Origin: Synechococcus sp. WH 5701
GTDB taxonomy: Bacteria > Cyanobacteriota > Cyanobacteriia > PCC-6307 > Cyanobiaceae
Length of the DNA: 64,000 nt
Direction: 5' to 3'
Assembly (NCBI RefSeq): GCF_000153045.1
Contig: NZ_CH724160.1
Coordinates: 435,142 to 499,141 of the forward strand
Under the pieces are notes generated by a model. The model saw only the letters and a program-made list of their open reading frames with translations. It had not been told where the DNA came from and searched no databases. The position numbers and the translations under genes were made by a program. Every line of letters begins with the position of its first letter. Positions within the stretch are counted from its first letter, which is position 1. Below are positions 1 through 64,000 of the stretch, piece by piece.

Positions 1-2
1 TG

Positions 3-545
3 GCGGTGCGCAGCGGCTACAGCTGCCTGATCGCAGCCGCCGACACCTTCCGCGCCGCCGCCGTGCAGCAGGTCACTGTCTGGGGCGAGCGCAGCGGCGT
101 GCCGGTGATCGCCAACCCCAGTGCCAATGCCGATCCGGCAGCCGTGGTCTACGACGCCATCGGCGCGGCCCACTCCAAGGGAATCGAACTGGTGCTGGTG
201 GACACGGCCGGCCGGCTGCAGACCAAGAACAACCTGATGGAGGAACTCAGCAAGGTGCGGCGCATCGTCGACAAGCTGGCCCCGGAGGCGGTTGTGGAAT
301 CCCTGCTGGTGCTTGATGCCAGTCAGGGGCAGAACGGCCTGCGCCAGGCGATGGCCTTCGCCAGTGCCGCCGGTCTTACAGGGGTTGTGCTCACCAAGCT
401 CGATGGCAGCGCCCGGGGTGGTGTGGCCCTGGCGGTGGCCTCCGAAGCCGGCTTGCCGATTCGTTTCATCGGTGCCGGCGAGGGCATCCGCGACCTCAGG
501 CCGTTCAACAGCTTTGAGTTCGTCGAAGCCCTGCTCTCCAGCTGA
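3..545 (+). CDS. ftsY: Signal recognition particle receptor FtsY, C-terminal part (5' truncated by window edge)
   Basis: FtsY is the membrane-associated SRP receptor GTPase that docks ribosome-nascent chain complexes at the translocon. Only the C-terminal half of the NG domain is in the window. Visible are the DTFRAAA motif that follows the P-loop, the VDTAGR G3 motif, TKLDG (the G4 base-recognition motif) and a closing GAGEGIRDLRPF segment typical of FtsY. The P-loop and the acidic N-terminal domain lie upstream of base 1. The frame is open from base 3 to the TGA at 543-545. Ffh shares these motifs, but the protein ends right after the GTPase domain with no methionine-rich M domain, which supports FtsY. 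Confidence 0.95.
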   Translation, partial: AVRSGYSCLIAAADTFRAAAVQQVTVWGERSGVPVIANPSANADPAAVVYDAIGAAHSKGIELVLVDTAGRLQTKNNLMEELSKVRRIVDKLAPEAVVESLLVLDASQGQNGLRQAMAFASAAGLTGVVLTKLDGSARGGVALAVASEAGLPIRFIGAGEGIRDLRPFNSFEFVEALLSS

Positions 546-621
546 GCTGCTCGAACTGGGGAACCCTGCTAGCGTTCGCCCCCTGCGGCCGCCTGTTAAG
601 AGCCGCACGCCGCTAGCCCGC

Positions 622-1986
622 GTGCCCCTGCCACCGCCCCGGCCCCATCAGGCCCTCACGGCATCGGCTTCCCTGCGGCAACTGCTCGACAGCCTCAGCC
701 GGGAGCAACGGCGCAACCAGGAGCTGCTGGCCTCGCTTGGCTTCGCCTTACGCAGCTTCACCAACCTGAACCGCTTCCTGGAGCTGGTTCCCCTGGTGTC
801 CTCTCGCCTGGTGGGAGCTGAGGCCAGCCTTCTGGTGGTCTTCCACCCCGACGGACGCCTCTGGCGGGAGCACACCCAGGCCAGTCCTGCCTCCCGCAGC
901 GGCGAACTGGTGCGCCTGCTGGGGGAGCTGGATCTGCCCGCTGGCCTGGCCGAGGAGGAGGAGGTCTCCCAGCTCGATCTGCAGGTGCGTCGTCTTCTGG
1001 GGGAAGTGCAGCTGTTCGGCACCTCCGTGGTGGCCCGTAACCGGGCCCGCGGACGCCTCTACGTCTTCGGCAGCGCCGAAGGCCTGACCTGGAGTGATGT
1101 CCACCGCCGCCACGTGCAGCTGGTGGCTGATCTCACGGGCGTGGCCATCGAAACCGAGATGCTGCAGGAGGACCGCCGCCGCCATGAGCGCCTCGATCGC
1201 CAGCTCAACACCGGTGCGGAGATCCAGGCGCAGCTGCTTCCCGACCACTGTCCGGTGATTGAGGGGGTGGAGCTGGCCGCCCGCTGCCGGCCGGCCTTTG
1301 AGGTGGGGGGCGACTACTACGACTTCATCCCGACCCGGCCCCAGCTCAGCGGACGCCGTCGTGAAACCTCGCGCTGGGCCCTGGTGATGGGCGATGTGAT
1401 GGGCAAGGGTGTGCCCGCGGGCCTGCTGATGACCCTGCTGCGGGGGATGCTGCGGGCCGAGGTGCTCAGTGGCCATGCCCCCGACCGGATCCTGCACGAC
1501 CTCAACGAACTGGCCCAGGAGGACCTGGCCCATTCACATCGTTTCGTCACCCTCTTCTATTCCGACTTCGATCCCCGCAGCCGCGTGCTCCGCTATGCCA
1601 ACGCTGCCCACAATCCGCCGCTGCTGTGGCGGCACCAGCGCCACGGGGTGGAGCGGCTCGATGCTCCGGGCCTGCTGATCGGCCTGCAGCCGGAGGCCCA
1701 GTACGGCTGCGAACGCGTGCTGCTGGAGCCCGGTGATGTGGTCCTCTATTACACCGATGGGGTCAGTGAAGCCCTCGGTCTCACGGGTGAGCGCTTCGAA
1801 GAGGAGCGCCTGCAGCGGCACCTGGGAGAAGCCTGCCGGGCCGGCAAGAGCGCCCAGGGTGTTCTCGATGCCCTGTTCGAGCGGCTCGACCGCTTCGTGG
1901 GTGCTGACCGGCAGCTGAGCGACGATGCCTCGATGGTGGTGCTGAAGGTGCGTGAGGAGGTGATGCTCCCCACCCTGCCCGGCTGA
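622..1986 (+). CDS. GAF-domain SpoIIE/RsbU-type PP2C serine/threonine phosphatase
   Basis: Predicted cytoplasmic protein phosphatase of 454 residues. Residues about 45-185 look like a GAF sensor domain. A charged, probably helical linker follows (about 183-205, [15 protein letters not shown]). Residues about 205-450 are a SpoIIE-type PP2C domain with VGGDYYD (228-234), GDVMGKG (257-263), NAAHNPP, TDGVSEA and DDASMVV, the metal-binding and catalytic motifs of the family. The frame is open upstream into ftsY, so I chose the GTG at 622, the first start after the ftsY stop that precedes the conserved helical N-terminus. Relatives usually dephosphorylate STAS-domain anti-anti-sigma factors. No such partner or anti-sigma kinase is in this window, so target and ligand are unknown. 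Confidence 0.85.
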
Positions 1987-2042
1987 GTGGGGACCCCAGG
2001 CTCGGATGCGAAGCTGACGCTTCGCGGCATGGTTCGGCTTCG

Positions 2043-3451
2043 ATGGCGGCACAGGCTTCCCAACCGGCGCGATGGAGTGACCGTTTCGAGGAAGGGCTCC
2101 ACCCGGTCATCGAGCGCTTCAATGCCTCGATCGGCTTTGACATCACCCTGTTGCAGCAGGACCTCGATGCCTCCGTCGCCCACGCCCGCATGCTCGGCCG
2201 CTGCGGGGTGATCAGCGTCGCTGAGGCGGATCAACTCATCGCGGCCCTCGAGACGGTTCGCGCCGAGGCGGCCGAGGGTCATTTCCGCCCAGGGGTGGAG
2301 GCCGAGGACGTGCACTTCGCCGTGGAGCACCGCCTGATCACCCTGATCGGCCCCCTGGGCAAGAAGCTGCACACCGGCCGCAGCCGCAATGACCAGGTCG
2401 GCACCGATCTGCGCCTCTGGCTGCGCCAGGCGATCGATGGCCTCGATGCCGGCCTGCGGCGCTTCCAGCAGGCCCTGCTCGACCAGGCGGAGAACCACCT
2501 GCACACCCTCATTCCCGGCTACACGCACCTACAGCGGGCCCAGCCCCTCTCCCTGGCCCACCACCTGCTGGCCTATGTGGAGATGGCCGAACGCGATCGG
2601 CACCGGCTTTCCGACGTGCGCCGCCGGGTGAACATCTCGCCCCTGGGGGCGGCGGCCCTGGCCGGTACGCCGGTGCCGATCGACAGGCGGCTGACGGCCG
2701 AGGAACTGGGCTTCGAGGCGATCTATGCCAACAGCCTCGATGCGGTCAGTGATCGCGACTTCGCCGTGGAATTCAGTGCCGCTGCCAGTCTGATCCTGGT
2801 CCACCTCAGCCGTCTCTCGGAGGAGGTGATCCTCTGGGCCAGCGAGGAGTTTGGCTTCGTGCGGCTCACTGACCGCTGCGCCACCGGCAGCAGCCTGATG
2901 CCCCAGAAGAAGAACCCCGACGTGCCCGAGCTGGTGCGTGGCAAGGCCGGCCGGGTGTTCGGTCACCTGATGGGCCTGCTCACGATGATCAAGGGGCTGC
3001 CCCTTGCCTACAACAAGGATTTCCAGGAGGACAAGGAAGCCCTCTTCGATGTGGTCCGCACCACCGCGGATTGCCTTGAGGCGATGGCGATCCTGCTGGA
3101 GGAGGGCATCCACTTCCGGCCCGAGCGGCTGGAGCAGGCCGTGGCGGCTGATTTCTCCAATGCCACCGATGTGGCCGACTACCTGGTGGCCCGTGGCGTT
3201 CCCTTCCGTGAGGCCTACCAGCTGGTGGGTGGGTTGGTGAAAACCTGCCTGGCCGAGGGGCTGTTGCTGCGGGATCTGCCCCTGGAGCGCTGGCGCCAGC
3301 TCCATCCCGCCTTCGAGGCGGACATCCACGCCGCGATCGAGCCGCGTCAGGTGGTGGCCGCCCGCCGCAGTGAGGGGGGCACGGGTTTCGAGCGGGTGGC
3401 CGAGCAGCTCAAGCGCTGCCGCGAGCGGCTCGGTCCCCAGGCCCCAGCCTC

Positions 3452-3455
<4 letters not shown>
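2043..3455 (+). CDS. argH: Argininosuccinate lyase
   Basis: Last step of arginine synthesis: cleaves argininosuccinate to arginine and fumarate. The protein has 470 residues, the usual family length. It carries the fumarase/aspartase superfamily signature [12 protein letters not shown] at about residue 281, the [10 protein letters not shown] segment and THLQRAQP. The ATG at 2043 gives the expected N-terminus with RWSDRFEEG a few residues in. The gene lies 56 bases after the phosphatase gene on the same strand. Its stop codon overlaps that of convergent dusA by 4 bases. Confidence 0.97.
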
Positions 3456-4462
<1,007 letters not shown>

Positions 4463-4468
4463 CCGCCC

Positions 4469-5794
4469 ATGCTGCCTGTCGACTGGTCCCTGGTGGTCGC
4501 CGGGGGTGGGCCCGCCGGCTACATGGCGGCCATCACCGCCGCGGAGCAGGGGCTGGCGGGAGTGCTGCTGCTGGAGGCCACCCCCCAGCCGCTGGGCAAG
4601 GTGCTGATCAGCGGCGGTGGGCGCTGCAATGTCACCCATGCCTGCTGGGATCCCCTGGCCCTGGTGGGGCATTACCCCCGGGGGTCGAGGGCCCTGCGCG
4701 GGCCGTTCAGCCGCTTCGCACCCGGCGACTGTCTGGCCTGGTTTGCCGAGCGGGGACTGGAGCTGGTGGAGGAACCCGACGGCCGCCTCTTTCCCCGCAG
4801 CAACCGCTCCAGCAGCGTGGTGGCTGTACTTGAAGCGGCCGCTGCCGCCGCCGGGGTGACCGTCTGGAGGGGGGCCTCCCTGCGCCAGGTGGAGCCACGC
4901 GAGGGGTGTGGATTCAACCTGCGGCTGCGCCTGTCACCGGGACTGGCCCCTGCTGGGGCTTCCAGCGACCTCAGCGCCGCCCGCCTGCTGCTGGCCACGG
5001 GTGGCCATCCCAGCGGCCGCCAGCTGGCCAGCCAGTTGGGCCATGGCGTGGTGGCGCCGGTGCCATCCCTGTTCACCCTGGCCCTGGAGGCCAACCCCCT
5101 GGCCGCCCTGCGCGGGGTGGTGATGGATCCGGTGGGACTGGAGCTGCGGCTGCCTTCCAAGCGTTTTCGCGAGCGAGGACCACTGCTGATCACCGGCTGG
5201 GGGGTGAGCGGTCCAGCCACCTTGAGGCTCACCGCCTTTGCGGCCCGGGCTCTCAAGGAGAGCGGCTACCGCGCCGAGCTGCGCATTGACTGGAGTGGCG
5301 GCTGCTCTGCCGCTGAGCTGGCGGGTCGCTTCCAGACCGCCCGCGTCGAGCAGGCCCGCCGCCAGTTGCTCAATGCCCGCCCCTGGCCCGAGCTCAGCCG
5401 CCGGCTCTGGATCCACCTGCTGGAGCGCCATGGGGTGACTCCCGACCAGCGTTGGGCTGATCTGCGCCGGCGCGACGAGGACAGCCTGCTGGGCGCCCTG
5501 CGCTCCAGCACCTACGCGGTGGGCGGCCGCGGCCCCTTCGGTGAGGAATTCGTCACGGCCGGCGGCGTCACCCTGGGGGAGGTGAACCTGGCCACGATGG
5601 AGAGCCGAAAGCAGCCAGGGCTGTACTTCGCCGGCGAGCTGCTGGATGTGGACGGGGTCACCGGGGGCTTCAACTTCCAGCACTGCTGGACCAGCGGCTG
5701 GCTGGCCGGAGGCGCCATCGCCAGGGAGGCCCGCGAGGGGCTGCCGCTGGCGGTGCGCTCAGCGGATCTTGTCGAAGACCGAGAACATCGGTAG
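4469..5794 (+). CDS. HI0933-type NAD(P)/FAD-dependent oxidoreductase
   Basis: Flavoprotein of 441 residues in the HI0933/YhiN family (often labelled aminoacetone oxidase family). Supporting motifs are the N-terminal dinucleotide-binding VAGGGPAGYMAAI, the family hallmark ISGGGRCNVTH, TGWGVSGPATLRL in the middle, and the C-terminal segment GELLDVDGVTGGFNFQHCW. The ATG at 4469 places the first beta strand at residue 6, as expected. The physiological substrate of this family is not firmly known. The 3' end overlaps convergent pilC by 36 bases. No other redox gene is nearby, so context does not help with function. Confidence 0.88.
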   Translation: MLPVDWSLVVAGGGPAGYMAAITAAEQGLAGVLLLEATPQPLGKVLISGGGRCNVTHACWDPLALVGHYPRGSRALRGPFSRFAPGDCLAWFAERGLELVEEPDGRLFPRSNRSSSVVAVLEAAAAAAGVTVWRGASLRQVEPREGCGFNLRLRLSPGLAPAGASSDLSAARLLLATGGHPSGRQLASQLGHGVVAPVPSLFTLALEANPLAALRGVVMDPVGLELRLPSKRFRERGPLLITGWGVSGPATLRLTAFAARALKESGYRAELRIDWSGGCSAAELAGRFQTARVEQARRQLLNARPWPELSRRLWIHLLERHGVTPDQRWADLRRRDEDSLLGALRSSTYAVGGRGPFGEEFVTAGGVTLGEVNLATMESRKQPGLYFAGELLDVDGVTGGFNFQHCWTSGWLAGGAIAREAREGLPLAVRSADLVEDREHR

Positions 5795-7159
5795 ATACAT
5801 GGCCACGAGAATCGCGCCCACGATGATGCCGACGATCACGATCATGATGGGCTCCAGGAGTGAGGTGAGCGCTTTGACAGCCACTTCAACCTCGTCTTCG
5901 TAGAAGTCGGCGACCTTGGAGAGCATGGCATCCATCTCTCCGGTCTCTTCGCCAATGGCCAGCATGCTGAGAGCCATTTCCGGAAAGACGTTCTTGCGGG
6001 AGAGGGCCACGCTAACGGGGATGCCATCCTGTATCTCCACTCGGCAGTCCTCGATCGTATCGGCAAAGATTGAATTTCTTGAGGTGTCTCGAACGATCTC
6101 CAGGCTCATCAGAATCGGCACACCGGCTTTGCTCAGTGAGCTGAAGGTTCGGCAGAATTGAGCAGTTTCGGTTTTCTGAATCAGGTCACCGAACAGGGGA
6201 ATCTTCAGGATGAAGCCGTCAACTTTCCGCTTGCCCAGGGGAGTTTTGTAGAACCCGATGAACAGCCATCCGGCCAGGATCACAAAGGCGATCAGGAACA
6301 GGGAAAATGCCGAGCGAAGCAGGGCGCTCAGATTCACCATCATCTGGGTGAAGACAGGCAGCTCCGCGCCCAGCTGCTCAAAGATATCGGCAAAGGTCGG
6401 GATCAGGAAAATCGTCATCCCGAGGAACACGGCGATGGCGATCAGCAGCACGATGACCGGATAGGCCAGGGCTCCCTTGATCTGATTCTGAAGCTTGGCA
6501 TTCTGCTCCAGCAACAGGGCCAGCCGTTTCAGGGTTTCATCGAGCACGCCTCCGAGTTCGCCCGCTTCGACCATCGCGATGGTGATCCGATCGAACACCT
6601 TGGGCCAGCGGCGCATCGCCACTCCAAGGCTAACCCCCTGACTCACATCGCTGGCGACGGCCTCAAGGGCCTGCCGGAAAATCGGTTTCTTCTGCTGCTT
6701 GGCCACCAGGGTGAGGCCTCGCACAATCGGGACGCCAGAATCCACCAGGGCCGAGAGCTTGCTGGCGAACAGCGCCTTTTCCCGGACATTGGGCCTGGCC
6801 TGGAACATCGTCCCCAGATCCCGGCTGAACAGACTGGCGCCCCTCTTGGCGCTCGCCTGCACCGAACGGGTGGAGGCGAGTGGCACCACGGAGGTGGCGG
6901 CGATGCCCCGGCGGCGCAGGTCCCGCTTGGCGCTGGCCAGGTCAGGGGCTTTCAGCTGGATCACCTTCTGCTGGCCCCGCTGGTTGGCGTAGGTGGCGGA
7001 GAAGACCGAAGCTGGTCCATCGGTTGCCGGTACCAGGGAGTGGGGGAGGATGCCCCGCCGGCGCAGGTCGCGGCGGGCCGTTGGTAGATCGTTGGCCTCA
7101 ACCCGCAGCTCCCGCTGGTCCCCCCGGGTGCTGGTGTACGTGGCCAGAAAGGCAGGCAT
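5759..7159 (-). CDS. pilC: Type IV pilus inner-membrane platform protein PilC, with duplicated N-terminal module
   Basis: Polytopic platform protein (type II secretion F family) on which the PilB and PilT motors act. It has 466 residues, longer than the roughly 400 usual for PilC. The extra length matches a repeated N-terminal module: residues 4-46 and 53-95 align, each a YT/YA..RG..Q start, an acidic or polar stretch, then the identical DLRRRGI at residues 31 and 80. Two T2SF domains follow (about 130-260 and 330-455) with their hydrophobic segments and the typical DSGVPIVRGL and KAGVPILMSLE motifs. It is the last gene of pilB-pilT-pilC, 12 bases after pilT. The start is the ATG at 7159. Confidence 0.93.
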   Translation of the reverse strand: MPAFLATYTSTRGDQRELRVEANDLPTARRDLRRRGILPHSLVPATDGPASVFSATYANQRGQQKVIQLKAPDLASAKRDLRRRGIAATSVVPLASTRSVQASAKRGASLFSRDLGTMFQARPNVREKALFASKLSALVDSGVPIVRGLTLVAKQQKKPIFRQALEAVASDVSQGVSLGVAMRRWPKVFDRITIAMVEAGELGGVLDETLKRLALLLEQNAKLQNQIKGALAYPVIVLLIAIAVFLGMTIFLIPTFADIFEQLGAELPVFTQMMVNLSALLRSAFSLFLIAFVILAGWLFIGFYKTPLGKRKVDGFILKIPLFGDLIQKTETAQFCRTFSSLSKAGVPILMSLEIVRDTSRNSIFADTIEDCRVEIQDGIPVSVALSRKNVFPEMALSMLAIGEETGEMDAMLSKVADFYEDEVEVAVKALTSLLEPIMIVIVGIIVGAILVAMYLPMFSVFDKIR

Positions 7160-7171
7160 GGTGGATGCTGA

Positions 7172-8260
7172 TCAGAGGAAGTTGCCGAGCAGCCGGTTCA
7201 ACTCATCCGGCTTGGTGGAGTGGGTGCGGGCTTCCTCCAGGGCGATGTCCCCCTGCTTGACCATGTCGGCCAGGGCTTTCTCCAGGGTCTGCATGCCCAG
7301 CTGACCGCCGGTCTGAATCTGCGAATAGATCTGAGCTGTTTTCGCTTCGCGGATCAGGTTGGCCAGGGCCGGCGTGTTGATCATGATCTCCTGGGCCATC
7401 ACCCGACCATAGTTGTGGCTGGAGGGTGAACTTCTGCGGCAGAGCGTCTGGGCGAAGATCGCCGCCAGGCTGCTGCTGAGCTGGGTGCGGATCTGGGCCT
7501 GCTGGCCCGCCGGGAACACATCCACCATGCGATCCACGGTCTGGGCGGCGGAACTGGTGTGCAGGGTGGCGAACACTAAGTGGCCGGTTTCTGCAGCGGT
7601 GATGGCCAGCTGAATCGTTTCCAGATCACGCATTTCCCCCACCAGAATCACATCGGGATCCTCCCGCAGGGCAGCCCGCAGGGCATTGCTGAAGCTTTTG
7701 GTGTCTTCATTGAGCTGGCGCTGATGGATCAGGCTCTTGTCATTGATGTAAGCAAACTCGATCGGATCCTCGATCGTGATGATGTGCTCGGCCCGGCTGT
7801 GGTTGATGTGATCGAGCAGTGAGGCCAGGGTGGTGCTTTTGCCCGATCCGGTCGGACCCGTCACCAGCACCAGGCCTGAAGGCCGCTTGGTGATGTCCAC
7901 CACCACCGGAGGCAGGCCCAGCTCCTGGGGCGTGGGCACCTTGCTGTTCAGGGCCCGCATGGAGGCGGCATAGGTGCCGCGCTGGCTGAAGACATTGATG
8001 CGGAAGCGGGCCAGGCCGCGCAGGCCGTAGGAGCAATCGAGTTCCCAGGTCTGCTCCAGTTGTTTCCGCTGGGAGTTGGTGAGGATCGAGAAGATCATGC
8101 GGTTGCAGGATTCCTCGCTGAGGGCCTGCTCCCGCATCGGCCTGAGTTCCCCGTTGAAGCGTCCGTAGGGTTGCTGGCCGGCCGAGAGATGAAGGTCGCT
8201 GCCCTTCTGCTCGACCAGCTCTTCCATCAACTCCTCGATCTGGAGCTCCATCGGGACCAT
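7172..8260 (-). CDS. pilT: Type IV pilus retraction ATPase PilT
   Basis: Hexameric ATPase that retracts type IV pili (twitching, phototaxis, DNA uptake). Motifs: Walker [11 protein letters not shown], Walker B region DVILVGEMRDLETI, AIRNLIRE-like ALANLIREAKTAQI near the C-terminus, and ETGHLVFATLHT. The frame is open to 8347, which would overlap pilB by 40 bases. The family normally begins with M(V)xMELQIEELM, so the ATG at 8260 (362 residues) or the one at 8251 is the likely start. The gene lies between pilB and pilC on one strand and is almost certainly cotranscribed with them. Confidence 0.94.
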   Translation of the reverse strand: MVPMELQIEELMEELVEQKGSDLHLSAGQQPYGRFNGELRPMREQALSEESCNRMIFSILTNSQRKQLEQTWELDCSYGLRGLARFRINVFSQRGTYAASMRALNSKVPTPQELGLPPVVVDITKRPSGLVLVTGPTGSGKSTTLASLLDHINHSRAEHIITIEDPIEFAYINDKSLIHQRQLNEDTKSFSNALRAALREDPDVILVGEMRDLETIQLAITAAETGHLVFATLHTSSAAQTVDRMVDVFPAGQQAQIRTQLSSSLAAIFAQTLCRRSSPSSHNYGRVMAQEIMINTPALANLIREAKTAQIYSQIQTGGQLGMQTLEKALADMVKQGDIALEEARTHSTKPDELNRLLGNFL

Positions 8261-8307
8261 GCCGGGTTGATCTGGATTCTGAGTGCCGCTGAGATGGCCC
8301 GCAACAC

Positions 8308-10116
8308 TCAGCGGCGGGGGGTCAGGCAATAGGGGCACTCCAGCCATTCATCCCTGAGGCCCGCCCCGCAGCCCTGGCAGGTCAAGGTGGTGAGGGCCTG
8401 GGCGCGCCGCTGGGATTCCAGTTCGGTGTCGGTGAGCAGCATCCGCTCCACTTCCTCGAGAGTGGTCTGGCCGTGGCGCACGAGTTCCAGGCCATAGACC
8501 AGCAGGGTTTTCATGCCGGTCTCGATCGAAAGATTGCGGATCACGTCGGTGCTGGCGCCCTTGGCGATGGCACTGGCGAGGTTGTCGTTGATCCTCAGCA
8601 CTTCGTAGACGCCGATGCGGCCCTTGTAGCCCCGTCCCTGGCAGGTGGGACAGCTGCTGCCGTCGGCCCTGGGTCCCCGATTGGCTTTGTAGAAGGTGAC
8701 CGACTGCTCCTGGCTGGCGAAGAGGCCGAAATGGCCCAGCTCTTCCTCCCCTGGGTGGTAGGGCACGCGGCACGACTCGCAGACCTTGCGCAGCAGCCGC
8801 TGGGAGACGATCCCGATCAGGGAGGCACTCACCATGAAGGGCTCCACGCCCATCTCGTTGAGCCGGGCGATGGCACTGGGCGCGTCGTTGCAGTGCAGGG
8901 TCGTGAGCACCAGGTGGCCGGTCAGGGCCGCCTCGATGGCGGTCTTGGCCGTTTCTCCATCGCGGGTTTCCCCCACCAGCAGCACGTCCGGGTCCTGGCG
9001 CATGAAGGCCCGCAGGGCGGTGCTGAAGTCGTAGCCCTTGTCGCGGTTCACCTGGGTCTGGGTGATGCCCTTGAGCATGTACTCGATCGGATCTTCGACG
9101 GTGGAGATGTTGATGCCGGGCTCGTTCCGTTCCGCCAGCAGGGAATAGAGCGTGGTCGACTTGCCTGACCCGGTGGGCCCCGTCACCAGCACCATCCCGA
9201 AGGGCCTCGAGCCCATCGATCGCACGGTGGCCAGGGTGGTTGGCTCGGTGATCAGTCGGTCGAGGCCCAGACGGGTGCTGCCGCTGTCGAGCAGACGCAG
9301 CACCACCTTCTCCCCCCAGCGGCCCGGCAGAGTACTCACCCGAAGTTCGATCGTGCGGCCGCGGAACATCCGGCGGATGCGCCCGTCCTGGGGCATCCGC
9401 CGCTCGGCGATGTCCAGTTCGGCCATGATCTTGAAGCGCGAGGTGACCGCCGGTGCCAGGCTCCTGGGCAGGTGTTCGACCGGATGCAGCACTCCGTCCT
9501 GGCGAAAGCGGATCCGCAGCCCGTCCTCCTCCGGCTCCACGTGGATGTCGCTCGACTCCGACTCCATCGCCTGGATCAGGATGCGGTTCACCAGGCTCAC
9601 CACCGGTGAGGCGTTGGAGGCCTTCAGGCTCGCCTCCAGGTCCAGTTCCTGCTCCTCGGCAGCGGGTGCCTCCTCCAGGCGGTCTTCCAGGCTGAGGCCC
9701 TCCAGCAGGGAGAGTCCGTTGGGCTGGGAGGTCAGGGCGGTGTCCTCGCTGGGGCGATGGCGACGGTCGGCCATCTTCTGCTGCAGGGCCTCGCTGATCT
9801 CCTCCTGCAGCCCCAGGCGCAACTGCGGGGTGATGCCGTTGGCCAGCACCGCCTCCTCCAGTTGCTGGCGCTGCTGCTCCTGCCAGTGGCTGGGGATGGC
9901 GATCAAGAGCTGCTCTCCCTGGCGCACCAGGGGCAGGGCCACCCACTCCCGCCAGTGCTGGGCATCGATCCTGGGGCAGGCCTCAGCGGCCCGCGGATCG
10001 GCCTGCTGCAGGTCCACGGGGAGCAGCAGCTTCTCACCGCTGAGCAGCTCGGCCTCCAGGCGCCGCTGCTGGAGCGTTTCGGCCGCAGGGACCGGGCGTT
10101 TCGCCGAGAGGGTCAT
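8308..10116 (-). CDS. pilB: Type IV pilus extension ATPase PilB, with C-terminal zinc ribbon
   Basis: Hexameric ATPase that powers pilus assembly. The 602-residue protein has an N-terminal MshEN-like half, then the GspE/PilB core: Walker [16 protein letters not shown], the Walker B-region segment [29 protein letters not shown], and the tetracysteine element CESC...CPTC that marks extension ATPases. After the core it ends with a second Cys4 pair (CQGC, then CPYC about 14 residues on), which looks like a short zinc ribbon. Its 5' end lies about 100 bases from the divergent grpE start, so the shared intergenic region 10117-10218 should hold both promoters. Confidence 0.95.
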
Positions 10117-10218
10117 GGCCGGTGCGGGGCCGAAGGGATCAGGTGCGGGCTTCCGCCGCTTGTGGGAGGAGCCCGTCGACCATCAACATGTTTAGGACCG
10201 ATCGGCGTTGCAGTCAGC

Positions 10219-10935
10219 ATGAGCGGCGAAGCCACTCCCTTCCCACAGGATCCCTCCGCCGGGGCGGACTCCCTGATTCAGGACCTTGACCAGGCGGGGG
10301 AGGACTCTCCGGCCGCCACCGGCGCCCCTGAGCCGGCTTCCAGCGATCCGCCGGCCGAGGCAGTCGCCGGTGGCGAGGCGGACGGGGAGCCCCTGGCCCA
10401 GCGACTGTCCGCTGAACTCGAGACCCTCCGGCGTGAGCACGAGACCCTGCGCGGTCAGTACATGCGCATCGCCGCCGACTTCGACAATTTCCGCAAACGC
10501 CAGAGCCGCGATCAGGACGACCTGCGTCTGCAGATCGCCTGCTCCACCCTCAGCGAGATCCTGCCCGTGGTCGACAACTTCGACCGCGCCCGCCAGCAGC
10601 TCGATCCCCAGAGCGAGGAGGCCCTGAGTCTCCACCGCAGCTATCAGGGCCTCTACAAGCAGCTGGTGGATGCCTTCAAGCAACTGGGTGTGGCCCCGAT
10701 GCGGGTGGAGGGTGAACCGTTTGATCCCAACCTGCATGAAGCGGTGCTGCGGGAGCCCAGTGACCTGGTGAGGGAGGACATGGTGATCGAGGAACTCCAG
10801 CGCGGCTATCAGCTGAACGGGCGCGTGCTGCGCCATGCTCTGGTGAAAGTCTCGATGGGACCGGGTCCCGGGGCCTCGGAGGGGGTCGCGCCCCTGGCCC
10901 AGGACGGGACAGTGGGTGGTGAGGAATCCAGCTGA
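10219..10935 (+). CDS. grpE: Nucleotide exchange factor GrpE
   Basis: Co-chaperone that releases ADP from DnaK. The 238-residue protein has an acidic, low-complexity N-terminus (residues 1-60), the long dimer helix with [15 protein letters not shown], and the C-terminal beta domain with [11 protein letters not shown] and [17 protein letters not shown]. The frame is open well upstream, but the ATG at 10219 is the first start in the intergenic region after divergent pilB and gives a normal length. It ends in TGATG, overlapping the dnaJ start by one base. This points to translational coupling of the two co-chaperones. Confidence 0.96.
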
Positions 10936-12056
10936 TGGCCGAGTACTACGACCTGCTGGGGGTGTCCCGCGACGCAGACGCCGACACCCTCAAGCGGGCC
11001 TACCGACGTCTCGCCCGCCAGTACCACCCCGACATCAACAAGGAGCCCGGCGCGGAGGACCGCTTCAAGGAGATCGGCCGGGCCTACGAGGTGCTCAGTG
11101 ATCCCCAGACCCGGGCCCGCTACGACCAGTTCGGTGAAGCGGGTGTCTCCGGTGCCGGAGCCCCCGACATGGGCGACATGGGAGGGTTCGCCGATCTCTT
11201 CGAGACGTTCTTCAGTGGTTTCGGCGGTGCCGCCGCTGGCGGCGGAGCCGGAGGTGGCCCCCGCCGTCGTGGTCCCCGCCAGGGGGACGACCTCCGCCTC
11301 GATCTCAGCATCAGCTTCAACGAGGCGGTCTTCGGCCAGGAGAAGGAGGTACAGATCCGTCACCTGGAAACCTGTGCCACCTGCCAGGGCAGCGGCGCCA
11401 AGAGCGGCAGCGGCCCTACCACCTGCGGCACCTGCGCTGGTCAGGGTCAGGTGCGCCGGGCCACCCGCACCCCCTTCGGCAGCTTCACCCAGGTCGCCCC
11501 CTGCCCCACCTGTGAGGGAAGCGGCCAGGTGATCGCTGACCCCTGCGGCGCCTGTGGCGGCCAGGGGGTCCAGCAGGTGCGCAAGAAGCTGCGGATCACG
11601 ATCCCCGCCGGTGTCGACTCCGGCACCCGCCTGCGCGTGGCTGGCGAGGGCAATGCCGGCCAACGCGGCGGTCCCGCTGGTGACCTCTACGTGTACCTGT
11701 TCGTTCAGGCCCACGACAAGCTGCGTCGCGACGGGATCCACATCCATTCCGATGTGACGGTGAACTACCTCCAGGCGATCCTCGGCGACACGATCGAGGT
11801 GGACACGGTGGATGGGGCAGCCACCCTGGAGATTCCTGCGGGCACCCAACCCGGCACCACCCTCACCCTCACGGGCAAGGGCATTCCGAAGCTGGGCAAC
11901 CCGGTGGCCCGGGGCAACCACCTCTTCAACGTGAAGGTGCAGGTGCCCACCAAGCTCAGCAGCCACGAACGGGAGCTGCTCGAGGAGCTGGCCGGTCACC
12001 ATTCCACCAAGGATCACCCCCACAAGAGCGGCCTGTTCGGCGGGCTGTTCGGTTAG
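10935..12056 (+). CDS. dnaJ: Chaperone protein DnaJ (type I Hsp40)
   Basis: Stimulates DnaK ATPase and delivers unfolded clients. The 373-residue protein has all type I parts in order: a J domain at residues 1-70 with the YHPD motif, a Gly/Phe-rich stretch around 75-120, four zinc-finger repeats ([32 protein letters not shown]) and the beta-sandwich client domain. Its ATG shares one base with the grpE stop. dnaK itself is not in the window. Confidence 0.97.
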
Positions 12057-12071
12057 CCCCATGGCCCGCCT

Positions 12072-12365
12072 GTGACCAGCAGCCCTCCATCGGGGACCCC
12101 GCCGGCGGAACCCACCCTGCGGCTCGATCTGCGCGGCACCCCCTGCCCCCTCAACTTCATCCGCAGCCGCCTGGCGCTTGAGAGGATCGCGGCGGGTGAA
12201 TGGATGCAGCTCGAGCTCGATGCCGGCGAACCCGAGTTGATGGTGGCTGAGGGGCTGCGCCAGGAGGGCCACCGGGTCGAGCGGGTGACCGGGGCCAACC
12301 CTGAACCCCACGAAGCTGCTGGCCAGGAGGGGGTCCGCTTGTGGATCCGCCGCCATGGGGACTGA
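12072..12365 (+). CDS. TusA-family sulfur carrier protein
   Basis: Small 97-residue protein of the SirA/TusA fold, which carries sulfur as a persulfide or interacts with sulfur-transfer enzymes. The key cysteine lies in LRGTPCPLNFIRSRLAL, the family's N-terminal signature (CPxP in E. coli TusA, CPLN here). This is followed by the beta strands MQLELDAGEP and HRVERVTG. The start is a GTG at 12072, 15 bases after dnaJ. The 3' end overlaps rsgA by 11 bases, so it probably belongs to the grpE-dnaJ-rsgA transcript. The replaced proline leaves the exact partner uncertain. Confidence 0.85.
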   Translation: MTSSPPSGTPPAEPTLRLDLRGTPCPLNFIRSRLALERIAAGEWMQLELDAGEPELMVAEGLRQEGHRVERVTGANPEPHEAAGQEGVRLWIRRHGD

Positions 12366-13356
12366 AGCCGAGGCCAGGGCTGACGGGGGCAAGGCGATGG
12401 TCAAGGGTCTGGTCACCGCGATTCAGGCCAACTTCTGCCAGGTGAGCCTGGAGATCCCAGGCCCCAGCGGACTGGATCAGCTGCTCTGCACTCGGCGCAG
12501 CCGGCTGGGTCAGGCGGGTGAGCGCATCCACGTGGGCGATCGGGTGGGGCTGGAGGGCATCGACTGGCCGGCGGGTCGTGCCGCCGTGGGTGATCTCCTG
12601 CCGCGCACCAGCCTGCTGGGCCGGCCACCGGTGGCCAACTGTGACCGGATCGTGGTGGTCATCGCGATGGCCGATCCGGTCCCGGATCCTGAGCAACTCA
12701 GCCGTTTTCTGCTCACTGCCGAGCACAGCGGTCAGCCGGTGCAGGTGGTGTTCTCCAAGCTGGATCTGGTCCCTCCCGATCAGCTCGAGCGCTGGCGGCA
12801 ACGACTGAGGAGCTGGGGCTATGACCCGATCGCGGTCAGCACGGCCAGCGGTGAGGGATTGGCCTCACTGAAGGAGCGGCTTGCCCAGCCGGGAATCTCC
12901 GTGGTCTGCGGTCCGTCCGGGGTGGGCAAGAGCAGTCTGCTCAATGCGCTGGTGCCCGCCCTGGCCCTGCGGGTCGGCACGGTGTCGGGTCGGCTCAGGC
13001 GCGGACGCCACACCACCCGGCATGTGGAGCTCTTCCCGCTGGCCCCCGGGGCCCTGATTGCCGATACCCCTGGCTTCAACCGGCCCGAGCTGCCCAGCGA
13101 TCCCGCTGTTCTGCCGGCCCTTTTCCCGGAGATCGCCGCAGCCCTGCGGGAGGGTCCCTGCCGCTTCAGCAACTGCCAGCACCGTGGTGATCCCGGTTGC
13201 CAGGTGGGGACCGCCTGGGACCGCTACGCCTATTACGCCGGCGGCCTGGCGGAGTTGCAGCAGGCCAGCAGCGCGGCCCTGGAAACCCGCGCCCAACGGC
13301 CCCCTAGCCGGCCCTCCCGTCGCCGTCAGCGCCAGCAGGCTCCTGATCTGGGCTGA
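12355..13356 (+). CDS. rsgA: Ribosome biogenesis GTPase RsgA
   Basis: Circularly permuted GTPase that helps mature the small ribosomal subunit. In the 333-residue protein the G motifs occur in permuted order: FSKLDL (G4) comes first, then the P-loop GPSGVGKSSLLN (G1), then DTPGF (G3). An N-terminal OB-like region precedes them, and a C-terminal zinc-binding segment (CRFSNCQHRGDPGC) follows. The ATG at 12355 overlaps the previous gene by 11 bases. A later ATG at 12397 (MVKGLV) is an alternative start and would leave a 32-base gap. Confidence 0.95.
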   Translation: MGTEAEARADGGKAMVKGLVTAIQANFCQVSLEIPGPSGLDQLLCTRRSRLGQAGERIHVGDRVGLEGIDWPAGRAAVGDLLPRTSLLGRPPVANCDRIVVVIAMADPVPDPEQLSRFLLTAEHSGQPVQVVFSKLDLVPPDQLERWRQRLRSWGYDPIAVSTASGEGLASLKERLAQPGISVVCGPSGVGKSSLLNALVPALALRVGTVSGRLRRGRHTTRHVELFPLAPGALIADTPGFNRPELPSDPAVLPALFPEIAAALREGPCRFSNCQHRGDPGCQVGTAWDRYAYYAGGLAELQQASSAALETRAQRPPSRPSRRRQRQQAPDLG

Positions 13357-13378
13357 ACCTGAACCACGGGCAGCAGCC

Positions 13379-13714
13379 TCAGCCCCCCAGACCGGGCAGG
13401 TTCAGGCCGCCGGTGAGTTCTTCCATCCGCTCCTTCATCGTGCCGGTGGAGACGTCGTAGGCGGCCTTGAGGGCCTCGAGGGTGGCGGCCTCGGTGGCCT
13501 CCGCGCCATCGGTCAGTAGCTCGGGGGACAGCCGCACCTTGAGCGGCTGCTGGTTGCCGGTCAGCCAGACGCTGGCCCGGCCATCGGCGCTGCTGCCCTC
13601 CAGTTCCATGGCGTCGAGTTCGTCCTGGAGCTTCTGGGCGTCCTGCTGAATCTGCTGGGCCTTGCGGAAGGCTTCGGTCAGCTGTCCGAAGTTGGGTAGT
13701 CCGAAGCCGGCCAT
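13379..13714 (-). CDS. YbaB/EbfC nucleoid-associated protein
   Basis: Small dimeric DNA-binding protein of 111 residues. The N-terminal helix with [20 protein letters not shown] and the strand region [19 protein letters not shown] are characteristic of YbaB/EbfC. In many bacteria the gene sits next to dnaX-recR. Here it lies 21 bases downstream of murB on the same strand, so it is probably the last gene of murC-murB-ybaB. It runs convergently against rsgA with 22 bases between them. Confidence 0.92.
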
Positions 13715-13735
13715 GCAGGAATCAAGAGCGCCGAT

Positions 13736-14689
13736 TCAGGCTACGGCCTCCCCTTCGAAGCTCAGGCTCCTCACCCCGGTGGCAGGGGCCGGGAAGTGGC
13801 CCAGACGCTTCACTTCGGTGTGGAGTTCGATGCCGTGGGCGCTGAAGACGCGCTGCTGGACCAGCTGGATCAGCTGGTCGATGTCATGGGCGCAGGCGCC
13901 GCCGGTGTTGACGATGAAATTGGCGTGGATCGGCGAGACCATGGCTCCCCCGAGCGCCAGACCCTTGAGCCCGAGCTGCTCGATCAACTGGCCGGCTTTG
14001 CGGGGCTCGGGGTTGCGGAAGACGCTGCCGCAGCTGGGCTGTTGGTAGGGCTGGCTGCTGGTGCGGCTGGAGAGGTTGGCGCTGGTACGCCGGCTGATCT
14101 CAGCTGGATCATGGCCCGAGCTGAGGCGGAACCGGGCCGAGAGCACCAGCAGGGGTTCCCGCTGCAGCCGGCTGTGGCGGTAGGCGAACTCCAGCTCACT
14201 GCCCTGCAGAACGAAGGGGCTATCCCCCCCGTTGGGATCGAGCACCGTGACCTCCTGGAGCCAGTCCGCCGTGCAGCCCCCCTGGGCGCCAGCGTTCATC
14301 ACCGCGGCCCCACCCACGGTGCCGGGGATGCCCACCGCCCACTCCAGACCACTCAGGCCAGCGCGGGCTGCCTTGCGCGCCAGGGTGGGGATCGGCTCCC
14401 CGGCCTGGGCCTCCACCAGGCCCGTGGCCGCATCGATCACGCTGCCCTGCAGCCTGCGGTTGCAGAGGGTGAGCCCCTCAAGTCCGCCGTCGCTGATCAG
14501 CAGGTTCGAGCCCGCTCCGATCAGGCGCAGGGGGAGCGTTTCGGCCCGGGCCCAGCGGGCCAGGGCCATCAGTTCGTCGCTGCTGGCCGGCTCGGCGAAC
14601 CATTCAGCCGGTCCTCCCACCTTCCAGGTGGTGTAGTCGGCCAGGGTTATCTGGCTCAGGGCTGGCTCGTGGGCCGGGGTGAGGGGCAC
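13736..14689 (-). CDS. murB: UDP-N-acetylenolpyruvoylglucosamine reductase
   Basis: NADPH/FAD enzyme of cytoplasmic peptidoglycan precursor synthesis that reduces the enolpyruvyl group to give UDP-MurNAc. The 317-residue protein has the family's [13 protein letters not shown] start, the FAD-binding [38 protein letters not shown], and [10 protein letters not shown] (the active-site serine region). It lies 3 bases after murC, the order seen in many cyanobacteria. Confidence 0.96.
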
Positions 14690-14692
14690 GGC

Positions 14693-16168
14693 TCAGGCGG
14701 CCAGGCGGGCAGCGGGAGCATCCGGCGCATCGGGCGGCTTCAGCTCGGCAAGGGCCTGGAGGCGAGACCAGAGGCCGTTCACATCGCCCGCTCCCATCAC
14801 CAGCACCAGATCACCGGGCTGGCTGCGGCGCACCACCTGTTCAGCCAGCTGCTCCAGCGTTGCGCTCACCCTCAGTGGCAGGTCAGGGCGGAGTTGCTGC
14901 AGGCGATTGGCCAGGGCCTGACTGTTGACACCGGGGATGGGAGCTTCTCCAGCGGCGTAGAGCGGGGCGAGGAGCACCGTGTCGGCGAGAGCGAGGGCAG
15001 CGGCGAAAGCATCCATGAATTCGGCGGTGCGGCTGAAGCGGTGGGGCTGGAACACGGCCACCAGCCGTTGGGGCACCTCTGGCAGAGGGCTGCGGCCGCT
15101 GGTCACCATCAGGCGGGCCATGTGCAGAGTGGCCTCCACCTCACTGGGATGGTGGGCGTAGTCGTCGACCACCTGGCGGCCGGCCCAGCGGCCCCGGAAG
15201 TCGAAACGGCGCCCGGGGGAGCGAAGGGTTCTCATCGCCGTGGCCAGGGCGCCGAAGGGCACACCCTCCAGGCGGCAGGCCGCCAGGGCGGCGGTGGCAT
15301 TGCTGAGATTGTGGCGGCCGGGCAGGGGCAGGCTGAAGCGCCCTACCAGCTCTCCATTTTCGTAAAAGTCGGCCATGGTGCCTTCGCCGTGCTCCTCCAC
15401 CGCCAGGGCGGCGAACTCCACCCCTTCGCTGCGCTCGATCGACCACCAGGCTCCGGGTTGAAAATGCTGGCGCAGCACCGGACAGTCGGCATTGGCGAGC
15501 AGGGAGCCGCAGCCGGCGGCGAAGCGCTGGAGCGTCTGGATCAGAGCCTCGAGATCGGGGTAGTGGTCGGTGTGGTCGAGCTCGAGGTTGGTGATCAGCC
15601 CGAGGCTGGATCTGAACTTCACCAGGGAGCCATCCGACTCATCGGCCTCGGCCACCAGCACCCGGCCGCGGCCACTGCGGGCGTTGCTCTGAAACGCGGG
15701 CACGATGCCACCAATCACGGCGGTGGGGTCCTGGTCGGTGGCCGCCAGCAGGGTGGCGATCAGGGTGCTGGTGGTGGTCTTGCCGTGGCTGCCGGCCACG
15801 GCGATCGAGGGCTGAGCGTTGATCAGGGCCGCCAGCACGTCGGAGCGGTGACAGATGGTCAGGCCGGCTTCGCGGGCTGCCATCAGCTCGGGATTCTCCG
15901 CCGGAACCGCCGTACTGATCACCACCAGCGCTGAGGTGACCCCATCACGGTTCAGAGTCTCGATCGTTTCTGCGTCCTGGTGGGCGAACACCCGCACACC
16001 ACGGCGGCGCAGGGACTCGAGCACAGGACTGTCACGCGGGTCGGATCCGCTCACCTGAAAACCACGGTCGGCCAGGATTCCAGCCAATGCCGACATGCCA
16101 ATGCCGCCGACCCCGATGAAGTGGAGGGGGGCACGGTGGTCGAGCAGCGGTGCCAAAGGCGTCTCCAT
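14693..16168 (-). CDS. murC: UDP-N-acetylmuramate--L-alanine ligase
   Basis: ATP-dependent ligase that adds L-alanine to UDP-MurNAc. Motifs: [14 protein letters not shown] (Rossmann start), [13 protein letters not shown] (P-loop), [27 protein letters not shown] and [10 protein letters not shown]. The frame is open to 16213, but the ATG at 16168 gives the usual short leader (METPLAP) and 491 residues. Upstream, 16169-16331 separates it from divergent gap2 and should contain both promoters. Confidence 0.95.
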
Positions 16169-16282
16169 GCGGACCCGAAGGTAGGTGTTGACGCTGCGCT
16201 TGTCTCTCCCCATTTAACGCTTGTTTGGCTCCGCGAAAGAATCCACTACCGGAGCGGCTCCAGGAGGGGGAGACCATTTCTG

Positions 16283-16288
16283 TATGAT
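16283..16288 (+). promoter_or_regulatory. Possible -10 element upstream of gap2
   Basis: TATGAT lies 44 bases before the gap2 ATG within the 163-base divergent region shared with murC. I see no convincing -35 hexamer at 16-18 bases upstream, so this could be an activator-dependent promoter or a chance match. Confidence 0.3.
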
Positions 16289-16331
16289 CGGCAGCCAAAC
16301 TCCCCTTGTCAACGGGTTTCCCGTCCCTGCC

Positions 16332-17354
16332 ATGACCCTGCGTGTTGCGATCAATGGATTCGGCCGGATCGGTCGCAACTTCATGCGTTGTTGGCTCAGT
16401 CGTGGCGAAAACACCGGGATCGAGGTGGTCGGCCTGAACGACACTTCTGATCCGCACACCAATGCCCATCTGCTCGAGTACGACTCGATGCTGGGCAAGA
16501 TTCGTGACACCGAGGTGGGTTACACCAAAGACACCATCACGGTTAACGGCAAGCCAATCAAGTGCTTCTCCGATCGCAATCCTCTCAACCTTCCCTGGAA
16601 GGACTGGGGAGTTGATCTGGTGATTGAAGCCACAGGGGTGTTCATTGATACGGAGGGCGCCGGCAAGCACATCAAGGCCGGCGCCAGCAAGGTACTGATC
16701 ACGGCTCCAGGCAAGGGTGAAGGTATCGGTACGTTTGTCGTCGGGGTCAACGACGATCAGTACCGCCACGACGACTACAACGTGATCAGCAACGCCAGCT
16801 GCACCACCAATTGCATGGCACCCCTGGTCAAGGTTCTGGATCAGGCCTTCGGCATCGTCAAGGGCACGATGACCACCACTCACAGCTACACCGGTGACCA
16901 GCGCATTCTTGATGCCAGCCACCGTGATCTTCGCCGCGCCCGCGCCGCCGCCATCAACATCGTCCCCACCTCCACCGGTGCCGCCAAAGCCGTCGCTTTG
17001 GTGTATCCGCCGATGAAGGGCAAGCTGAACGGCATCGCCATGCGCGTGCCCACCCCCAACGTGTCGGTGGTGGACCTGGTGATTGAAGTGAGCCGCGGCA
17101 CCACCCGCGAGGAGGTCAACGCCGTGCTCAAGCAAGCCTCGGAGAATGGCATGAAGGGCATCATCAAATACTCTGATCTGCCGCTGGTTTCCTCCGACCA
17201 TGCCGGTACGGATGAATCCACGATCGTGGATGCCGATCTCACCTTGGTGATGGGCGACAACATGGTCAAGGTCATCGCCTGGTACGACAACGAGTGGGGC
17301 TACAGCCAGCGGGTGGTCGATCTGGCCGAGCTGGTGGCCAAGAACTGGAAGTGA
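16332..17354 (+). CDS. gap2: Glyceraldehyde-3-phosphate dehydrogenase (photosynthetic Gap2 type)
   Basis: Tetrameric dehydrogenase of the Calvin cycle, in cyanobacteria usually able to use NADPH. The 340-residue protein starts [15 protein letters not shown], has the active-site [21 protein letters not shown] and the C-terminal [16 protein letters not shown] call Gap2 rather than Gap1 by overall resemblance to the plastid GapA/B type (for example [21 protein letters not shown]-like segment); that choice rests on memory of the family. The ATG at 16332 is chosen because the Rossmann strand begins at residue 3. Codons look less G+C-biased than in the neighbours, as expected for a highly expressed gene. 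A clear terminator follows. Confidence 0.95.
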
Positions 17355-17382
17355 GTTCTGCTCCCTGAGCTCTTCGTGTTGG

Positions 17383-17409
17383 GCCGTCCCTCCTCCGGGG
17401 CGGCTTTTT
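17383..17409 (+). terminator. Rho-independent terminator of gap2
   Basis: An 8-bp stem (GCCGTCCC at 17383-17390 with GGGGCGGC at 17397-17404, one G-T pair), a 6-base loop and five T at 17405-17409. It lies 29 bases after the gap2 stop and just before the convergent thiL 3' end. This is the clearest intrinsic terminator in the window. Confidence 0.88.
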
Positions 17410-17428
17410 CATGGCCCAGTGCAATAAC

Positions 17429-18454
17429 TCAGTGAAAATGTGTGAAGCTTCCGTCGGCGTCCGCGAGGGGCGAACCGTCGCCGGCCCAGCGCAGAATCCC
17501 TGAGCCCGGGGTCAGTGATCCGATCCGGCGGGTCCCGGGCAGGGCCTGGATCAGCTGCCGGGCCCAGCCGGGATCAAGGGCCAGCACAAGTTCGAAATCT
17601 TCACCGCCGTTCAGGCACCAGGCTTCGGCGATGGCCAGGGCCGCCATCTCCGGGTCGAGCGGAAGGTCCCGGCGCTCCAGCAGAGCGTCGCAGCCGCTCC
17701 CCTGGGTCAGGGTCTTCAGCGCCGCCGCCAGTCCATCGCTGCTGTCGGTGCCGGCCACCCTCCAGGGACTGCCCACAGGCCGGGATGAGGCCAGCGCGGC
17801 CACGGCATCCAGCCGGGGCCGCGGCCTGCGGTGCGCCTGAACGGCCCGCTCCAGCAGGGCTGGGCCGGCTTGGCGCCAGTTGGGAGCCGCCGGCGGGGTC
17901 GGGATCTCCTGCAGCAGCGCCGCAAGGCCCAGGCGGCTGAGACCATGGGGTCCCGTGCTCACCAGGGCATCACCGGGGTAACCATCCCGACGCCGGATCG
18001 GCCCGTCCGCTCCGAGCCGCCCCAGGGCTGTGACTGCGAGAAGCCGCTGGCCGCCGCCGCTGCAATCGCCCCCCAGCAGCGTGCCGCCATAGCACCCCAA
18101 AGCAGCGCTCAGCCCCTGGTACACCCCCTCCACCCAGGCCCAGGGGGTGGCTGCGGGAGCCACCAGGGCCACCGTCAGCCCCAGCACCTCCCGGCAGCCC
18201 ATGGCCGCGAGGTCCGAGAGGTTGGCCGCCGCCGCCCGCCAGCCCACATCGGCGGCGGTCATGGTGGCGTCGCTGAAATGGACTCCCTCCACCAGCACAT
18301 CGGTATTGACCACGAGTGTCCGCTCCGAGCGGCCATCCAGCAGAGCGGCATCATCGGCGAACTGACCGGGGGGAGCGAAGGCTCCGAGGCGCTCGATCAG
18401 CTCCCATTCCCCCAGGTCGGCGAGGGTCGGCGCCAGGCCGGAGCCCTCAGCCAT
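17429..18454 (-). CDS. thiL: Thiamine-monophosphate kinase
   Basis: Makes thiamine diphosphate from thiamine monophosphate with ATP. The 341-residue protein has the AIR-synthase-like ThiL motifs: an FADDAALLD metal site near residue 28, NTDVLVEGVHFSDATM, GGDCSGG, GTDSSDGLAAAL and the C-terminal NGGEDFELVLAL. The open frame extends to 18565, but the ATG at 18454 gives the family's ERLG...DDAA spacing. It overlaps the 3' end of the upstream cyclophilin gene by 8 bases, so the two are probably cotranscribed. thiG lies about 19 kb away. Confidence 0.93.
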   Translation of the reverse strand: MAEGSGLAPTLADLGEWELIERLGAFAPPGQFADDAALLDGRSERTLVVNTDVLVEGVHFSDATMTAADVGWRAAAANLSDLAAMGCREVLGLTVALVAPAATPWAWVEGVYQGLSAALGCYGGTLLGGDCSGGGQRLLAVTALGRLGADGPIRRRDGYPGDALVSTGPHGLSRLGLAALLQEIPTPPAAPNWRQAGPALLERAVQAHRRPRPRLDAVAALASSRPVGSPWRVAGTDSSDGLAAALKTLTQGSGCDALLERRDLPLDPEMAALAIAEAWCLNGGEDFELVLALDPGWARQLIQALPGTRRIGSLTPGSGILRWAGDGSPLADADGSFTHFH

Positions 18455-19592
18455 GGGGCCGCAGGTTGTCGGCCCCCTCCACCACGGTCGCCTTGACAAT
18501 GCCGTCGTCGGCGGTGAGCTCCTGGAGCACATCGAAGCCCTCGACCACGTAGCCGAAGGCGGCATAGCGGCCGTCGATCAGATTGAGGCCCGCCGGGGTG
18601 AGTTCCGCCTCGAACAGGAAGAGGAAGAACTGGGAGGAACCATCGTCGAGGGCGGTGTCGGAGTGCGCCCAGCCCAGGGTTCCCTTGGTGGCGAAAGGCA
18701 GAACCGGTGTGGCCTTGAACAGGCCGAGATCCTCAAAGGTCTGGTTGTAGAAAGGCTTGCTCTGACCCGGCACCATGATCTCAAGGGGCACCTTCCGCTC
18801 CTGGCCGGAGGTGTTCACATAGCCGCTGGCGGCTCCTTTCGGATCACCGGTCTGCAGGACGTAGAAATCTTCGGCGCGGATGAAGGGGAGGTTGTCGTAG
18901 AAACCCCGCTGCACCAGGTCGATGAAGGCTCCGGCGGTCAGTGGTGCGTTGTAGCCATCCACCACGGCGATCAGGTCGCCTTTGGTGGTGGTGAGCTTCA
19001 CGGTGGCGCGACCCAGCAGCCTGGGCAGGTCGGCGAACTCTGCCGGAATTTCGAACGGGAACGGCCCCACCAGCAGTGCTTCCGCTTCTCCGATGGTGCT
19101 CAGGGCCCGGCGGCGGGTGGTCAGGAAGACATCGCGATCCTGCCGCTCGGCGGCCTCGGCCACGGACTGCAATTCGGATTCGAGGCGGTCGAGCAGGGCC
19201 GTGGCCTGCTCGCGCTGCTCGCTCTGGTAGGCCGCCAGCAGGGCGGAGCGCCGGCTGCTCAGCTGCGCCTGGGCTTTGCGGGCCGTGCCGGTGAGAGCAC
19301 TCCAGCGCTTGGCACGCAGGTCGTCGCTGCTGTCTTCAAGGCGATGCTGCAGCTTCTGAAGATCCGGCTGCTCGATCGGCAAAGCATTGCGCAGCAAGGC
19401 GGTTGGATCGGTGACGGCGTTCCCCGGCGGCAGGGCAGCCGCCACCGGGCTGACCGGGCCGAAGCAGGCGCCGCCGGCAAGCACCAGCGCCATCAGCAGC
19501 AGCGTCATGGCCCGCCAGGGGTTCCGGCGCTGCTCTCTGAGCTGCTGTTCCTCTGGCCGGGGGGCTTGCTGTTGCTGAGAACTCCTGTTCAT
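18447..19592 (-). CDS. Exported cyclophilin-type peptidyl-prolyl isomerase (TLP40-like)
   Basis: Predicted lumenal or periplasmic prolyl isomerase of 381 residues. A basic N-terminus is followed by a hydrophobic signal segment (about residues 28-50, ending PVAAA before LPPGNA). Then comes a long helical region (about 60-190) resembling the four-helix N-terminal part of thylakoid TLP40/CYP38, then a C-terminal cyclophilin fold ([48 protein letters not shown]). Catalytic residues of classical cyclophilins are only partly kept, as is common in this subgroup. The ATG at 19592 gives a plausible signal peptide; the upstream frame is non-coding in character. thiL follows with an 8-base overlap. Confidence 0.88.
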
Positions 19593-19694
19593 GGCTGTCC
19601 CTGCCGGTCTCCGGGCGTTCTGCCGTTCTTCGGACTTTGGCACAGCTTGCCGGGGCCCAGAGCCAGTCTCAGAGGGGGGTTCAACGGCCAGCCG

Positions 19695-19700
19695 TACAAT
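19695..19700 (+). promoter_or_regulatory. Possible -10 element upstream of efp
   Basis: TACAAT lies 23 bases before the efp ATG in the 130-base region between efp and the divergent cyclophilin gene. No good -35 is present at standard spacing (that position is a G run), so the assignment is tentative. Confidence 0.3.
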
Positions 19701-19722
19701 CCCGCTCACCCGTTCCGCCGGA

Positions 19723-20283
19723 ATGATCTCGAGCAACGACTTCCGAACTGGCACCACCATCGAGCTCGATGGACAGGTCTGGAGGGTCGTTGAGTTCCTG
19801 CACGTCAAGCCTGGTAAGGGATCAGCCTTCGTGCGAACCAAGCTCAAGGCCGTGCAGAGCGGCAGCGTGGTTGAGAAGACCTTCCGCGCCGGCGAAACCC
19901 TCGCCCAGGCCCAGCTGGAGAAATCCACCCTGCAACACACCTACATGGAGGCCGAGGAGTACGTCTTCATGGACATGGCCACTTACGAGGAGACCCGCCT
20001 CACCGCCAAGCAGATCGGTGACGGGCGCAAGTACCTCAAAGAAGGTATGGAGGTGAACGTGGTGTCCTGGAACGGCTCTCCCCTGGAAGTGGAGCTTCCC
20101 AACTCCGTGGTGCTCGAGGTCACCCAGACCGACCCGGGCGTCAAAGGTGACACCGCCACCGGCGGGACCAAGCCCGCCATCGTCGAGACCGGTGCCCAGG
20201 TGATGGTGCCCCTGTTCATCACCATTGGCGAGAAGATCAAGATCGACACGCGCAACGACAGCTATCTCGGCCGGGAGTCCTGA
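19723..20283 (+). CDS. efp: Elongation factor P
   Basis: Translation factor that rescues ribosomes stalled at polyproline stretches. The 186-residue protein has domain I with [20 protein letters not shown], where the lysine in PGKG is the residue modified in other bacteria, and OB domains II and III ending [14 protein letters not shown], a close match to the usual KVDTRxGxYxxR ending. The ATG at 19723 gives the standard start [10 protein letters not shown]. accB follows after 5 bases; efp-accB is a common cyanobacterial arrangement. Confidence 0.97.
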
Positions 20284-20288
20284 TCGCC

Positions 20289-20780
20289 ATGCAGCTCGAC
20301 AACGACCAACTGCACAACCTGCTCATCTTCCTGGAGCAGAGCGACATCCAGGAGTTGAAGCTCGAAGGTGACGATTTCCGCCTGGAGGTGCGTCGCAACC
20401 TGCCGGCCCCAGCAGCGCTTGCCCCAGCTCCGGCCCCGCTGCCCTCCCCCGTGGTGGCGCCTGCCGCTCCGGCGCCAGGTTCCGCCGGGGTCACGGCCCC
20501 GTCCAGCCCGCCGCCGGCCCCATCTGCGCTGCGGGCCGATCTTGTCGACATCACGGCTCCGATGGTGGGGACCTTCTACCGTTCCCCCTCGCCTACCGAT
20601 CCCCCCTTCGTCGAGATCGGCAGCCGCATCAGTGTCGGCCAGCCCGTGTGCATCCTTGAGGCCATGAAGCTGATGAACGAGCTGGAGGCCGAAGTCAGCG
20701 GTGAGCTGGTGGAGATCCTGGTGGATAACGGCACACCAGTGGAATTTGGTCAGGTGCTGCTACGGGTCAAGCCCGCCTGA
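20289..20780 (+). CDS. accB: Biotin carboxyl carrier protein of acetyl-CoA carboxylase
   Basis: Carries biotin for acetyl-CoA carboxylation, the first step of fatty acid synthesis. The 163-residue protein has an N-terminal docking segment (1-36), an Ala/Pro-rich flexible linker (about 37-80) and a C-terminal biotinyl domain (about 85-163) with the biotinylated lysine in EAMKLMNE. It follows efp by 5 bases. A small inverted repeat at 20792-20816 lies between it and convergent pdxA. Confidence 0.96.
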
Positions 20781-20791
20781 ATTCGCCGGTC

Positions 20792-20816
20792 CTGAGCCGC
20801 GCCGGTTGTGGCTCAG
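20792..20816. terminator. Inverted repeat between convergent accB and pdxA
   Basis: CTGAGCC (20792-20798) pairs perfectly with GGCTCAG (20810-20816) across an 11-base loop. The right arm covers the pdxA stop codon. The position suits a bidirectional terminator, but neither side has a T run, so factor-dependent or no termination is equally possible. Confidence 0.35.
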
Positions 20817-21835
20817 CCCAGCTCCCATGCCGTTTCCAGGGCCGCCACCATGCTGTCGGCGCGGGCCAGACCTGAACCGGCAATGTCGAAGCCGGTGCCG
20901 TGATCCGGTGAGGTGCGCAGGAAGGGCAGCCCCAGGGTGGTGTTCACAGCGGCATCGAAGGCGAGCAGCTTGACCGGGATCAGCCCCTGATCGTGATACA
21001 GGGCCAGGTAACCGTCGGATCCCTGTCCGTCGCCCCGCCAGGCCGCGGCCGCCCCAAGCCAGCAGCTGTCCGGCGGTAGTGGCCCACGCACCGTCACGGT
21101 GGGGTGCCGCTGCCGCCAGCTCTCCAGCAGAGGAATCAGCCAGTCCTGCTCCTCAGTTCCCAGCTGGCCGCCTTCGCCGGCATGGGGATTCAGACCGGCC
21201 ACCGTCAGGCTGGGCTGGGGCTGGAAGCGCCGGCAGAACGCCAGCAGCATCTCCAGCTGATGCTCCACCAGGGCGGGGGTGAGGGCCTGGGGCACCTGGG
21301 CCAGGGGGATGTGGGTGGTGGCCAGCAGTGTGTTCAGCCGCCAGCTGCCCCCTGGTGAGCGAGCGGTGAACAGCATCGAGGCCTGCTTCCGCCCGCAGAG
21401 TTCCGCCAGCCGCTCGGTCTGACCTGGGTATCGATGGCCGGCGGCATGCCAGGCGTGTTTGGCGATCGGCGCCGTGGTCAGGGCCCCGGCCTGGCCGCTG
21501 AGCACCAGATCCACCGCCGCATTCAGCCAGGCAAAGCTGGCGGCACCACTGGCTGCGCTGCCCTGGCCCGGGATGATCCCTTCCTGCAGGGGTCTGTCCA
21601 GGATGGGGTAGGCACCTGGATCCGCCAGCGGCGTCGCGCTGCGGTCGCGCAGGTCCATATAGGTCTGCTCCAGCCAGCGGCGGCAGCCCACCAGCACCAC
21701 ATTCACCGCCGCACCCCGCGCCTGCAGGGCCGCCAGGGACTTGAGGGTCACCTCGGCACCGATGCCGGCGGGATCCCCCAGGGCCAGGGCGATCACCCCT
21801 TGTTTAGCGTTGCTGCCAGTGGCCTCGAGAGTCAT
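20813..21835 (-). CDS. pdxA: 4-hydroxythreonine-4-phosphate dehydrogenase
   Basis: NAD-dependent step of pyridoxal phosphate synthesis (the DXP-dependent route). The 340-residue protein opens with IALALGDPAGIGAEVTLKSL, has LTTAPIAKHAWHAAG, the metal-binding histidines, GLNPHAGEGGQLG and LYHDQGLIPVKLL, then HGTGFDIAGSG near the end. Its ATG overlaps that of a small divergent gene: the minus-strand start (21833-21835) and the plus-strand start (21834-21836) share bases within one CATG. Confidence 0.95.
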   Translation of the reverse strand: MTLEATGSNAKQGVIALALGDPAGIGAEVTLKSLAALQARGAAVNVVLVGCRRWLEQTYMDLRDRSATPLADPGAYPILDRPLQEGIIPGQGSAASGAASFAWLNAAVDLVLSGQAGALTTAPIAKHAWHAAGHRYPGQTERLAELCGRKQASMLFTARSPGGSWRLNTLLATTHIPLAQVPQALTPALVEHQLEMLLAFCRRFQPQPSLTVAGLNPHAGEGGQLGTEEQDWLIPLLESWRQRHPTVTVRGPLPPDSCWLGAAAAWRGDGQGSDGYLALYHDQGLIPVKLLAFDAAVNTTLGLPFLRTSPDHGTGFDIAGSGLARADSMVAALETAWELG

Positions 21836-22013
21836 GATCCGCTGGTTGCTTCTGGGGGGACTGGTGCTGGGCCTGGCTCAGGGGTTGCAGAAGAAGTGGA
21901 TTGTGATCGACTGGTGTCGCCTGAAGGGTGACCTGAACATTCCCAGCCTCACCAATCTTCAGCCGCTGGCCGCGCCGGTGTGCCCTGAGGAGGTGGAGCC
22001 AGCCCCTCGCTGA
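21834..22013 (+). CDS. Small predicted membrane-anchored protein (59 residues)
   Basis: I do not recognise the family. The first 19 residues form a hydrophobic helix (MIRWLLLGGLVLGLAQGL), then KKWIVIDWCRLKGDL, a pattern of a signal anchor followed by a short polar tail. The ATG overlaps the pdxA start on the opposite strand inside CATG, and the 3' end overlaps the SDR gene by 55 bases. Both overlaps mean the frame could partly be a shadow. The hydrophobic start directly opposite a real start codon and the stable frame argue for a small real gene, which I hold at moderate confidence. Confidence 0.45.
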   Translation: MIRWLLLGGLVLGLAQGLQKKWIVIDWCRLKGDLNIPSLTNLQPLAAPVCPEEVEPAPR

Positions 22014-22921
22014 ACGGCCTGTTCCTCCAGCAGGGAAGCCCTGAATCCTTCCCGGTAGCTGGGATAGCGCAGCCGGTAACCGAGCTCGACGCTCAGCCGC
22101 CTGTTGCTGGTCCGCCGGTTCTCGCTCCAGAAGCTGCGGGCCATTGGACTGAGGCTCTCCTGGATCCGCCCATAGGACTCCACCTCAGGTAGTTTGCAGT
22201 TCAGCAGGTGGGCGGCGTAGCCCAGGGTTTCACTTGAAGGGCAGGGCCTGTCATCCGCCACGTTCAGTAGTGCCGGCCTCTGGGCACTGGGCAGGGCGAG
22301 GTTGTGCAGCAGAGCACCAGTGATGTCATCGACGTGGATGCGGCTGAACACCTGGGCGGGTTTGTGGATCAGGCGGCTGCTGCCGGCGCGCAGGCCGTTG
22401 AACGGGCAGCGTCCCGGCCCGTAGATCGCCGGCAGGCGGAACACCTGCAGGGGTAGACCACTGGCCTCCCAGGCCTGTTCGCAGGCCAGCCTTGCCCGGC
22501 TGCGGGCCAGTCCCGGTGTGGGGGAATCGCTTTCCTGGACCCAGGCGCCGCCGCGATCGCCATAGACCCCGGAGGTGGAGAGGTAGCCCAGCCATTGCAG
22601 CGGCAGGCCGGCCAGGATCGGGCCGAGGCTTTCCAGTACCGGATCCTTGCCGTCACGGCCAGGGGGAACCGTCACCAGCACATGGGTCACGTTCTCCAGG
22701 GCTGCGGGCTCGATTCCCGGCCTGAGCTCGCTGGCGAAGGCCACTGAGCTGATCCCCTCCCCGAGCACGGGATGGCCATCGGGGCGGTGGCTGATCAGCA
22801 CCGGCATGCCAGTGGCGGCCACAGCCGAGGCGAAGCGCTGGCCGCTGTAGCCGCCCCCCAGCACCAGCATCCGGCCGGAGGCCCCCTTCCAGGGGCTGCG
22901 GTTGACAACAGCACTCACCAT
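21959..22921 (-). CDS. NAD-dependent epimerase/dehydratase-like (atypical extended SDR) protein
   Basis: Predicted Rossmann-fold protein of 320 residues. The dinucleotide-binding LVLGGGYSGQRFA is near the N-terminus. YLSTSGVYGDRGGAWVQE (the serine/tyrosine region around the active site) and LPAIYGPGRCPFNGL are typical of the SDR family member often found in picocyanobacteria with a YeeZ-like annotation. The Tyr-x3-Lys pair is not clearly intact, so it may be a binding or atypical enzyme. The ATG at 22921 is preferred; 22951 would add ten residues. Substrate unknown. Confidence 0.8.
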   Translation of the reverse strand: MVSAVVNRSPWKGASGRMLVLGGGYSGQRFASAVAATGMPVLISHRPDGHPVLGEGISSVAFASELRPGIEPAALENVTHVLVTVPPGRDGKDPVLESLGPILAGLPLQWLGYLSTSGVYGDRGGAWVQESDSPTPGLARSRARLACEQAWEASGLPLQVFRLPAIYGPGRCPFNGLRAGSSRLIHKPAQVFSRIHVDDITGALLHNLALPSAQRPALLNVADDRPCPSSETLGYAAHLLNCKLPEVESYGRIQESLSPMARSFWSENRRTSNRRLSVELGYRLRYPSYREGFRASLLEEQAVQRGAGSTSSGHTGAASG

Positions 22922-22953
22922 GAGTACACCTGTATCACTGCTCGATTCCATTG

Positions 22954-23172
22954 ATGGCCGCCTCCTGCTTCTCTACACCCCGTCTTCTCCCCGCGAGCCT
23001 GGGCCGCCCAGGCCGGGTCCGTCCGTGGAGCCTCCCCCGTGCCTTGGGGGCTCTTCCACTGTTGGTGGTGGCTCTCGTGCTCACGGCCGCCCTGGTGGCT
23101 CCCGAACAGCCCGAGCAGCTCGCGGCCGTCTGCGAGCGCCACAACGGGCCAGCCGCCTGCCGCGTCTGGTGA
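22954..23172 (+). CDS. Small membrane/exported protein of unknown function (72 residues)
   Basis: Not recognised with certainty. A basic, proline-rich N-terminus is followed by one strong hydrophobic helix (about residues 33-48, LGALPLLVVALVLTAALVA) and a short tail with two cysteines (CERHNGPAACRVW). A tail with paired cysteines after a signal-like helix would suit a small lumenal or periplasmic protein. The start is uncertain: the ATG at 22954 follows a TTG at 22951, and the true start may be further in. It sits between the divergent SDR gene and the convergent HNH gene, 13 bases before the latter. Confidence 0.5.
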   Translation: MAASCFSTPRLLPASLGRPGRVRPWSLPRALGALPLLVVALVLTAALVAPEQPEQLAAVCERHNGPAACRVW

Positions 23173-23185
23173 AGGGGTCTTGGCT

Positions 23186-23602
23186 TCAGGCCGCCTGCAG
23201 GGTCATGGCCGGCCTCTGGGGCAGGTCTGAGGACTGGGTTGCTGCTGCTGGCTCGGGAGTGGCCCACTGCAACAGGCGTATGGCCAGGCGCAGGTCGCCA
23301 TCCATCCAGGCCCGGATCGCCATCGCCCGGCGTGGATCGTAGAAGCGCTGACGCCGGTACCAGTCGAAGGCGTCGGCGTCGCTTTTGTGGCCGTTGCAGG
23401 CCAGGCAGGCGGGAACGCAGTTTTCGGTCACACTCAGCCCGCCGCGGCAGCGCGGCATCAGATGATCAATTGACTCGGAACGATTGCCACAATAAATACA
23501 ACGATTTTGGGTCTGTTTGTGCAGGGATTGTCTCCAGCGTCTGACACGCAACTTGGGGCAGAGATCCTCAAGGAAGACCGCATCCCTGACCTGCATTCCC
23601 AT
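23186..23602 (-). CDS. HNH endonuclease family protein
   Basis: Predicted metal-dependent nuclease of 138 residues. The HNH core is complete: a CxxC pair (35, 38), IDHLMPRCRGG with the Asp-His pair (46-47), Asn61, and a second CxxC pair (66, 69) with ACLACNGHK. A basic segment before it (RVRRWRQSL) could contact DNA. The C-terminal third (YDPRRAMAIRAWMDGDLRLAIRLLQWA) is helical and is not part of the HNH fold. The first 45 or so codons, including TGT ATT TAT TGT and TCA ATT GAT CAT, are far richer in A+T than the rest. It is divergent from the SNF2-like helicase across 137 bases. Confidence 0.85.
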   Translation of the reverse strand: MGMQVRDAVFLEDLCPKLRVRRWRQSLHKQTQNRCIYCGNRSESIDHLMPRCRGGLSVTENCVPACLACNGHKSDADAFDWYRRQRFYDPRRAMAIRAWMDGDLRLAIRLLQWATPEPAAATQSSDLPQRPAMTLQAA

Positions 23603-23685
23603 GCCTCGGTTGCGGACAGTTTGCCCATGGCTTCTGGTCTGTCAATGTGTCGACGACTTCATTTTTTCAAGCTGATCGCCAAGGC

Positions 23686-23713
23686 TTGTTCACGGCGCCA
23701 AGCTGACTAGACT
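23686..23713 (+). promoter_or_regulatory. Candidate promoter of the SNF2-like helicase gene
   Basis: TTGTTC (23686-23691) and TAGACT (23708-23713) are spaced by 16 bases and lie 27 bases before the GTG start. On the minus strand the same region holds a perfect TTGACA (23640-23645) facing the HNH gene, but its -10 partner is weak. Confidence 0.35.
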
Positions 23714-23739
23714 TCAACTCCAATGACGGACGCGCGTCG

Positions 23740-25356
23740 GTGTCCCTGCGAGCCACGCGAGGGACTCAGCCGCGCTGCCTGCTGCAGCTTGGGTCCTGCG
23801 GCCTGATCGAGGTGATCTCCCCGTTCGATCCGGTCACCCAGGCCCAGTTGCGCCGGATCAGGCCGGCGGGCCGCTGGCGTGCCCAGCGCCATTGCTGGGA
23901 GTTTCCGCTCGAGGCCGCAGGCCAGTTGCAGGCTCTGCTGGGCGCGCGCTTTGCGATCGAGCCCGGCCTGGCCCAGTGGATGGCCTGGCTGCGCCAGCCA
24001 CTGCCCCCCCTGCCGCCGCATCGTGAGTTGGTGGCGGCTGCCCAGCTGGAGGCCCCCCTGCCGGACGGGCGGCAGCTCTTCAGCCACCAGCGCACGGCGG
24101 CCCGCTGGTTGCTGGCTCGCCGTGGGGCTGTCCTGGCCCATGCGATGGGCCTGGGCAAGACCCTCACAGCCCTGGTGGCAGCCCGCGCCCTCTCCCGTTG
24201 CGCCGACTGCCGCATTGCCGTGGTGGCCCCGGTGGGTCTGCACGGCTTCTGGAGGCAGGAGTCCCTGGCCCTTGAACTGGCTGTGGAGCTGTTCAGCTGG
24301 GCGCGGTTGCCGGCGGAGCTGCCCCCTGCCGGCACCGTGCTGCTCGTGGATGAGGCCCATTTCGCCCAGAACCTGGCGGCGGCCCGTACCCGGGCCCTGC
24401 TGCGCCTGGCCCGTCACCCGCGCCTGCGGGCGATCTGGCTCCTGAGCGGCACCCCGATGAAGAACGGCCGCCCGCGGCAGCTCTTCCCCCTGCTGGCGGC
24501 GATCGATCATCCCCTCGGCCGGGATCAGCTCAGCTTTGAGCAGACCTATTGCCAGGGCCATTGGCGTGAAAGCGGCGGGCGCCGCCACTGGCAGGCCAGC
24601 GGGGCTGAACGTCTGGAGGACCTGCACCGGCTGATTCAGCCGTTGGTGCTGCATCGGCGCAAGCAGGATTGCCTCGACCTTCCCCCCAAACAACGCCTGA
24701 TCTGCCCCGTGGCGCTCAACGCCAGCCAGGCCCAGGGGTTTGAGCATGAGCTGCAGCAGCGGGTGGAGAACTACCGCCTGCGGGCCGCCCGCGGCGAGGT
24801 GCGCCGCGACGCTGAATCCCTGGCGATGCTCACGGCCCTCAGGCAGATCGGCGCGGCCTACAAGGTGCCGGCGGCCCAGGCTCTGGTCACGCAGTTGCTC
24901 GTGGGTGGAGCCGCGGTGGTGGTGTTCACGGCCTTCGTGGCTCCTGCCGAGCGGCTGGCCGCGAGCCTGGGTGGTGCCGTGCTCACGGGCCGTCTCAAGC
25001 CACCGGAGCGGCAGCGCCAGGTGGAGCGCTTCCAGGCGGGCCGGGTGCCGTTGCTGGTGGCCACCTTCGCAGTCGCGGGCCTTGGCTTCACCCTGCACCG
25101 CGCCAGTCACGTTGTGCTGCTGGAGAGGCCCTGGACCCCGGGCGACACCGAGCAGGCGGAGGACCGGGCCCATCGCATCGGCATGGCCGGTCCCCTCACC
25201 GCCCACTGGCTGCAGCTGGGGGTGGCCGATCAGCTGGTGGATGGGCTGATCGCCAGCAAGGCCGAGCGGATTGCCCTGGCCCTCGGTGGCCGTCAGGCGA
25301 TCCTGCGCCGCCAGGCCCTGCCGGCGATGGTGCGCCAGTTACTGGAGGCCTGGTGA
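23740..25356 (+). CDS. SNF2-family helicase with HARP-like N-terminus (SMARCAL1/ZRANB3-like)
   Basis: Predicted DNA-dependent ATPase of 538 residues. Residues about 20-75 resemble a HARP module (SPFDPVTQAQLRRI, then RWRAQRHCWEFPLE). The SNF2 core follows: HQRTAARWLL (Q-motif region, 116-125), GLGKT (137-141), DEAH (204-207), LSGTPMKN (235-242), and in lobe 2 the VVVFTAF, ATFAVAGLGFTLHRA and QAEDRAHRIG (472-481) motifs. Proteins of this type rewind or remodel forked DNA. The start is a GTG at 23740; the nearest ATG upstream is in another frame. Its divergent neighbour is an HNH nuclease, so together they hold the two activities that ZRANB3 has in one chain. Confidence 0.85.
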   Translation: MSLRATRGTQPRCLLQLGSCGLIEVISPFDPVTQAQLRRIRPAGRWRAQRHCWEFPLEAAGQLQALLGARFAIEPGLAQWMAWLRQPLPPLPPHRELVAAAQLEAPLPDGRQLFSHQRTAARWLLARRGAVLAHAMGLGKTLTALVAARALSRCADCRIAVVAPVGLHGFWRQESLALELAVELFSWARLPAELPPAGTVLLVDEAHFAQNLAAARTRALLRLARHPRLRAIWLLSGTPMKNGRPRQLFPLLAAIDHPLGRDQLSFEQTYCQGHWRESGGRRHWQASGAERLEDLHRLIQPLVLHRRKQDCLDLPPKQRLICPVALNASQAQGFEHELQQRVENYRLRAARGEVRRDAESLAMLTALRQIGAAYKVPAAQALVTQLLVGGAAVVVFTAFVAPAERLAASLGGAVLTGRLKPPERQRQVERFQAGRVPLLVATFAVAGLGFTLHRASHVVLLERPWTPGDTEQAEDRAHRIGMAGPLTAHWLQLGVADQLVDGLIASKAERIALALGGRQAILRRQALPAMVRQLLEAW

Positions 25357-25357
25357 G

Positions 25358-25786
25358 TCAGGGGGCCGCCGCCGCCGGAATGTCGCGGCAGCTTTCCTGG
25401 CGCACACGGATGTCGGTGACCAGCTGGGGATCGCCGGCATCCTTCGAGGGGTTTCCGTTGCTGGTGGCCTTGAGCAGCTCCGCCGCCTTGTCGATGTCCT
25501 GGCAGGCCCTGGCCTGCTCGCCCCTGAGGGTGTGGATCACGAAGCGGTCACTGAGGGGACGGGCCTCAAGCGGGAAGGTGCTCACCACCTTGTCGCAGCG
25601 CTCCAGGGCCTGATCGAGCCGATCAACCTTGACCTCATCGAGGCATTCGTCCTGGCGCAGCCGTGGCGATTCCGTGGTCGGGGGGGGCGCCGCGGTACAA
25701 CCGGCCAGGGCCAGGGTCAGCGCCAGAGCGCACCAGAGGGCCCGAGGGGATTCAGCGCAAAGGGAATCAGTAGGAATAGCGGTCAT
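25358..25786 (-). CDS. Predicted lipoprotein of unknown function
   Basis: Protein of 142 residues with a hydrophobic segment ending in a lipobox (LALAGC at about residues 25-30), so it is probably lipid-anchored after Sec export. The mature part has four cysteines (in DECLD, ERCDK, ARACQD and QESCRD), spaced as if they form two disulfides. The ATG at 25786 gives a good signal peptide. It overlaps the 3' end of the upstream secreted-protein gene by 20 bases, so the two exported proteins are probably coexpressed. No family recognised. Confidence 0.7.
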   Translation of the reverse strand: MTAIPTDSLCAESPRALWCALALTLALAGCTAAPPPTTESPRLRQDECLDEVKVDRLDQALERCDKVVSTFPLEARPLSDRFVIHTLRGEQARACQDIDKAAELLKATSNGNPSKDAGDPQLVTDIRVRQESCRDIPAAAAP

Positions 25787-26276
25787 TGCGAGTGGTTCCG
25801 CCGCCGCTGGGGATGGGAACAGGACCAGTGCTTCCACTTGCTGGGATGTCGGTCCTCAGTGGCGCGGGTTTTTCACTGCCATAGAGGGCTCCGATGAAGC
25901 GGCCGCAGTCGGGGAAGGCATCGGGGGATTTCACCACGGCCTCGGTGATCATCACGGCGGCATGTTCAGGCGAGGTCTTGAACAGACTGGCGCTCTGGCG
26001 CTTGATCAGGGCGTAGGCGGCGGTCCAGCTCACCTCGTGGTCATTGCCGGCCTTGCGCATGAAGCAGTACACCTCTGCGCCCTTGTTGCCTGGATCGCTG
26101 GGGTCCGGCTGACTGACCTGGGCCAGCCGCGTCGGTTGGCTCAGCAGGGGCAGAGGACTCGCCAGGAGCAGCAGGGCGGGCACCAGGATCCCCCGCAGGG
26201 CCGATCTCAGCCTGCGGCTACGGTCTCTGGCCGGCGCCGTTGAAGTTGAGAAGGGGCAGAGGAGACGGGAGAGCAT
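25767..26276 (-). CDS. Secreted protein of unknown function, probably conserved in picocyanobacteria
   Basis: Protein of 169 residues with a basic N-terminus and a hydrophobic signal segment (RGILVPALLLLASPLPLLS). The mature region has a well-ordered core (GAEVYCFMRKAGNDHEVSWTAAYALIKRQ, then TSPEHAAVMITEAVVKSPDAFPDCG) with two cysteines and a low-complexity Gly/Ser/Pro tail. The core looks like a domain of unknown function seen in marine Synechococcus proteins, but I cannot name it securely. The ATG at 26276 is the start that gives a signal peptide. It overlaps the following lipoprotein gene by 20 bases. Confidence 0.75.
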   Translation of the reverse strand: MLSRLLCPFSTSTAPARDRSRRLRSALRGILVPALLLLASPLPLLSQPTRLAQVSQPDPSDPGNKGAEVYCFMRKAGNDHEVSWTAAYALIKRQSASLFKTSPEHAAVMITEAVVKSPDAFPDCGRFIGALYGSEKPAPLRTDIPASGSTGPVPIPSGGGTTRNDRYSY

Positions 26277-26357
26277 CGAATCGGTTCGTGGAGCCAGGCA
26301 TCGGGCACCAACGTATCGGTCGACTCCGAACTGTCGAGGGGGAGGCACTGGCGCTTG

Positions 26358-26879
26358 TCAACTGGAGGAATGACCAGCTGTGAATGACAGCACCAGCCTG
26401 ATTACCATGGGCACCACCAGCAGCACCGTGATCAGCCGCACCGCGTGAAGGGCAGCTACGGCGGCACCGACACCGAATTCAGTGCCCACCAGGCTCATGC
26501 CGCTGATGCCTCCGGGGGCAGCCCCCAGCAGGGTGATGATCGGACTCACCCCCAGCAGCCGGCTGCTCCAGAGGCCAACCACCAGGCCGGTGGCCACCAG
26601 GGTGACGGTGATCAGGATCGCCGGCCGCCACAGTTGCCGCAGTTCCGTCAGCGCTGCGCTGGTGAGGCCGGTGCCGATCACCGTGCCGATGGCGATCTCA
26701 AGGCCCGTGCGGGTCCCAGGGGGCCAGTGGGCCACATCCCATCGCCCGCTCATGCTCACCAGCCCCGCACCGAGCAGGGCTCCCGCCAGGGGCGCCGCTG
26801 GAATCCCCGTTCGCAGGGCGAGCAAGCCACCGCCCAGGCCGGCCAGGAGGTAGATCGCCAGAGTGGCCAGGCTGGACAT
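26358..26879 (-). CDS. AbrB-family (PF05145-type) membrane protein, half-length
   Basis: Integral membrane protein of 173 residues with about five hydrophobic helices and the glycine-rich repeats of this family (LAGLGGGLLALRTGIPAAPLAGALLGA; TLLGAAPGGISGMSLVGTEFG). Full-length members, such as E. coli AbrB, have two such halves and about 350 residues; this has one. The name should not be confused with the AbrB DNA-binding regulators, to which it shows no resemblance. Function in cyanobacteria unknown, probably transport. It is upstream of two genes for exported proteins on the same strand. Confidence 0.75.
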   Translation of the reverse strand: MSSLATLAIYLLAGLGGGLLALRTGIPAAPLAGALLGAGLVSMSGRWDVAHWPPGTRTGLEIAIGTVIGTGLTSAALTELRQLWRPAILITVTLVATGLVVGLWSSRLLGVSPIITLLGAAPGGISGMSLVGTEFGVGAAVAALHAVRLITVLLVVPMVIRLVLSFTAGHSSS

Positions 26880-26971
26880 GGCCGCAGGTGACGCCAGGAC
26901 GACTCAGTCTGGGAGATGGCTTGAGCGGTGGGCGGTTCTGTGTTGTGATCGGCCTTCTTGGTTCGATTGCC

Positions 26972-27256
26972 ATGGCCCCTGAATCGGTGTCGTTCCGCAT
27001 CACCCGCACGGCGGAAGATCTCGCCCAGACGGTGGCGGCCTTGTCGCACCGGCTGGTGCACCTGGAGCAACGGCTTGGTCTGCTGGAGATGGCGCTGGAG
27101 GAAGACCAGCAGCCGGAGCCCGATCAGCTCCAGGCTCTCTCCAATGTGGAGGTGCTGCTGCGGGACTGCCGCCAGCTGCTCGAGACGTCAGCCCCGGTGT
27201 CCGCTCCGTTGGCTGTCGAGCCTGCCCCGCCGCAGGAGCTGGACCTGGCCGCCTAG
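26972..27256 (+). CDS. Small coiled-coil protein of unknown function
   Basis: Protein of 94 residues. Residues about 15-70 are predicted helical with heptad-like leucines (TVAALSHRLVHLEQRLGLLEMALEE, then LQALSNVEVLLRDCRQLLE), followed by an Ala/Pro-rich tail. No membrane segment or signal. The ATG at 26972 is preferred because the upstream open frame is not coding in character. Divergent from the AbrB-family gene by 92 bases. No family recognised. Confidence 0.65.
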   Translation: MAPESVSFRITRTAEDLAQTVAALSHRLVHLEQRLGLLEMALEEDQQPEPDQLQALSNVEVLLRDCRQLLETSAPVSAPLAVEPAPPQELDLAA

Positions 27257-27363
27257 GGCGTTTGCTCCACCTGGCGGGCTGGGTTCCACGCTTCGTTCAG
27301 ACCAATATCACTCAAGCTGGCGGTGACCTGCTTCTGGGTGGCAGAATGAAAAGAAAAACAACC

Positions 27364-27585
27364 ATGGCCAACACCTATCCGGCCTGCCCCCTGCCCCGGA
27401 ACGGGGGGTCGTTGGCGCCTCAGTCCACCATCCACCGCCCTGGCTACATCGAAGGTGGCCATCAGCTTGAGAAGCTGGAATTCGCCTTGGCCATCGCCAT
27501 CAGCCGTGGGGACAGCAGCCGGGCGGGCCAGCTGCGCTCCCAGATCGATGCCATCGGTGGTCTGGGCGAAGAGCCAGGCACCTGA
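27364..27585 (+). CDS. Small hypothetical protein (73 residues)
   Basis: No recognised domain. The C-terminal half (GYIEGGHQLEKLEFALAIAISRGDSSRAGQLRSQIDAIGG) is an amphipathic helical pair that resembles other short helical proteins in picocyanobacteria. The ATG at 27364 is preferred over an in-frame ATG at 27346 that would add KRKTT. Transcribed in the same direction as the small genes on both sides, with 107 and 126 bases between. Confidence 0.6.
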   Translation: MANTYPACPLPRNGGSLAPQSTIHRPGYIEGGHQLEKLEFALAIAISRGDSSRAGQLRSQIDAIGGLGEEPGT

Positions 27586-27711
27586 CAGCTGAAATTGTCT
27601 CTTCCTGTCTGGATTCCTCTCTCTTTCAAGCCAACTTCTCGCTCAAGCGTTAAGGTGGTTGAAGATTGATCTGTTGTTGTGCTTGCGGTTCAAACGCGAT
27701 CTTCGATCGCC

Positions 27712-27903
27712 ATGTCACAAGGATCAGAGCAACGAAGCCAGTTCCTCCGCGATGCGGCCAAGCATGAATCCCGTGCCGAAGCTGCTGCCCAACGTGGTGA
27801 TCTCGTCGAAGCGGCCCAGGCTGTACTCAAATCCCTCGATTGCGAGCGCCGAGCCGGCAGTATCGGCCCCCAGATTCTCCAGGTGATCAAGCCCAGATCC
27901 TGA
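27712..27903 (+). CDS. Small hypothetical protein (63 residues)
   Basis: No recognised domain. It is hydrophilic and helical throughout (FLRDAAKHESRAEAAAQRGDLVEAAQAVLKSLDCERRAG), like a single helix-turn-helix repeat. The ATG at 27712 is the best start. The 126 bases upstream are relatively rich in A+T for this window and probably hold its promoter. An inverted repeat follows the stop by 22 bases. Confidence 0.6.
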   Translation: MSQGSEQRSQFLRDAAKHESRAEAAAQRGDLVEAAQAVLKSLDCERRAGSIGPQILQVIKPRS

Positions 27904-27925
27904 GAGCCTGCTTCAGTGCTCTTCA

Positions 27926-27945
27926 TTCAGAGCCAAGGCTCTGAA
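27926..27945. terminator. Hairpin between a small gene and tRNA-Gly
   Basis: TTCAGAGC and GCTCTGAA form a perfect 8-bp stem around a CAAG loop. The hairpin lies between the plus-strand small gene and the 3' end of the minus-strand tRNA, so it could end transcripts from either side. There is no T run, so the function is inferred from position only. Confidence 0.4.
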
Positions 27946-27966
27946 AATGAATTCATCTCAGACTCA

Positions 27967-28038
27967 AGCGGGTGACCGGACTCGAACCGGCGACGTTCAG
28001 CTTGGGAAGCTGACATTCTACCACTGAATTACACCCGC
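27967..28038 (-). tRNA. tRNA-Gly (anticodon CCC)
   Basis: On the minus strand the 72 bases fold as a tRNA: 7-bp acceptor GCGGGTG/CACCCGC with discriminator T, a D arm (TTCAGTGGTAGAA), an anticodon stem TCAGC/GCTGA with loop TTCCCAA giving anticodon CCC, and a T arm with TTCGAGT. It reads GGG codons. The 3' CCA is not encoded. Hairpin-forming repeats flank it on both sides (27926-27945 and 28044-28094). Confidence 0.95.
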
Positions 28039-28043
28039 ATTTC

Positions 28044-28064
28044 TTCACCCTAGCAAAGGGTGAA
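28044..28064. repeat. Inverted repeat upstream of tRNA-Gly
   Basis: TTCACCC (28044-28050) and GGGTGAA (28058-28064) form a perfect 7-bp stem with a 7-base loop, 5 bases from the tRNA 5' end. With the longer palindrome at 28067-28094 it makes two adjacent hairpins in the 70-base gap between the aminotransferase stop and the tRNA. Confidence 0.6.
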
Positions 28065-28066
28065 CA

Positions 28067-28094
28067 GGTGAGGGCTGAAGCTTCAGCCCTCACC
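28067..28094. terminator. 28-bp perfect palindrome after the aminotransferase gene, likely terminator
   Basis: GGTGAGGGCTGAAG is followed directly by its exact reverse complement, giving at least a 12-bp stem with a tetraloop. It lies 15 bases downstream of the minus-strand aminotransferase stop, where a terminator is expected. No T run follows on the minus strand, so it may act with Rho-like help or as an RNA 3'-end stabiliser. Confidence 0.55.
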
Positions 28095-28108
28095 CTCGGT
28101 CTAGGCTC

Positions 28109-29260
28109 TCAGGCCGCCAGTTCCCGGGCCGCCGCGGCCAGGCCTGCCCCCACCGGCTGACGGGCAGCCCCCAGCTCCTGCAGGGTCGCCTCAATGGCGG
28201 CCACCGCCGTGAGCACGTCACGGTCGCAGACAAAGCCCAGGTGGCCGATGCGGAATACCTTGCCTTTGAGGTGGTCCTGACCGCCCGCCAGCAGGATGTC
28301 GTAGCGCTCCTTGATCTTCTTGCGCAGCACCTCAGCGTCCAGGCCCTCAGGGGCCACCGCCGTGATCGCCGGGCTGCCGTGGCCTTCAGCGGCGTAAAGG
28401 GGCAGACCGATGGCACGCATGGCCGCTTGGGTGGCCCGCTGCAGCCGGGAATGGCGGGCGAAGATGGCGTCCAGTCCTTCCTGCTCCATCATGCCCAGGG
28501 CGGCTTCCAGGGCGTAATAGAGCGTCACCGGAGGCGTGAAGGGGTTGCTATCGGCGGCGGCTGATTTCCGGTACTTGCCCAGATCCAGGTAGAACTTGGG
28601 CAGATCGGAGCGCTTGTGAGCCTCCCAGGCGCGTTCGCTCATCGCCACGAAAGCCAGGCCCGGCGGCATCATGTAACCCTTCTGGGAGCCCGAGCCCACC
28701 ACATCCAGGCCCCAGGCATCCACCGGCACCGGGCAGGCCCCCAGGCTGGTGACGCAGTCAGCCACCACCAGGGCCTGGCCATGGGCATGAACATGGCGGG
28801 CGATCGTCTCCAGGTCGTTGATCACCCCGGTGGAGGTTTCCGAATGGGTGAGGATCACCGCGCGGATCTGCTTCTCGCTGTCGGCTTCGAGGGCCAGGCG
28901 GAAGGCCTCCGGATCCAGGGGCTGGCCCCAGTCGGCGCGGATCACCTCCACCTCCAGGCCATAGGCCCTGGCCACCTTCACCCAGCGCTCGCCGAACTTG
29001 CCGTTGTCCCCGCAGAGGACCTTGTCGCCCCGGCTCAGCACGTTGATGATGCCCGCCTCCATGGCGGCGGTGCCGCTGCCGGTGAGGGCCAGCACATCAC
29101 CTTGGGTCTGGTGCAGCCACTTGAGCTGCGCGGTGGTGCGCTTCACGATTGCCTGGAATTCGCCGCTGCGATGGCCGATCGGGTGGCGGCTCATGGCCAG
29201 CAGGACGGTCTCCGGCACCGGCGTGGGACCGGGGATCATCAGGGTGAGCTTGTCCTGCAT
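28109..29260 (-). CDS. Class V aminotransferase (alanine/serine--glyoxylate type)
   Basis: PLP enzyme of 383 residues in the alanine-glyoxylate/serine-pyruvate aminotransferase family; related proteins were once labelled soluble hydrogenase small subunit. Motifs: the start MIPGPTPVPETVLLAMSRHPIGHRSGEF, LTGSGTAAMEA, the aspartate region VVADCVTSLG and the PLP-lysine in GSGSQKGYMMPPGL. A likely role is glyoxylate removal in photorespiration, which is inference from the family. It is divergent from cbiD by 111 bases, a G-rich region in which I see no riboswitch fold. Confidence 0.9.
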   Translation of the reverse strand: MQDKLTLMIPGPTPVPETVLLAMSRHPIGHRSGEFQAIVKRTTAQLKWLHQTQGDVLALTGSGTAAMEAGIINVLSRGDKVLCGDNGKFGERWVKVARAYGLEVEVIRADWGQPLDPEAFRLALEADSEKQIRAVILTHSETSTGVINDLETIARHVHAHGQALVVADCVTSLGACPVPVDAWGLDVVGSGSQKGYMMPPGLAFVAMSERAWEAHKRSDLPKFYLDLGKYRKSAAADSNPFTPPVTLYYALEAALGMMEQEGLDAIFARHSRLQRATQAAMRAIGLPLYAAEGHGSPAITAVAPEGLDAEVLRKKIKERYDILLAGGQDHLKGKVFRIGHLGFVCDRDVLTAVAAIEATLQELGAARQPVGAGLAAAARELAA

Positions 29261-29371
29261 GGGGGGCGCTGGGGGGGGCGGGCGCGGCGGCCCAATCCAC
29301 CACCTTAAAAAACCAAGGTCCCTGCTCCCCGGCCCCGCTCATCGACCAACACCGCAGCCATCCCCTTGCCG

Positions 29372-30538
29372 ATGACCGAAGCGACACCCTTCACCCTGCC
29401 GGTCTGGGTGGCGGCGGCAGCCCGCGCAGCCCTGGAGGCGCTGCTGGAGGCCGAGGGCGAGGGCCTTGCGCTCGGCGTGACGGCGCTCAGGGGCTCCAGT
29501 GAGGCGCAGCCGCTGGAGCTGCTGGAGCCGGCCGGCGTCGAGCTGGTGCCGGTGGAGGCCGCCGCCGCCATCGGCGATGGTCAGGCCCTGGGCATGGCCC
29601 GCTGTGATCCGGGCGATGGCCTGGATCTCACCCGGGGTTTGCTGGTGTGGGTTCGGGCCAGCTGGTGGGATCCTCCGCAGGGGGCAGAGCCATCCCAGCG
29701 GCTGCTTCTGGAGGCGGGGGAGGGGCTGGGCGTGCTGGCCGGCAGCCGGGAGCTGTGCCTCTCGGCCTATGCCCGCCAGCTGCTGGAGGTCAACCTTCTG
29801 CCCCTGGTGCCAGCCGGCCGCGGTCTGCAGCTCCAGCTGGTGTTCCCCCGGGGCCGGGAGCTCGCTGGCCGCACCAGCAATGAAGCCTTCGGGGTGGTGG
29901 ATGGTCTGGCCCTGATCGGGACCCAGGCCGTGGTGCAGCGCAGCGCCGCCCCCGATCGGCTCGAGCAGTGCCTGGAGACCCTGCGCCAGTGGCCGCACTC
30001 GCCCCACCCCAGGGATCTGGTGCTGGTGATCGGCGAGAACGGGCTCGATCTGGCTCCCCGGCTCGGGCTGCCCGCCGGCCTGCTGCTCAAGGCCGGCAAC
30101 TGGCTCGGTCCACTGATCGTGGCGGCGGCAGAAGCCGGCGTCGAGCGGCTGCTGCTGTTCGGCTATCACGGCAAGTTGATCAAGCTGGCGGGCGGGATCT
30201 TCCACACCCACCACCACCTGGCCGATGGTCGCGCCGAGGTGCTCACGGCCCTGGCGGCCCTCGAAGGCATGGGCGGTCCTGAGCTGCAGCGGCTGTTCGC
30301 GGCGCCCACGGTGGAGGCGGCCCTGGCGGAATTGAAGGAGCTCGACGGGCCGCTGGCAGCCCGGATCGAGGCGCGGCTGGCGCTGGCGATCGAGACCCGC
30401 AGCCAGGCCTACCTGGCCCGCTACGGCCGCTTCAGCATGCGGATCGGTGCGGCGCTCTTCGATCGGCAGCGGCAGCTGCGGGTGTCAGGCCCCTGCGGAC
30501 ATGAGCTGCTGGAGGCTTTCCGGCACGACCTAGGGTGA
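29372..30538 (+). CDS. cbiD: Cobalt-precorrin-5B (C1)-methyltransferase CbiD
   Basis: Methylates C1 during anaerobic-type corrin ring synthesis, leading to pseudocobalamin in these cyanobacteria. The 388-residue protein has the family's [15 protein letters not shown] start, [24 protein letters not shown] in the middle and [25 protein letters not shown] near the C-terminus. The ATG at 29372 is preferred to a TTG at 29366. The 3' end is followed by guaA after 35 bases. cbiC lies at the far end of the window, so the cobalamin genes are dispersed. Confidence 0.93.
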
Positions 30539-30573
30539 CCCCCAAAGGCCAGGCAGGCCGTCATTCGGTCGTT

Positions 30574-32172
30574 ATGTCCCACCCGTCCCCCTCGACCGAG
30601 CAGCCCGAAAGCTCACGTCTGCCGGCGATCGTCATCCTCGATTTCGGCTCCCAGTATTCCGAGCTGATTGCCCGTCGCGTGCGGGAAACCGAGGTGTATT
30701 CCCTGGTGCTGGGGTATGCCACCAGCGTGGAGGACATCAAACGGCTGGCGCCGAAGGGAATCATCCTCAGCGGCGGCCCCAACTCGGTGTACGACGAGGG
30801 GGCACCCCTGTGCGATCCAGCCATCTGGAGCCTGGGGATCCCGGTGCTGGGGGTCTGCTACGGCATGCAGCTGATGGTTCAGCAGCTCGGCGGTCAGGTG
30901 GAAGCCGCCGGCCGCGGCGAGTACGGCAAGGCGCCCCTCTACGTGGATGACCCGGTCGATCTGCTCACCAACGTGGAGCACGGCTCGACGATGTGGATGA
31001 GCCATGGGGATTCGGTGCAGGCCCTGCCGCCGGGCTTCAGCCGTCTGGCCCACACCGACAACACGCCGGAAGCAGCGGTGGCTGATCACCAGCGGCGTTT
31101 GTACGGGGTGCAGTTCCACCCTGAAGTGGTGCATTCCCGCGGCGGGATGGCGATGATTCGCAACTTCGTTTATCACATCTGCGGCTGTGAACCCGACTGG
31201 ACCACGGCGGCCTTCATCGATGAAGCCCTTGCCGATGTGCGTGATCGGGTTGGAGACAAGCGGGTGCTGCTGGCGCTCTCCGGCGGGGTCGATTCCTCCA
31301 CGCTGGCCTTCCTGTTGCACCGGGCCATCGGAGATCAGCTCACCTGCATGTTCATCGACCAGGGATTCATGCGCAAGGGGGAGCCGGAGTTCCTCACCGA
31401 GTTCTTCGATGCGCAGTTTCACATTCGCGTCGAATACATCAATGCCCGTGATCGCTTTCTTGCCAAGCTCGATGGCGTCACAGATCCGGAGCAGAAGCGC
31501 AAGATCATCGGCGCCGAATTCATCCGTGTCTTCGAGGAGGAAAGCAAGCGGCTCGGACCCTTCGATTACCTCGCCCAGGGCACTCTCTATCCCGATGTGA
31601 TCGAATCGGCCGGCACCAACCTCGATCCCAAGACCGGCGAGCGGGTGGCGGTGAAGATCAAAAGCCACCACAACGTGGGCGGGCTGCCCAAGGATCTGCA
31701 GTTCAAGCTGGTGGAACCCCTGCGGCGCCTGTTCAAGGACGAGGTGCGCAAGGTGGGCCGCAGCCTCGGCTTGCCCGAGGAAATCGTGCGCCGCCACCCC
31801 TTCCCGGGACCTGGCCTGGCCATCCGCATCCTCGGGGAGGTCAGCGCCGAGAAGCTGAACATCCTGCGTGATGCCGACCTGATCGTTCGCGAGGAGGTGC
31901 AGGAGGCCGGGCTCTATCACGAGATCTGGCAGGCTTTTGCCGTGCTGCTGCCGGTGCGCAGCGTCGGCGTGATGGGCGACAAGCGCACCTACGCCTATCC
32001 AATCGTGCTGCGCTGTGTGTCCAGCGAAGACGGCATGACCGCCGACTGGTCTCGTCTGCCTTATGACCTGCTGGAGCGCATCTCCAACCGGATCGTCAAT
32101 GAGGTGCAGGGGGTGAACCGGGTGGTGCTCGACATCACCAGCAAGCCCCCCGGCACGATCGAGTGGGAATAG
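30574..32172 (+). CDS. guaA: GMP synthase (glutamine-hydrolysing)
   Basis: Converts XMP to GMP using glutamine and ATP. The 532-residue protein has a class I glutamine amidotransferase domain ([18 protein letters not shown]; nucleophile Cys95 in GVCYGMQ; histidine/glutamate in GVQFHPEV), the PP-loop ATP site [13 protein letters not shown] at about residue 230, and the C-terminal dimer domain with [16 protein letters not shown]. The ATG at 30574 is the start after cbiD that gives a normal N-terminus. Directly downstream are two unknown genes and mrdA on the same strand. Confidence 0.97.
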
Positions 32173-32230
32173 TCCCGGCGCTGGCCTCTTTGGTCGGCGT
32201 TCGATACCATCGGCTCCCAGCCTGTTTCCC

Positions 32231-32839
32231 TTGACCGCCGTCACTCAGCAGGATCCCCAGGTGCAGCGCCGCCTGCAGCAGGACAGCATCCTGCTGGGGG
32301 GGAAAACCATCTACCTCAATCCTTTCCTGTACTGGCGTCGTTTCGATGCCAACACCGACCGCTGGTTGCGGGAGCCCGGTCAGCTGCCGGAGGAGCAGAT
32401 TCTGGCCAACCGTGGCCGTTTCTACCCGGAAGTCCACTGGGAGGAACTCAGCGACGGCGACCGCCAGATCAAGGATGGCGCCGTGGAGATGTTCATCAAG
32501 AGCCTGGAGCTGATCAGCACCTTCCATCCCGATCTCAGCGCCGGTCACCTGCTGGAGGTGGAGCGCAAGATGGCCGTCACCAAAAAGCGTGCCTTCGAGC
32601 GCTGGGTTGAGAAATCGCTGCAGCGCCGTCAGAAGCTGGAGCAGCGGGAACGGCGTCGGTTTGATCGTGAGCGTGCCCTGCGCGGCTGGGGCGAGTGGTT
32701 CAGCCTCGACATGACACGCCAGGCCCTGCTGCCCTTCACCGCCGCCGTCGCTCTGGCCGTGGTGGGCGGCTGGTGGGTGGGATCGCGCGAATTCTGCCGT
32801 GCGGTGATTCTCGAGCCCGGGATCCAGCGCACCCCCTGA
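32231..32839 (+). CDS. Conserved protein of unknown function with C-terminal membrane helix
   Basis: Protein of 202 residues, no recognised domain. The N-terminal half is polar and aromatic (LGGKTIYLNPFLYWRRFDANTDRWLREPG). The middle is a long charged helix (VEKSLQRRQKLEQRERRRFDRERALRGWGEW), and one hydrophobic helix lies near the end (LPFTAAVALAVVGGWWVGS), suggesting tail anchoring. No ATG fits. The TTG at 32231 or the GTG at 32261 (in frame, ten codons later) must be the start. It lies between guaA and another unknown gene, all leading to mrdA. Confidence 0.7.
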   Translation: MTAVTQQDPQVQRRLQQDSILLGGKTIYLNPFLYWRRFDANTDRWLREPGQLPEEQILANRGRFYPEVHWEELSDGDRQIKDGAVEMFIKSLELISTFHPDLSAGHLLEVERKMAVTKKRAFERWVEKSLQRRQKLEQRERRRFDRERALRGWGEWFSLDMTRQALLPFTAAVALAVVGGWWVGSREFCRAVILEPGIQRTP

Positions 32840-32922
32840 ACCCTCAGCCGCCCGCCTGGGCGTCAGACTGGGAAAACGGTCCGATGGTGATTGCCAGCGG
32901 CGTTCGCTTCAGGAGTTGTGCC

Positions 32923-33312
32923 ATGGCTGCCGATCCCTTTGATGCCCTGCGGCTCAGCCTGATGGAAGACCTGCTTCCGGTCGGCATCGCCGTGGTCGAC
33001 CGGGCCCGTCGGGGCGGACCCCGCCAGGTGGTGGAGGCCTTCACCGCCACGGATGATCCCCTGGCGCAGCTGCGTCAGGAGGGGGATGCGGCCGCTAAGA
33101 AGGTGCGCGAGAGCCTCGATCAGGTGCAACCCGGGCTGGGCAACCCTGTGGTGAAGGTGGAGGTGCGCGACGTGCCCTCTGGTTCGGCCAGTGATCTGAG
33201 CGGCCCGCCGCCCGTCTCCCCCACGGGGCCGGAGGAGCGGCGGGCGCTGCAGGAGGCCCTGGCGCGCGTCTCCGGGCGCCTGGAGGAACTTGAGCGCCGC
33301 CTCGGGGCCTGA
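32923..33312 (+). CDS. Small conserved protein of unknown function with C-terminal coiled coil
   Basis: Protein of 129 residues. The N-terminal part (FDALRLSLMEDLLPVGIAVVDRARRGG) has a short hydrophobic helix. The middle is acidic and polar, followed by a Gly/Pro/Ser linker, and residues about 100-128 form a coiled coil (LQEALARVSGRLEELERRLG). A good ribosome binding site, AGGAG at 32911-32915, precedes the ATG at 32923 by 7 bases and decides this start over the ATG at 32884. Five bases separate its stop from mrdA, so it is probably translated from the same message as the PBP2 gene. Confidence 0.72.
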   Translation: MAADPFDALRLSLMEDLLPVGIAVVDRARRGGPRQVVEAFTATDDPLAQLRQEGDAAAKKVRESLDQVQPGLGNPVVKVEVRDVPSGSASDLSGPPPVSPTGPEERRALQEALARVSGRLEELERRLGA

Positions 33313-33317
33313 AAGCG

Positions 33318-35069
33318 ATGGCCAGCGGATTCCAGGCCGGCTCGCCGCGGCAGTCGGGGATGAGCCATCAGCCGGCTTGGCTGCTGGCGGTTGTGGTGCT
33401 GGCGGCCTCGGCGATGGGGGCCCGCCTGGCCTGGCTGCAGCTGGCCCAGGGCCCTGAAAACCGCCTGCGGGCCGACCAGAACCGCATCCGCCTGGTGCCC
33501 CGTCACCCTGTCCGCGGCCGTCTGCTCGATCGCCATGGGGAGGTGCTGGCCACCAGCCGCCTCACCTACAACCTCTACCTGCAGCCTCGGCTGGTGTCGA
33601 AGGAACGCTGGCCGGCCCTGCGCGAGAAGCTGGCGGCGCTCCTGGCGCTGCCGGTGGATCAGCTGGAGCAGAACTACAAGGAGGGGCTCCAGGGTGATGG
33701 CTACCGGATCGAGCTGGCCAGTTCCCTCAGCAGCGTCCAGGTGCTGCGCTTCCGGGAGCAGGCGATCAATCTCGATGGCGCCGAGGTAGACGTCGACTAC
33801 CTGCGCTCCTACCCGGGCGGCCCCCTTGCCGCGCACGTGCTCGGTTACACCAGTGGCCTCACCGAGGAGGAATACGCCCGGCTGGCCGACAAGGGCTACC
33901 GGGTGCAGGACCGCATCGGGCGTACAGGGCTGGAGCAGGTCTACGAATCCCACCTCAGGGGTGAGTGGGGCGGCCAGCAGCTGGAGGTGAATGCCGCGGG
34001 CCAGGTGCAGCGGGTGCTGGGGGACAAGCAGGCCCGCGCCGGCAAGGACCTGCGCCTGACCCTGGATCTTGAATTGCAGCGCACTGCTGAGAAGGCCCTT
34101 GATGGGGTGGCGAAAGGGGCAATCGTGGCCATGGATCCCCGCACCGGCGCCATCCGCGCCATGGCGAGCCGCCCCAACTTCGATCCCAACATCTTCTCCA
34201 CCGGCCCCACCACGGCCCAGTGGAACAATCTCAACCGCCCGGAAGCACCCATGCTCAACCGGGCGATGCGGGCCTTTCCTCCCGCCAGCACCTTCAAGCT
34301 GATCAGTACGATCGCCGGCCTCGAATCGGGGCGCTACGGCCCCACCTCCACCATCCCCACCTCCGGTTCCTTCTGCTACGACGGCCAGTGCTACGCCGAC
34401 CACGGCAGCTTCGGCAGCATCGGTTTTCCCCTCGCTCTGGCGGTGAGCAGCAACAGTTTCTTCTACCGGCTGGGGCTGAAGGTGGGCTCCGAGGAGCTGT
34501 TCAAGGCGGCGCGCCGCCTCGGCTATGGCAGCTACACCGGCATCGAGCTGCGCGATGAGGAGAGTCCGGGATTGCTGGGCGACAAGGCCTGGAAGAAGAA
34601 AGTGCTGGGCGAATCCTGGACCTCCGTGGACACGATCACCTCGGCGATCGGTCAGGGGGCTGTTTCGGTGACGCCGCTGCAGATGGCCCGTCTCTACGCG
34701 GCCGTGGCCAATGGCGGCTGGCTGGTCACGCCCCACCTGGTGGAGCGGGACACCCCCCGGACCTGGATCGGCCTCAAGCCCACCACCCTCAAGGTGCTGC
34801 GCCAGGGTCTGCGCGAGGTGGTCACGAACGGCACCGCCACCATGCTCAACGATCCCAGGCTGCCGGCGGTGGCCGGCAAGACCGGCACCGCCGAAGACCC
34901 GCCGCGGCCGGATCACGCCTGGTTCGGCGGCTATGCCCCAGCCGGTAAGCCCGATCTGGTGATCATTGCCTTCGGCGAGAACAGTGGTGGCTACGGCGGC
35001 ACCATCGCCGTGCCGATGGTGAAGGCCCTGCTGGCCACCTGGTTCAAGCCGGCTCAGGCCGCCAGCTGA
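33318..35069 (+). CDS. mrdA: Penicillin-binding protein 2 (elongation transpeptidase)
   Basis: Class B transpeptidase that cross-links peptidoglycan during cell elongation. One membrane helix (about residues 21-36) is followed by the PBP dimerisation domain (RNRIRLVPxRGRLLDR-like start) and the transpeptidase domain with STFK (active-site serine near residue 324), SSN and KTGT (near 520). The protein has 583 residues from the ATG at 33318; a second ATG at 33360 gives 569 residues and is also possible. Its 3' end overlaps convergent sqdX by 16 bases. Confidence 0.94.
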   Translation: MASGFQAGSPRQSGMSHQPAWLLAVVVLAASAMGARLAWLQLAQGPENRLRADQNRIRLVPRHPVRGRLLDRHGEVLATSRLTYNLYLQPRLVSKERWPALREKLAALLALPVDQLEQNYKEGLQGDGYRIELASSLSSVQVLRFREQAINLDGAEVDVDYLRSYPGGPLAAHVLGYTSGLTEEEYARLADKGYRVQDRIGRTGLEQVYESHLRGEWGGQQLEVNAAGQVQRVLGDKQARAGKDLRLTLDLELQRTAEKALDGVAKGAIVAMDPRTGAIRAMASRPNFDPNIFSTGPTTAQWNNLNRPEAPMLNRAMRAFPPASTFKLISTIAGLESGRYGPTSTIPTSGSFCYDGQCYADHGSFGSIGFPLALAVSSNSFFYRLGLKVGSEELFKAARRLGYGSYTGIELRDEESPGLLGDKAWKKKVLGESWTSVDTITSAIGQGAVSVTPLQMARLYAAVANGGWLVTPHLVERDTPRTWIGLKPTTLKVLRQGLREVVTNGTATMLNDPRLPAVAGKTGTAEDPPRPDHAWFGGYAPAGKPDLVIIAFGENSGGYGGTIAVPMVKALLATWFKPAQAAS

Positions 35070-36187
35070 AGGCCAGCACCGGCCACATCGCGGTAGAAGC
35101 GGCGAAGCTGGGCGGTGGCTCCGGCCCAGCCCCAGCGCTCGGCCTCATGGCGGGCCGCCAGCCGCAGCTGCTCGCGCCGCTCGGGGCTGGCCAGCAGCCG
35201 CAGGGTGGCGGCGGTGAGGGAGGCGTCGTCGTCGGGGTCGTAGAGACAGCCGTTGACCCCATCGGTGACGATGTCGGGGATGCCGCCCCGGTTGGCACCA
35301 ACCACCGGACAGCCCGCCGCCATCGCCTCCAGCAGCACCAGTCCCAGGGTTTCAGTGCTGGAGGGGAAGAGGAAGGCATCAGCACTGGCAAAGGCGCCGG
35401 CCAGCTCCTCGCCGCCCAGATAACCCACAAAGGTGGTGGCGGTTCCCTCGAACACCTTCTCCAGCTGAGCCCGGTGCGGGCCGTCGCCCACCAGAGCCAG
35501 CCGGGCCTGGGGCAGGGCGTCGAGCACGGGCCGGATCCGCTCGATCTGCTTCTCGGCCGACAGCCGACCCACATACAGCAGCAGGCTGTCGCTGTCGGGA
35601 TGGCGGCCCATCAGCCGCCGCCGCATGGCGTCCGAGCGCAGCTCGGGCCTGAACATCTCGGTGTCAACACCCCGCTGCCAGAGGGCGGTGTGCTGGATGC
35701 CCCGCTGAGCGAGCTCCTCCACCATCACCGAGGACGTGCAGAGATTGAGCACGGCCTGGTTATGGGCGGCCTTGAGCAGTTCCCAGAGCAAGGGCTCCAG
35801 CACGCCCATGCCGTAGTGCTCCAGGTATTTGGGCAGGTGGGTGTGATAGCTGGCCACCAGCGGGATCTGGCGGGTTCGTGCCATCCAGATGCCCCCCAGG
35901 CCCAGCACCGCCGGGTTGACCACATGCACCACATCCGGCTGAAACGCCTCCAGAGCCTCGGCCACGGCTGGACGGGGCAGGGCGAGCTTCAGCTCCGGGT
36001 AGAGCGGCAGGGGCAGGGCCGGCACGCCGATCACCCGGGCTCCCATGTAAAGCGAGGGGGCGCCCTCCGGGCAGAACAGCAGCACCTCATCCCCGGCGCG
36101 CACCAGGTGTTCCACGGTCTTGGTGAGACGCGTGACGATGCCGTCGACCTTGGGCAGGAAGGTTTCGGTGAACAGTGCGATCTTCAC
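35054..36187 (-). CDS. sqdX: Sulfoquinovosyldiacylglycerol synthase SqdX
   Basis: GT4-type glycosyltransferase that moves sulfoquinovose from UDP-sulfoquinovose to diacylglycerol, making the thylakoid sulfolipid. The 377-residue protein has FTETFLPKVDGIVTRLTKTVEHL at the start, VVHVVNPAVLGLGGI, YHTHLPKYLEHYG, WQRGVDTEMFRPE, and FPSSTETLGLVLLEAMAAGCPVVG (the nucleotide-sugar EX7E region). It follows sqdB by 30 bases on the same strand, the usual sulfolipid operon, and this context supports the specific name over a generic glycosyltransferase. Confidence 0.94.
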   Translation of the reverse strand: MKIALFTETFLPKVDGIVTRLTKTVEHLVRAGDEVLLFCPEGAPSLYMGARVIGVPALPLPLYPELKLALPRPAVAEALEAFQPDVVHVVNPAVLGLGGIWMARTRQIPLVASYHTHLPKYLEHYGMGVLEPLLWELLKAAHNQAVLNLCTSSVMVEELAQRGIQHTALWQRGVDTEMFRPELRSDAMRRRLMGRHPDSDSLLLYVGRLSAEKQIERIRPVLDALPQARLALVGDGPHRAQLEKVFEGTATTFVGYLGGEELAGAFASADAFLFPSSTETLGLVLLEAMAAGCPVVGANRGGIPDIVTDGVNGCLYDPDDDASLTAATLRLLASPERREQLRLAARHEAERWGWAGATAQLRRFYRDVAGAGLQLAA

Positions 36188-36217
36188 GGGAGCCGCTGTC
36201 GGGGCATGGTCCTGGGC

Positions 36218-37414
36218 TCAGACGACAGCCTTGAGGGCCGCCGCCTGGGTCGTGGTCCAGGAGGACACGCAGGGAATGCGTGAGCGGTCGCAGCGGTCGG
36301 CCCAGCGCCGGGCCACATCCACCACTTCGCTGAGCAGGCCGTCTTCCAGGGTGGTGGGCTTGAGGCCCAGCTCGATCAGACAGCGGTTGTCGACGATCAG
36401 ATCGTTCTCGATCGCCTCCTTGCGCGGGTTGGGCAGGTGGCTCACCTGGGCGCCGGTGACCGCCGCCACCTTTTCAGCCAGATCGTTGACCTTGTGGCTC
36501 TCGGTCATCTGGTTGTAGATGCGCACCTTTTCCCCGGAGACGGGCGGGTGATCGATCGCCAGCTCCACGCACTTGACCGAATCACGGATGTGGATGAAGG
36601 CGCGGGTCTGGCCGCCCGTGCCGTGCACGGTGAGGGGATAGCCGATCGCGGCCTGCATCAGGAAGCGGTTGAGCACCGTGCCGTAATCGCCGTCGTAGTC
36701 GAAGCGGTTCACCAGGCGGGGGTCCCGGTCGGTGAGATCGGTGTTGGTGCCCCAGACGATGCCCTGGTGCAGGTCGGTGACGCGGATGCCGTCGTTCTTG
36801 TTGTAGTAATAAAAAAGAAGCTGATCCAGCGTCTTGGTCATGTGGTAGACGCTGCCAGGATCCGTGGGGTGCAGGATCTTCTCCCGGAAGCGGCTGCCGT
36901 CGGCCTGGGGCACCTCCACCGTGAGGTAGCCCTCGGGAATCGTGGCGCCCCGGTGGGAGCCATAGCCGTAGACCCCCATGGTGCCCAGGTGCACGATGTG
37001 GATGTCGAGGCCGCTCTCAACGATCGCGCAGAGCAGGTTGTGGGTGCCGTTGACGTTGTTGTCGACGGTGTAGCGCTTGGTGGTGCTCGACTTCATCGAG
37101 TAGGGCGCCGCCCGCTGCTCGGCGAAATGGACCACGGCCTCAGGACGCTCGCTGCGCAGCAGCTCCAGCAGCAGGTGGTAGTCCTGGGCGATGTCGAGGT
37201 GCACGAAGCGGATGGCTCGGCCGCCCGTGTCCTCCCAGGCCCGCAGGCGGTCGTGCACGGTGGCGATCGGGGTCAGGGATTCCACCCCCAGATCCACGTC
37301 GATCTTGCGCCGGCTGAGGTTGTCGACCATGACCACGTCGTGGCCGGCCTCGGCCAGATTCACGCAGCAGGGCCAGCCGCAGAAGCCGTCGCCGCCGAGA
37401 ACGAGAACCTTCAC
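36218..37414 (-). CDS. sqdB: UDP-sulfoquinovose synthase
   Basis: Makes UDP-sulfoquinovose from UDP-glucose and sulfite. The 398-residue extended SDR protein has the NAD motif VLGGDGFCGWPCCVNLAEAG, a family-specific FAEQRAAPYSMKS, TMGVYGYG and the catalytic YHMTK, all characteristic of SqdB. It is upstream of sqdX. A 91-base gap separates it from a small membrane protein gene further upstream. Confidence 0.96.
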   Translation of the reverse strand: MKVLVLGGDGFCGWPCCVNLAEAGHDVVMVDNLSRRKIDVDLGVESLTPIATVHDRLRAWEDTGGRAIRFVHLDIAQDYHLLLELLRSERPEAVVHFAEQRAAPYSMKSSTTKRYTVDNNVNGTHNLLCAIVESGLDIHIVHLGTMGVYGYGSHRGATIPEGYLTVEVPQADGSRFREKILHPTDPGSVYHMTKTLDQLLFYYYNKNDGIRVTDLHQGIVWGTNTDLTDRDPRLVNRFDYDGDYGTVLNRFLMQAAIGYPLTVHGTGGQTRAFIHIRDSVKCVELAIDHPPVSGEKVRIYNQMTESHKVNDLAEKVAAVTGAQVSHLPNPRKEAIENDLIVDNRCLIELGLKPTTLEDGLLSEVVDVARRWADRCDRSRIPCVSSWTTTQAAALKAVV

Positions 37415-37505
37415 GTCTGAACTCCTGCTGAACGAGCCGATGCTCCTGCTGGCAAGCTACTACAGGCGTTCCGCCCCCCCCAGCAGGCAGCCGGGATCCA
37501 GACGC

Positions 37506-37673
37506 TCAGCTGATCCCCGCCGCCACCGCCACCATCAGCAGCACCAGCACCACACCCCCCAGCAGCAGCATGGTGGTCGAGCGGCTGCGCCCTGCCCCCG
37601 TCTCGATCACCTCCATGCGGGGCTCCCTGGCGAAGGCATTGAGTTTGCCGCCGTCTTCCTCGGTGACCGACAT
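37506..37673 (-). CDS. Small single-span membrane protein (55 residues)
   Basis: Too short for most gene callers. The protein begins MSVTEEDGGKLNAFAREP, then RMEVIETGAGRSRST, and ends with one hydrophobic helix TMLLLGGVVLVLLMVAVAAG. The N-terminal NAFAREP stretch resembles the leader of small thylakoid proteins of the Hlip/Ssl1498 type, but there is no chlorophyll-binding ExxN/HxxR helix, so it is not an Hlip. The ATG at 37673 and TGA at 37506-37508 are clear, and the gene lies between thiG and sqdB on their strand. Identity open; a small photosystem assembly factor is one possibility. Confidence 0.68.
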   Translation of the reverse strand: MSVTEEDGGKLNAFAREPRMEVIETGAGRSRSTTMLLLGGVVLVLLMVAVAAGIS

Positions 37674-37742
37674 GGATGGGGCGCAGTGGATGCCGCAAGT
37701 TACCCAGTGCCGGCGGCCTTGGCCTTTCCCTGAGAAGGACTG

Positions 37743-38561
37743 TTACGGGATCTCGGCCGGAGCGGGGGAACCAACAAGGCCCTGCTGCGGTGAGCTGGCG
37801 CTGGCCTCGGAGCGCACCGGCAGCCGCCCGGCCAGGTAGGCGGTGCGGCCCGCCACCGTGGCCATGGCCATGGCGCGGGCCATCGCCGCTGGATCACCGG
37901 CCATGGCGATGGCGCTGTTGATCAGCAGGGCATCGGCGCCCATCTCCATGGCCTGGGCGGCTTCGCTGGGAACACCGATGCCGGCGTCCACCACCACGGG
38001 AACGCGGGCGCTCTCGATGATCAGGGCGATGTTGGCGGCGTTGCGGATCCCCTGGCCAGAGCCGATCGGAGAGCCCAGCGGCATCACTGTGGCGCAGCCG
38101 GCCTCCTCCAGCCGCCGCGCCAGCATCGGATCGGCGTTGATGTAGGGAAGCACCACGAATCCTTCCTGCACCAGGGCTTCAGCGGCCTGGAGGGTGCCGA
38201 TCGGATCCGGCAGCAGGTGCCTGCTGTCCGGAATCACCTCCAGCTTCACGAAGTTGTTGTCCTCCTGGCCGGCCAGCCGCGCCAGCTCCCGGCCCAGCCG
38301 TGCCACCCGCATCGCCTCCTCGGCGGTGGCGCATCCGGCGGTGTTGGGCAGCATCCAGTGGCGGCTCCAGTCGATCGCCTCGATCAGACCCTCATGTCCA
38401 GCGGCCAGCGACTGCACCCGGCGCACCGCCACGGTGACGATCTCGCAGGAGCTTGCCTCCAGGCTGGCTTTCATCGCCGCCAGGCTCGGGTATTTGCCGG
38501 TGCCGGTCATCAGGCGGCTGCGGAAGGGCCGTCCCGCGATCACCAGGGTGTCGCTGTCCAT
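37743..38561 (-). CDS. thiG: Thiazole synthase
   Basis: Forms the thiazole ring of thiamine from DXP, a glycine imine and ThiS-thiocarboxylate. The 272-residue protein starts [23 protein letters not shown]. It has the EIVTVAVRR strand, FVKLEVIPD with the lysine that forms the Schiff base, and GSPIGSGQG and [31 protein letters not shown] typical of ThiG. The ATG at 38561 is chosen; the open frame extends 73 codons upstream as non-coding sequence. ThiS and ThiO are not nearby. Confidence 0.95.
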
Positions 38562-38686
38562 TGGGATGTCGTCGAAGCCCCAGCCATGCCGCGAAACTAC
38601 CGCGAACGATGGCCCTGGCGGCTGTTTCGGTCCGCCGGATGGCGCCGCCGCCCTTAGCCTGCTCCCACGTGCCCTGAACCTTCCCG

Positions 38687-39253
38687 ATGCCGCTGCTTCT
38701 GCCGCTGCTCCTGGCTGCCGCCGACCCCCAGCTGGCCATGAATCCCTTGCCGGTGGGAAGCGTCGTGCCTTTCGGCGCACCGCCCACCTCAGCGGTGCAG
38801 GTTTTCGAGGCCGAGCTGGGGCCGGTGGAAACCTTTGATCCGAAGGGCCGGGCCGTTGATCTGGCCCGCGACCTGCCGAGGGTGTGGTCGGGCGTCTACC
38901 GCTCCTTCAGCGGCGGCGCGCCCCTGCCTGTGCAGCTGCGCCTGGAGGAGGCCACCCCCATGGGCCAGATGGTCGACCTGCGCGGTGAGATGCAGGTGGG
39001 AGAGACCACCGTGGCGGTGCAGGGCAACCTCAACGCCAAATCCGACCAGCTCGATCTGCTGATGCTCTGCGACTGCGAAGTCGGCGGGATGGAATCGGGT
39101 GGGGAAATCAGTGGGGTGCAGGGCCTGGAGCTGGCGGGCTGGGTCGCGCCGCGTCTGACCAATCCCGGCGGTCGCTTCGACCTTCGTCCAGTGGCCCAGG
39201 TGGCAGCTCCAGCGGCACCTTCCAGTGGAGCGCCGGTACGGGGATTGTGGTGA
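38687..39253 (+). CDS. Secreted protein of unknown function
   Basis: Protein of 188 residues, no named family recognised. The first 12 residues are hydrophobic ([10 protein letters not shown]), a short signal peptide. The mature part is mostly beta-strand-like ([58 protein letters not shown]) with a CDC pair. It ends with a Pro/Ala-rich tail. Divergent from thiG by 125 bases and convergent with the TPR gene. Confidence 0.7.
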
Positions 39254-39288
39254 CCGAAAGCCAGATTCAGCGAGGTGTTTGAGATTCA

Positions 39289-39311
39289 AAGGCTGCTGAA
39301 GAGGCAGCCTT
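39289..39311 (-). terminator. Inverted repeat at the end of the TPR gene
   Basis: AAGGCTGC (39289-39296) pairs perfectly with GCAGCCTT (39304-39311) across a 7-base loop. The right arm overlaps the minus-strand stop codon. On the minus strand it is followed by TGAATC with no long T run, so a weak terminator for the rpmI-rplT-TPR transcript is plausible but not certain. Confidence 0.4.
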
Positions 39312-39933
39312 AGGACGCTTTCTTCTGACCTGAGGCGTCGTTCTTGGTTGAGGCTGAGCGCCCGGTTGTTGGGGCCATCCCCTGGGCCGGACCAGCCGTT
39401 TCAACGGTCTCGGCTGGGAAGCGACGATCGAGCAGCTTCAGGCGCTTGCTCGTGGTCTTGTTGCCGGGATCAAGGGCCAGGGCCTGGCTGTAGGCCTGGC
39501 GGGCCTCCTCGGGCAGAGACTGGCGCTCGAGGGCATAACCCAGGTTGTTCAAGGCCACGGGATAATCCGCTTTGGCCTGCAGGGCCGACTTGTAGTGACG
39601 GATGGCTGCGGCATGGTTGCCCTGGGCCGCCAGAGCAAAACCCAGGGCGTTCTGCATCAGCGCCCGTGCTTCACCCGGTTCGCCGTCTGAGCGCTTCAAA
39701 GCCAGTTTGAGCGTGTCGACGGCCTGGTCGTAGAGACGCTTGCGCAGCTGCACCGAGGCCAGCTCGTAGAGCGTGGCGGAATCCTTGGAGTCTTCCTTGA
39801 CCTTGATCTCCAGCTTCGCCAGGCGAACTTCATCAGCGCGCACACGCCAGACCTGCAGGCCGATCACCACGGCCGCCCCCCCCAGCAGAACGATCAGGCC
39901 GATCAGATAGGCCTGTGGAAGGAGAAGGTCCAT
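39310..39933 (-). CDS. Membrane-anchored TPR protein, Ycf37-like
   Basis: Protein of 207 residues: one N-terminal membrane helix (residues about 8-27), then at least three TPR repeats (LYELASVQLRKRLYDQAVDTLKLALKR; ALGFALAAQGNHAAAIRHYKSALQ; ALNNLGYALERQSLPEEARQAYSQALALDP) and a Ser/Lys-rich tail. The layout and repeat wording match Ycf37, a protein needed for photosystem I assembly or stability in Synechocystis. That link is by resemblance, as TPR repeats are common. It lies 51 bases downstream of rplT on the same strand. Confidence 0.8.
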   Translation of the reverse strand: MDLLLPQAYLIGLIVLLGGAAVVIGLQVWRVRADEVRLAKLEIKVKEDSKDSATLYELASVQLRKRLYDQAVDTLKLALKRSDGEPGEARALMQNALGFALAAQGNHAAAIRHYKSALQAKADYPVALNNLGYALERQSLPEEARQAYSQALALDPGNKTTSKRLKLLDRRFPAETVETAGPAQGMAPTTGRSASTKNDASGQKKAS

Positions 39934-39984
39934 CGGGCCTGCGGGGGTTGGCTAATGCGCGAAGTTGATTCGGGGAGCCTGAGG

Positions 39985-40332
39985 TCAGGCGCGGGCGGCG
40001 CCCACCACGTCGCTGAAGCTGCCGGGATCGGCCAGGGCGAGCTGGGCGAGCATCTTGCGGTTCAGCTGCACATCGGAGCGCTTGAGACCACCGATCAGGC
40101 GGCTGTAGCTCAGGCCGTTGAGGCGAGCGGCGGCGTTGATGCGGGCAATCCAGAGGCGACGGAAATCGCGCTTGCGCCGGCGACGGTCGCGGTAAGCATT
40201 GCAGAGGGCCTTCATCACCCGCTGGTTCGCGGTGCGGAAGAGGCTGCCGTTGCTGCCCTGGAAGCCGCGGGCGAGGCGGAGGACCTTGTTACGGCGTTTA
40301 CGGGCGACATTGCCCCTCTTGACGCGGGCCAT
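39985..40332 (-). CDS. rplT: 50S ribosomal protein L20
   Basis: Binds 23S rRNA early in large-subunit assembly. The 115-residue protein is the standard length, with the family start [23 protein letters not shown] and [20 protein letters not shown]. It is 56 bases downstream of rpmI. infC, which precedes rpmI-rplT in many bacteria, is absent here. Confidence 0.98.
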
Positions 40333-40388
40333 GGAAATCTCTCAGTTGAACGGTGGGAATCAGGAGCTGCCGGCTTTCGCCTGGCTTC

Positions 40389-40589
40389 TCAGCCTGCGTA
40401 GGGGAGCATGCGGCTCACGTTGTCGGCATCGCGCTCATCGACGACCGCCATGGTGCCGAGGTAACGCTTGCGCTTGGGGCTCTTGTGATCGAGCAGGTGG
40501 TTGTGGAAGGCGCGCCGACGCATGAATTTGCCAGTGCCGGTCACCTTGAACCGCTTGGCAGCTGCTCGGCGGGTCTTGAGCTTCGGCAT
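40389..40589 (-). CDS. rpmI: 50S ribosomal protein L35
   Basis: Large-subunit protein of 66 residues starting [20 protein letters not shown], the family signature, with the basic KSPKRKRYL segment. The ATG at 40589 fits exactly; the open frame upstream adds only non-coding residues. It heads rpmI-rplT-TPR on the minus strand, divergent from the SpoIID gene by 93 bases. Confidence 0.97.
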
Positions 40590-40614
40590 GTCTGGCGCCC
40601 GTTCACAAACAACC

Positions 40615-40644
40615 AAAGTACGACGTGGATGCCCCTTCCGCCAA
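40615..40644 (-). promoter_or_regulatory. Candidate promoter of rpmI-rplT
   Basis: On the minus strand TTGGCG (40644-40639) and TACTTT (40620-40615) are separated by 18 bases and lie 26 bases upstream of the rpmI start. Fair matches to the sigma-70 hexamers in the only non-coding gap available to the operon. Confidence 0.4.
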
Positions 40645-40682
40645 CTCCCCCAGGATCATCCCCTCGGCCGTACGGTTTTTCG

Positions 40683-42242
40683 ATGAGATTCCCCGCTCCG
40701 CCCTCACCACTCTTCCTGTCCCGTCTGGCGCCCCTCGCCATGGGCCTCGGCAGCTCCCTGCTGCTGGCCCCGGGCTGCCGTGCCATGCCCGCGGCGGCGT
40801 TGCACTGGCCCACCTCCCCTCGCCCCGCCATCGAGCGCAGCCAGCCGGTGCTCTGGGTCGCCCTGGGTGCCCGGCTGGGGCCGGCCCCTGGGATGGCTGC
40901 CGCCAAGGCGGCGCCACTTCTGTTGAAGGCCGCCGCCGGCAGCCTCGAGCTGGAGGACGCCAGTGGCCGCAAGCTCCAGGGCCCCAGGCTGAGCCTGCGC
41001 TGGCGGCAGCGGCCCCTGCCGGAGCCCCTGCTGCTCGAGCGCACCGTGCTGGGCCCCTTCCCCAGTTTTGAAACGGCTGATCAGGCAGCCTCGGCCTGGC
41101 GCCTGCTTGGTGTGGAGCCCGTGATCGCCCATCCGGCGGAGTGGGAAGTGTGGGCCCCCCCCCGCACGGCTCCGCCCGAGGGATTCAAGGCCAGGGCCTG
41201 GACGCGGGAGGAGACAACCCGCCTGGAGCTGGAGGCCACGGCAGCCGACGGCAGCGTGGTGGCGTTGCAGGGTCCCCTGCGCCTGAAGGTCCCGCAGGGC
41301 TTGCGCTGGGGCAAAGGAGTGTTCCAGGGACCCTTCCGCTTGCAGGCCAACGCCTACGGCGGCTGGAGCCTGATCGAGCAGGTCCCCCTGGAGCGCTATC
41401 TGCTGGGGGTCGTTCCCCATGAGATCGGCGCTGGCTCCCCAGCGGCGGCCCTCGCCGCCCAGGCCGTTCTCGCCCGCACCTGGGCCCTGCGCAACAGCCA
41501 TCGCTACGACGTCGACGGCTACCACCTCTGCTCCGACACCCAGTGCCAGGTGTATGCCGACCCGCGCCAGGCCGGCGCCGCCGTGCGCCGTGCCGTTGAG
41601 GCCACCCGCGGGCAGGTGCTGAGCTGGCAGGGGCAACCCATCCACGCCGTCTACCACGCCAGCAACGGCGGCATCTCGGCCGGATTCGAGGAGGTCTGGA
41701 GCGGCCCGCCCCTGCCTTACCTCCAGGCCCGCCCCGATGGGCCGCCGGCCTTTGCCCAGCGCTTCGGGGTGCCCCTGCCCGCCGCCTCCTTGGCGGAGCT
41801 GCTGCGCCAGGGAGGCACCGCCTATGGAGCGGGCCATCCCCTGTTTCGCTGGACCCGGCAGCTGGATGTCACCCGCATCCGCCAGTCTCTGGAGAAAGGA
41901 CCTGGCGGGGTTGGAGAGCCGAGGGAGATCAAGGTGCTGGAGCGCGGCCCCAGCGGCCGGGTGCTGGCCCTCTCGGTGGTGGGCAGCAGCGGCCAGCGGG
42001 TGCTGCGCCGCGACGCCATCCGCCGCACGTTCCGGCAACTGCCGAGCACCCTCTTCGTGCTCAAGCCCGAGGGGTCCGGCCGCTGGAGCTTCATGGGTGG
42101 TGGCTTCGGCCATGGCGCCGGCCTCTCCCAGCAGGGGGCCATCGATCTGGGCGGTCGCGGCTGGAGTCAGAACCGGATCCTGGCGCACTACTACCCGGGC
42201 ACCGAGCTGGTAACCATCGAAGCCCTCAGTGGGGGCCTTTAG
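40683..42242 (+). CDS. SpoIID/LytB-domain protein
   Basis: Predicted exported cell-wall enzyme of 519 residues. It has a hydrophobic signal segment (about residues 9-35) and a SpoIID domain with PLERYLLGVVPHEIG, AALAAQAVLARTWAL, CSDTQCQVYAD, YHASNGGISAGFEEVW, and the late GGGFGHGAGLSQQGAIDLGGRGWSQNRILAHYYPGTEL. SpoIID is a lytic transglycosylase in spore formers. In cyanobacteria the SpoIID/LytB protein probably trims peptidoglycan, which is inference. The ATG at 40683 is the start giving a signal peptide. It is followed by the glucosyltransferase gene after 55 bases. Confidence 0.9.
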   Translation: MRFPAPPSPLFLSRLAPLAMGLGSSLLLAPGCRAMPAAALHWPTSPRPAIERSQPVLWVALGARLGPAPGMAAAKAAPLLLKAAAGSLELEDASGRKLQGPRLSLRWRQRPLPEPLLLERTVLGPFPSFETADQAASAWRLLGVEPVIAHPAEWEVWAPPRTAPPEGFKARAWTREETTRLELEATAADGSVVALQGPLRLKVPQGLRWGKGVFQGPFRLQANAYGGWSLIEQVPLERYLLGVVPHEIGAGSPAAALAAQAVLARTWALRNSHRYDVDGYHLCSDTQCQVYADPRQAGAAVRRAVEATRGQVLSWQGQPIHAVYHASNGGISAGFEEVWSGPPLPYLQARPDGPPAFAQRFGVPLPAASLAELLRQGGTAYGAGHPLFRWTRQLDVTRIRQSLEKGPGGVGEPREIKVLERGPSGRVLALSVVGSSGQRVLRRDAIRRTFRQLPSTLFVLKPEGSGRWSFMGGGFGHGAGLSQQGAIDLGGRGWSQNRILAHYYPGTELVTIEALSGGL

Positions 42243-42297
42243 AGTTCGCCCTGACGCGGACCAGCCACGCCGGCACGGTTGCCATGACGGAGTTGCC

Positions 42298-43689
42298 ATG
42301 ACAGCCACCGGTTCCAGCCCCAGGGGGCGTCGCGGCAAAGCTGCCCTGTTTGTTGTGCTCTGCGGCTGGGCCGGGGTGGCGCCCCACTGGCTGGAGCCGC
42401 CCCGCAGCCTTCTGCCAGCCGCCAGCCTCACCCTTCTGCTGGGCGCCTATGTGGTGCGCACCGTGCTGGGACAGCTCTGGCGTCGCAACCCGCCGCAGAG
42501 CTCAGCCGACGGCCCCTGGCCGGGACCCTGGCCATCCGTGGATGTGGTGGTGGCGGCCCGCGACGAGCAGGCCGTGGTCGGCCGTCTGGTGGAGCGGATC
42601 AGCCGCCTGCGTTACCGCCATGGGGTTCTGCGCCTCTGGGTGGTGGACGACGGCAGCGAGGACCGCACGCCTGAGCTGCTGAAGGCCCTCGAGGCCAGCA
42701 CGCCGATGCTGCGGGTGCTGCGGCGCCCCCGCCATGCCGGCGGCGGTAAGTCGGGGGCCCTCAATGCGGTGCTGGAGCAGCTCGAAGGCCGCTGGATGCT
42801 GGTGCTCGACGCCGATGCCGGCCTGCAGGAGGATCTGCTCGAGCGGTTGATCCCCCAGGCTGAGCAGGGCAGCTGGTCGGCGATGCAACTGCGCAAGGCA
42901 GTGGTGAATGCAGGCTGCAACCTGCTGACCCGCGCCCAGGCGATGGAAATGGCCCTCGATGCTGTGGTGCAGGAGGGCCGGCTGGCCGGCGGCGGTGTGG
43001 CGGAATTGCGGGGCAACGGCCAGTTGCTGCGCCGGGAAGTGATCCTCCGGGTTGGCGGCTTCAATGAGGACACCGTCACCGACGACCTTGACCTCAGTTT
43101 TCGCTTGTTGCTGGCCGGTGAGCCGGTGGGCGTGCTCTGGGATCCCCCCGTGGAGGAGGAGGCGGTGCTCACCATTCCGGCCCTCTGGCGCCAGCGTCAG
43201 CGCTGGGCGGAAGGTGGCCTGCAGCGCTTCTTCGACTATTGGCCGGGGCTGATCTCGGAACGCCTGAACCCCGCCCAGAAGCTCGACCTCACCAGCTTCT
43301 TTCTGCTGCAGTACGTGCTGCCGATGGTTTCGGTCGTCGACCTGCTCGCCGCTTTGGTCAGCCGCACCGCCCCCACGGTCTGGCCCCTGTCGATCGTGGC
43401 CCTCGGCCTCTCTGGCGCAGCGTTCGTGGCCGGCTGCCGCCGCCCCAGCGAAGGTCCTCCCCTGCCGGCGATGAACCCCCTGGCGGCCGCGCTGGGGATC
43501 ACCTATCTCATGCACTGGTTCGTGGTCATCCCCTGGGTCACCCTGCGCATGGCCCTGCTGCCCAAGCGCCTGGTCTGGGCCAAGACCCAGCACCTGGGGG
43601 GCGACAGCGGGATCGAGGCCAGCGCCGATGACCTCCCCATCGATCCCCTGGCTGATCCGCTCTCGGATCCTTCCACCCAGGCCTCCTGA
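42298..43689 (+). CDS. Processive-type GT2 glycosyltransferase, probable monoglucosyldiacylglycerol synthase
   Basis: Membrane glycosyltransferase of 463 residues. There are N-terminal hydrophobic helices (about 15-60), a GT2 domain with VVDDGSED (115-122), GGGKSGALNAVL, DADA (171-174), TDDLDL (261-266) and QRQRWAEGG (299-307), then three or so C-terminal helices. The runs MQLRKAVVNAGCNLLTRAQAMEMALDA, AELRGNGQ and GGFNEDTVTDDLDL closely resemble cyanobacterial MgdA (Sll1377), which makes glucosyldiacylglycerol, the precursor of galactolipids. That assignment is from memory of the family. Cellulose-synthase-like enzymes share the basic motifs. The ATG at 42298 is in frame; the one at 42284 is not. 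Confidence 0.78.
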   Translation: MTATGSSPRGRRGKAALFVVLCGWAGVAPHWLEPPRSLLPAASLTLLLGAYVVRTVLGQLWRRNPPQSSADGPWPGPWPSVDVVVAARDEQAVVGRLVERISRLRYRHGVLRLWVVDDGSEDRTPELLKALEASTPMLRVLRRPRHAGGGKSGALNAVLEQLEGRWMLVLDADAGLQEDLLERLIPQAEQGSWSAMQLRKAVVNAGCNLLTRAQAMEMALDAVVQEGRLAGGGVAELRGNGQLLRREVILRVGGFNEDTVTDDLDLSFRLLLAGEPVGVLWDPPVEEEAVLTIPALWRQRQRWAEGGLQRFFDYWPGLISERLNPAQKLDLTSFFLLQYVLPMVSVVDLLAALVSRTAPTVWPLSIVALGLSGAAFVAGCRRPSEGPPLPAMNPLAAALGITYLMHWFVVIPWVTLRMALLPKRLVWAKTQHLGGDSGIEASADDLPIDPLADPLSDPSTQAS

Positions 43690-43700
43690 GCGGGTCCGCT

Positions 43701-45524
43701 TCACTCCTCCAGGCTCACCACTTCGCCGTTGAAGAAGTCGGCCAGGCGGCGGGCCTGGTCATCGAGCGGTTGGCGCTCAGGCCGATCAGGGGTTGGGTTC
43801 GGCGCTGCCTTCACAGGAGCAGGAGATGGCGTCTGGGCAGCGGCCATCGCCTGGGGGGGCGCTGCCTGGGAAGTCGTCGCCTTGGAGACCACCGCTGCTG
43901 CAGACGCTGAAGGGGCGTGATCCAGGGGTGGTGCCGTGGGCGGCCCCACTGGTGGTGTTCCAGTGGGCTTGGCCACCATCGGTGGAGTGACCACCACCGG
44001 GCTGCTGGGCTGGTCGGAGGCCTCCAGCAGCACCTGGCGGGGGCTGCCCAGGGCCTGGCGCAGCGCCGACTCCAGCAGGGGCAGGCGGCTCTGCACCATG
44101 GCGATCCACTTGCTGCTGACCCGCACCACCGCCCGCTGGCCATCGAGGCGCAGCAGGGAGGCCTGCTGGGAGAGCAGCATGCGGGTGGAGGGCAGCTCCA
44201 GGCTGGAGAGAATCTGCTGCCAGAGCTCCCCGAGATCCTGGTGGTCCGGGCCGGCCGCAGGGGCGTTGGAGGGAGCTGGGCTGGCTGGGGCGACGACTGG
44301 AGCCGCAGGAGGAGCTGCTGCTGCTGCCTGGGGGGCTGTTGGCGTTGCCTCGGGCACCTGGGGCTGGGGCTGAGCCGTCGGGGCTTGGGGCCGTACCATC
44401 GCCGGGACGGCGGCGGCAGCCGCCGGCTCCGCCAGCAAACCCAGCAGCAGCACCTCGAGCCAGAGCCTGGGTTGGGCGCTCTGGCGCAGCTGCTGTTCGC
44501 TGCCCTTGAGCAGCGCCTGCCAGCTGAGCAGCCGTGCCTTGCCGATGCGGCGGGCCTGCTCGGGCAACAGCGGTTGCAGCTGGGTGCTGACCGCAGTGAG
44601 CTCCAGCCGGTCCGGGGCCACCCCGGCCAGCACCAGATCCCGCAGCAGGCTGGCCAGACCCTGCAGCACGGCCCCGGGCTCCCGCCCCCGTTCGAGCAGG
44701 CGCCGGCAGGTCTCGAGAATGCCCACGGGATCGCCCTCTCCCATGGCGGCCACGAGCTCCAGCAGCTCCTGCTCCGGCACGGCGCCGAGCAGGTCCCAGA
44801 CCGCCGTGGCCTCGATCGGTGCGCTCAGCAGACTGAGCTGGTCGAGCAGGCTCTCGGCATCGCGGAGGCCCCCCTGGGCCCGCAGCGCCACCACGTGCAG
44901 AGCTTCGGGGGTGATGCCGATCTCCTCTTCGCTGGCGATGAAGCGCAGATGGCCCTCCAGGGCCTCCAGGGGAATACGGCGGAAATCAAAGCGCTGGCAG
45001 CGGGAGAGGATCGTCGGCAGCACCCGCTGGGGATCGGTGGTGGCCAGCACGAACACCACCCGTGGCGGGGGCTCCTCCAGGGTCTTGAGCAGGGCGTTGA
45101 AGGCGGCGGTCGAGAGCATGTGGCACTCATCGATCACATAGACCTTCCAGCGGGCCTGCACCGGCGCGAAGCGGGAGCGTTCGATCAGCTCGCGGATGTT
45201 GTCGACGCCGGTGTTGGAGGCGGCATCGATCTCGATCACATCGAGGGCGTTGCCAGCGGTGATCGAGCGGCAGAGCTCACAGCTGCCGCAGGGGTCGGGG
45301 GTGGGTCCTGCTGCCGTGAGGCAATTGAGCGACCGCGCCAGGATCCGTGCGCTGGAGGTCTTGCCCGTGCCCCGGGGCCCGCTGAACAGGTAGGCCGGCG
45401 CGATCCGGTTCTGGCGCAGGGCACTGGTGAGGGTGGAGGCGACCGCCTCCTGCCCCACCAGCTGGTCGAAGCGCTGCGGCCTGTACTTCTGGGGCAGGGG
45501 CAGGTAGGCACGGGCCTGGGTCAT
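43701..45524 (-). CDS. dnaX: DNA polymerase III subunit gamma/tau
   Basis: Clamp-loader ATPase of 607 residues. Motifs: LPQKYRPQRFDQLVGQE at the start, Walker A GPRGTGKTSSARIL, a zinc-binding cysteine set (CLTAAG...CGSCELC), the DEAD-like VYVIDECHMLS and the SRC sensor TILSRCQRFDF. Residues about 380-450 are a Pro/Ala/Gln-rich linker, and the C-terminal part is helical and long enough for tau. I see no intein, although the Synechocystis DnaX has a split one. The ATG at 45524 is preferred over the upstream open frame. Last gene of the run tig-clpP-clpX-LRAT-dnaX. Confidence 0.95.
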   Translation of the reverse strand: MTQARAYLPLPQKYRPQRFDQLVGQEAVASTLTSALRQNRIAPAYLFSGPRGTGKTSSARILARSLNCLTAAGPTPDPCGSCELCRSITAGNALDVIEIDAASNTGVDNIRELIERSRFAPVQARWKVYVIDECHMLSTAAFNALLKTLEEPPPRVVFVLATTDPQRVLPTILSRCQRFDFRRIPLEALEGHLRFIASEEEIGITPEALHVVALRAQGGLRDAESLLDQLSLLSAPIEATAVWDLLGAVPEQELLELVAAMGEGDPVGILETCRRLLERGREPGAVLQGLASLLRDLVLAGVAPDRLELTAVSTQLQPLLPEQARRIGKARLLSWQALLKGSEQQLRQSAQPRLWLEVLLLGLLAEPAAAAAVPAMVRPQAPTAQPQPQVPEATPTAPQAAAAAPPAAPVVAPASPAPSNAPAAGPDHQDLGELWQQILSSLELPSTRMLLSQQASLLRLDGQRAVVRVSSKWIAMVQSRLPLLESALRQALGSPRQVLLEASDQPSSPVVVTPPMVAKPTGTPPVGPPTAPPLDHAPSASAAAVVSKATTSQAAPPQAMAAAQTPSPAPVKAAPNPTPDRPERQPLDDQARRLADFFNGEVVSLEE

Positions 45525-45558
45525 GGAGGCTGCTCCCCGGACGGCCTGGCCCATGAGG

Positions 45559-46239
45559 CTACTCAGAGGGTTTCGCGGCCAGCAGGCGCTCCAGGCGGTC
45601 TTCCATCTCCTCCACCTCCTCAAGCTGGTCGGCCAGGTTCTGGGCCGCCAGGCGCAGCTTGGCGAACGGCTCCGACGCGCTGTCTCGGCCTTCCCCCCAG
45701 CGGGCCTCCGCCCGGGCCAGCTCCGCCTCCAGCTTCTGCTGCAGCTTCAGGCGCAGACCATCGAGCTGCTCCAGGCTCTGCAGTGCCAGGGTCCGGCCCT
45801 TCTCCAGCTGCTCCCCATCCAGGTTGAGGCCCTGCCTGAGCAGCAGGCGCACGGCGGTGATCAGGGCTGCCGGCACCAGCTGGCCGAGCATCAGAGCTCC
45901 GAGGCTGCCGGTGTGCAGCCAGCCCTCCACCTGGGCGCTGCGGTGACGACCGGTCTTGCACCAGATGGCGAAATGCTCGCAGTTGTTGAAGATCAGGTTG
46001 TAGCGCTGCTCACCCAGCCGGCCCATGGCACGGCGCAGGGTCATGCCCGCCGCAGAGATCTCGTCGGGGTCATAGGCCACCACTGCCACGGGTTCACCGC
46101 GGCTGAAGTCCTCGAGGGGTGAGCGCAGGATCGCCCGGCCCTCCAGGTAATGAGCCACGCTGCCATCCCCCAGGTCGATGCCGTGGTGGTTGAACAGCCC
46201 ATGCTGCCGGGGCACCTGGAGATGGTCGGCGGCTGCCAT
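45559..46239 (-). CDS. LRAT-domain (NlpC/P60-superfamily) protein
   Basis: Protein of 226 residues with the LRAT signature: FNHHGIDLGDGSVAHYLEG (histidines 19 and 30) and FNNCEHFAIWCKTG with the catalytic-type Cys87. A hydrophobic stretch follows (about 112-130, LGALMLGQLVPAALITAVRLLL), probably a membrane anchor or hairpin. Then comes a long charged coiled coil (about 140-222, ending QLEEVEEMEDRLERLLA). Relatives use the Cys-His pair for acyl transfer or thioester chemistry; the substrate here is unknown. It lies between clpX (83 bases upstream) and dnaX (34 bases downstream) on their strand. Confidence 0.82.
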   Translation of the reverse strand: MAAADHLQVPRQHGLFNHHGIDLGDGSVAHYLEGRAILRSPLEDFSRGEPVAVVAYDPDEISAAGMTLRRAMGRLGEQRYNLIFNNCEHFAIWCKTGRHRSAQVEGWLHTGSLGALMLGQLVPAALITAVRLLLRQGLNLDGEQLEKGRTLALQSLEQLDGLRLKLQQKLEAELARAEARWGEGRDSASEPFAKLRLAAQNLADQLEEVEEMEDRLERLLAAKPSE

Positions 46240-46322
46240 GGGCCGTGATCGCGGGGCAGGACCGCTTTACCCTGCCGCCGGGATTGCGCACGGAGCAAGG
46301 AGGGTCAGGGGTGGATTGCCGT

Positions 46323-47663
<1,341 letters not shown>

Positions 47664-47752
47664 CGGGCTGGGGCGTCCTGGTCAGGGGGTGGGGCATGGG
47701 CCGGCCTTCCAGGATGGGCCGGAACCTGAGGTCCGTCAGCAGACCTTAAGGA

Positions 47753-48394
47753 TCAAACCGTGGTGGTGTCATCCACGACACGATCGATCAATCCGTAGCT
47801 GACGGCTTCGGGCGGAGACAAAAAGTAGTCCCGGTCGGTGTCCTCCGCAATCTTTGCGAGGGGCTGGCCGGTGTGCTCCGCCATCAGACCGTTGAGGGTG
47901 TCCTTGAGGAAAAGGATCTCCTTGGCCTGAATCTCGATGTCGACAGCCTGCCCCTGGGCGCCTCCGAGGGGCTGGTGGATCATGATCCGCGCGCTGGGCA
48001 GGGCCATGCGCTTGCCCTTGGTGCCACCCGAAAGCAGGAACGCCCCCATGCTGGCCGCCAGGCCATAACAGATCGTCACCACGTCGGGAGCCACCTGCTG
48101 CATGGTGTCGTAGATGGCCAGCCCGGCCGTGACGGAGCCGCCAGGTGAGTTGACGTAGATCTGGATGTCCTTCTCGGGATCTTCCGCTTCCAGGAACAGG
48201 AGCTGGGCCACCAGGGAGTCGGCCACCTGATCGTCGATGCCTGTGCCCAGAAAGATGATCCGCTCCCGCAGGAGGCGGGAATAGATGTCGAACGCCCGCT
48301 CGCCGCGCCCCGACTGCTCCACCACGGTGGGCAGCACGCCTGGCGAGGCCTGCCAGCTGTTGTGGATCGGATGGGAGCGAAGGGCTTCGATCAC
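47753..48394 (-). CDS. clpP: ATP-dependent Clp protease proteolytic subunit
   Basis: Serine protease subunit of 213 residues. The catalytic serine is in GLAASMGAF, the histidine in MIHQPLGG, and the aspartate follows in the usual region. The early [26 protein letters not shown] matches cyanobacterial ClpP2. The frame is open to an ATG at 48430, but family members begin M/VIEAL..PIHNSWQ, so the GTG at 48394 is the likely start. Cyanobacteria have several ClpP paralogs; the one beside clpX and tig is usually ClpP2. Confidence 0.95.
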
Positions 48395-48442
48395 GCGGCC
48401 GGGGCAGGGGGAAACGGTGCAGGCATTCAATCTATGGCGGTC

Positions 48443-49795
48443 TCAGGCCTGGTCGTCGGCGCCGGCAGCAGACTCGGCCTCAGGGGCTTTCTCCGTGAGG
48501 GTGCTGTTGGCCTCGAGCCACTCCAGCAGGCTCTCGCGCAGGAGATCTTCGGCCACGGCTTCGCGCAGCCGCAGCGGATCGATCGAACTGGTGTCGCTCA
48601 GACCCTGAATGACCTCCTTGACCTTGGCCTCGATGGCGTCGGCCTCCGGGCGGATGTCTTCGGCTTCGGCCAGGGCCTTGAGGGCGAAACTGCGCCGCAG
48701 CCGCTGCTCGGCCTCGGGGCGGGAGCTGTCCATCAGGCTGCGCACCAGATCGGGGGTGAACAGCTTCTTAACATCCATCCCTTGCTGGGCGATCTGGGAG
48801 GCGGTCTGCTCGATCAGCGAGCGGATCTCCTGCTGGATCAGTGTCTCGGGCAGGTCCACCTCGAGCTGCTCCACCAGTGCCGCCAGCAGGGCGTCGTGGC
48901 GGCTGCTGCGGGCCCGCCGTTCGGCGTCCTCGCGCAGGCGGGTCTCCAGATCGGTCCTGAGCTCCTCGAGGCTGTCCTTGTCACTGGCCTCCTTGGCGAA
49001 GGCGTCATCGAGGGCTGGCAGTTCGCGCGCCTTGAGTTCCTTGAGGGTGATGCTGAAGCTGGCCTCGCGGCCCTGGGCCTCCTCCTGGGGGTAGTCGTCG
49101 GGGAAGCGGCAGCTCACCTCGCGCTCCTCGCCCACAGCCATGCCGAGGATGCCCGCCACGAAGCCGGGGATCATCCGCCGCTCCTCGAGTTCCACCTCCA
49201 TGGCGTCGGAGCTGCCGCCCTCGATCGCCGCGCCGGTGTCGACGAAGGTGCCGCTGAAGGCCACCACAGCCACGTCGCCAGTGGCGGCGGGCCGATCCTC
49301 CACCGGCACCAGGGTGGCCAGCTGGCGGCGCGATTGCTCGAGCATCTCCTCGACCCGTGCGGGGTCGTAGCTGATCAGCTCGGCTTCGGCCGTGAGCCCT
49401 TTGGTGGCTTTGAGGCTGGGGGTGGGTTGCACATCCAGCTCAAGGGTGAGGGTCAGGTCTTCACCGGGGCTGAAGCGCTCCAGCAGGGCCTCGAAGCCCT
49501 CGCTCAGCTCGGGGCTGCTGAGGGCCTCGATCTTCTCCTGCTCGAGGGCATCCCGCCAGACGCTGTCCACCAGGTCTTCGAGGGCGGTGGCCCGGATCCG
49601 CAGGGGGCCGATCTGCTGGAGCAGCACCGGACGGGGCACCTTGCCCTGACGGAATCCGGGCAGACGCACACTGCGGCTCAGCTTCACCACCGCGGCCTCG
49701 TAGCTGGCCTGGGAGCGGCCGCCGGGGACGGCCACCTCCAGCGCCAGCCGGCTGCCGGGACGGGGGCTGGTCTTGACCTTCAGGGCGGAGCTCAT
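48443..49795 (-). CDS. tig: Trigger factor
   Basis: Ribosome-bound chaperone and prolyl isomerase. The 450-residue protein has the ribosome-binding signature [14 protein letters not shown] at about residues 43-56, a FKBP-like PPIase domain ([22 protein letters not shown] to [17 protein letters not shown]), and a helical C-terminal chaperone domain with an acidic, Ala-rich end. The ATG at 49795 gives the normal start [19 protein letters not shown]. It is the first gene of tig-clpP-clpX; its promoter should be in 49796-50198. Confidence 0.96.
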
Positions 49796-50198
49796 GGAGA
49801 AACGGCCGGGGCGCGGGGATGCAGCCCCCGATCCTATGAACTCGTGCTCCGGCTCATCCCGCGGACCCTCCTGAGGCCTGGGCAGCGTATTGTGTGCGCA
49901 ACGACATGTGGTCGTTGATATCCGCCAGGACCATTCGGTTCCACTTCGAGCCTCCGGTCCAGCGTGCACAGCTCCCTCCGCCCCACGGAGCGTGACACCG
50001 GCCCAGGCTCCCAAAGTCTTTCCCGTTCCTCTGCAATCCTTCCCGCTTCCCTCCTCCTTTCACTGATGGCTCAGCCCCGCTCAGCGGGTTCAGCCTTGCC
50101 TGCGGCCGTTGCGTCCGTCTTCAGCCGAGCCCACGTCTGACCCACTGGTCTGCTCCAGGCCCAGCCACCTCAGCCAGCGCTTTCACCCCGTCCTGCCG
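49796..50198. other. Divergent intergenic region between tig and asd (403 bases)
   Basis: The longest gap without a convincing gene in the window. It must hold the promoters of tig (leftward) and asd-dapA (rightward). I see a perfect inverted repeat at 49899-49917 with TATTGT just before it (49888-49893). There is also a 24-codon open frame from an ATG at 50065 to TGA at 50137-50139, without a ribosome binding site and out of frame with asd. Several frames are open on both strands, but none looks coding. No riboswitch fold recognised. Confidence 0.6.
49899..49917. repeat. Perfect inverted repeat in the tig/asd intergenic region
   Basis: CAACGAC (49899-49905) and GTCGTTG (49911-49917) are exact reverse complements separated by ATGTG. 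With its 7-base arms and short spacer it could be an operator for a dimeric regulator or a small 5'-UTR hairpin. It lies about 100 bases from the tig start and about 280 from asd. Confidence 0.45.
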
Positions 50199-51269
50199 TT
50201 GTCAAGCACCGCCTCCTTTCAACCACTTCCCAACCGTCCCCTGACGGTGGCGGTGCTCGGTGCGACCGGCGCCGTGGGGCAGGAGCTGCTGACCCTGCTG
50301 GAGGAGCGTCGCTTCCCAGTCGGTGAGCTTCGGCTGCTGGCCTCCCCCCGCTCTGCCGGACGCCGGCTGGAGTGGCAGGGCCGCGAGGTCCCCATCGAGG
50401 CCGTCGACGCTGCCGCCTTTGAGGGGGTGGATGTGGTGCTGGCCTCCGCTGGTGGGTCGATCTCACGGCGCTGGGCGCCGGTGGCGGTGGCGGCAGGCGC
50501 GGTTGTCATCGACAACTCCAGCGCCTTCCGCCTTGATCCTGAGGTGCCGCTGGTGGTGCCTGAGGTGAACCCGGAGGCGGCCCTGGCTCACCGGGGGATC
50601 ATCGCCAACCCCAACTGCACCACGATCCTGCTCACCCTGGCCCTGGCGCCCCTGCAGGCCTGTCGTCCGATCCGTCGTGTGGTCGTGAGCACCTATCAGT
50701 CGGCCAGCGGTGCCGGGGCCCGGGCGATGGAGGAACTGCGTGAACTCAGCCGCACTGTTCTTGATGGGGGTGAGCCGGTAAGCGAGGTGCTGCCCCACTC
50801 TCTCGCTTTCAATCTCTTCCTGCACAACTCCCCCCTGCAGCCCAGCGGCTACTGCGAGGAGGAGCTCAAGATGCTGCACGAAACCCGCAAGATCATGGCT
50901 CTGCCGGAGCTGCGGCTCTCGGCCACCTGTGTGCGGGTGCCCGTGCTGCGGGCCCACTCCGAGGCAGTGAACATCGAGTTCGAGCAACCCTTTCCCGTCG
51001 AGGAGGCCCGAGCCCTGCTGGCTGCGGCTCCTGGGGTGGAGCTGCTGGAAGATTTCGCCGCCAACCGCTTCCCGATGCCCACCGATGTCACCGGCCGAGA
51101 TCCGGTGGCGGTGGGGCGCATTCGCCAGGACCTCAGCGACCCCAATGCCCTTGAGCTCTGGCTCTGTGGTGATCAGATCCGCAAGGGGGCGGCCCTCAAC
51201 GCCGTGCAGATCGCCGAGTTGCTGCTCGATCCGGCCTGGCGCATGGCCGCCGTCGGAGGTGCCGTTTGA
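50199..51269 (+). CDS. asd: Aspartate-semialdehyde dehydrogenase
   Basis: Reduces aspartyl phosphate to aspartate semialdehyde, the branch point to lysine/diaminopimelate, threonine and methionine. Motifs: [23 protein letters not shown] (NADP site), [17 protein letters not shown] with the active-site cysteine, and TYQSASGAG. The start is uncertain because no ATG is in frame. I take the TTG at 50199 (356 residues), which gives the usual [10 protein letters not shown] about 15 residues in; the TTG at 50109 would add 30 poorly conserved residues. The stop overlaps the dapA start by 3 bases. Confidence 0.93.
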
Positions 51270-52189
51270 GCATCACGGTTGAACAGGCCATCACGGGCCA
51301 ACCGCATCCGCCCTTCGGCCGGATGTTGACCGCCATGGTCACCCCGTTCAGTCCCGATGGCGCGGTGGATCTTGAGCTGGCCGCGCGCCTGGCTGAGCAT
51401 CTGGTGGATCACGGCTCCGACGGACTGGTGCTTTGCGGCACCACCGGCGAGTCCCCCACCCTGAGCTGGCAGGAGCAGCACGAGCTGTTCGAGGCGGTGA
51501 AGCAGGCCGTGGGTGGCCGAGCCCTGGTGCTCGCCGGCACGGGCAGCAACTGCACAGCCGAGGCCATCGAAGCCATCGGACGCGCGGCCGAGGAAGGCGC
51601 TGATGGGGCCCTGGTGGTGGTTCCGTACTACAACAAGCCGCCCCAGGAGGGGCTCGAAGCCCATTTCCGCGCGATCGCCCAGGCGGCCCCCGGCCTGCCG
51701 GTGATGCTCTACAACATTCCTGGACGCACCGGCTGCAGTCTCGAGCCCCGCACCACGGCCCGCCTGCTCGATCTTCCCAACGTGGTGAGCTACAAGGCCG
51801 CCAGTGGCAGCACCGATGAAGTCAGCCAGCTGCGGCTGCTCTGCGGCGACCGGCTGGCGATCTACAGCGGCGACGATGCCCTCACCCTGCCGATGCTGGC
51901 CGTGGGTGCCGTCGGCGTGGTGAGCGTGGCCAGCCATCTGGTGGGGCGCGAGATCCAGCGCATGATTTCTGCCTTTTTCGCCGGCGAGCTGGCCGCGGCC
52001 CTGGCCCTGCATGAACGCCTGCTGCCCCTCTGCCGGGCCCTGTTCGCCACCACCAATCCGATTCCCGTCAAAGCCGCCCTTGAACTGGAGGGCTGGCCCG
52101 TGGGGTCCCCCCGTCTTCCGCTGGTCTCCGCCGACAGCGACGTCCGTGCCCGATTGACCTCCGCTCTGGCTGCCCTGCGTCCCACCTGA
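51266..52189 (+). CDS. dapA: 4-hydroxy-tetrahydrodipicolinate synthase
   Basis: Condenses pyruvate with aspartate semialdehyde, the first step towards diaminopimelate and lysine. The 307-residue TIM barrel has [16 protein letters not shown], the catalytic tyrosine in [10 protein letters not shown] and the Schiff-base lysine in VVSYKAASG. The TTG at 51266 overlaps the asd stop (TTGA), giving translational coupling of consecutive pathway enzymes. An internal ATG at 51323 would remove part of the first strand and is less likely. rnj follows after 99 bases. Confidence 0.95.
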
Positions 52190-52288
52190 CGCCATGGCTT
52201 AGCTCCAGCGCAGTGCGGCCTGGAGTTCTCGCAACAGCAACACTCCGATTCCCGTCCATCTGTTCTCCAACCCTTCGTTCCACACCCC

Positions 52289-54310
52289 ATGAGCTCAAGC
52301 AACAACAAGACGTCCCCCACCACCAAACAGCCGGCCCTGCGGGTGATTCCCCTCGGCGGTCTTCATGAGATCGGCAAGAACACCTGTGTTTTTGAGTATG
52401 GCGATGAGCTGATGCTGGTGGATGCCGGCCTCGCCTTCCCCAGCGATGGCATGCACGGCGTCAATGTGGTGCTGCCCGACACCAGCTATCTGCGTGAAAA
52501 CCAGAAGCGCATCCGCGGCATGATCGTGACCCATGGTCACGAAGATCACATCGGCGGTATTCCCCACCACCTCAAGAACTTCAACATCCCTGTGATCTAT
52601 GGCCCGCGGCTGGCCATGTCGATGCTCCAGGGAAAGATGGAGGAGGCTGCCGTCACAGATCGCACCGTGATCCAGACGGTGAGCCCTCGGGATGTGGTCA
52701 AGGTGGGTCAGCACTTCCAGGTGGAGTTCATCCGCAACACCCACTCGATCGCTGACAGCTTCAGCCTGGCGATCACCACCCCCGTGGGCGTGGTGATCTT
52801 CACCGGCGATTTCAAGTTCGACCACACTCCTGTCGATGGTGAATACTTCGACATCCAGCGGATGGCCCATTACGGCGAGCAGGGCGTGCTCTGCCTGTTC
52901 AGCGATTCCACCAATGCCGAGGTACCCGGCTTCACCCCGCCGGAGCGGTCGGTGTTCCCGAACCTCGACCGTCACTTCGCCAATTCCGATGGCCGGGTGA
53001 TCGTCACCACGTTTGCCAGTTCTGTTCACCGGGTTTCGATGATCCTGGAACTGGCGATGAAGCATGGCCGCAAGGTGGGCCTGCTGGGCCGCTCCATGCT
53101 CAACGTGATCGCCAAGGCGCGCGAACTGGGTTACATCCGTTGCCCCGATGAGCTGTTCGTGCCGATCAAGCAGATTCGCGACCTTCCCGATCGCGAAACC
53201 CTGCTGCTGATGACCGGCAGCCAGGGTGAGCCTCTGGCGGCCCTCAGCCGTATTTCCCGTGGTGAGCACCCCCAGGTGCAGGTGAAATCCACCGACACGA
53301 TCATCTTCTCCGCCAGTCCGATCCCCGGGAACACCATCTCGGTGGTGAACACCATCGACCGCCTGATGATGATGGGGGCCAAGGTGGTCTACGGCAAGGG
53401 TGAAGGCATCCACGTCTCCGGCCATGGCTGCCAGGAAGACCACAAGCTGATGCTTGCACTCACCCGGCCGAAATTCTTCGTGCCGGTGCACGGGGAGCAC
53501 CGCATGCTCGTGTGCCACTCGCGCACGGCCCAGTCGATGGGGATTCCCGCCGACAACATGCTGATCATCGACAACGGCGATGTGGTGGAGCTCACCCCCA
53601 CGACCATCCACAAGGGGGATCCGGTCAAGGCCGGTATCGAACTGCTGGATGCCTCCCGCAACGGCATCGTCGACAACCGCGTGCTCAAGGAACGCCAGCA
53701 ACTGGCCGAAGACGGCGTCATCACCCTGCTGACCGTGATCAGCACCGATGGCGTCATGGGCGCCCCGCCGCGGGTCAACCTGCGCGGTGTGGTCACCACC
53801 GCCGATGCCCGCCGGCTCTCGATCTGGGCTGAGCGGGAGATTGGCTGGGTGCTCGACAACCGCTGGAATCAGCTGGCCCGCAACACTGGTGGTACGGCCC
53901 CCGAGGTCGATTGGGTGGGCGTGCAGCGGGAGATCGAAGTCGGTCTCCAGCGCCGCTTGCGGCGCGAGCTGCAGGTGGAGCCCCTGATCATCTGTCTGGT
54001 GCAGCCGGCTCCGGCGGGCACCCCGGCCTACAAGGGCCGTGCTGATGCCGAGCCGGACAGCCGCCCGGCCCCCCGCGGCGGTCGCCGGGAGAGCACAGGG
54101 CGTGAACCCGTGATCCGCACCCATGCTCCTGCTCCCCCCCAGCGGGTTCAGGCCTCTGGCGCTGGTGCTGTCTCGGCGACGGCCACCCTGCCCGTCGCCA
54201 CCAAGATCCCTGCAAGTGCCCCCGTTGTCCAGGTGGCGGAGACCAAGCCGGAAGAACCGGAGATGCCCGCGAACCGCGTGCGTCGCCGCCGCTCCACCGC
54301 CGCCAGCTGA
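52289..54310 (+). CDS. rnj: Ribonuclease J
   Basis: Metallo-beta-lactamase/beta-CASP nuclease with 5'-3' exo- and endonuclease activity in RNA turnover. The 673-residue protein has IPLGGLHEIGKNTCVFEY, the metal site HGHEDH (82-87), SDSTNAEVPGFT, the beta-CASP part with TGSQGEPLAALSRI and FSASPIPGN, and PVHGEHRM. Residues from about 570 form an extension rich in Pro, Ala and Arg, ending in basic RVRRRRSTAAS. Such disordered tails may carry partner-binding motifs. It follows dapA, an arrangement seen in other cyanobacteria. Confidence 0.95.
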   Translation: MSSSNNKTSPTTKQPALRVIPLGGLHEIGKNTCVFEYGDELMLVDAGLAFPSDGMHGVNVVLPDTSYLRENQKRIRGMIVTHGHEDHIGGIPHHLKNFNIPVIYGPRLAMSMLQGKMEEAAVTDRTVIQTVSPRDVVKVGQHFQVEFIRNTHSIADSFSLAITTPVGVVIFTGDFKFDHTPVDGEYFDIQRMAHYGEQGVLCLFSDSTNAEVPGFTPPERSVFPNLDRHFANSDGRVIVTTFASSVHRVSMILELAMKHGRKVGLLGRSMLNVIAKARELGYIRCPDELFVPIKQIRDLPDRETLLLMTGSQGEPLAALSRISRGEHPQVQVKSTDTIIFSASPIPGNTISVVNTIDRLMMMGAKVVYGKGEGIHVSGHGCQEDHKLMLALTRPKFFVPVHGEHRMLVCHSRTAQSMGIPADNMLIIDNGDVVELTPTTIHKGDPVKAGIELLDASRNGIVDNRVLKERQQLAEDGVITLLTVISTDGVMGAPPRVNLRGVVTTADARRLSIWAEREIGWVLDNRWNQLARNTGGTAPEVDWVGVQREIEVGLQRRLRRELQVEPLIICLVQPAPAGTPAYKGRADAEPDSRPAPRGGRRESTGREPVIRTHAPAPPQRVQASGAGAVSATATLPVATKIPASAPVVQVAETKPEEPEMPANRVRRRRSTAAS

Positions 54311-54341
54311 AGGGCTGCTGGCTGGGCGGCCCTGTTGCCGC

Positions 54342-54824
54342 TCAGCCCAGCACCACCCGCAGCAGACCCTTGGCCAGCTCAGCTTCCTCCTCGGGACTGA
54401 AGCGCCGCTCGCCTGCTTCATCGCGGACGGAGGCGGCCGGCTGCTCGGCCAGCACGTACACCCGCACAGCCTCCAGGTCGTTGTCCGGAGGAGCCGGCGC
54501 CAGGCTTTGTTCGGACTGGCTTGGCTCTGGCTTGCTCTGCTCGCAGAGCGCCAGTCCCTCGGCAGCCAGATCGTTGTACGTGCTCCCCTTGATGGCAGTG
54601 GCCTGCACCTCGCGGTAGAGCTCGCCGGCGTCTTCGGGCTGGCGCAATCCATAGAAGTGAATGTGCCCGAGCAACAGTTTCAGCCGCAGGCTGTGGGGAT
54701 CACTGGCCTCGAGTCGTGTGTGCGCCAGCAGGTCCTCCCCCTCCTGCAGGGCCTCGGCGAAGCGCCCCTGGCTGTAGGCCAGCTCCACGCTTTTGTAGGC
54801 CTGATCGAAGCCGCTGGATGTCAT
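54342..54824 (-). CDS. Small TPR-like protein of unknown function
   Basis: Protein of 160 residues. The N-terminal 90 residues look like two helical TPR-type repeats (FDQAYKSVELAYSQGRFAEALQEGEDLL; LKLLLGHIHFYGLRQPEDAGELYREV). A polar linker follows, and then a helix-rich C-terminus (FSPEEEAELAKGLLRVVLG). No signal or membrane segment. The ATG at 54824 overlaps the tilS stop in an ATGA arrangement, so it is likely translated together with tilS. Function unknown. Confidence 0.72.
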   Translation of the reverse strand: MTSSGFDQAYKSVELAYSQGRFAEALQEGEDLLAHTRLEASDPHSLRLKLLLGHIHFYGLRQPEDAGELYREVQATAIKGSTYNDLAAEGLALCEQSKPEPSQSEQSLAPAPPDNDLEAVRVYVLAEQPAASVRDEAGERRFSPEEEAELAKGLLRVVLG

Positions 54825-55918
54825 CGGTTGGAGGGGGCTGAGGCCGCACCGGGTTCGGGAGGGCCGGATGGACCCGCGTGATCGCTCGGTTCCGGCTGAA
54901 GCCACAGGCTCTGCCGGTCCCAGTGAAGGCTCCTGCCTCCGGGCAAAGCCAGGCTGCCAGGCCCCTGGCTCAGCGGCAACCGGCGCCTCAGGGCTTCAAG
55001 GCTCCGGGCCCCCAGCCGAACCCCGGCGCTGCGCTCCAGCCAGAGATCGAGCAGCAGCTCCTGGCTGCTGGCGGTGAGCTCGCTCAGTGGTTGGCGCTGC
55101 AGTTCTGGCCCCTGCTCAGGCCGGCCTGCGGCGAGTGGGGCAGCTGGTGGCGTCTCCAGAGCCATGAGGGCCAGCAGGGCCAGCTCCTGGGTGAGATTCT
55201 GGGTGCCTTCCAGGCGTTCGGCCAGTGCGCCCAGACGCCGCCAGGCCCCGGGATGGAGCTCCTCCAGCACCGGCAGCACCTCCTGGCGCAGGCGGTTGCG
55301 GCTGAAGCGGGGATCGGTGTTGCCTGGATCCAGCCACAGGGGCAGCTGCTGCTGCTTGCAGAAGGACGCGGTCTCGGCCCGGGAGAAGCCGAGCAGGGGA
55401 CGCACCAACTCGATCCTGCCGCTGAGGGGACGCCGCGCCCGCAGGCTGCTCAGCCCCCGCAGGCCGCAACCCCTGGCCAGGTTGAACAACAGGGTCTCGG
55501 CACGGTCACTGCCGGTATGGCCGGTCACGACGCGGGTGCAGCCGAGGCTGAGGGCCTGCTGGTTCAACCGCTCGTAGCGCCAGCGGCGCCCAGCCTCCTC
55601 ACGACCGCTGGCGGAGGAGGCCGGCGCAGCGGGGGCGTTCTCCACCCGGATGGGCAGGCCCAGGCCGCCGGCCCAGGCCGCCAGCTCCCCGGCCTGATCG
55701 GCGGCTTCCTTCCGCCAGCCGTGGTTGCCGTGCCAGAGGTGAAGCTCCCAGCCGTGCAGGCGCCGCAGCTCCAGAAGCAGAGCCGTCAGGGCCATCGAGT
55801 CCTGGCCACCGGAGATCGCCAGCAGCAGCCGCCTCCCCCGGGGCAGGAGCAGGGGGTCCGTCAGCAGCCGCCGGTGCAGCCGGTGCTGCAGGGGACCCCA
55901 TGGGAGAATGGCTTCCAT
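54821..55918 (-). CDS. tilS: tRNA(Ile)-lysidine synthase
   Basis: Modifies C34 of tRNA-Ile(CAU) to lysidine so that it reads AUA. The 365-residue protein has the PP-loop SGGQDSM (36-42), a HGWRKEAADQA segment, the VVTGHTGSDRAETLLFNLARGCGLRGLSSL motif of the N-type ATPase domain and DPGNTDPRFSRNRLRQEVLP. The open frame runs far upstream, but the ATG at 55918 gives the expected leader. It starts 15 bases from divergent DUF561. The downstream TPR-like gene overlaps its stop. Confidence 0.93.
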   Translation of the reverse strand: MEAILPWGPLQHRLHRRLLTDPLLLPRGRRLLLAISGGQDSMALTALLLELRRLHGWELHLWHGNHGWRKEAADQAGELAAWAGGLGLPIRVENAPAAPASSASGREEAGRRWRYERLNQQALSLGCTRVVTGHTGSDRAETLLFNLARGCGLRGLSSLRARRPLSGRIELVRPLLGFSRAETASFCKQQQLPLWLDPGNTDPRFSRNRLRQEVLPVLEELHPGAWRRLGALAERLEGTQNLTQELALLALMALETPPAAPLAAGRPEQGPELQRQPLSELTASSQELLLDLWLERSAGVRLGARSLEALRRRLPLSQGPGSLALPGGRSLHWDRQSLWLQPEPSDHAGPSGPPEPGAASAPSNR

Positions 55919-55933
55919 CTGCCCTGCTCGCCG

Positions 55934-56695
55934 ATGTCGCGCCTCACCAGCCTGCCCGCCCCCCTGCAAGCGGCGCTGCACTCGCGGCGGCTGTTGAAGG
56001 TGATCGCCGGCTTGAGCAACTTCGAGGCGGCCAGCGTGGAGCGGATCAGCCGGGCCGCTGGGGCTGGTGGCGCCGACCTGCTCGATGTGGCCTGCGATCC
56101 GAAGCTCGTGCGCCTGGCTGCAGCGGCCTCCGGCTTGCCGGTCTGTGTCTCTGCCGTTGATCCGGATCTGTTCCCCGCTGCCGTGGCCGCTGGCGCCGCG
56201 ATGGTGGAGATCGGCAATTTCGATTCGTTCTATCCCGAAGGGCGGATCTTCGGCGCCGAGGAGGTGCTCGCCCTCACCCGGCGCACCCGGGAGCTGCTGC
56301 CGGAGGTGGTGCTCTCGGTCACGGTCCCCCATGGGCTCCCCCTGGATCAGCAGCAGCAGCTGGCCAGCGATCTGGCCGCCGCCGGCGCCGATCTGATCCA
56401 GACCGAAGGTGGCACCAGTGCCCGTCCCTTCAGCCCCGGGGCCCTTGGCTTGATCGAGAAGGCCGCGCCCACCCTGGCGGCGGCCCACGCCATCAGCCGG
56501 GCGGTGCAGATTCCGGTCCTTTGCGCCTCCGGACTCTCCGCCGTCACCCTGCCCCTGGCCATCGCCGCCGGCGCCCATGGGGTGGGTGTGGGCTCAGCTG
56601 TGAACCGGCTCGACGATGAACTCGCCATGGTGGCGGTGGTGCGCGGCCTGCGTGAGGCCCTGGCCCCAGCGCCTGTTGCCGAGGTGGTCGGCTGA
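55934..56695 (+). CDS. DUF561/Ycf23-family protein
   Basis: Protein of 253 residues in the Ycf23 (DUF561) family of cyanobacteria and red-algal or plant plastids. It reads as a small TIM-barrel-like fold: LKVIAGLSNFEAASVERISRAAGAGGADLLDVACDP, MVEIGNFDSFYPEGRIF, GADLIQTEGGTSARPF, and a terminal AGAHGVGVGSAVNRLDDE resembling a phosphate-binding loop. Biochemical function is not established. The ATG at 55934 gives MSRLTSLPAPLQAAL; the open frame extending more than 350 codons upstream is a shadow of tilS. A strong palindrome follows the stop. Confidence 0.88.
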   Translation: MSRLTSLPAPLQAALHSRRLLKVIAGLSNFEAASVERISRAAGAGGADLLDVACDPKLVRLAAAASGLPVCVSAVDPDLFPAAVAAGAAMVEIGNFDSFYPEGRIFGAEEVLALTRRTRELLPEVVLSVTVPHGLPLDQQQQLASDLAAAGADLIQTEGGTSARPFSPGALGLIEKAAPTLAAAHAISRAVQIPVLCASGLSAVTLPLAIAAGAHGVGVGSAVNRLDDELAMVAVVRGLREALAPAPVAEVVG

Positions 56696-56725
56696 GGCCT
56701 CCTGCCAGCCTGTGACGGTTCGGCA

Positions 56726-56755
56726 CCCCTGACTTGGCCAAGTCAGGGGGCTTTG
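56726..56755 (+). terminator. Hairpin terminator after the DUF561 gene
   Basis: CCCCTGACTTGG (56726-56737) is followed directly by its exact reverse complement (56738-56749), giving a stem of at least 10 bp with a tetraloop, then GCTTTGATT. The T run is short, but position (30 bases after the stop) and stability fit an intrinsic terminator. Confidence 0.65.
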
Positions 56756-56778
56756 ATTAGCGTGAGGCCGACGCCGTG

Positions 56779-57219
56779 ATGACTTCCATGGGCCCGTTCA
56801 TCTGGCTTCTGCAATGGCCCATCCGGGCTGTCGTGCTGCTGATCGTGGGTGTGCTGCCCCTCGGGGTTGAGTTCAGTGGCTTCGGCACCGCCCTGCTCTC
56901 CGCGGTGGTGATCGGCCTGCTGGGAACGCTGCTGATCTGGCCTCTTAAGCTGGTGCTGGCACTGCCCTGGGCCATCACCAGCCTGGGTGGTCTGGTGACG
57001 CCGATCACAGCTGTCTACAACTGGGTGATCACGATCGTGTTGTTTGCCCTGGCGGCCTGGTTGATCCAGGGCTTCCGGCTCAAGAACGGTCTGATCAGTG
57101 CGGCCCTCGGCGCCATCGTCTACAGCGTGCTCAGTACCTTGATCCTGGGCTGGCTCGGCCTTGGTGTGAGCTTCACCCGGGCGGCCGCTTCCCTCTCCGC
57201 TGCAGTCGGCGTGGGCTGA
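56779..57219 (+). CDS. Small four-helix membrane protein (phage-holin-4-like family)
   Basis: Protein of 146 residues with four hydrophobic helices (about 10-27, 33-50, 60-90 in part, 110-130). The layout resembles the family often labelled phage holin 4 superfamily, which in bacterial chromosomes is not linked to phage. There is no phage gene nearby, so lysis is unlikely and the label is only a fold hint. The ATG at 56779 is chosen over a GTG at 56776. uvrB follows after 51 bases. Confidence 0.75.
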   Translation: MTSMGPFIWLLQWPIRAVVLLIVGVLPLGVEFSGFGTALLSAVVIGLLGTLLIWPLKLVLALPWAITSLGGLVTPITAVYNWVITIVLFALAAWLIQGFRLKNGLISAALGAIVYSVLSTLILGWLGLGVSFTRAAASLSAAVGVG

Positions 57220-57270
57220 TTCCTAGGATCAATATTGTCTTCGTCCAGGAGCCACCTGGATCCAGCGGCC

Positions 57271-59277
57271 ATGGCGCGCTTCGAGCTCCAGGCTCCCTAT
57301 GAGCCCAAGGGCGATCAACCCACGGCCATTGAGGCCCTCGTGGACGGTGTCGATGCAGGTGAGCGCTACCAGACCCTGCTGGGGGCCACAGGCACCGGCA
57401 AGACCTTCACCATCGCCAATGTGATCGCCCGCACCGGCCGTCCGGCCCTGGTGCTGGCCCACAACAAGACTCTCGCGGCCCAGCTCTGCAATGAGTTGCG
57501 GGAGTTCTTCCCGAATAATGCCGTCGAATATTTCATCTCCTATTACGACTACTACCAGCCGGAGGCCTATGTTCCGGTCTCCGACACCTACATCGCCAAG
57601 ACGGCATCGATCAACGAAGAGATCGATATGCTGCGGCACTCCGCCACCCGCTCGTTGTTCGAGCGCCAGGATGTGATCGTGGTGGCCTCGATCAGTTGCA
57701 TCTACGGCCTCGGCATTCCCTCGGAATACCTCAAGGCCGCGGTGCGTTTTCAGGTGGGTGAGGCCCTCAACCTGCGCGGTTCCCTGCGCGAGCTGGTCAA
57801 CAACCAGTATTCCCGCAATGACGTCGAGGTTGGGCGCGGTCGCTTCCGGGTCAAGGGGGACGTGCTCGAGATCGGCCCCGCCTACGAAGACCGCCTGGTG
57901 CGCATTGAACTCTTCGGCGATGAGGTGGAGGCGATTCGTTACGTCGATCCCACCACCGGTGAAATCCTGCAGAGTTTGGAAACCATCAATATCTATCCCG
58001 CCAAGCACTTCGTCACTCCCAAGGACCGGCTCGAATCGGCGATCGCCGCCATCCGCGACGAACTGCATCAGCGTCTGGACGTTCTCCATGGCCAGGGCCG
58101 CCTGCTGGAGGCCCAGCGGCTGGAGCAACGCACCACCTACGACCTCGAGATGCTGCAGCAGGTGGGCTACTGCAATGGCGTTGAGAATTACGCCCGCCAC
58201 CTGGCAGGGCGCCCGGCCGGCACACCACCCGAGTGCCTGATCGACTACTTTCCCGATGATTGGTTGCTGGTGGTGGATGAGAGCCACGTCACCTGCTCCC
58301 AGCTCCATGCCATGTACAACGGCGACCAGGCCCGCAAGCAGGTGCTGGTGGAGCATGGCTTCCGCCTGCCCAGCGCCGCCGACAACCGCCCGCTCAAGGC
58401 CGCGGAATTCTGGTCGAAGGCCCGCCAGACGATCTTTGTGTCAGCCACCCCGGGCACCTGGGAGATGGAGCAGAGCCACGGCCATGTGGCCCAGCAGGTG
58501 ATCCGCCCCACCGGTGTGCTCGATCCGGTGGTGGAGGTGCGCCCCACCGAGGGCCAGGTGGATGATCTGCTCGGCGAAATCAGGCTGCGTGCCGGGCGGG
58601 ATGAGCGCACGCTGATCACCACCCTGACCAAACGGATGGCCGAGGACCTCACCGATTACCTGGCTGAGAATGGTGTGCGGGTGCGCTATCTGCACTCGGA
58701 GATCCATTCGATCGAGCGGATTGAGATCATCCAGGATCTGCGCAACGGTGAATTCGACGCCCTGGTGGGCGTGAACCTGTTGCGGGAAGGCCTGGATCTG
58801 CCCGAGGTGTCTCTGGTGGCGATTCTCGATGCCGACAAGGAGGGATTTCTGAGGGCCGAGCGCTCCTTGATCCAGACCATCGGCCGGGCGGCCCGTCATG
58901 TGGACGGGACGGCCCTGCTTTATGCCGACAATCTCACCGATTCGATGGCCCGTGCCATCTCCGAAACCGAGCGGCGCCGAGCGATCCAGCAGACCTACAA
59001 CGAGACCCACGGCATCATCCCCAGCGCTGCCGGCAAGCGGGCCGGCAATGCCATCCTCAGCTTTCTGGAGGTCTCCAGGCGCGCCCAGGATGAGGCTCCC
59101 ACTGCTGAAGCCGAGCCGGCATCGTTCGCGATGGTGCCCCTCGATGCCCTGCCGGAGCTGATCCTGGAGCTGGAGGACAAGATGAAAGCCGCCGCCAAGA
59201 ATCTTGAATTCGAAGAGGCCGCCAATCTGCGTGATCGCATCAAGAAGCTGCGTCAGAAACTGGTGGGGCGTAGTTGA
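57271..59277 (+). CDS. uvrB: UvrABC system protein B
   Basis: Damage-recognition helicase of nucleotide excision repair. The 668-residue protein has Walker [10 protein letters not shown], the beta-hairpin [26 protein letters not shown], the DEAD-like VVDESHVT, the helicase motifs [26 protein letters not shown] and [11 protein letters not shown], and a C-terminal UVR domain ([29 protein letters not shown]). The ATG at 57271 gives the standard short start. No LexA-like box is evident in the 51 bases upstream. Confidence 0.97.
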
Positions 59278-59280
59278 CGC

Positions 59281-60615
59281 TCAGCGCCCAGCGGCCTTGA
59301 GCACGATCTTGATTGTCTTGAACAGGATGAGCAGGTCGAGCCAGACACTGCTGTTGCGCAGGTAGAAGAGGTCGTAACTCAGCTTCAGTTCGGCGTCCTC
59401 CACCGTGGAGGTGTACGGCATGTTCACCTGGGCCCAGCCGCTCAGGCCCGGCCGGATCCAGTGGCGCAGGCGGTAGTTGGGGATGCGCCGCTCCAGGTCC
59501 GTCTCCAGCTCGGGCCGCTCCGGGCGCGGGCCGATCAGGCTCATCTCACCGCGCAGCACGTTGATCAGCTGGGGCAGCTCATCGAGCCGGGTGCGCCGCA
59601 GCCACTGGCCTACCGGTGTGATCCGCCCGTCGTTCGGACCCGACCAGATCGCCTCTCCCTCTTCCTCCGCATCGGGAATCATTGTGCGCAGCTTGATCAC
59701 CTTGAAGCGCTTGCCCTGCAGGCCCGTGCGCTTCTGCCGGTAGAGCACCGGTCCGCCATCGCCCAGGCGGATTAACGCGGCGGTGATGGCCAGCAGCGGT
59801 GAACACAGCAGCAGCAGCAGCAGACTCACCATCACGTCGGCATAGCGCTTGAGCTGTCGCTCGAAGCTCCCAATGCGCTGCACGGAGCGATCGGAGAACA
59901 GCAGCCACTGATCCACCACCCAGCGGGGCGGAATCCGCTGCAACTCCTGCTCGGCCGCCAGCGCCAGGGAGGTGACGGGGCGGCCTTCCTCCAGGGCCCG
60001 GGAGCAGGACTCCAGTCCATCGGGCCGCTTGAGCACTCCCTGGCTGAGGGCAAGGCCGCTGCTCTCGTTGCCATCCGGCCCCTTTTCATGCCTGAGAAAG
60101 TCTTCACCCAAGACATGGATCGATGGAGCCCGCATGCCCCCGATTCGCTCCCATTCAGCCCTGATCGCCTCCTGCTCGTCGGGAAGACTGACGATGTCCC
60201 ACTGGTCCTGTCGGGTGGAGTGGGCCAGCTGGCGCAGCAGCAGCCGCACGCCACCGCTCCAGAGTGCCGCCAGGGTGAAGAGTGGCATCAGGCTGCCGCG
60301 GTGCAGCAGCGTCACCTCCGGCGCGGTGCGCAGCAGCCAGCCCACCACGGCGCCAGCGGCCGTGGTGGCCGCACTTGTGATGGCCAGGCGCACCACCAGC
60401 TGGCTCCAGCGCAGGCGGCTCGTCTTGAGGAGTGTGAACGACCCGAACAGCCAGCCGAGGCTGAGATAGGTCACCACCAGCATCGCCAGCAGACCCAGCT
60501 GATTGTCCAGGAAGCCATTCCGTTCCCGGTCGATCCAGGCCGCCAGCAGGCAGACCCCCAGGGCATCGAGGCCCGCGGCCAGGGCCAGCCAGCGGCGGTG
60601 GCGCAACCAGTGCAC
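59281..60615 (-). CDS. Bacterial sugar transferase (polyprenyl-phosphate glycosyl-1-phosphate transferase type)
   Basis: Membrane enzyme of 444 residues that probably starts polysaccharide or lipid-linked sugar synthesis by adding a sugar-1-phosphate to undecaprenyl phosphate. N-terminal hydrophobic helices (about 10-130), a soluble middle part, one more helix (MVSLLLLLLCSPLLAI), then the conserved catalytic domain: VLYRQKRTGLQGKRFKVIKLRTM, TPVGQWLRRTRLDELPQLINVLRGEMSLIGPRPE and PGLSGWAQVN. The sugar is unknown. It starts with a GTG that shares a base with the lysC stop (TAGTG), an unusual coupling of exopolysaccharide and amino acid genes. Confidence 0.9.
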   Translation of the reverse strand: MHWLRHRRWLALAAGLDALGVCLLAAWIDRERNGFLDNQLGLLAMLVVTYLSLGWLFGSFTLLKTSRLRWSQLVVRLAITSAATTAAGAVVGWLLRTAPEVTLLHRGSLMPLFTLAALWSGGVRLLLRQLAHSTRQDQWDIVSLPDEQEAIRAEWERIGGMRAPSIHVLGEDFLRHEKGPDGNESSGLALSQGVLKRPDGLESCSRALEEGRPVTSLALAAEQELQRIPPRWVVDQWLLFSDRSVQRIGSFERQLKRYADVMVSLLLLLLCSPLLAITAALIRLGDGGPVLYRQKRTGLQGKRFKVIKLRTMIPDAEEEGEAIWSGPNDGRITPVGQWLRRTRLDELPQLINVLRGEMSLIGPRPERPELETDLERRIPNYRLRHWIRPGLSGWAQVNMPYTSTVEDAELKLSYDLFYLRNSSVWLDLLILFKTIKIVLKAAGR

Positions 60616-62420
60616 TAGGCCGTGGCCTCCAGCGTGTAGCTGGTGCTGTCACCCAGCTGGAAGCAGGCATGCACCGCCTGCAGGGCTTTGACCCCATCGG
60701 CTTCCGCCACCACACAGCTGGTGCGGATCTCGCTGGTGGCGATCATCTCGATGTTCACCCCGGCTTCCGCCAGGGCCCGGAACATGCGGGCGGCGGTGCC
60801 GGGGGTGCAGGGCATGCCCGAGCCCACGGCGCTCACCCGTGCGATGGCCAGGCCTTCCTCGAAGCGAGCCTCGGGCCAGGGGGCGAGCACCGGTTGCAGG
60901 GCGCCGCGGGCTCGGTTGAGATCGTCGCGTCGCAGGGTGAAGCTCATGTCGCGGCTGAGCTGCGGGCCGGAGCCGTGGGTGCGCTCCGACTGGACGATGG
61001 TGTCGAGGCTGATGCCGGCGTCGGCCAGGGCCCGGCAGACGGCTGCGGCCGTGCCGGGGCGGTCGGGAACCTGGCGGACCACCACCTGGGCCTGGTTGCG
61101 GTCGAGGGCCACGCCGCGCACCGCCGGATCGCTCACGTCGCAGGGGAGCGGGTTCTGGCGCAGCTGGTGCTCCTGCAGTTCGAACACCTCGGCGGCGGCA
61201 CGCAGGGCCCGCGCACCCTGGCTGCCCTCCACCAGGCAGCTCACCTTCACTTCACTGGTGGCGATCATGCGCAGGTTGATGCCGTAGCGGGCCAGGGTGT
61301 CGAACAGGCGAGCGGCGATGCCTGGCCGCCCCATGATCCCGGCCCCGGAAATGCTCAGCTTGGCCAGCCCCGCCTGGGTGCTCAGGGCGCTCTCCTCCAC
61401 CGCCAGCTCCTGGAGCAGGCTCCGGCAGACCTCTCGGGCGCCCTCCAGCTGGCTCTCCGAGAGGGTGAAGGCGATGTCGTTGCTGGCGCCGACATGGGTG
61501 GCCTGCACGATCAGATCCACGTTCAGCCCCGCCGCGGAGAGAGCCTCGAACAGCAGGGCGGCCACCCCGGGGTGGTCGGGCACCCGGGTGAGGGCCAGCA
61601 CCGCCTGCTGGTTCTCCAGATCCGCCCCGTCCACCGGACGGCCCAGCTCCAGCCCCTCACTGCCGATCGGTCGGGGCCTGCCGCTGGTGAGCCGGGTGCC
61701 GGGGGCGTCGCTCCAGCTGGAGCGCACCACCAGGGGCACGCCGTAGTTGCGGGCGATCTCGACCGCGCGGGGATGCAGCACCGCCGCGCCAAGGCTGGCC
61801 AGCTCCAGCATCTCGTTGCAGCTCACCTCCTCCATCAACTGGGCATCGCTCACCTGGCGCGGGTCGGTGGTGAGCACTCCGGGCACATCGGTGTAGATCT
61901 CGCAAGCGTCGGCCCCGAGGGCCGCGGCCAGGGCCACGGCAGAGGTGTCGGAGCCGCCCCGGCCCAGGGTGGTGATCTCGGGCGTGCCGGCACTGCCGCT
62001 GCTGGTGCCCTGGAAGCCGGCCACCACCACCACCTGGCCCTCCTCGAGCCGTTTGCGCAGCCGCTCGGTGCGCACCTCGAGGATGCGGGCGCGGCCGTGG
62101 GCCGATTCGGTCACGATGCCCACCTGCGGTCCCGTCATCGACACGGCCGGCACGCCGATGCTGTGCAGGGCCATCGCCAGCAGGGCGATCGACACCTGCT
62201 CGCCCGTGGCCAGCAGCATGTCCATCTCCCGCTGGGGGGGCTCAGGGCAGAGTGCCCGCGCCAGGGCGGTGAGTTCATCGGTGGTGTGGCCCATGGCCGA
62301 GACCACGATCACCAGGTCGTGACCCCGCTCGCGGCTGGCGGCGATTCGCTGCGCCACCGCCTGGATCCGCTCCACGCTGCCAACGGAGGTTCCCCCGAAT
62401 TTCTGAACCAGCAGGGCCAT
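60615..62420 (-). CDS. lysC: Aspartate kinase with four ACT-type repeats
   Basis: Phosphorylates aspartate at the entry to lysine, threonine and methionine synthesis. The 601-residue protein has the kinase domain (KFGGTSVGSVERI at 6-18; TLGRGGSDTSAVALAAALGADACEIYTDVPGVLTTDPR) followed by a regulatory part about 330 residues long. That is twice the usual size. Paired ACT signatures repeat (LFEALSAAGLNVDLIVQ, LFDTLARYGINLRMIATSEVKVSCLVE, VCRALADAGISLDTIVQSE, MFRALAEAGVNIEMIATSEIRTSCVV), so four ACT domains arose by duplication of a pair. The ATG at 62420 is the normal start. It lies 31 bases after holA. Confidence 0.95.
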   Translation of the reverse strand: MALLVQKFGGTSVGSVERIQAVAQRIAASRERGHDLVIVVSAMGHTTDELTALARALCPEPPQREMDMLLATGEQVSIALLAMALHSIGVPAVSMTGPQVGIVTESAHGRARILEVRTERLRKRLEEGQVVVVAGFQGTSSGSAGTPEITTLGRGGSDTSAVALAAALGADACEIYTDVPGVLTTDPRQVSDAQLMEEVSCNEMLELASLGAAVLHPRAVEIARNYGVPLVVRSSWSDAPGTRLTSGRPRPIGSEGLELGRPVDGADLENQQAVLALTRVPDHPGVAALLFEALSAAGLNVDLIVQATHVGASNDIAFTLSESQLEGAREVCRSLLQELAVEESALSTQAGLAKLSISGAGIMGRPGIAARLFDTLARYGINLRMIATSEVKVSCLVEGSQGARALRAAAEVFELQEHQLRQNPLPCDVSDPAVRGVALDRNQAQVVVRQVPDRPGTAAAVCRALADAGISLDTIVQSERTHGSGPQLSRDMSFTLRRDDLNRARGALQPVLAPWPEARFEEGLAIARVSAVGSGMPCTPGTAARMFRALAEAGVNIEMIATSEIRTSCVVAEADGVKALQAVHACFQLGDSTSYTLEATA

Positions 62421-62451
62421 TCCGATCGGCAGATGTGATGGGATGCCGCGA

Positions 62452-63420
62452 TTATCGGGCGGTGGCCAGCAGCAGCCCATCGCGGAAGGCCTCACCGGCC
62501 TCGGCGCCCCGTTTGAGGGCGGCTTCCACCTCCAGCACCTGGGCCAGCAGGGTCAGCAGCCGGGCGGGGGTCCGCCCACGGATCTGCCGGCGCATGACGT
62601 AGATCCGCTTGGGGTTGCCGATGCCGGCGGCCTTGGCGATCACGGCCACGTCCTGCTCGCCGCGGCTCTCCAGCAAACTGACCCACAGCCAGCCCCTGAC
62701 CTGGCTGGTGAGTGAGGCCACCAGCCGCAGGGCCGGCTCCCCCGCCTGCAGCAGGTCATCGACCAGGGCGATCGCCGCGCCGGCGTTCCCCTCCAGCAGA
62801 GCATCCCCCACTGCCAGGCTGGTGGTGCTGTGGCCGCCCACCAGGGCCGCCACCGCCGCCACCTGAACCGCTGCCTCGCCGCTGTAAAGCGCCAGCTTCT
62901 CCAGCTCGCTGCTCAGCCGGGCGCTGTCGCTGCCGATCGCCTCCGCCAGGGCTTCCGCTGCCCCTGCCGCCAGGGTCACCCCCAGCTCCCGCGCCGTGCG
63001 CGCCACCAGCTCCACCTGGCCGGCCCCATCCCAGGCCGAGGGCAGCTGAAAGCTCTTCTCCAGGGCACGCTGGCGCAGCGCCTTGGTGGTGCGCAGGCGG
63101 GCATCGGGTTTGCCGCTGCTCACCAGCACCAGGTGGCAGCTCTCGGGAATCAGCTCCAGGCAGGTGTCCAGCTGGCCTGCCAGCTCGGCGGAGCAGGGAC
63201 TGGTGAAGGGACTGCGCTGCAGCAGCACCAGCCGGGCACCGCTGCCGAAGGGCGGCGTGCGGGCTTCACTCAGGGCCTGGGCCGCCTGGGCGGTGTCGGA
63301 GCCATCGAGGCGGGTGAGGTTGATGCTGTGCCAGGCCGGGTCCACCTCCTTGCTGATCAACTCGTCGATCGCCCGGGTCCTGGCGGCCTCGTCGTCACCC
63401 CAGTAGAGATGGATGGGCAT
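62452..63420 (-). CDS. holA: DNA polymerase III subunit delta
   Basis: Clamp-loader wrench subunit of 322 residues. It has an early LYWGDDEAARTRAIDELISKEVD, SCHLVLVSSGKPDARLRTTKAL, GSDSARLSSELEKLALYSGE and the C-terminal collar helices with NPKRIYVMRRQIRG, the general pattern of HolA proteins, which share little exact sequence. Its ATG (63418-63420) overlaps the divergent cbiC ATG (63419-63421) inside CATG. lysC follows on the same strand. dnaX, another clamp-loader gene, lies 17 kb away. Confidence 0.9.
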   Translation of the reverse strand: MPIHLYWGDDEAARTRAIDELISKEVDPAWHSINLTRLDGSDTAQAAQALSEARTPPFGSGARLVLLQRSPFTSPCSAELAGQLDTCLELIPESCHLVLVSSGKPDARLRTTKALRQRALEKSFQLPSAWDGAGQVELVARTARELGVTLAAGAAEALAEAIGSDSARLSSELEKLALYSGEAAVQVAAVAALVGGHSTTSLAVGDALLEGNAGAAIALVDDLLQAGEPALRLVASLTSQVRGWLWVSLLESRGEQDVAVIAKAAGIGNPKRIYVMRRQIRGRTPARLLTLLAQVLEVEAALKRGAEAGEAFRDGLLLATAR

Positions 63421-64000
63421 GGGGCGGCCTGGCTTGGATCTGGATCATCCGATCTTCAGCGAGAGTGTGCGGCGCATCCGCCAGTGGCTGGGCCCCACCG
63501 ATCTGGACCCGGTGCAGCAGGAGGTGCTCGAGCGCCTGGTGCACAGCAGTGGCGATCTGGCCATCGCGGCTGACCTTCGCTTCAGCGCCGAGGCCTGCGC
63601 GCTGGGCCTGGAGGCCCTGGCTGGGGGGGCCGTGATCCTCACCGATACGGCCATGGCGGCCGCGGCCGTCTCGCCGATGGCCCGGCGCACCTTCGCCAAC
63701 CCGGTGCGCAGCATCCTCGAGTGGGCGCCGGCTGTGGCGCCGCCTGGCGGCACCCGCACGGCCGAGGGCATGGCGGCGGCCCTGGCGGCCTGCCCCGGGG
63801 CGGTGGTGCTGATCGGCAGCGCCCCCACCGCCCTGGAGCGTCTGCTTGATCAGCCCGGCGGCGCCAGCCGGCCGGCCCTGGTGATCGGCATGCCGGTGGG
63901 CTTCGTGGGGGTGGCGGAGAGCAAGCGGCGGCTGGCCGCCAGTGATCTGCCCCAGATCCGGCTCGAAGGCAGCAAGGGTGGCGCCGGCCTGGTGGGCGCC
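63419..64000 (+). CDS. cbiC: Cobalt-precorrin-8X methylmutase CbiC/CobH, 5' part (truncated by window edge)
   Basis: Moves a methyl group from C11 to C12 late in corrin ring synthesis. 194 residues are visible and the frame is still open at base 64000; full proteins have about 210. Support: LDHPIFSESVRRIRQWLG at the start, VHSSGDLAIAADLRFS with the active-site histidine, GGAVILTDTAMAAAAVSP, and ALVIGMPVGFVGVAESKRRL near the C-terminus. The ATG overlaps the holA start on the other strand. With cbiD at 29372 it supports a complete anaerobic-type corrin pathway in this organism. Confidence 0.93.
   Translation, partial: MGRPGLDLDHPIFSESVRRIRQWLGPTDLDPVQQEVLERLVHSSGDLAIAADLRFSAEACALGLEALAGGAVILTDTAMAAAAVSPMARRTFANPVRSILEWAPAVAPPGGTRTAEGMAAALAACPGAVVLIGSAPTALERLLDQPGGASRPALVIGMPVGFVGVAESKRRLAASDLPQIRLEGSKGGAGLVGA

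Follow-up and report, generated by a model that had tools for sequence, protein, structure and literature searches.

The stretch of DNA analysed here, referred to as the window, is 64,000 nucleotides long and comes from a source genome of 3.28 Mb in 116 contigs. It contains an HNH nuclease gene and an SNF2-family ATPase gene in divergent orientation (Table 1). A check of the open reading frames reproduced the positions, strands and lengths that a first-pass annotation, made from the letters alone, had given for the two genes, as well as the gap between them. Both reading frames are far beyond chance, since orthologues were found in 134 (helicase) and 241 (HNH) of 250 genomes of the order. The two genes belong to a block with the order EF-P, biotin carrier, PdxA, epimerase-like, HNH, helicase, small protein, DUF6554, AbrB-family and class-V aminotransferase. 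Pfam bears out the EF-P, biotin-carrier, PdxA, AbrB, class-V aminotransferase and DUF6554 labels of the neighbour genes; the ‘epimerase’ label has sub-threshold matches as its basis.

Table 1. Features of the HNH/SNF2 locus, in positions of the window.
Feature	Position	Strand	Basis
HNH nuclease gene, 138 aa	23186..23602	-	ORF; Pfam HNH; orthologue in 241/250 genomes; invariant residues in 18 sequences
HNH C-terminal Q-A-A, conserved tail after variable linker	23189..23197	-	Endings of 75 distinct HNH sequences
Divergent intergenic region, 137 bases	23603..23739		Gap between ORFs
Conserved element TGAAGTCGTCGACACATTGACA upstream of HNH	23640..23661	-	Core match in 61/76 distinct upstream regions
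SNF2-family ATPase gene, 538 aa, GTG start	23740..25356	+	ORF; Pfam; orthologues; AlphaFold2 model
HARP-like module, residues ~25-58, in N-terminal domain ~14-85	23812..23913	+	L209 alignment; hhalign; domain model

The HNH nuclease and the SNF2 motor

The shorter protein matched the Pfam HNH family (PF01844) with 29.2 bits against a cut-off of 21.4. In an alignment of 18 sequences D46, H47, N61, N70 and two CxxC pairs were invariant, H72 varied, and the usual last histidine was replaced by asparagine. The HNH core described in the first-pass annotation is present, with the qualification that it is of the H-N-N kind. By comparison with the family, C35, C38, C66 and C69 would be the zinc cysteines and D46, H47, N61 and N70 the catalytic residues. 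The C-terminal region FYDPRRAMAIRAW is strongly conserved in the picocyanobacterial family. After a variable linker, the last residue is A in 63 of 75 distinct sequences, 52 of which end in AA, and this conserved tail is a possible candidate for a protease tag.

When the HNH profile was compared with solved structures, the top match was the Geobacter metallireducens nuclease GmHNH 4H9D (4h9d_A; E 4.6e-8), below which came HNH domains of the IscB, Cas9 and McrA types. ZRANB3 was not among these matches, 28 in all, although a ZRANB3 entry may be absent from the set searched. Cyanophage and marine-virus HNH proteins shared 35-43% identity with it across 57-71% of the length (best 12 of 358 records). 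GmHNH, IscB, Cas9 and the cyanophage proteins share the compact CxxC-zinc HNH core with the window protein, and differ from it in that the picocyanobacterial family carries its own conserved C-terminal region and tail. Among 291 genomes sampled from the class, HNH matches were obtained in 36 members of the family, and outside the family in four more genomes at E<1e-12 over 64-79 residues. From its sequence, the protein is best read as a core HNH nuclease that is particular to its lineage and belongs to the CxxC-zinc, H-N-N kind. In excerpts of PMC2921402, an HNH gene, PMM1528, is described as showing a rise under UV at a single time point, its orthology to the window HNH not being established.

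The longer protein matched Pfam SNF2-rel_dom with 74.4 bits (cut-off 24.9) and Helicase_C with 53.8 bits (cut-off 23.5). The motifs GLGKT, DEAH, SGTPMKN and QAEDRAHRIG, named in the first-pass annotation, are all present, and the motor motifs were largely invariant among 18 sequences, from which L018 had been excluded on account of an internal stop. An AlphaFold2 model of the whole protein had a mean pLDDT of 80.2, and SNF2 motors led the best 50 rows of a Foldseek search with it.

A HARP module had also been proposed for the first 75 residues. The Pfam HARP model gave no match in the window helicase, whether the whole protein or residues 1-110 were searched, in seven helicase relatives, or in the window’s genome. 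In a survey of the phylum it matched in 11 of 386 genomes at E up to 0.01, none of them over the cut-off; the matches in G270 and G293 precede the motor in helicases also found by the window protein, and a third such helicase, in G290, had no HARP match in this survey. Searched singly, the G293 helicase (L087) scored 15.4 bits, under the cut-off, L086 gave no match, and L085 is cut within the region. Of N-terminal pieces taken from ten viral relatives, eight matched HARP (E 6.9e-6 to 0.15) and two, L226 and L233, gave no match; L209 reached 26.0 bits against the curated cut-off of 25, and the other seven matching pieces were below it. Over 534 alignment columns, L209 shares 35% identity with the window helicase, and the part of it that matches HARP falls opposite the residues given in Table 1. 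In addition, hhalign compared the picocyanobacterial N-terminus with the ten viral N-termini and L087 and returned a probability of 97.5% (E 6.9e-12). The N-terminal domain was modelled with a pLDDT of 86.4, with the predicted order strand-strand-helix-strand-strand-helix and two more helices. A Foldseek search with this domain placed XPB-type domains best (E 0.68, TM at most 0.41), nothing being significant, and the best 50 of its 94 rows held no SMARCAL1 entry; an N-terminal profile run against solved structures gave nothing sensible up to E 10. The proposed module is thus supported through relatives, by the L209 match and the hhalign comparison, and not by a direct Pfam match or by fold, and we accept by homology that a HARP module precedes the motor.

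The resulting architecture, in which a HARP-like module immediately precedes a two-lobed SNF2 motor, is common to this protein and SMARCAL1/HARP; they differ in that the HARP module of the window protein is visible only through relatives and is known here from sequence. According to the excerpted text of PMC4035279, a region of human SMARCAL1 that starts at one HARP domain and extends through the motor is sufficient, and the fly protein contains a single HARP domain.

Co-occurrence, gene order and the upstream element

Orthologues were called at E<1e-150 for the helicase and E<1e-40 for the HNH; the helicase count was re-checked and the HNH count was read from the search table. Both genes were present in 134 of the 250 genomes, the HNH only in 107, neither in nine, and the helicase only in none. 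The HNH-only genomes carry the genus labels g2, g3, g4, g7 and g13, which we infer from genome size and position to be Prochlorococcus-like, with the single exception of G141 of g10. In G099, G180 and G226 the best HNH match (E 2.5e-45 to 2.1e-49) has a score in the range of the second copy found in g2 genomes, so these three may lack the HNH copy of the block.

Coordinates of both genes were at hand for 119 of the 134 pair-bearing genomes. G182 was set aside, its HNH being cut by a contig end, and in all of the 118 testable genomes the two matches lay 60-227 bp apart. Every one of 78 fetched two-gene loci was divergent (some genomes counted twice), and the HNH stood divergently upstream of the helicase in 38 of 38 named picocyanobacterial loci, two of which (L019 and L034) are cut by contig ends. 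The closest named helicase relatives, at 90-93% identity, are those of Synechococcus and Cyanobium genomes (L001-L007). No divergent HNH was found upstream of the helicase of Laspinema (L039, 40% identity) or of a distant SNF2 protein (L040). The first-pass annotation had set its proposal against a lack of HARP similarity together with a scattering of single, unlinked genes across most related genomes; HARP similarity exists, and one gene often stands alone, but this was never the helicase, and the two genes were never unlinked.

The order of the block is kept in seven pair-bearing genomes (L054-L057, L063-L065), in some of which single genes went undetected. The HNH-only loci L058-L062 have the same order, the HNH being followed directly by DUF6554, with no helicase, and three further HNH-only loci (L092, L093 and L098) agree with this helicase-less block as far as their sequence reaches. 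In G141 about 1.25 kb without detectable similarity to the helicase lies between the HNH and DUF6554. Zinc and active-site residues are intact in the nine HNH-only copies from these loci (L058-L062, L092, L093, L098 and G141). G192 has kept the block and lacks both genes; in three g21 genomes and G202, which also have neither, the block is broken or shortened.

These patterns were set on a UvrB tree with outgroups; the tree is based on one gene, and its forks at G202 (81/57) and G192 are weak. The g21 genomes and G202 form basal branches of the family, all pair-bearing rows fall into a clade supported at 98/97, and G192 is nested inside it at 84/45. On this tree the HNH and the helicase were either gained on the stem of the pair-bearing clade or jointly lost at the base, and both were lost in G192. 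By parsimony the helicase alone was lost at least twice, in the HNH-only genera and in G141.

The conserved element in the intergenic region ends in TTGACA, a -35-like hexamer (23640-23645, minus strand), and has a downstream partner for the HNH in CAAACT, a -10-like hexamer (23618-23623). All 14 letters of its core, TCGACACATTGACA, were present in 33 of the 76 distinct upstream regions of the HNH, and the larger number in Table 1 refers to at least 11 of the 14. Of these 61 copies 59 lay 51-60 bases from the HNH start, unlike the distance from the element to the helicase, which varies widely. Among HNH-only loci, L059, L060 and L092 hold at least 11 core letters and L061 holds 10; the element is not in place in three g2 genomes, L093 and G141. 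A search allowing up to 3 mismatches found the element as a single copy in the window’s genome, with no further copies that would suggest a regulon. A consensus promoter scan called no promoter at the element, and no LexA-type site was noticed there by eye.

Descent of the motor

Outside the family, four genomes of a 339-genome phylum sample matched the helicase at E<1e-30. Its best annotated relatives are four proteins encoded on cyanobacterial plasmids (Microcystis p1-NIES88, PCC 7502 pSYN7502.01 and Nostoc plasmids), with 38-42% identity over 79-96% of the length; homologous as they are to the window motor, these four copies differ in having a longer N-terminus, by about 110-210 residues as judged by eye. 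In addition, the helicase matched phrog_62 with E 4.9e-67, and relatives were found on 38 virus-labelled contigs. A midpoint-rooted tree of 49 sequences was built with 31 of the 38 viral rows, the seven excluded rows being near-copies or fragments and L243. The picocyanobacterial rows formed one group (100/100) on a long stem and with a different letter make-up, and a group supported at 100/99 joined them with the four plasmid copies, Laspinema, G494 and three virus-labelled copies.

No HNH was detected directly beside the helicase in the loci of nine non-viral or 38 viral relatives, as scanned with an HNH profile and motif that unlike HNH types could escape, many of the loci being truncated before 6 kb of flank; L039, L040 and L085-L088, scanned for the motif, likewise gave none. 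Farther off, an HNH lies about 4.2 kb from the helicase frame in L223, a weak one about 0.8 kb away in L213, and an annotated one about 6 kb from the helicase relative on a Nostoc plasmid. Given the plasmid and viral relatives with no HNH directly beside them, and the helicase tree, the motor has a history outside the pair. Its kinship in the tree suggests that the helicase was domesticated as a chromosomal gene from a plasmid or phage lineage.

Two genes in one block and the readings of their association

Together, these data make it likely that the HNH and the helicase are two separately working genes in one stable picocyanobacterial block and not an obligate complex. Because many relatives keep the HNH without the motor, the two are probably not halves of one machine. 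Retention of the HNH where the helicase is gone is good evidence that the nuclease can do without the helicase. Against independence stand the lack of any helicase without an HNH in 134 genomes and the adjacency of all 118 testable pairs; joint absence from nine genomes, some of them basal, fits either joint gain or joint loss. The independence of the HNH also rests on little replication, since loss of the helicase alone needs few events, at least two on the tree. As expected from its family, a SMARCAL1-like HARP-SNF2 motor would most likely bind branched DNA, for example stalled forks, through the HARP module, and by ATP-driven movement on duplex DNA it would re-anneal strands or regress forks. 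The HNH would cut DNA in a housekeeping role separate from the motor, and the two genes would be neighbours because they arrived at the same site and gene order was strictly conserved.

Less probable, though still worth weighing, is a partnership that runs in one direction, in which the motor would use the HNH to cut the forks or junctions it has remodelled and the HNH would have a separate task as well. A motor without nuclease would then be harmful or useless, and the HNH would stay useful after loss of the motor. The strict adjacency and the count of zero helicase-bearing genomes without the HNH agree with this, and on the UvrB tree both genes first appear within one clade and both are missing in G192. 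Inheritance is vertical, however, so few independent events lie behind these counts; the spacing between element and gene is conserved for the HNH but varies for the helicase; and the plasmid and viral helicase relatives have no detected HNH directly beside them. As no genome had the helicase and lacked the HNH, the motor may nevertheless depend on the nuclease. A more specific form, which we think rather improbable, is that a plasmid- or phage-derived motor joined the core HNH at its upstream region, depends on it and feeds it remodelled forks, the level of the nuclease being set by a dedicated promoter element and a putative C-terminal protease tag. If this were true, the motor would be a one-way, dispensable booster of the nuclease and not part of a ZRANB3-like complex.

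The two-subunit ZRANB3-like system that the first-pass annotation had put forward does not stand up to the present data, and as an obligate complex we consider it very unlikely. ZRANB3 (AH2) and the window locus do have in common an SNF2 motor and a CxxC-zinc HNH nuclease encoded close together, here with a HARP-like module before the motor, so that both activities lie side by side. The locus differs in that two divergent genes take the place of one polypeptide, the HNH often occurs without the motor, its profile does not reach ZRANB3, and the helicase has relatives with no HNH detected directly beside them. According to excerpts of PMC5481773, the ZRANB3-specific HNH has a helical insert and its nuclease needs ATP hydrolysis, and bacterial ZRANB3-like proteins exist, as do self-standing bacterial HNH proteins with the insert. 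From the residue numbers in that excerpt, the insert would precede DH. Only seven residues separate C38 of the CxxC from D46 of DH in the window HNH, which leaves little room for a helical insert of this type. A nuclease that depends on ATP or on a motor is disfavoured as well, since 107 of 250 genomes have the HNH without this motor.

We judge it more improbable still that the genes form an anti-phage defence pair of SNF2 helicase and nuclease. The motor does match ZorD, DpdE and other defence SNF2 models, and the HNH matches the PDC-M01B and PtuB models; against this, the locus is fixed between the EF-P, biotin-carboxyl-carrier and PdxA genes and the aminotransferase. A PADLOC scan of nine neighbours found no partner genes of Zorya or other SNF2 defence systems: eight had no match, and the aminotransferase matched SspA and DndA weakly, as expected of class V. 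The excerpt of PMC9716671 is about other defence genes. That the pair is a mobile-element leftover, a homing-type HNH nuclease with the helicase as passenger, is hardly credible despite the cyanophage HNH proteins and the helicase relatives on plasmids and virus-labelled contigs, the HNH being kept in nearly all genomes of the order, small ones included, with an intact active site in the nine HNH-only copies.

To our knowledge, bacterial HARP-SNF2 motors have been little studied, and no paper on this HNH/SNF2 pair was among the literature matches listed. Here such a motor has become part of the chromosome in abundant aquatic cyanobacteria, and the most streamlined genera lack it but have kept its nuclease neighbour. 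This amounts to a natural experiment, in which the function of the motor can be approached by comparing lineages with and without it. The role of the nearly universal HNH nuclease is of interest in organisms with very small photosynthetic genomes.

A g10 genome with HNH and no helicase

The genetic context of the HNH gene in G141, the genome of genus g10 that lacks the divergent SNF2 helicase, shows that about 1.25 kb separates HNH from the DUF6554 gene, and no helicase similarity was detectable within this stretch. The other sampled members of g10 have kept the helicase. The C-terminal ending of the G141 HNH protein departs from the -QAA/-QMAA/-QMAS type. Single in-frame stops were found in the HNH genes of two genomes (G139 and G140) and in the helicase of a named picocyanobacterial genome (L018); each copy is alignable apart from its stop, and these stops may represent sequencing error or decay.

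Coordinates of the features described
Feature	Sequence	Position	Strand	Length
Small ORF between the epimerase-like gene and HNH	window	22951-23172	plus	73 aa
Conserved HNH C-terminus	window	23189-23197
TTGACA-core element upstream of HNH	window	23640-23661	minus
HNH to DUF6554 stretch, G141	L113	5439-6691
Helicase relative, G494	L088	1464-4931		1155 aa

Features in and around the HNH gene

HNH orthologues carry a conserved C-terminus of the above type, preceded by a variable linker. Additional HNH copies of about 55-70% identity lie elsewhere on the chromosome in G016, where a second and a third copy are present, and, as second copies, in other genomes of genus g2 (L094 and L099); the L099 copy, at 60% identity, is without the conserved tail. 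The TTGACA-core element is strongly conserved and occurs once in the genome. The small ORF gave no match in a Pfam scan, and similarity to it was found at the equivalent position in 10 of the 14 picocyanobacterial loci listed.

Phage-type genes

Reading by eye, we observed that the DEAH box of the G494 helicase relative is split by an intein-like insert, and that phage-tail-type genes surround this relative and also one from a virus-labelled locus (L208). Contig L163 (IMG/VR 3300006334_001582) has a terminase-like ORF at one end, likewise read by eye, and at the opposite end a host block comprising the aminotransferase end, the AbrB-family gene, DUF6554 and HNH; this contig is probably chimeric.
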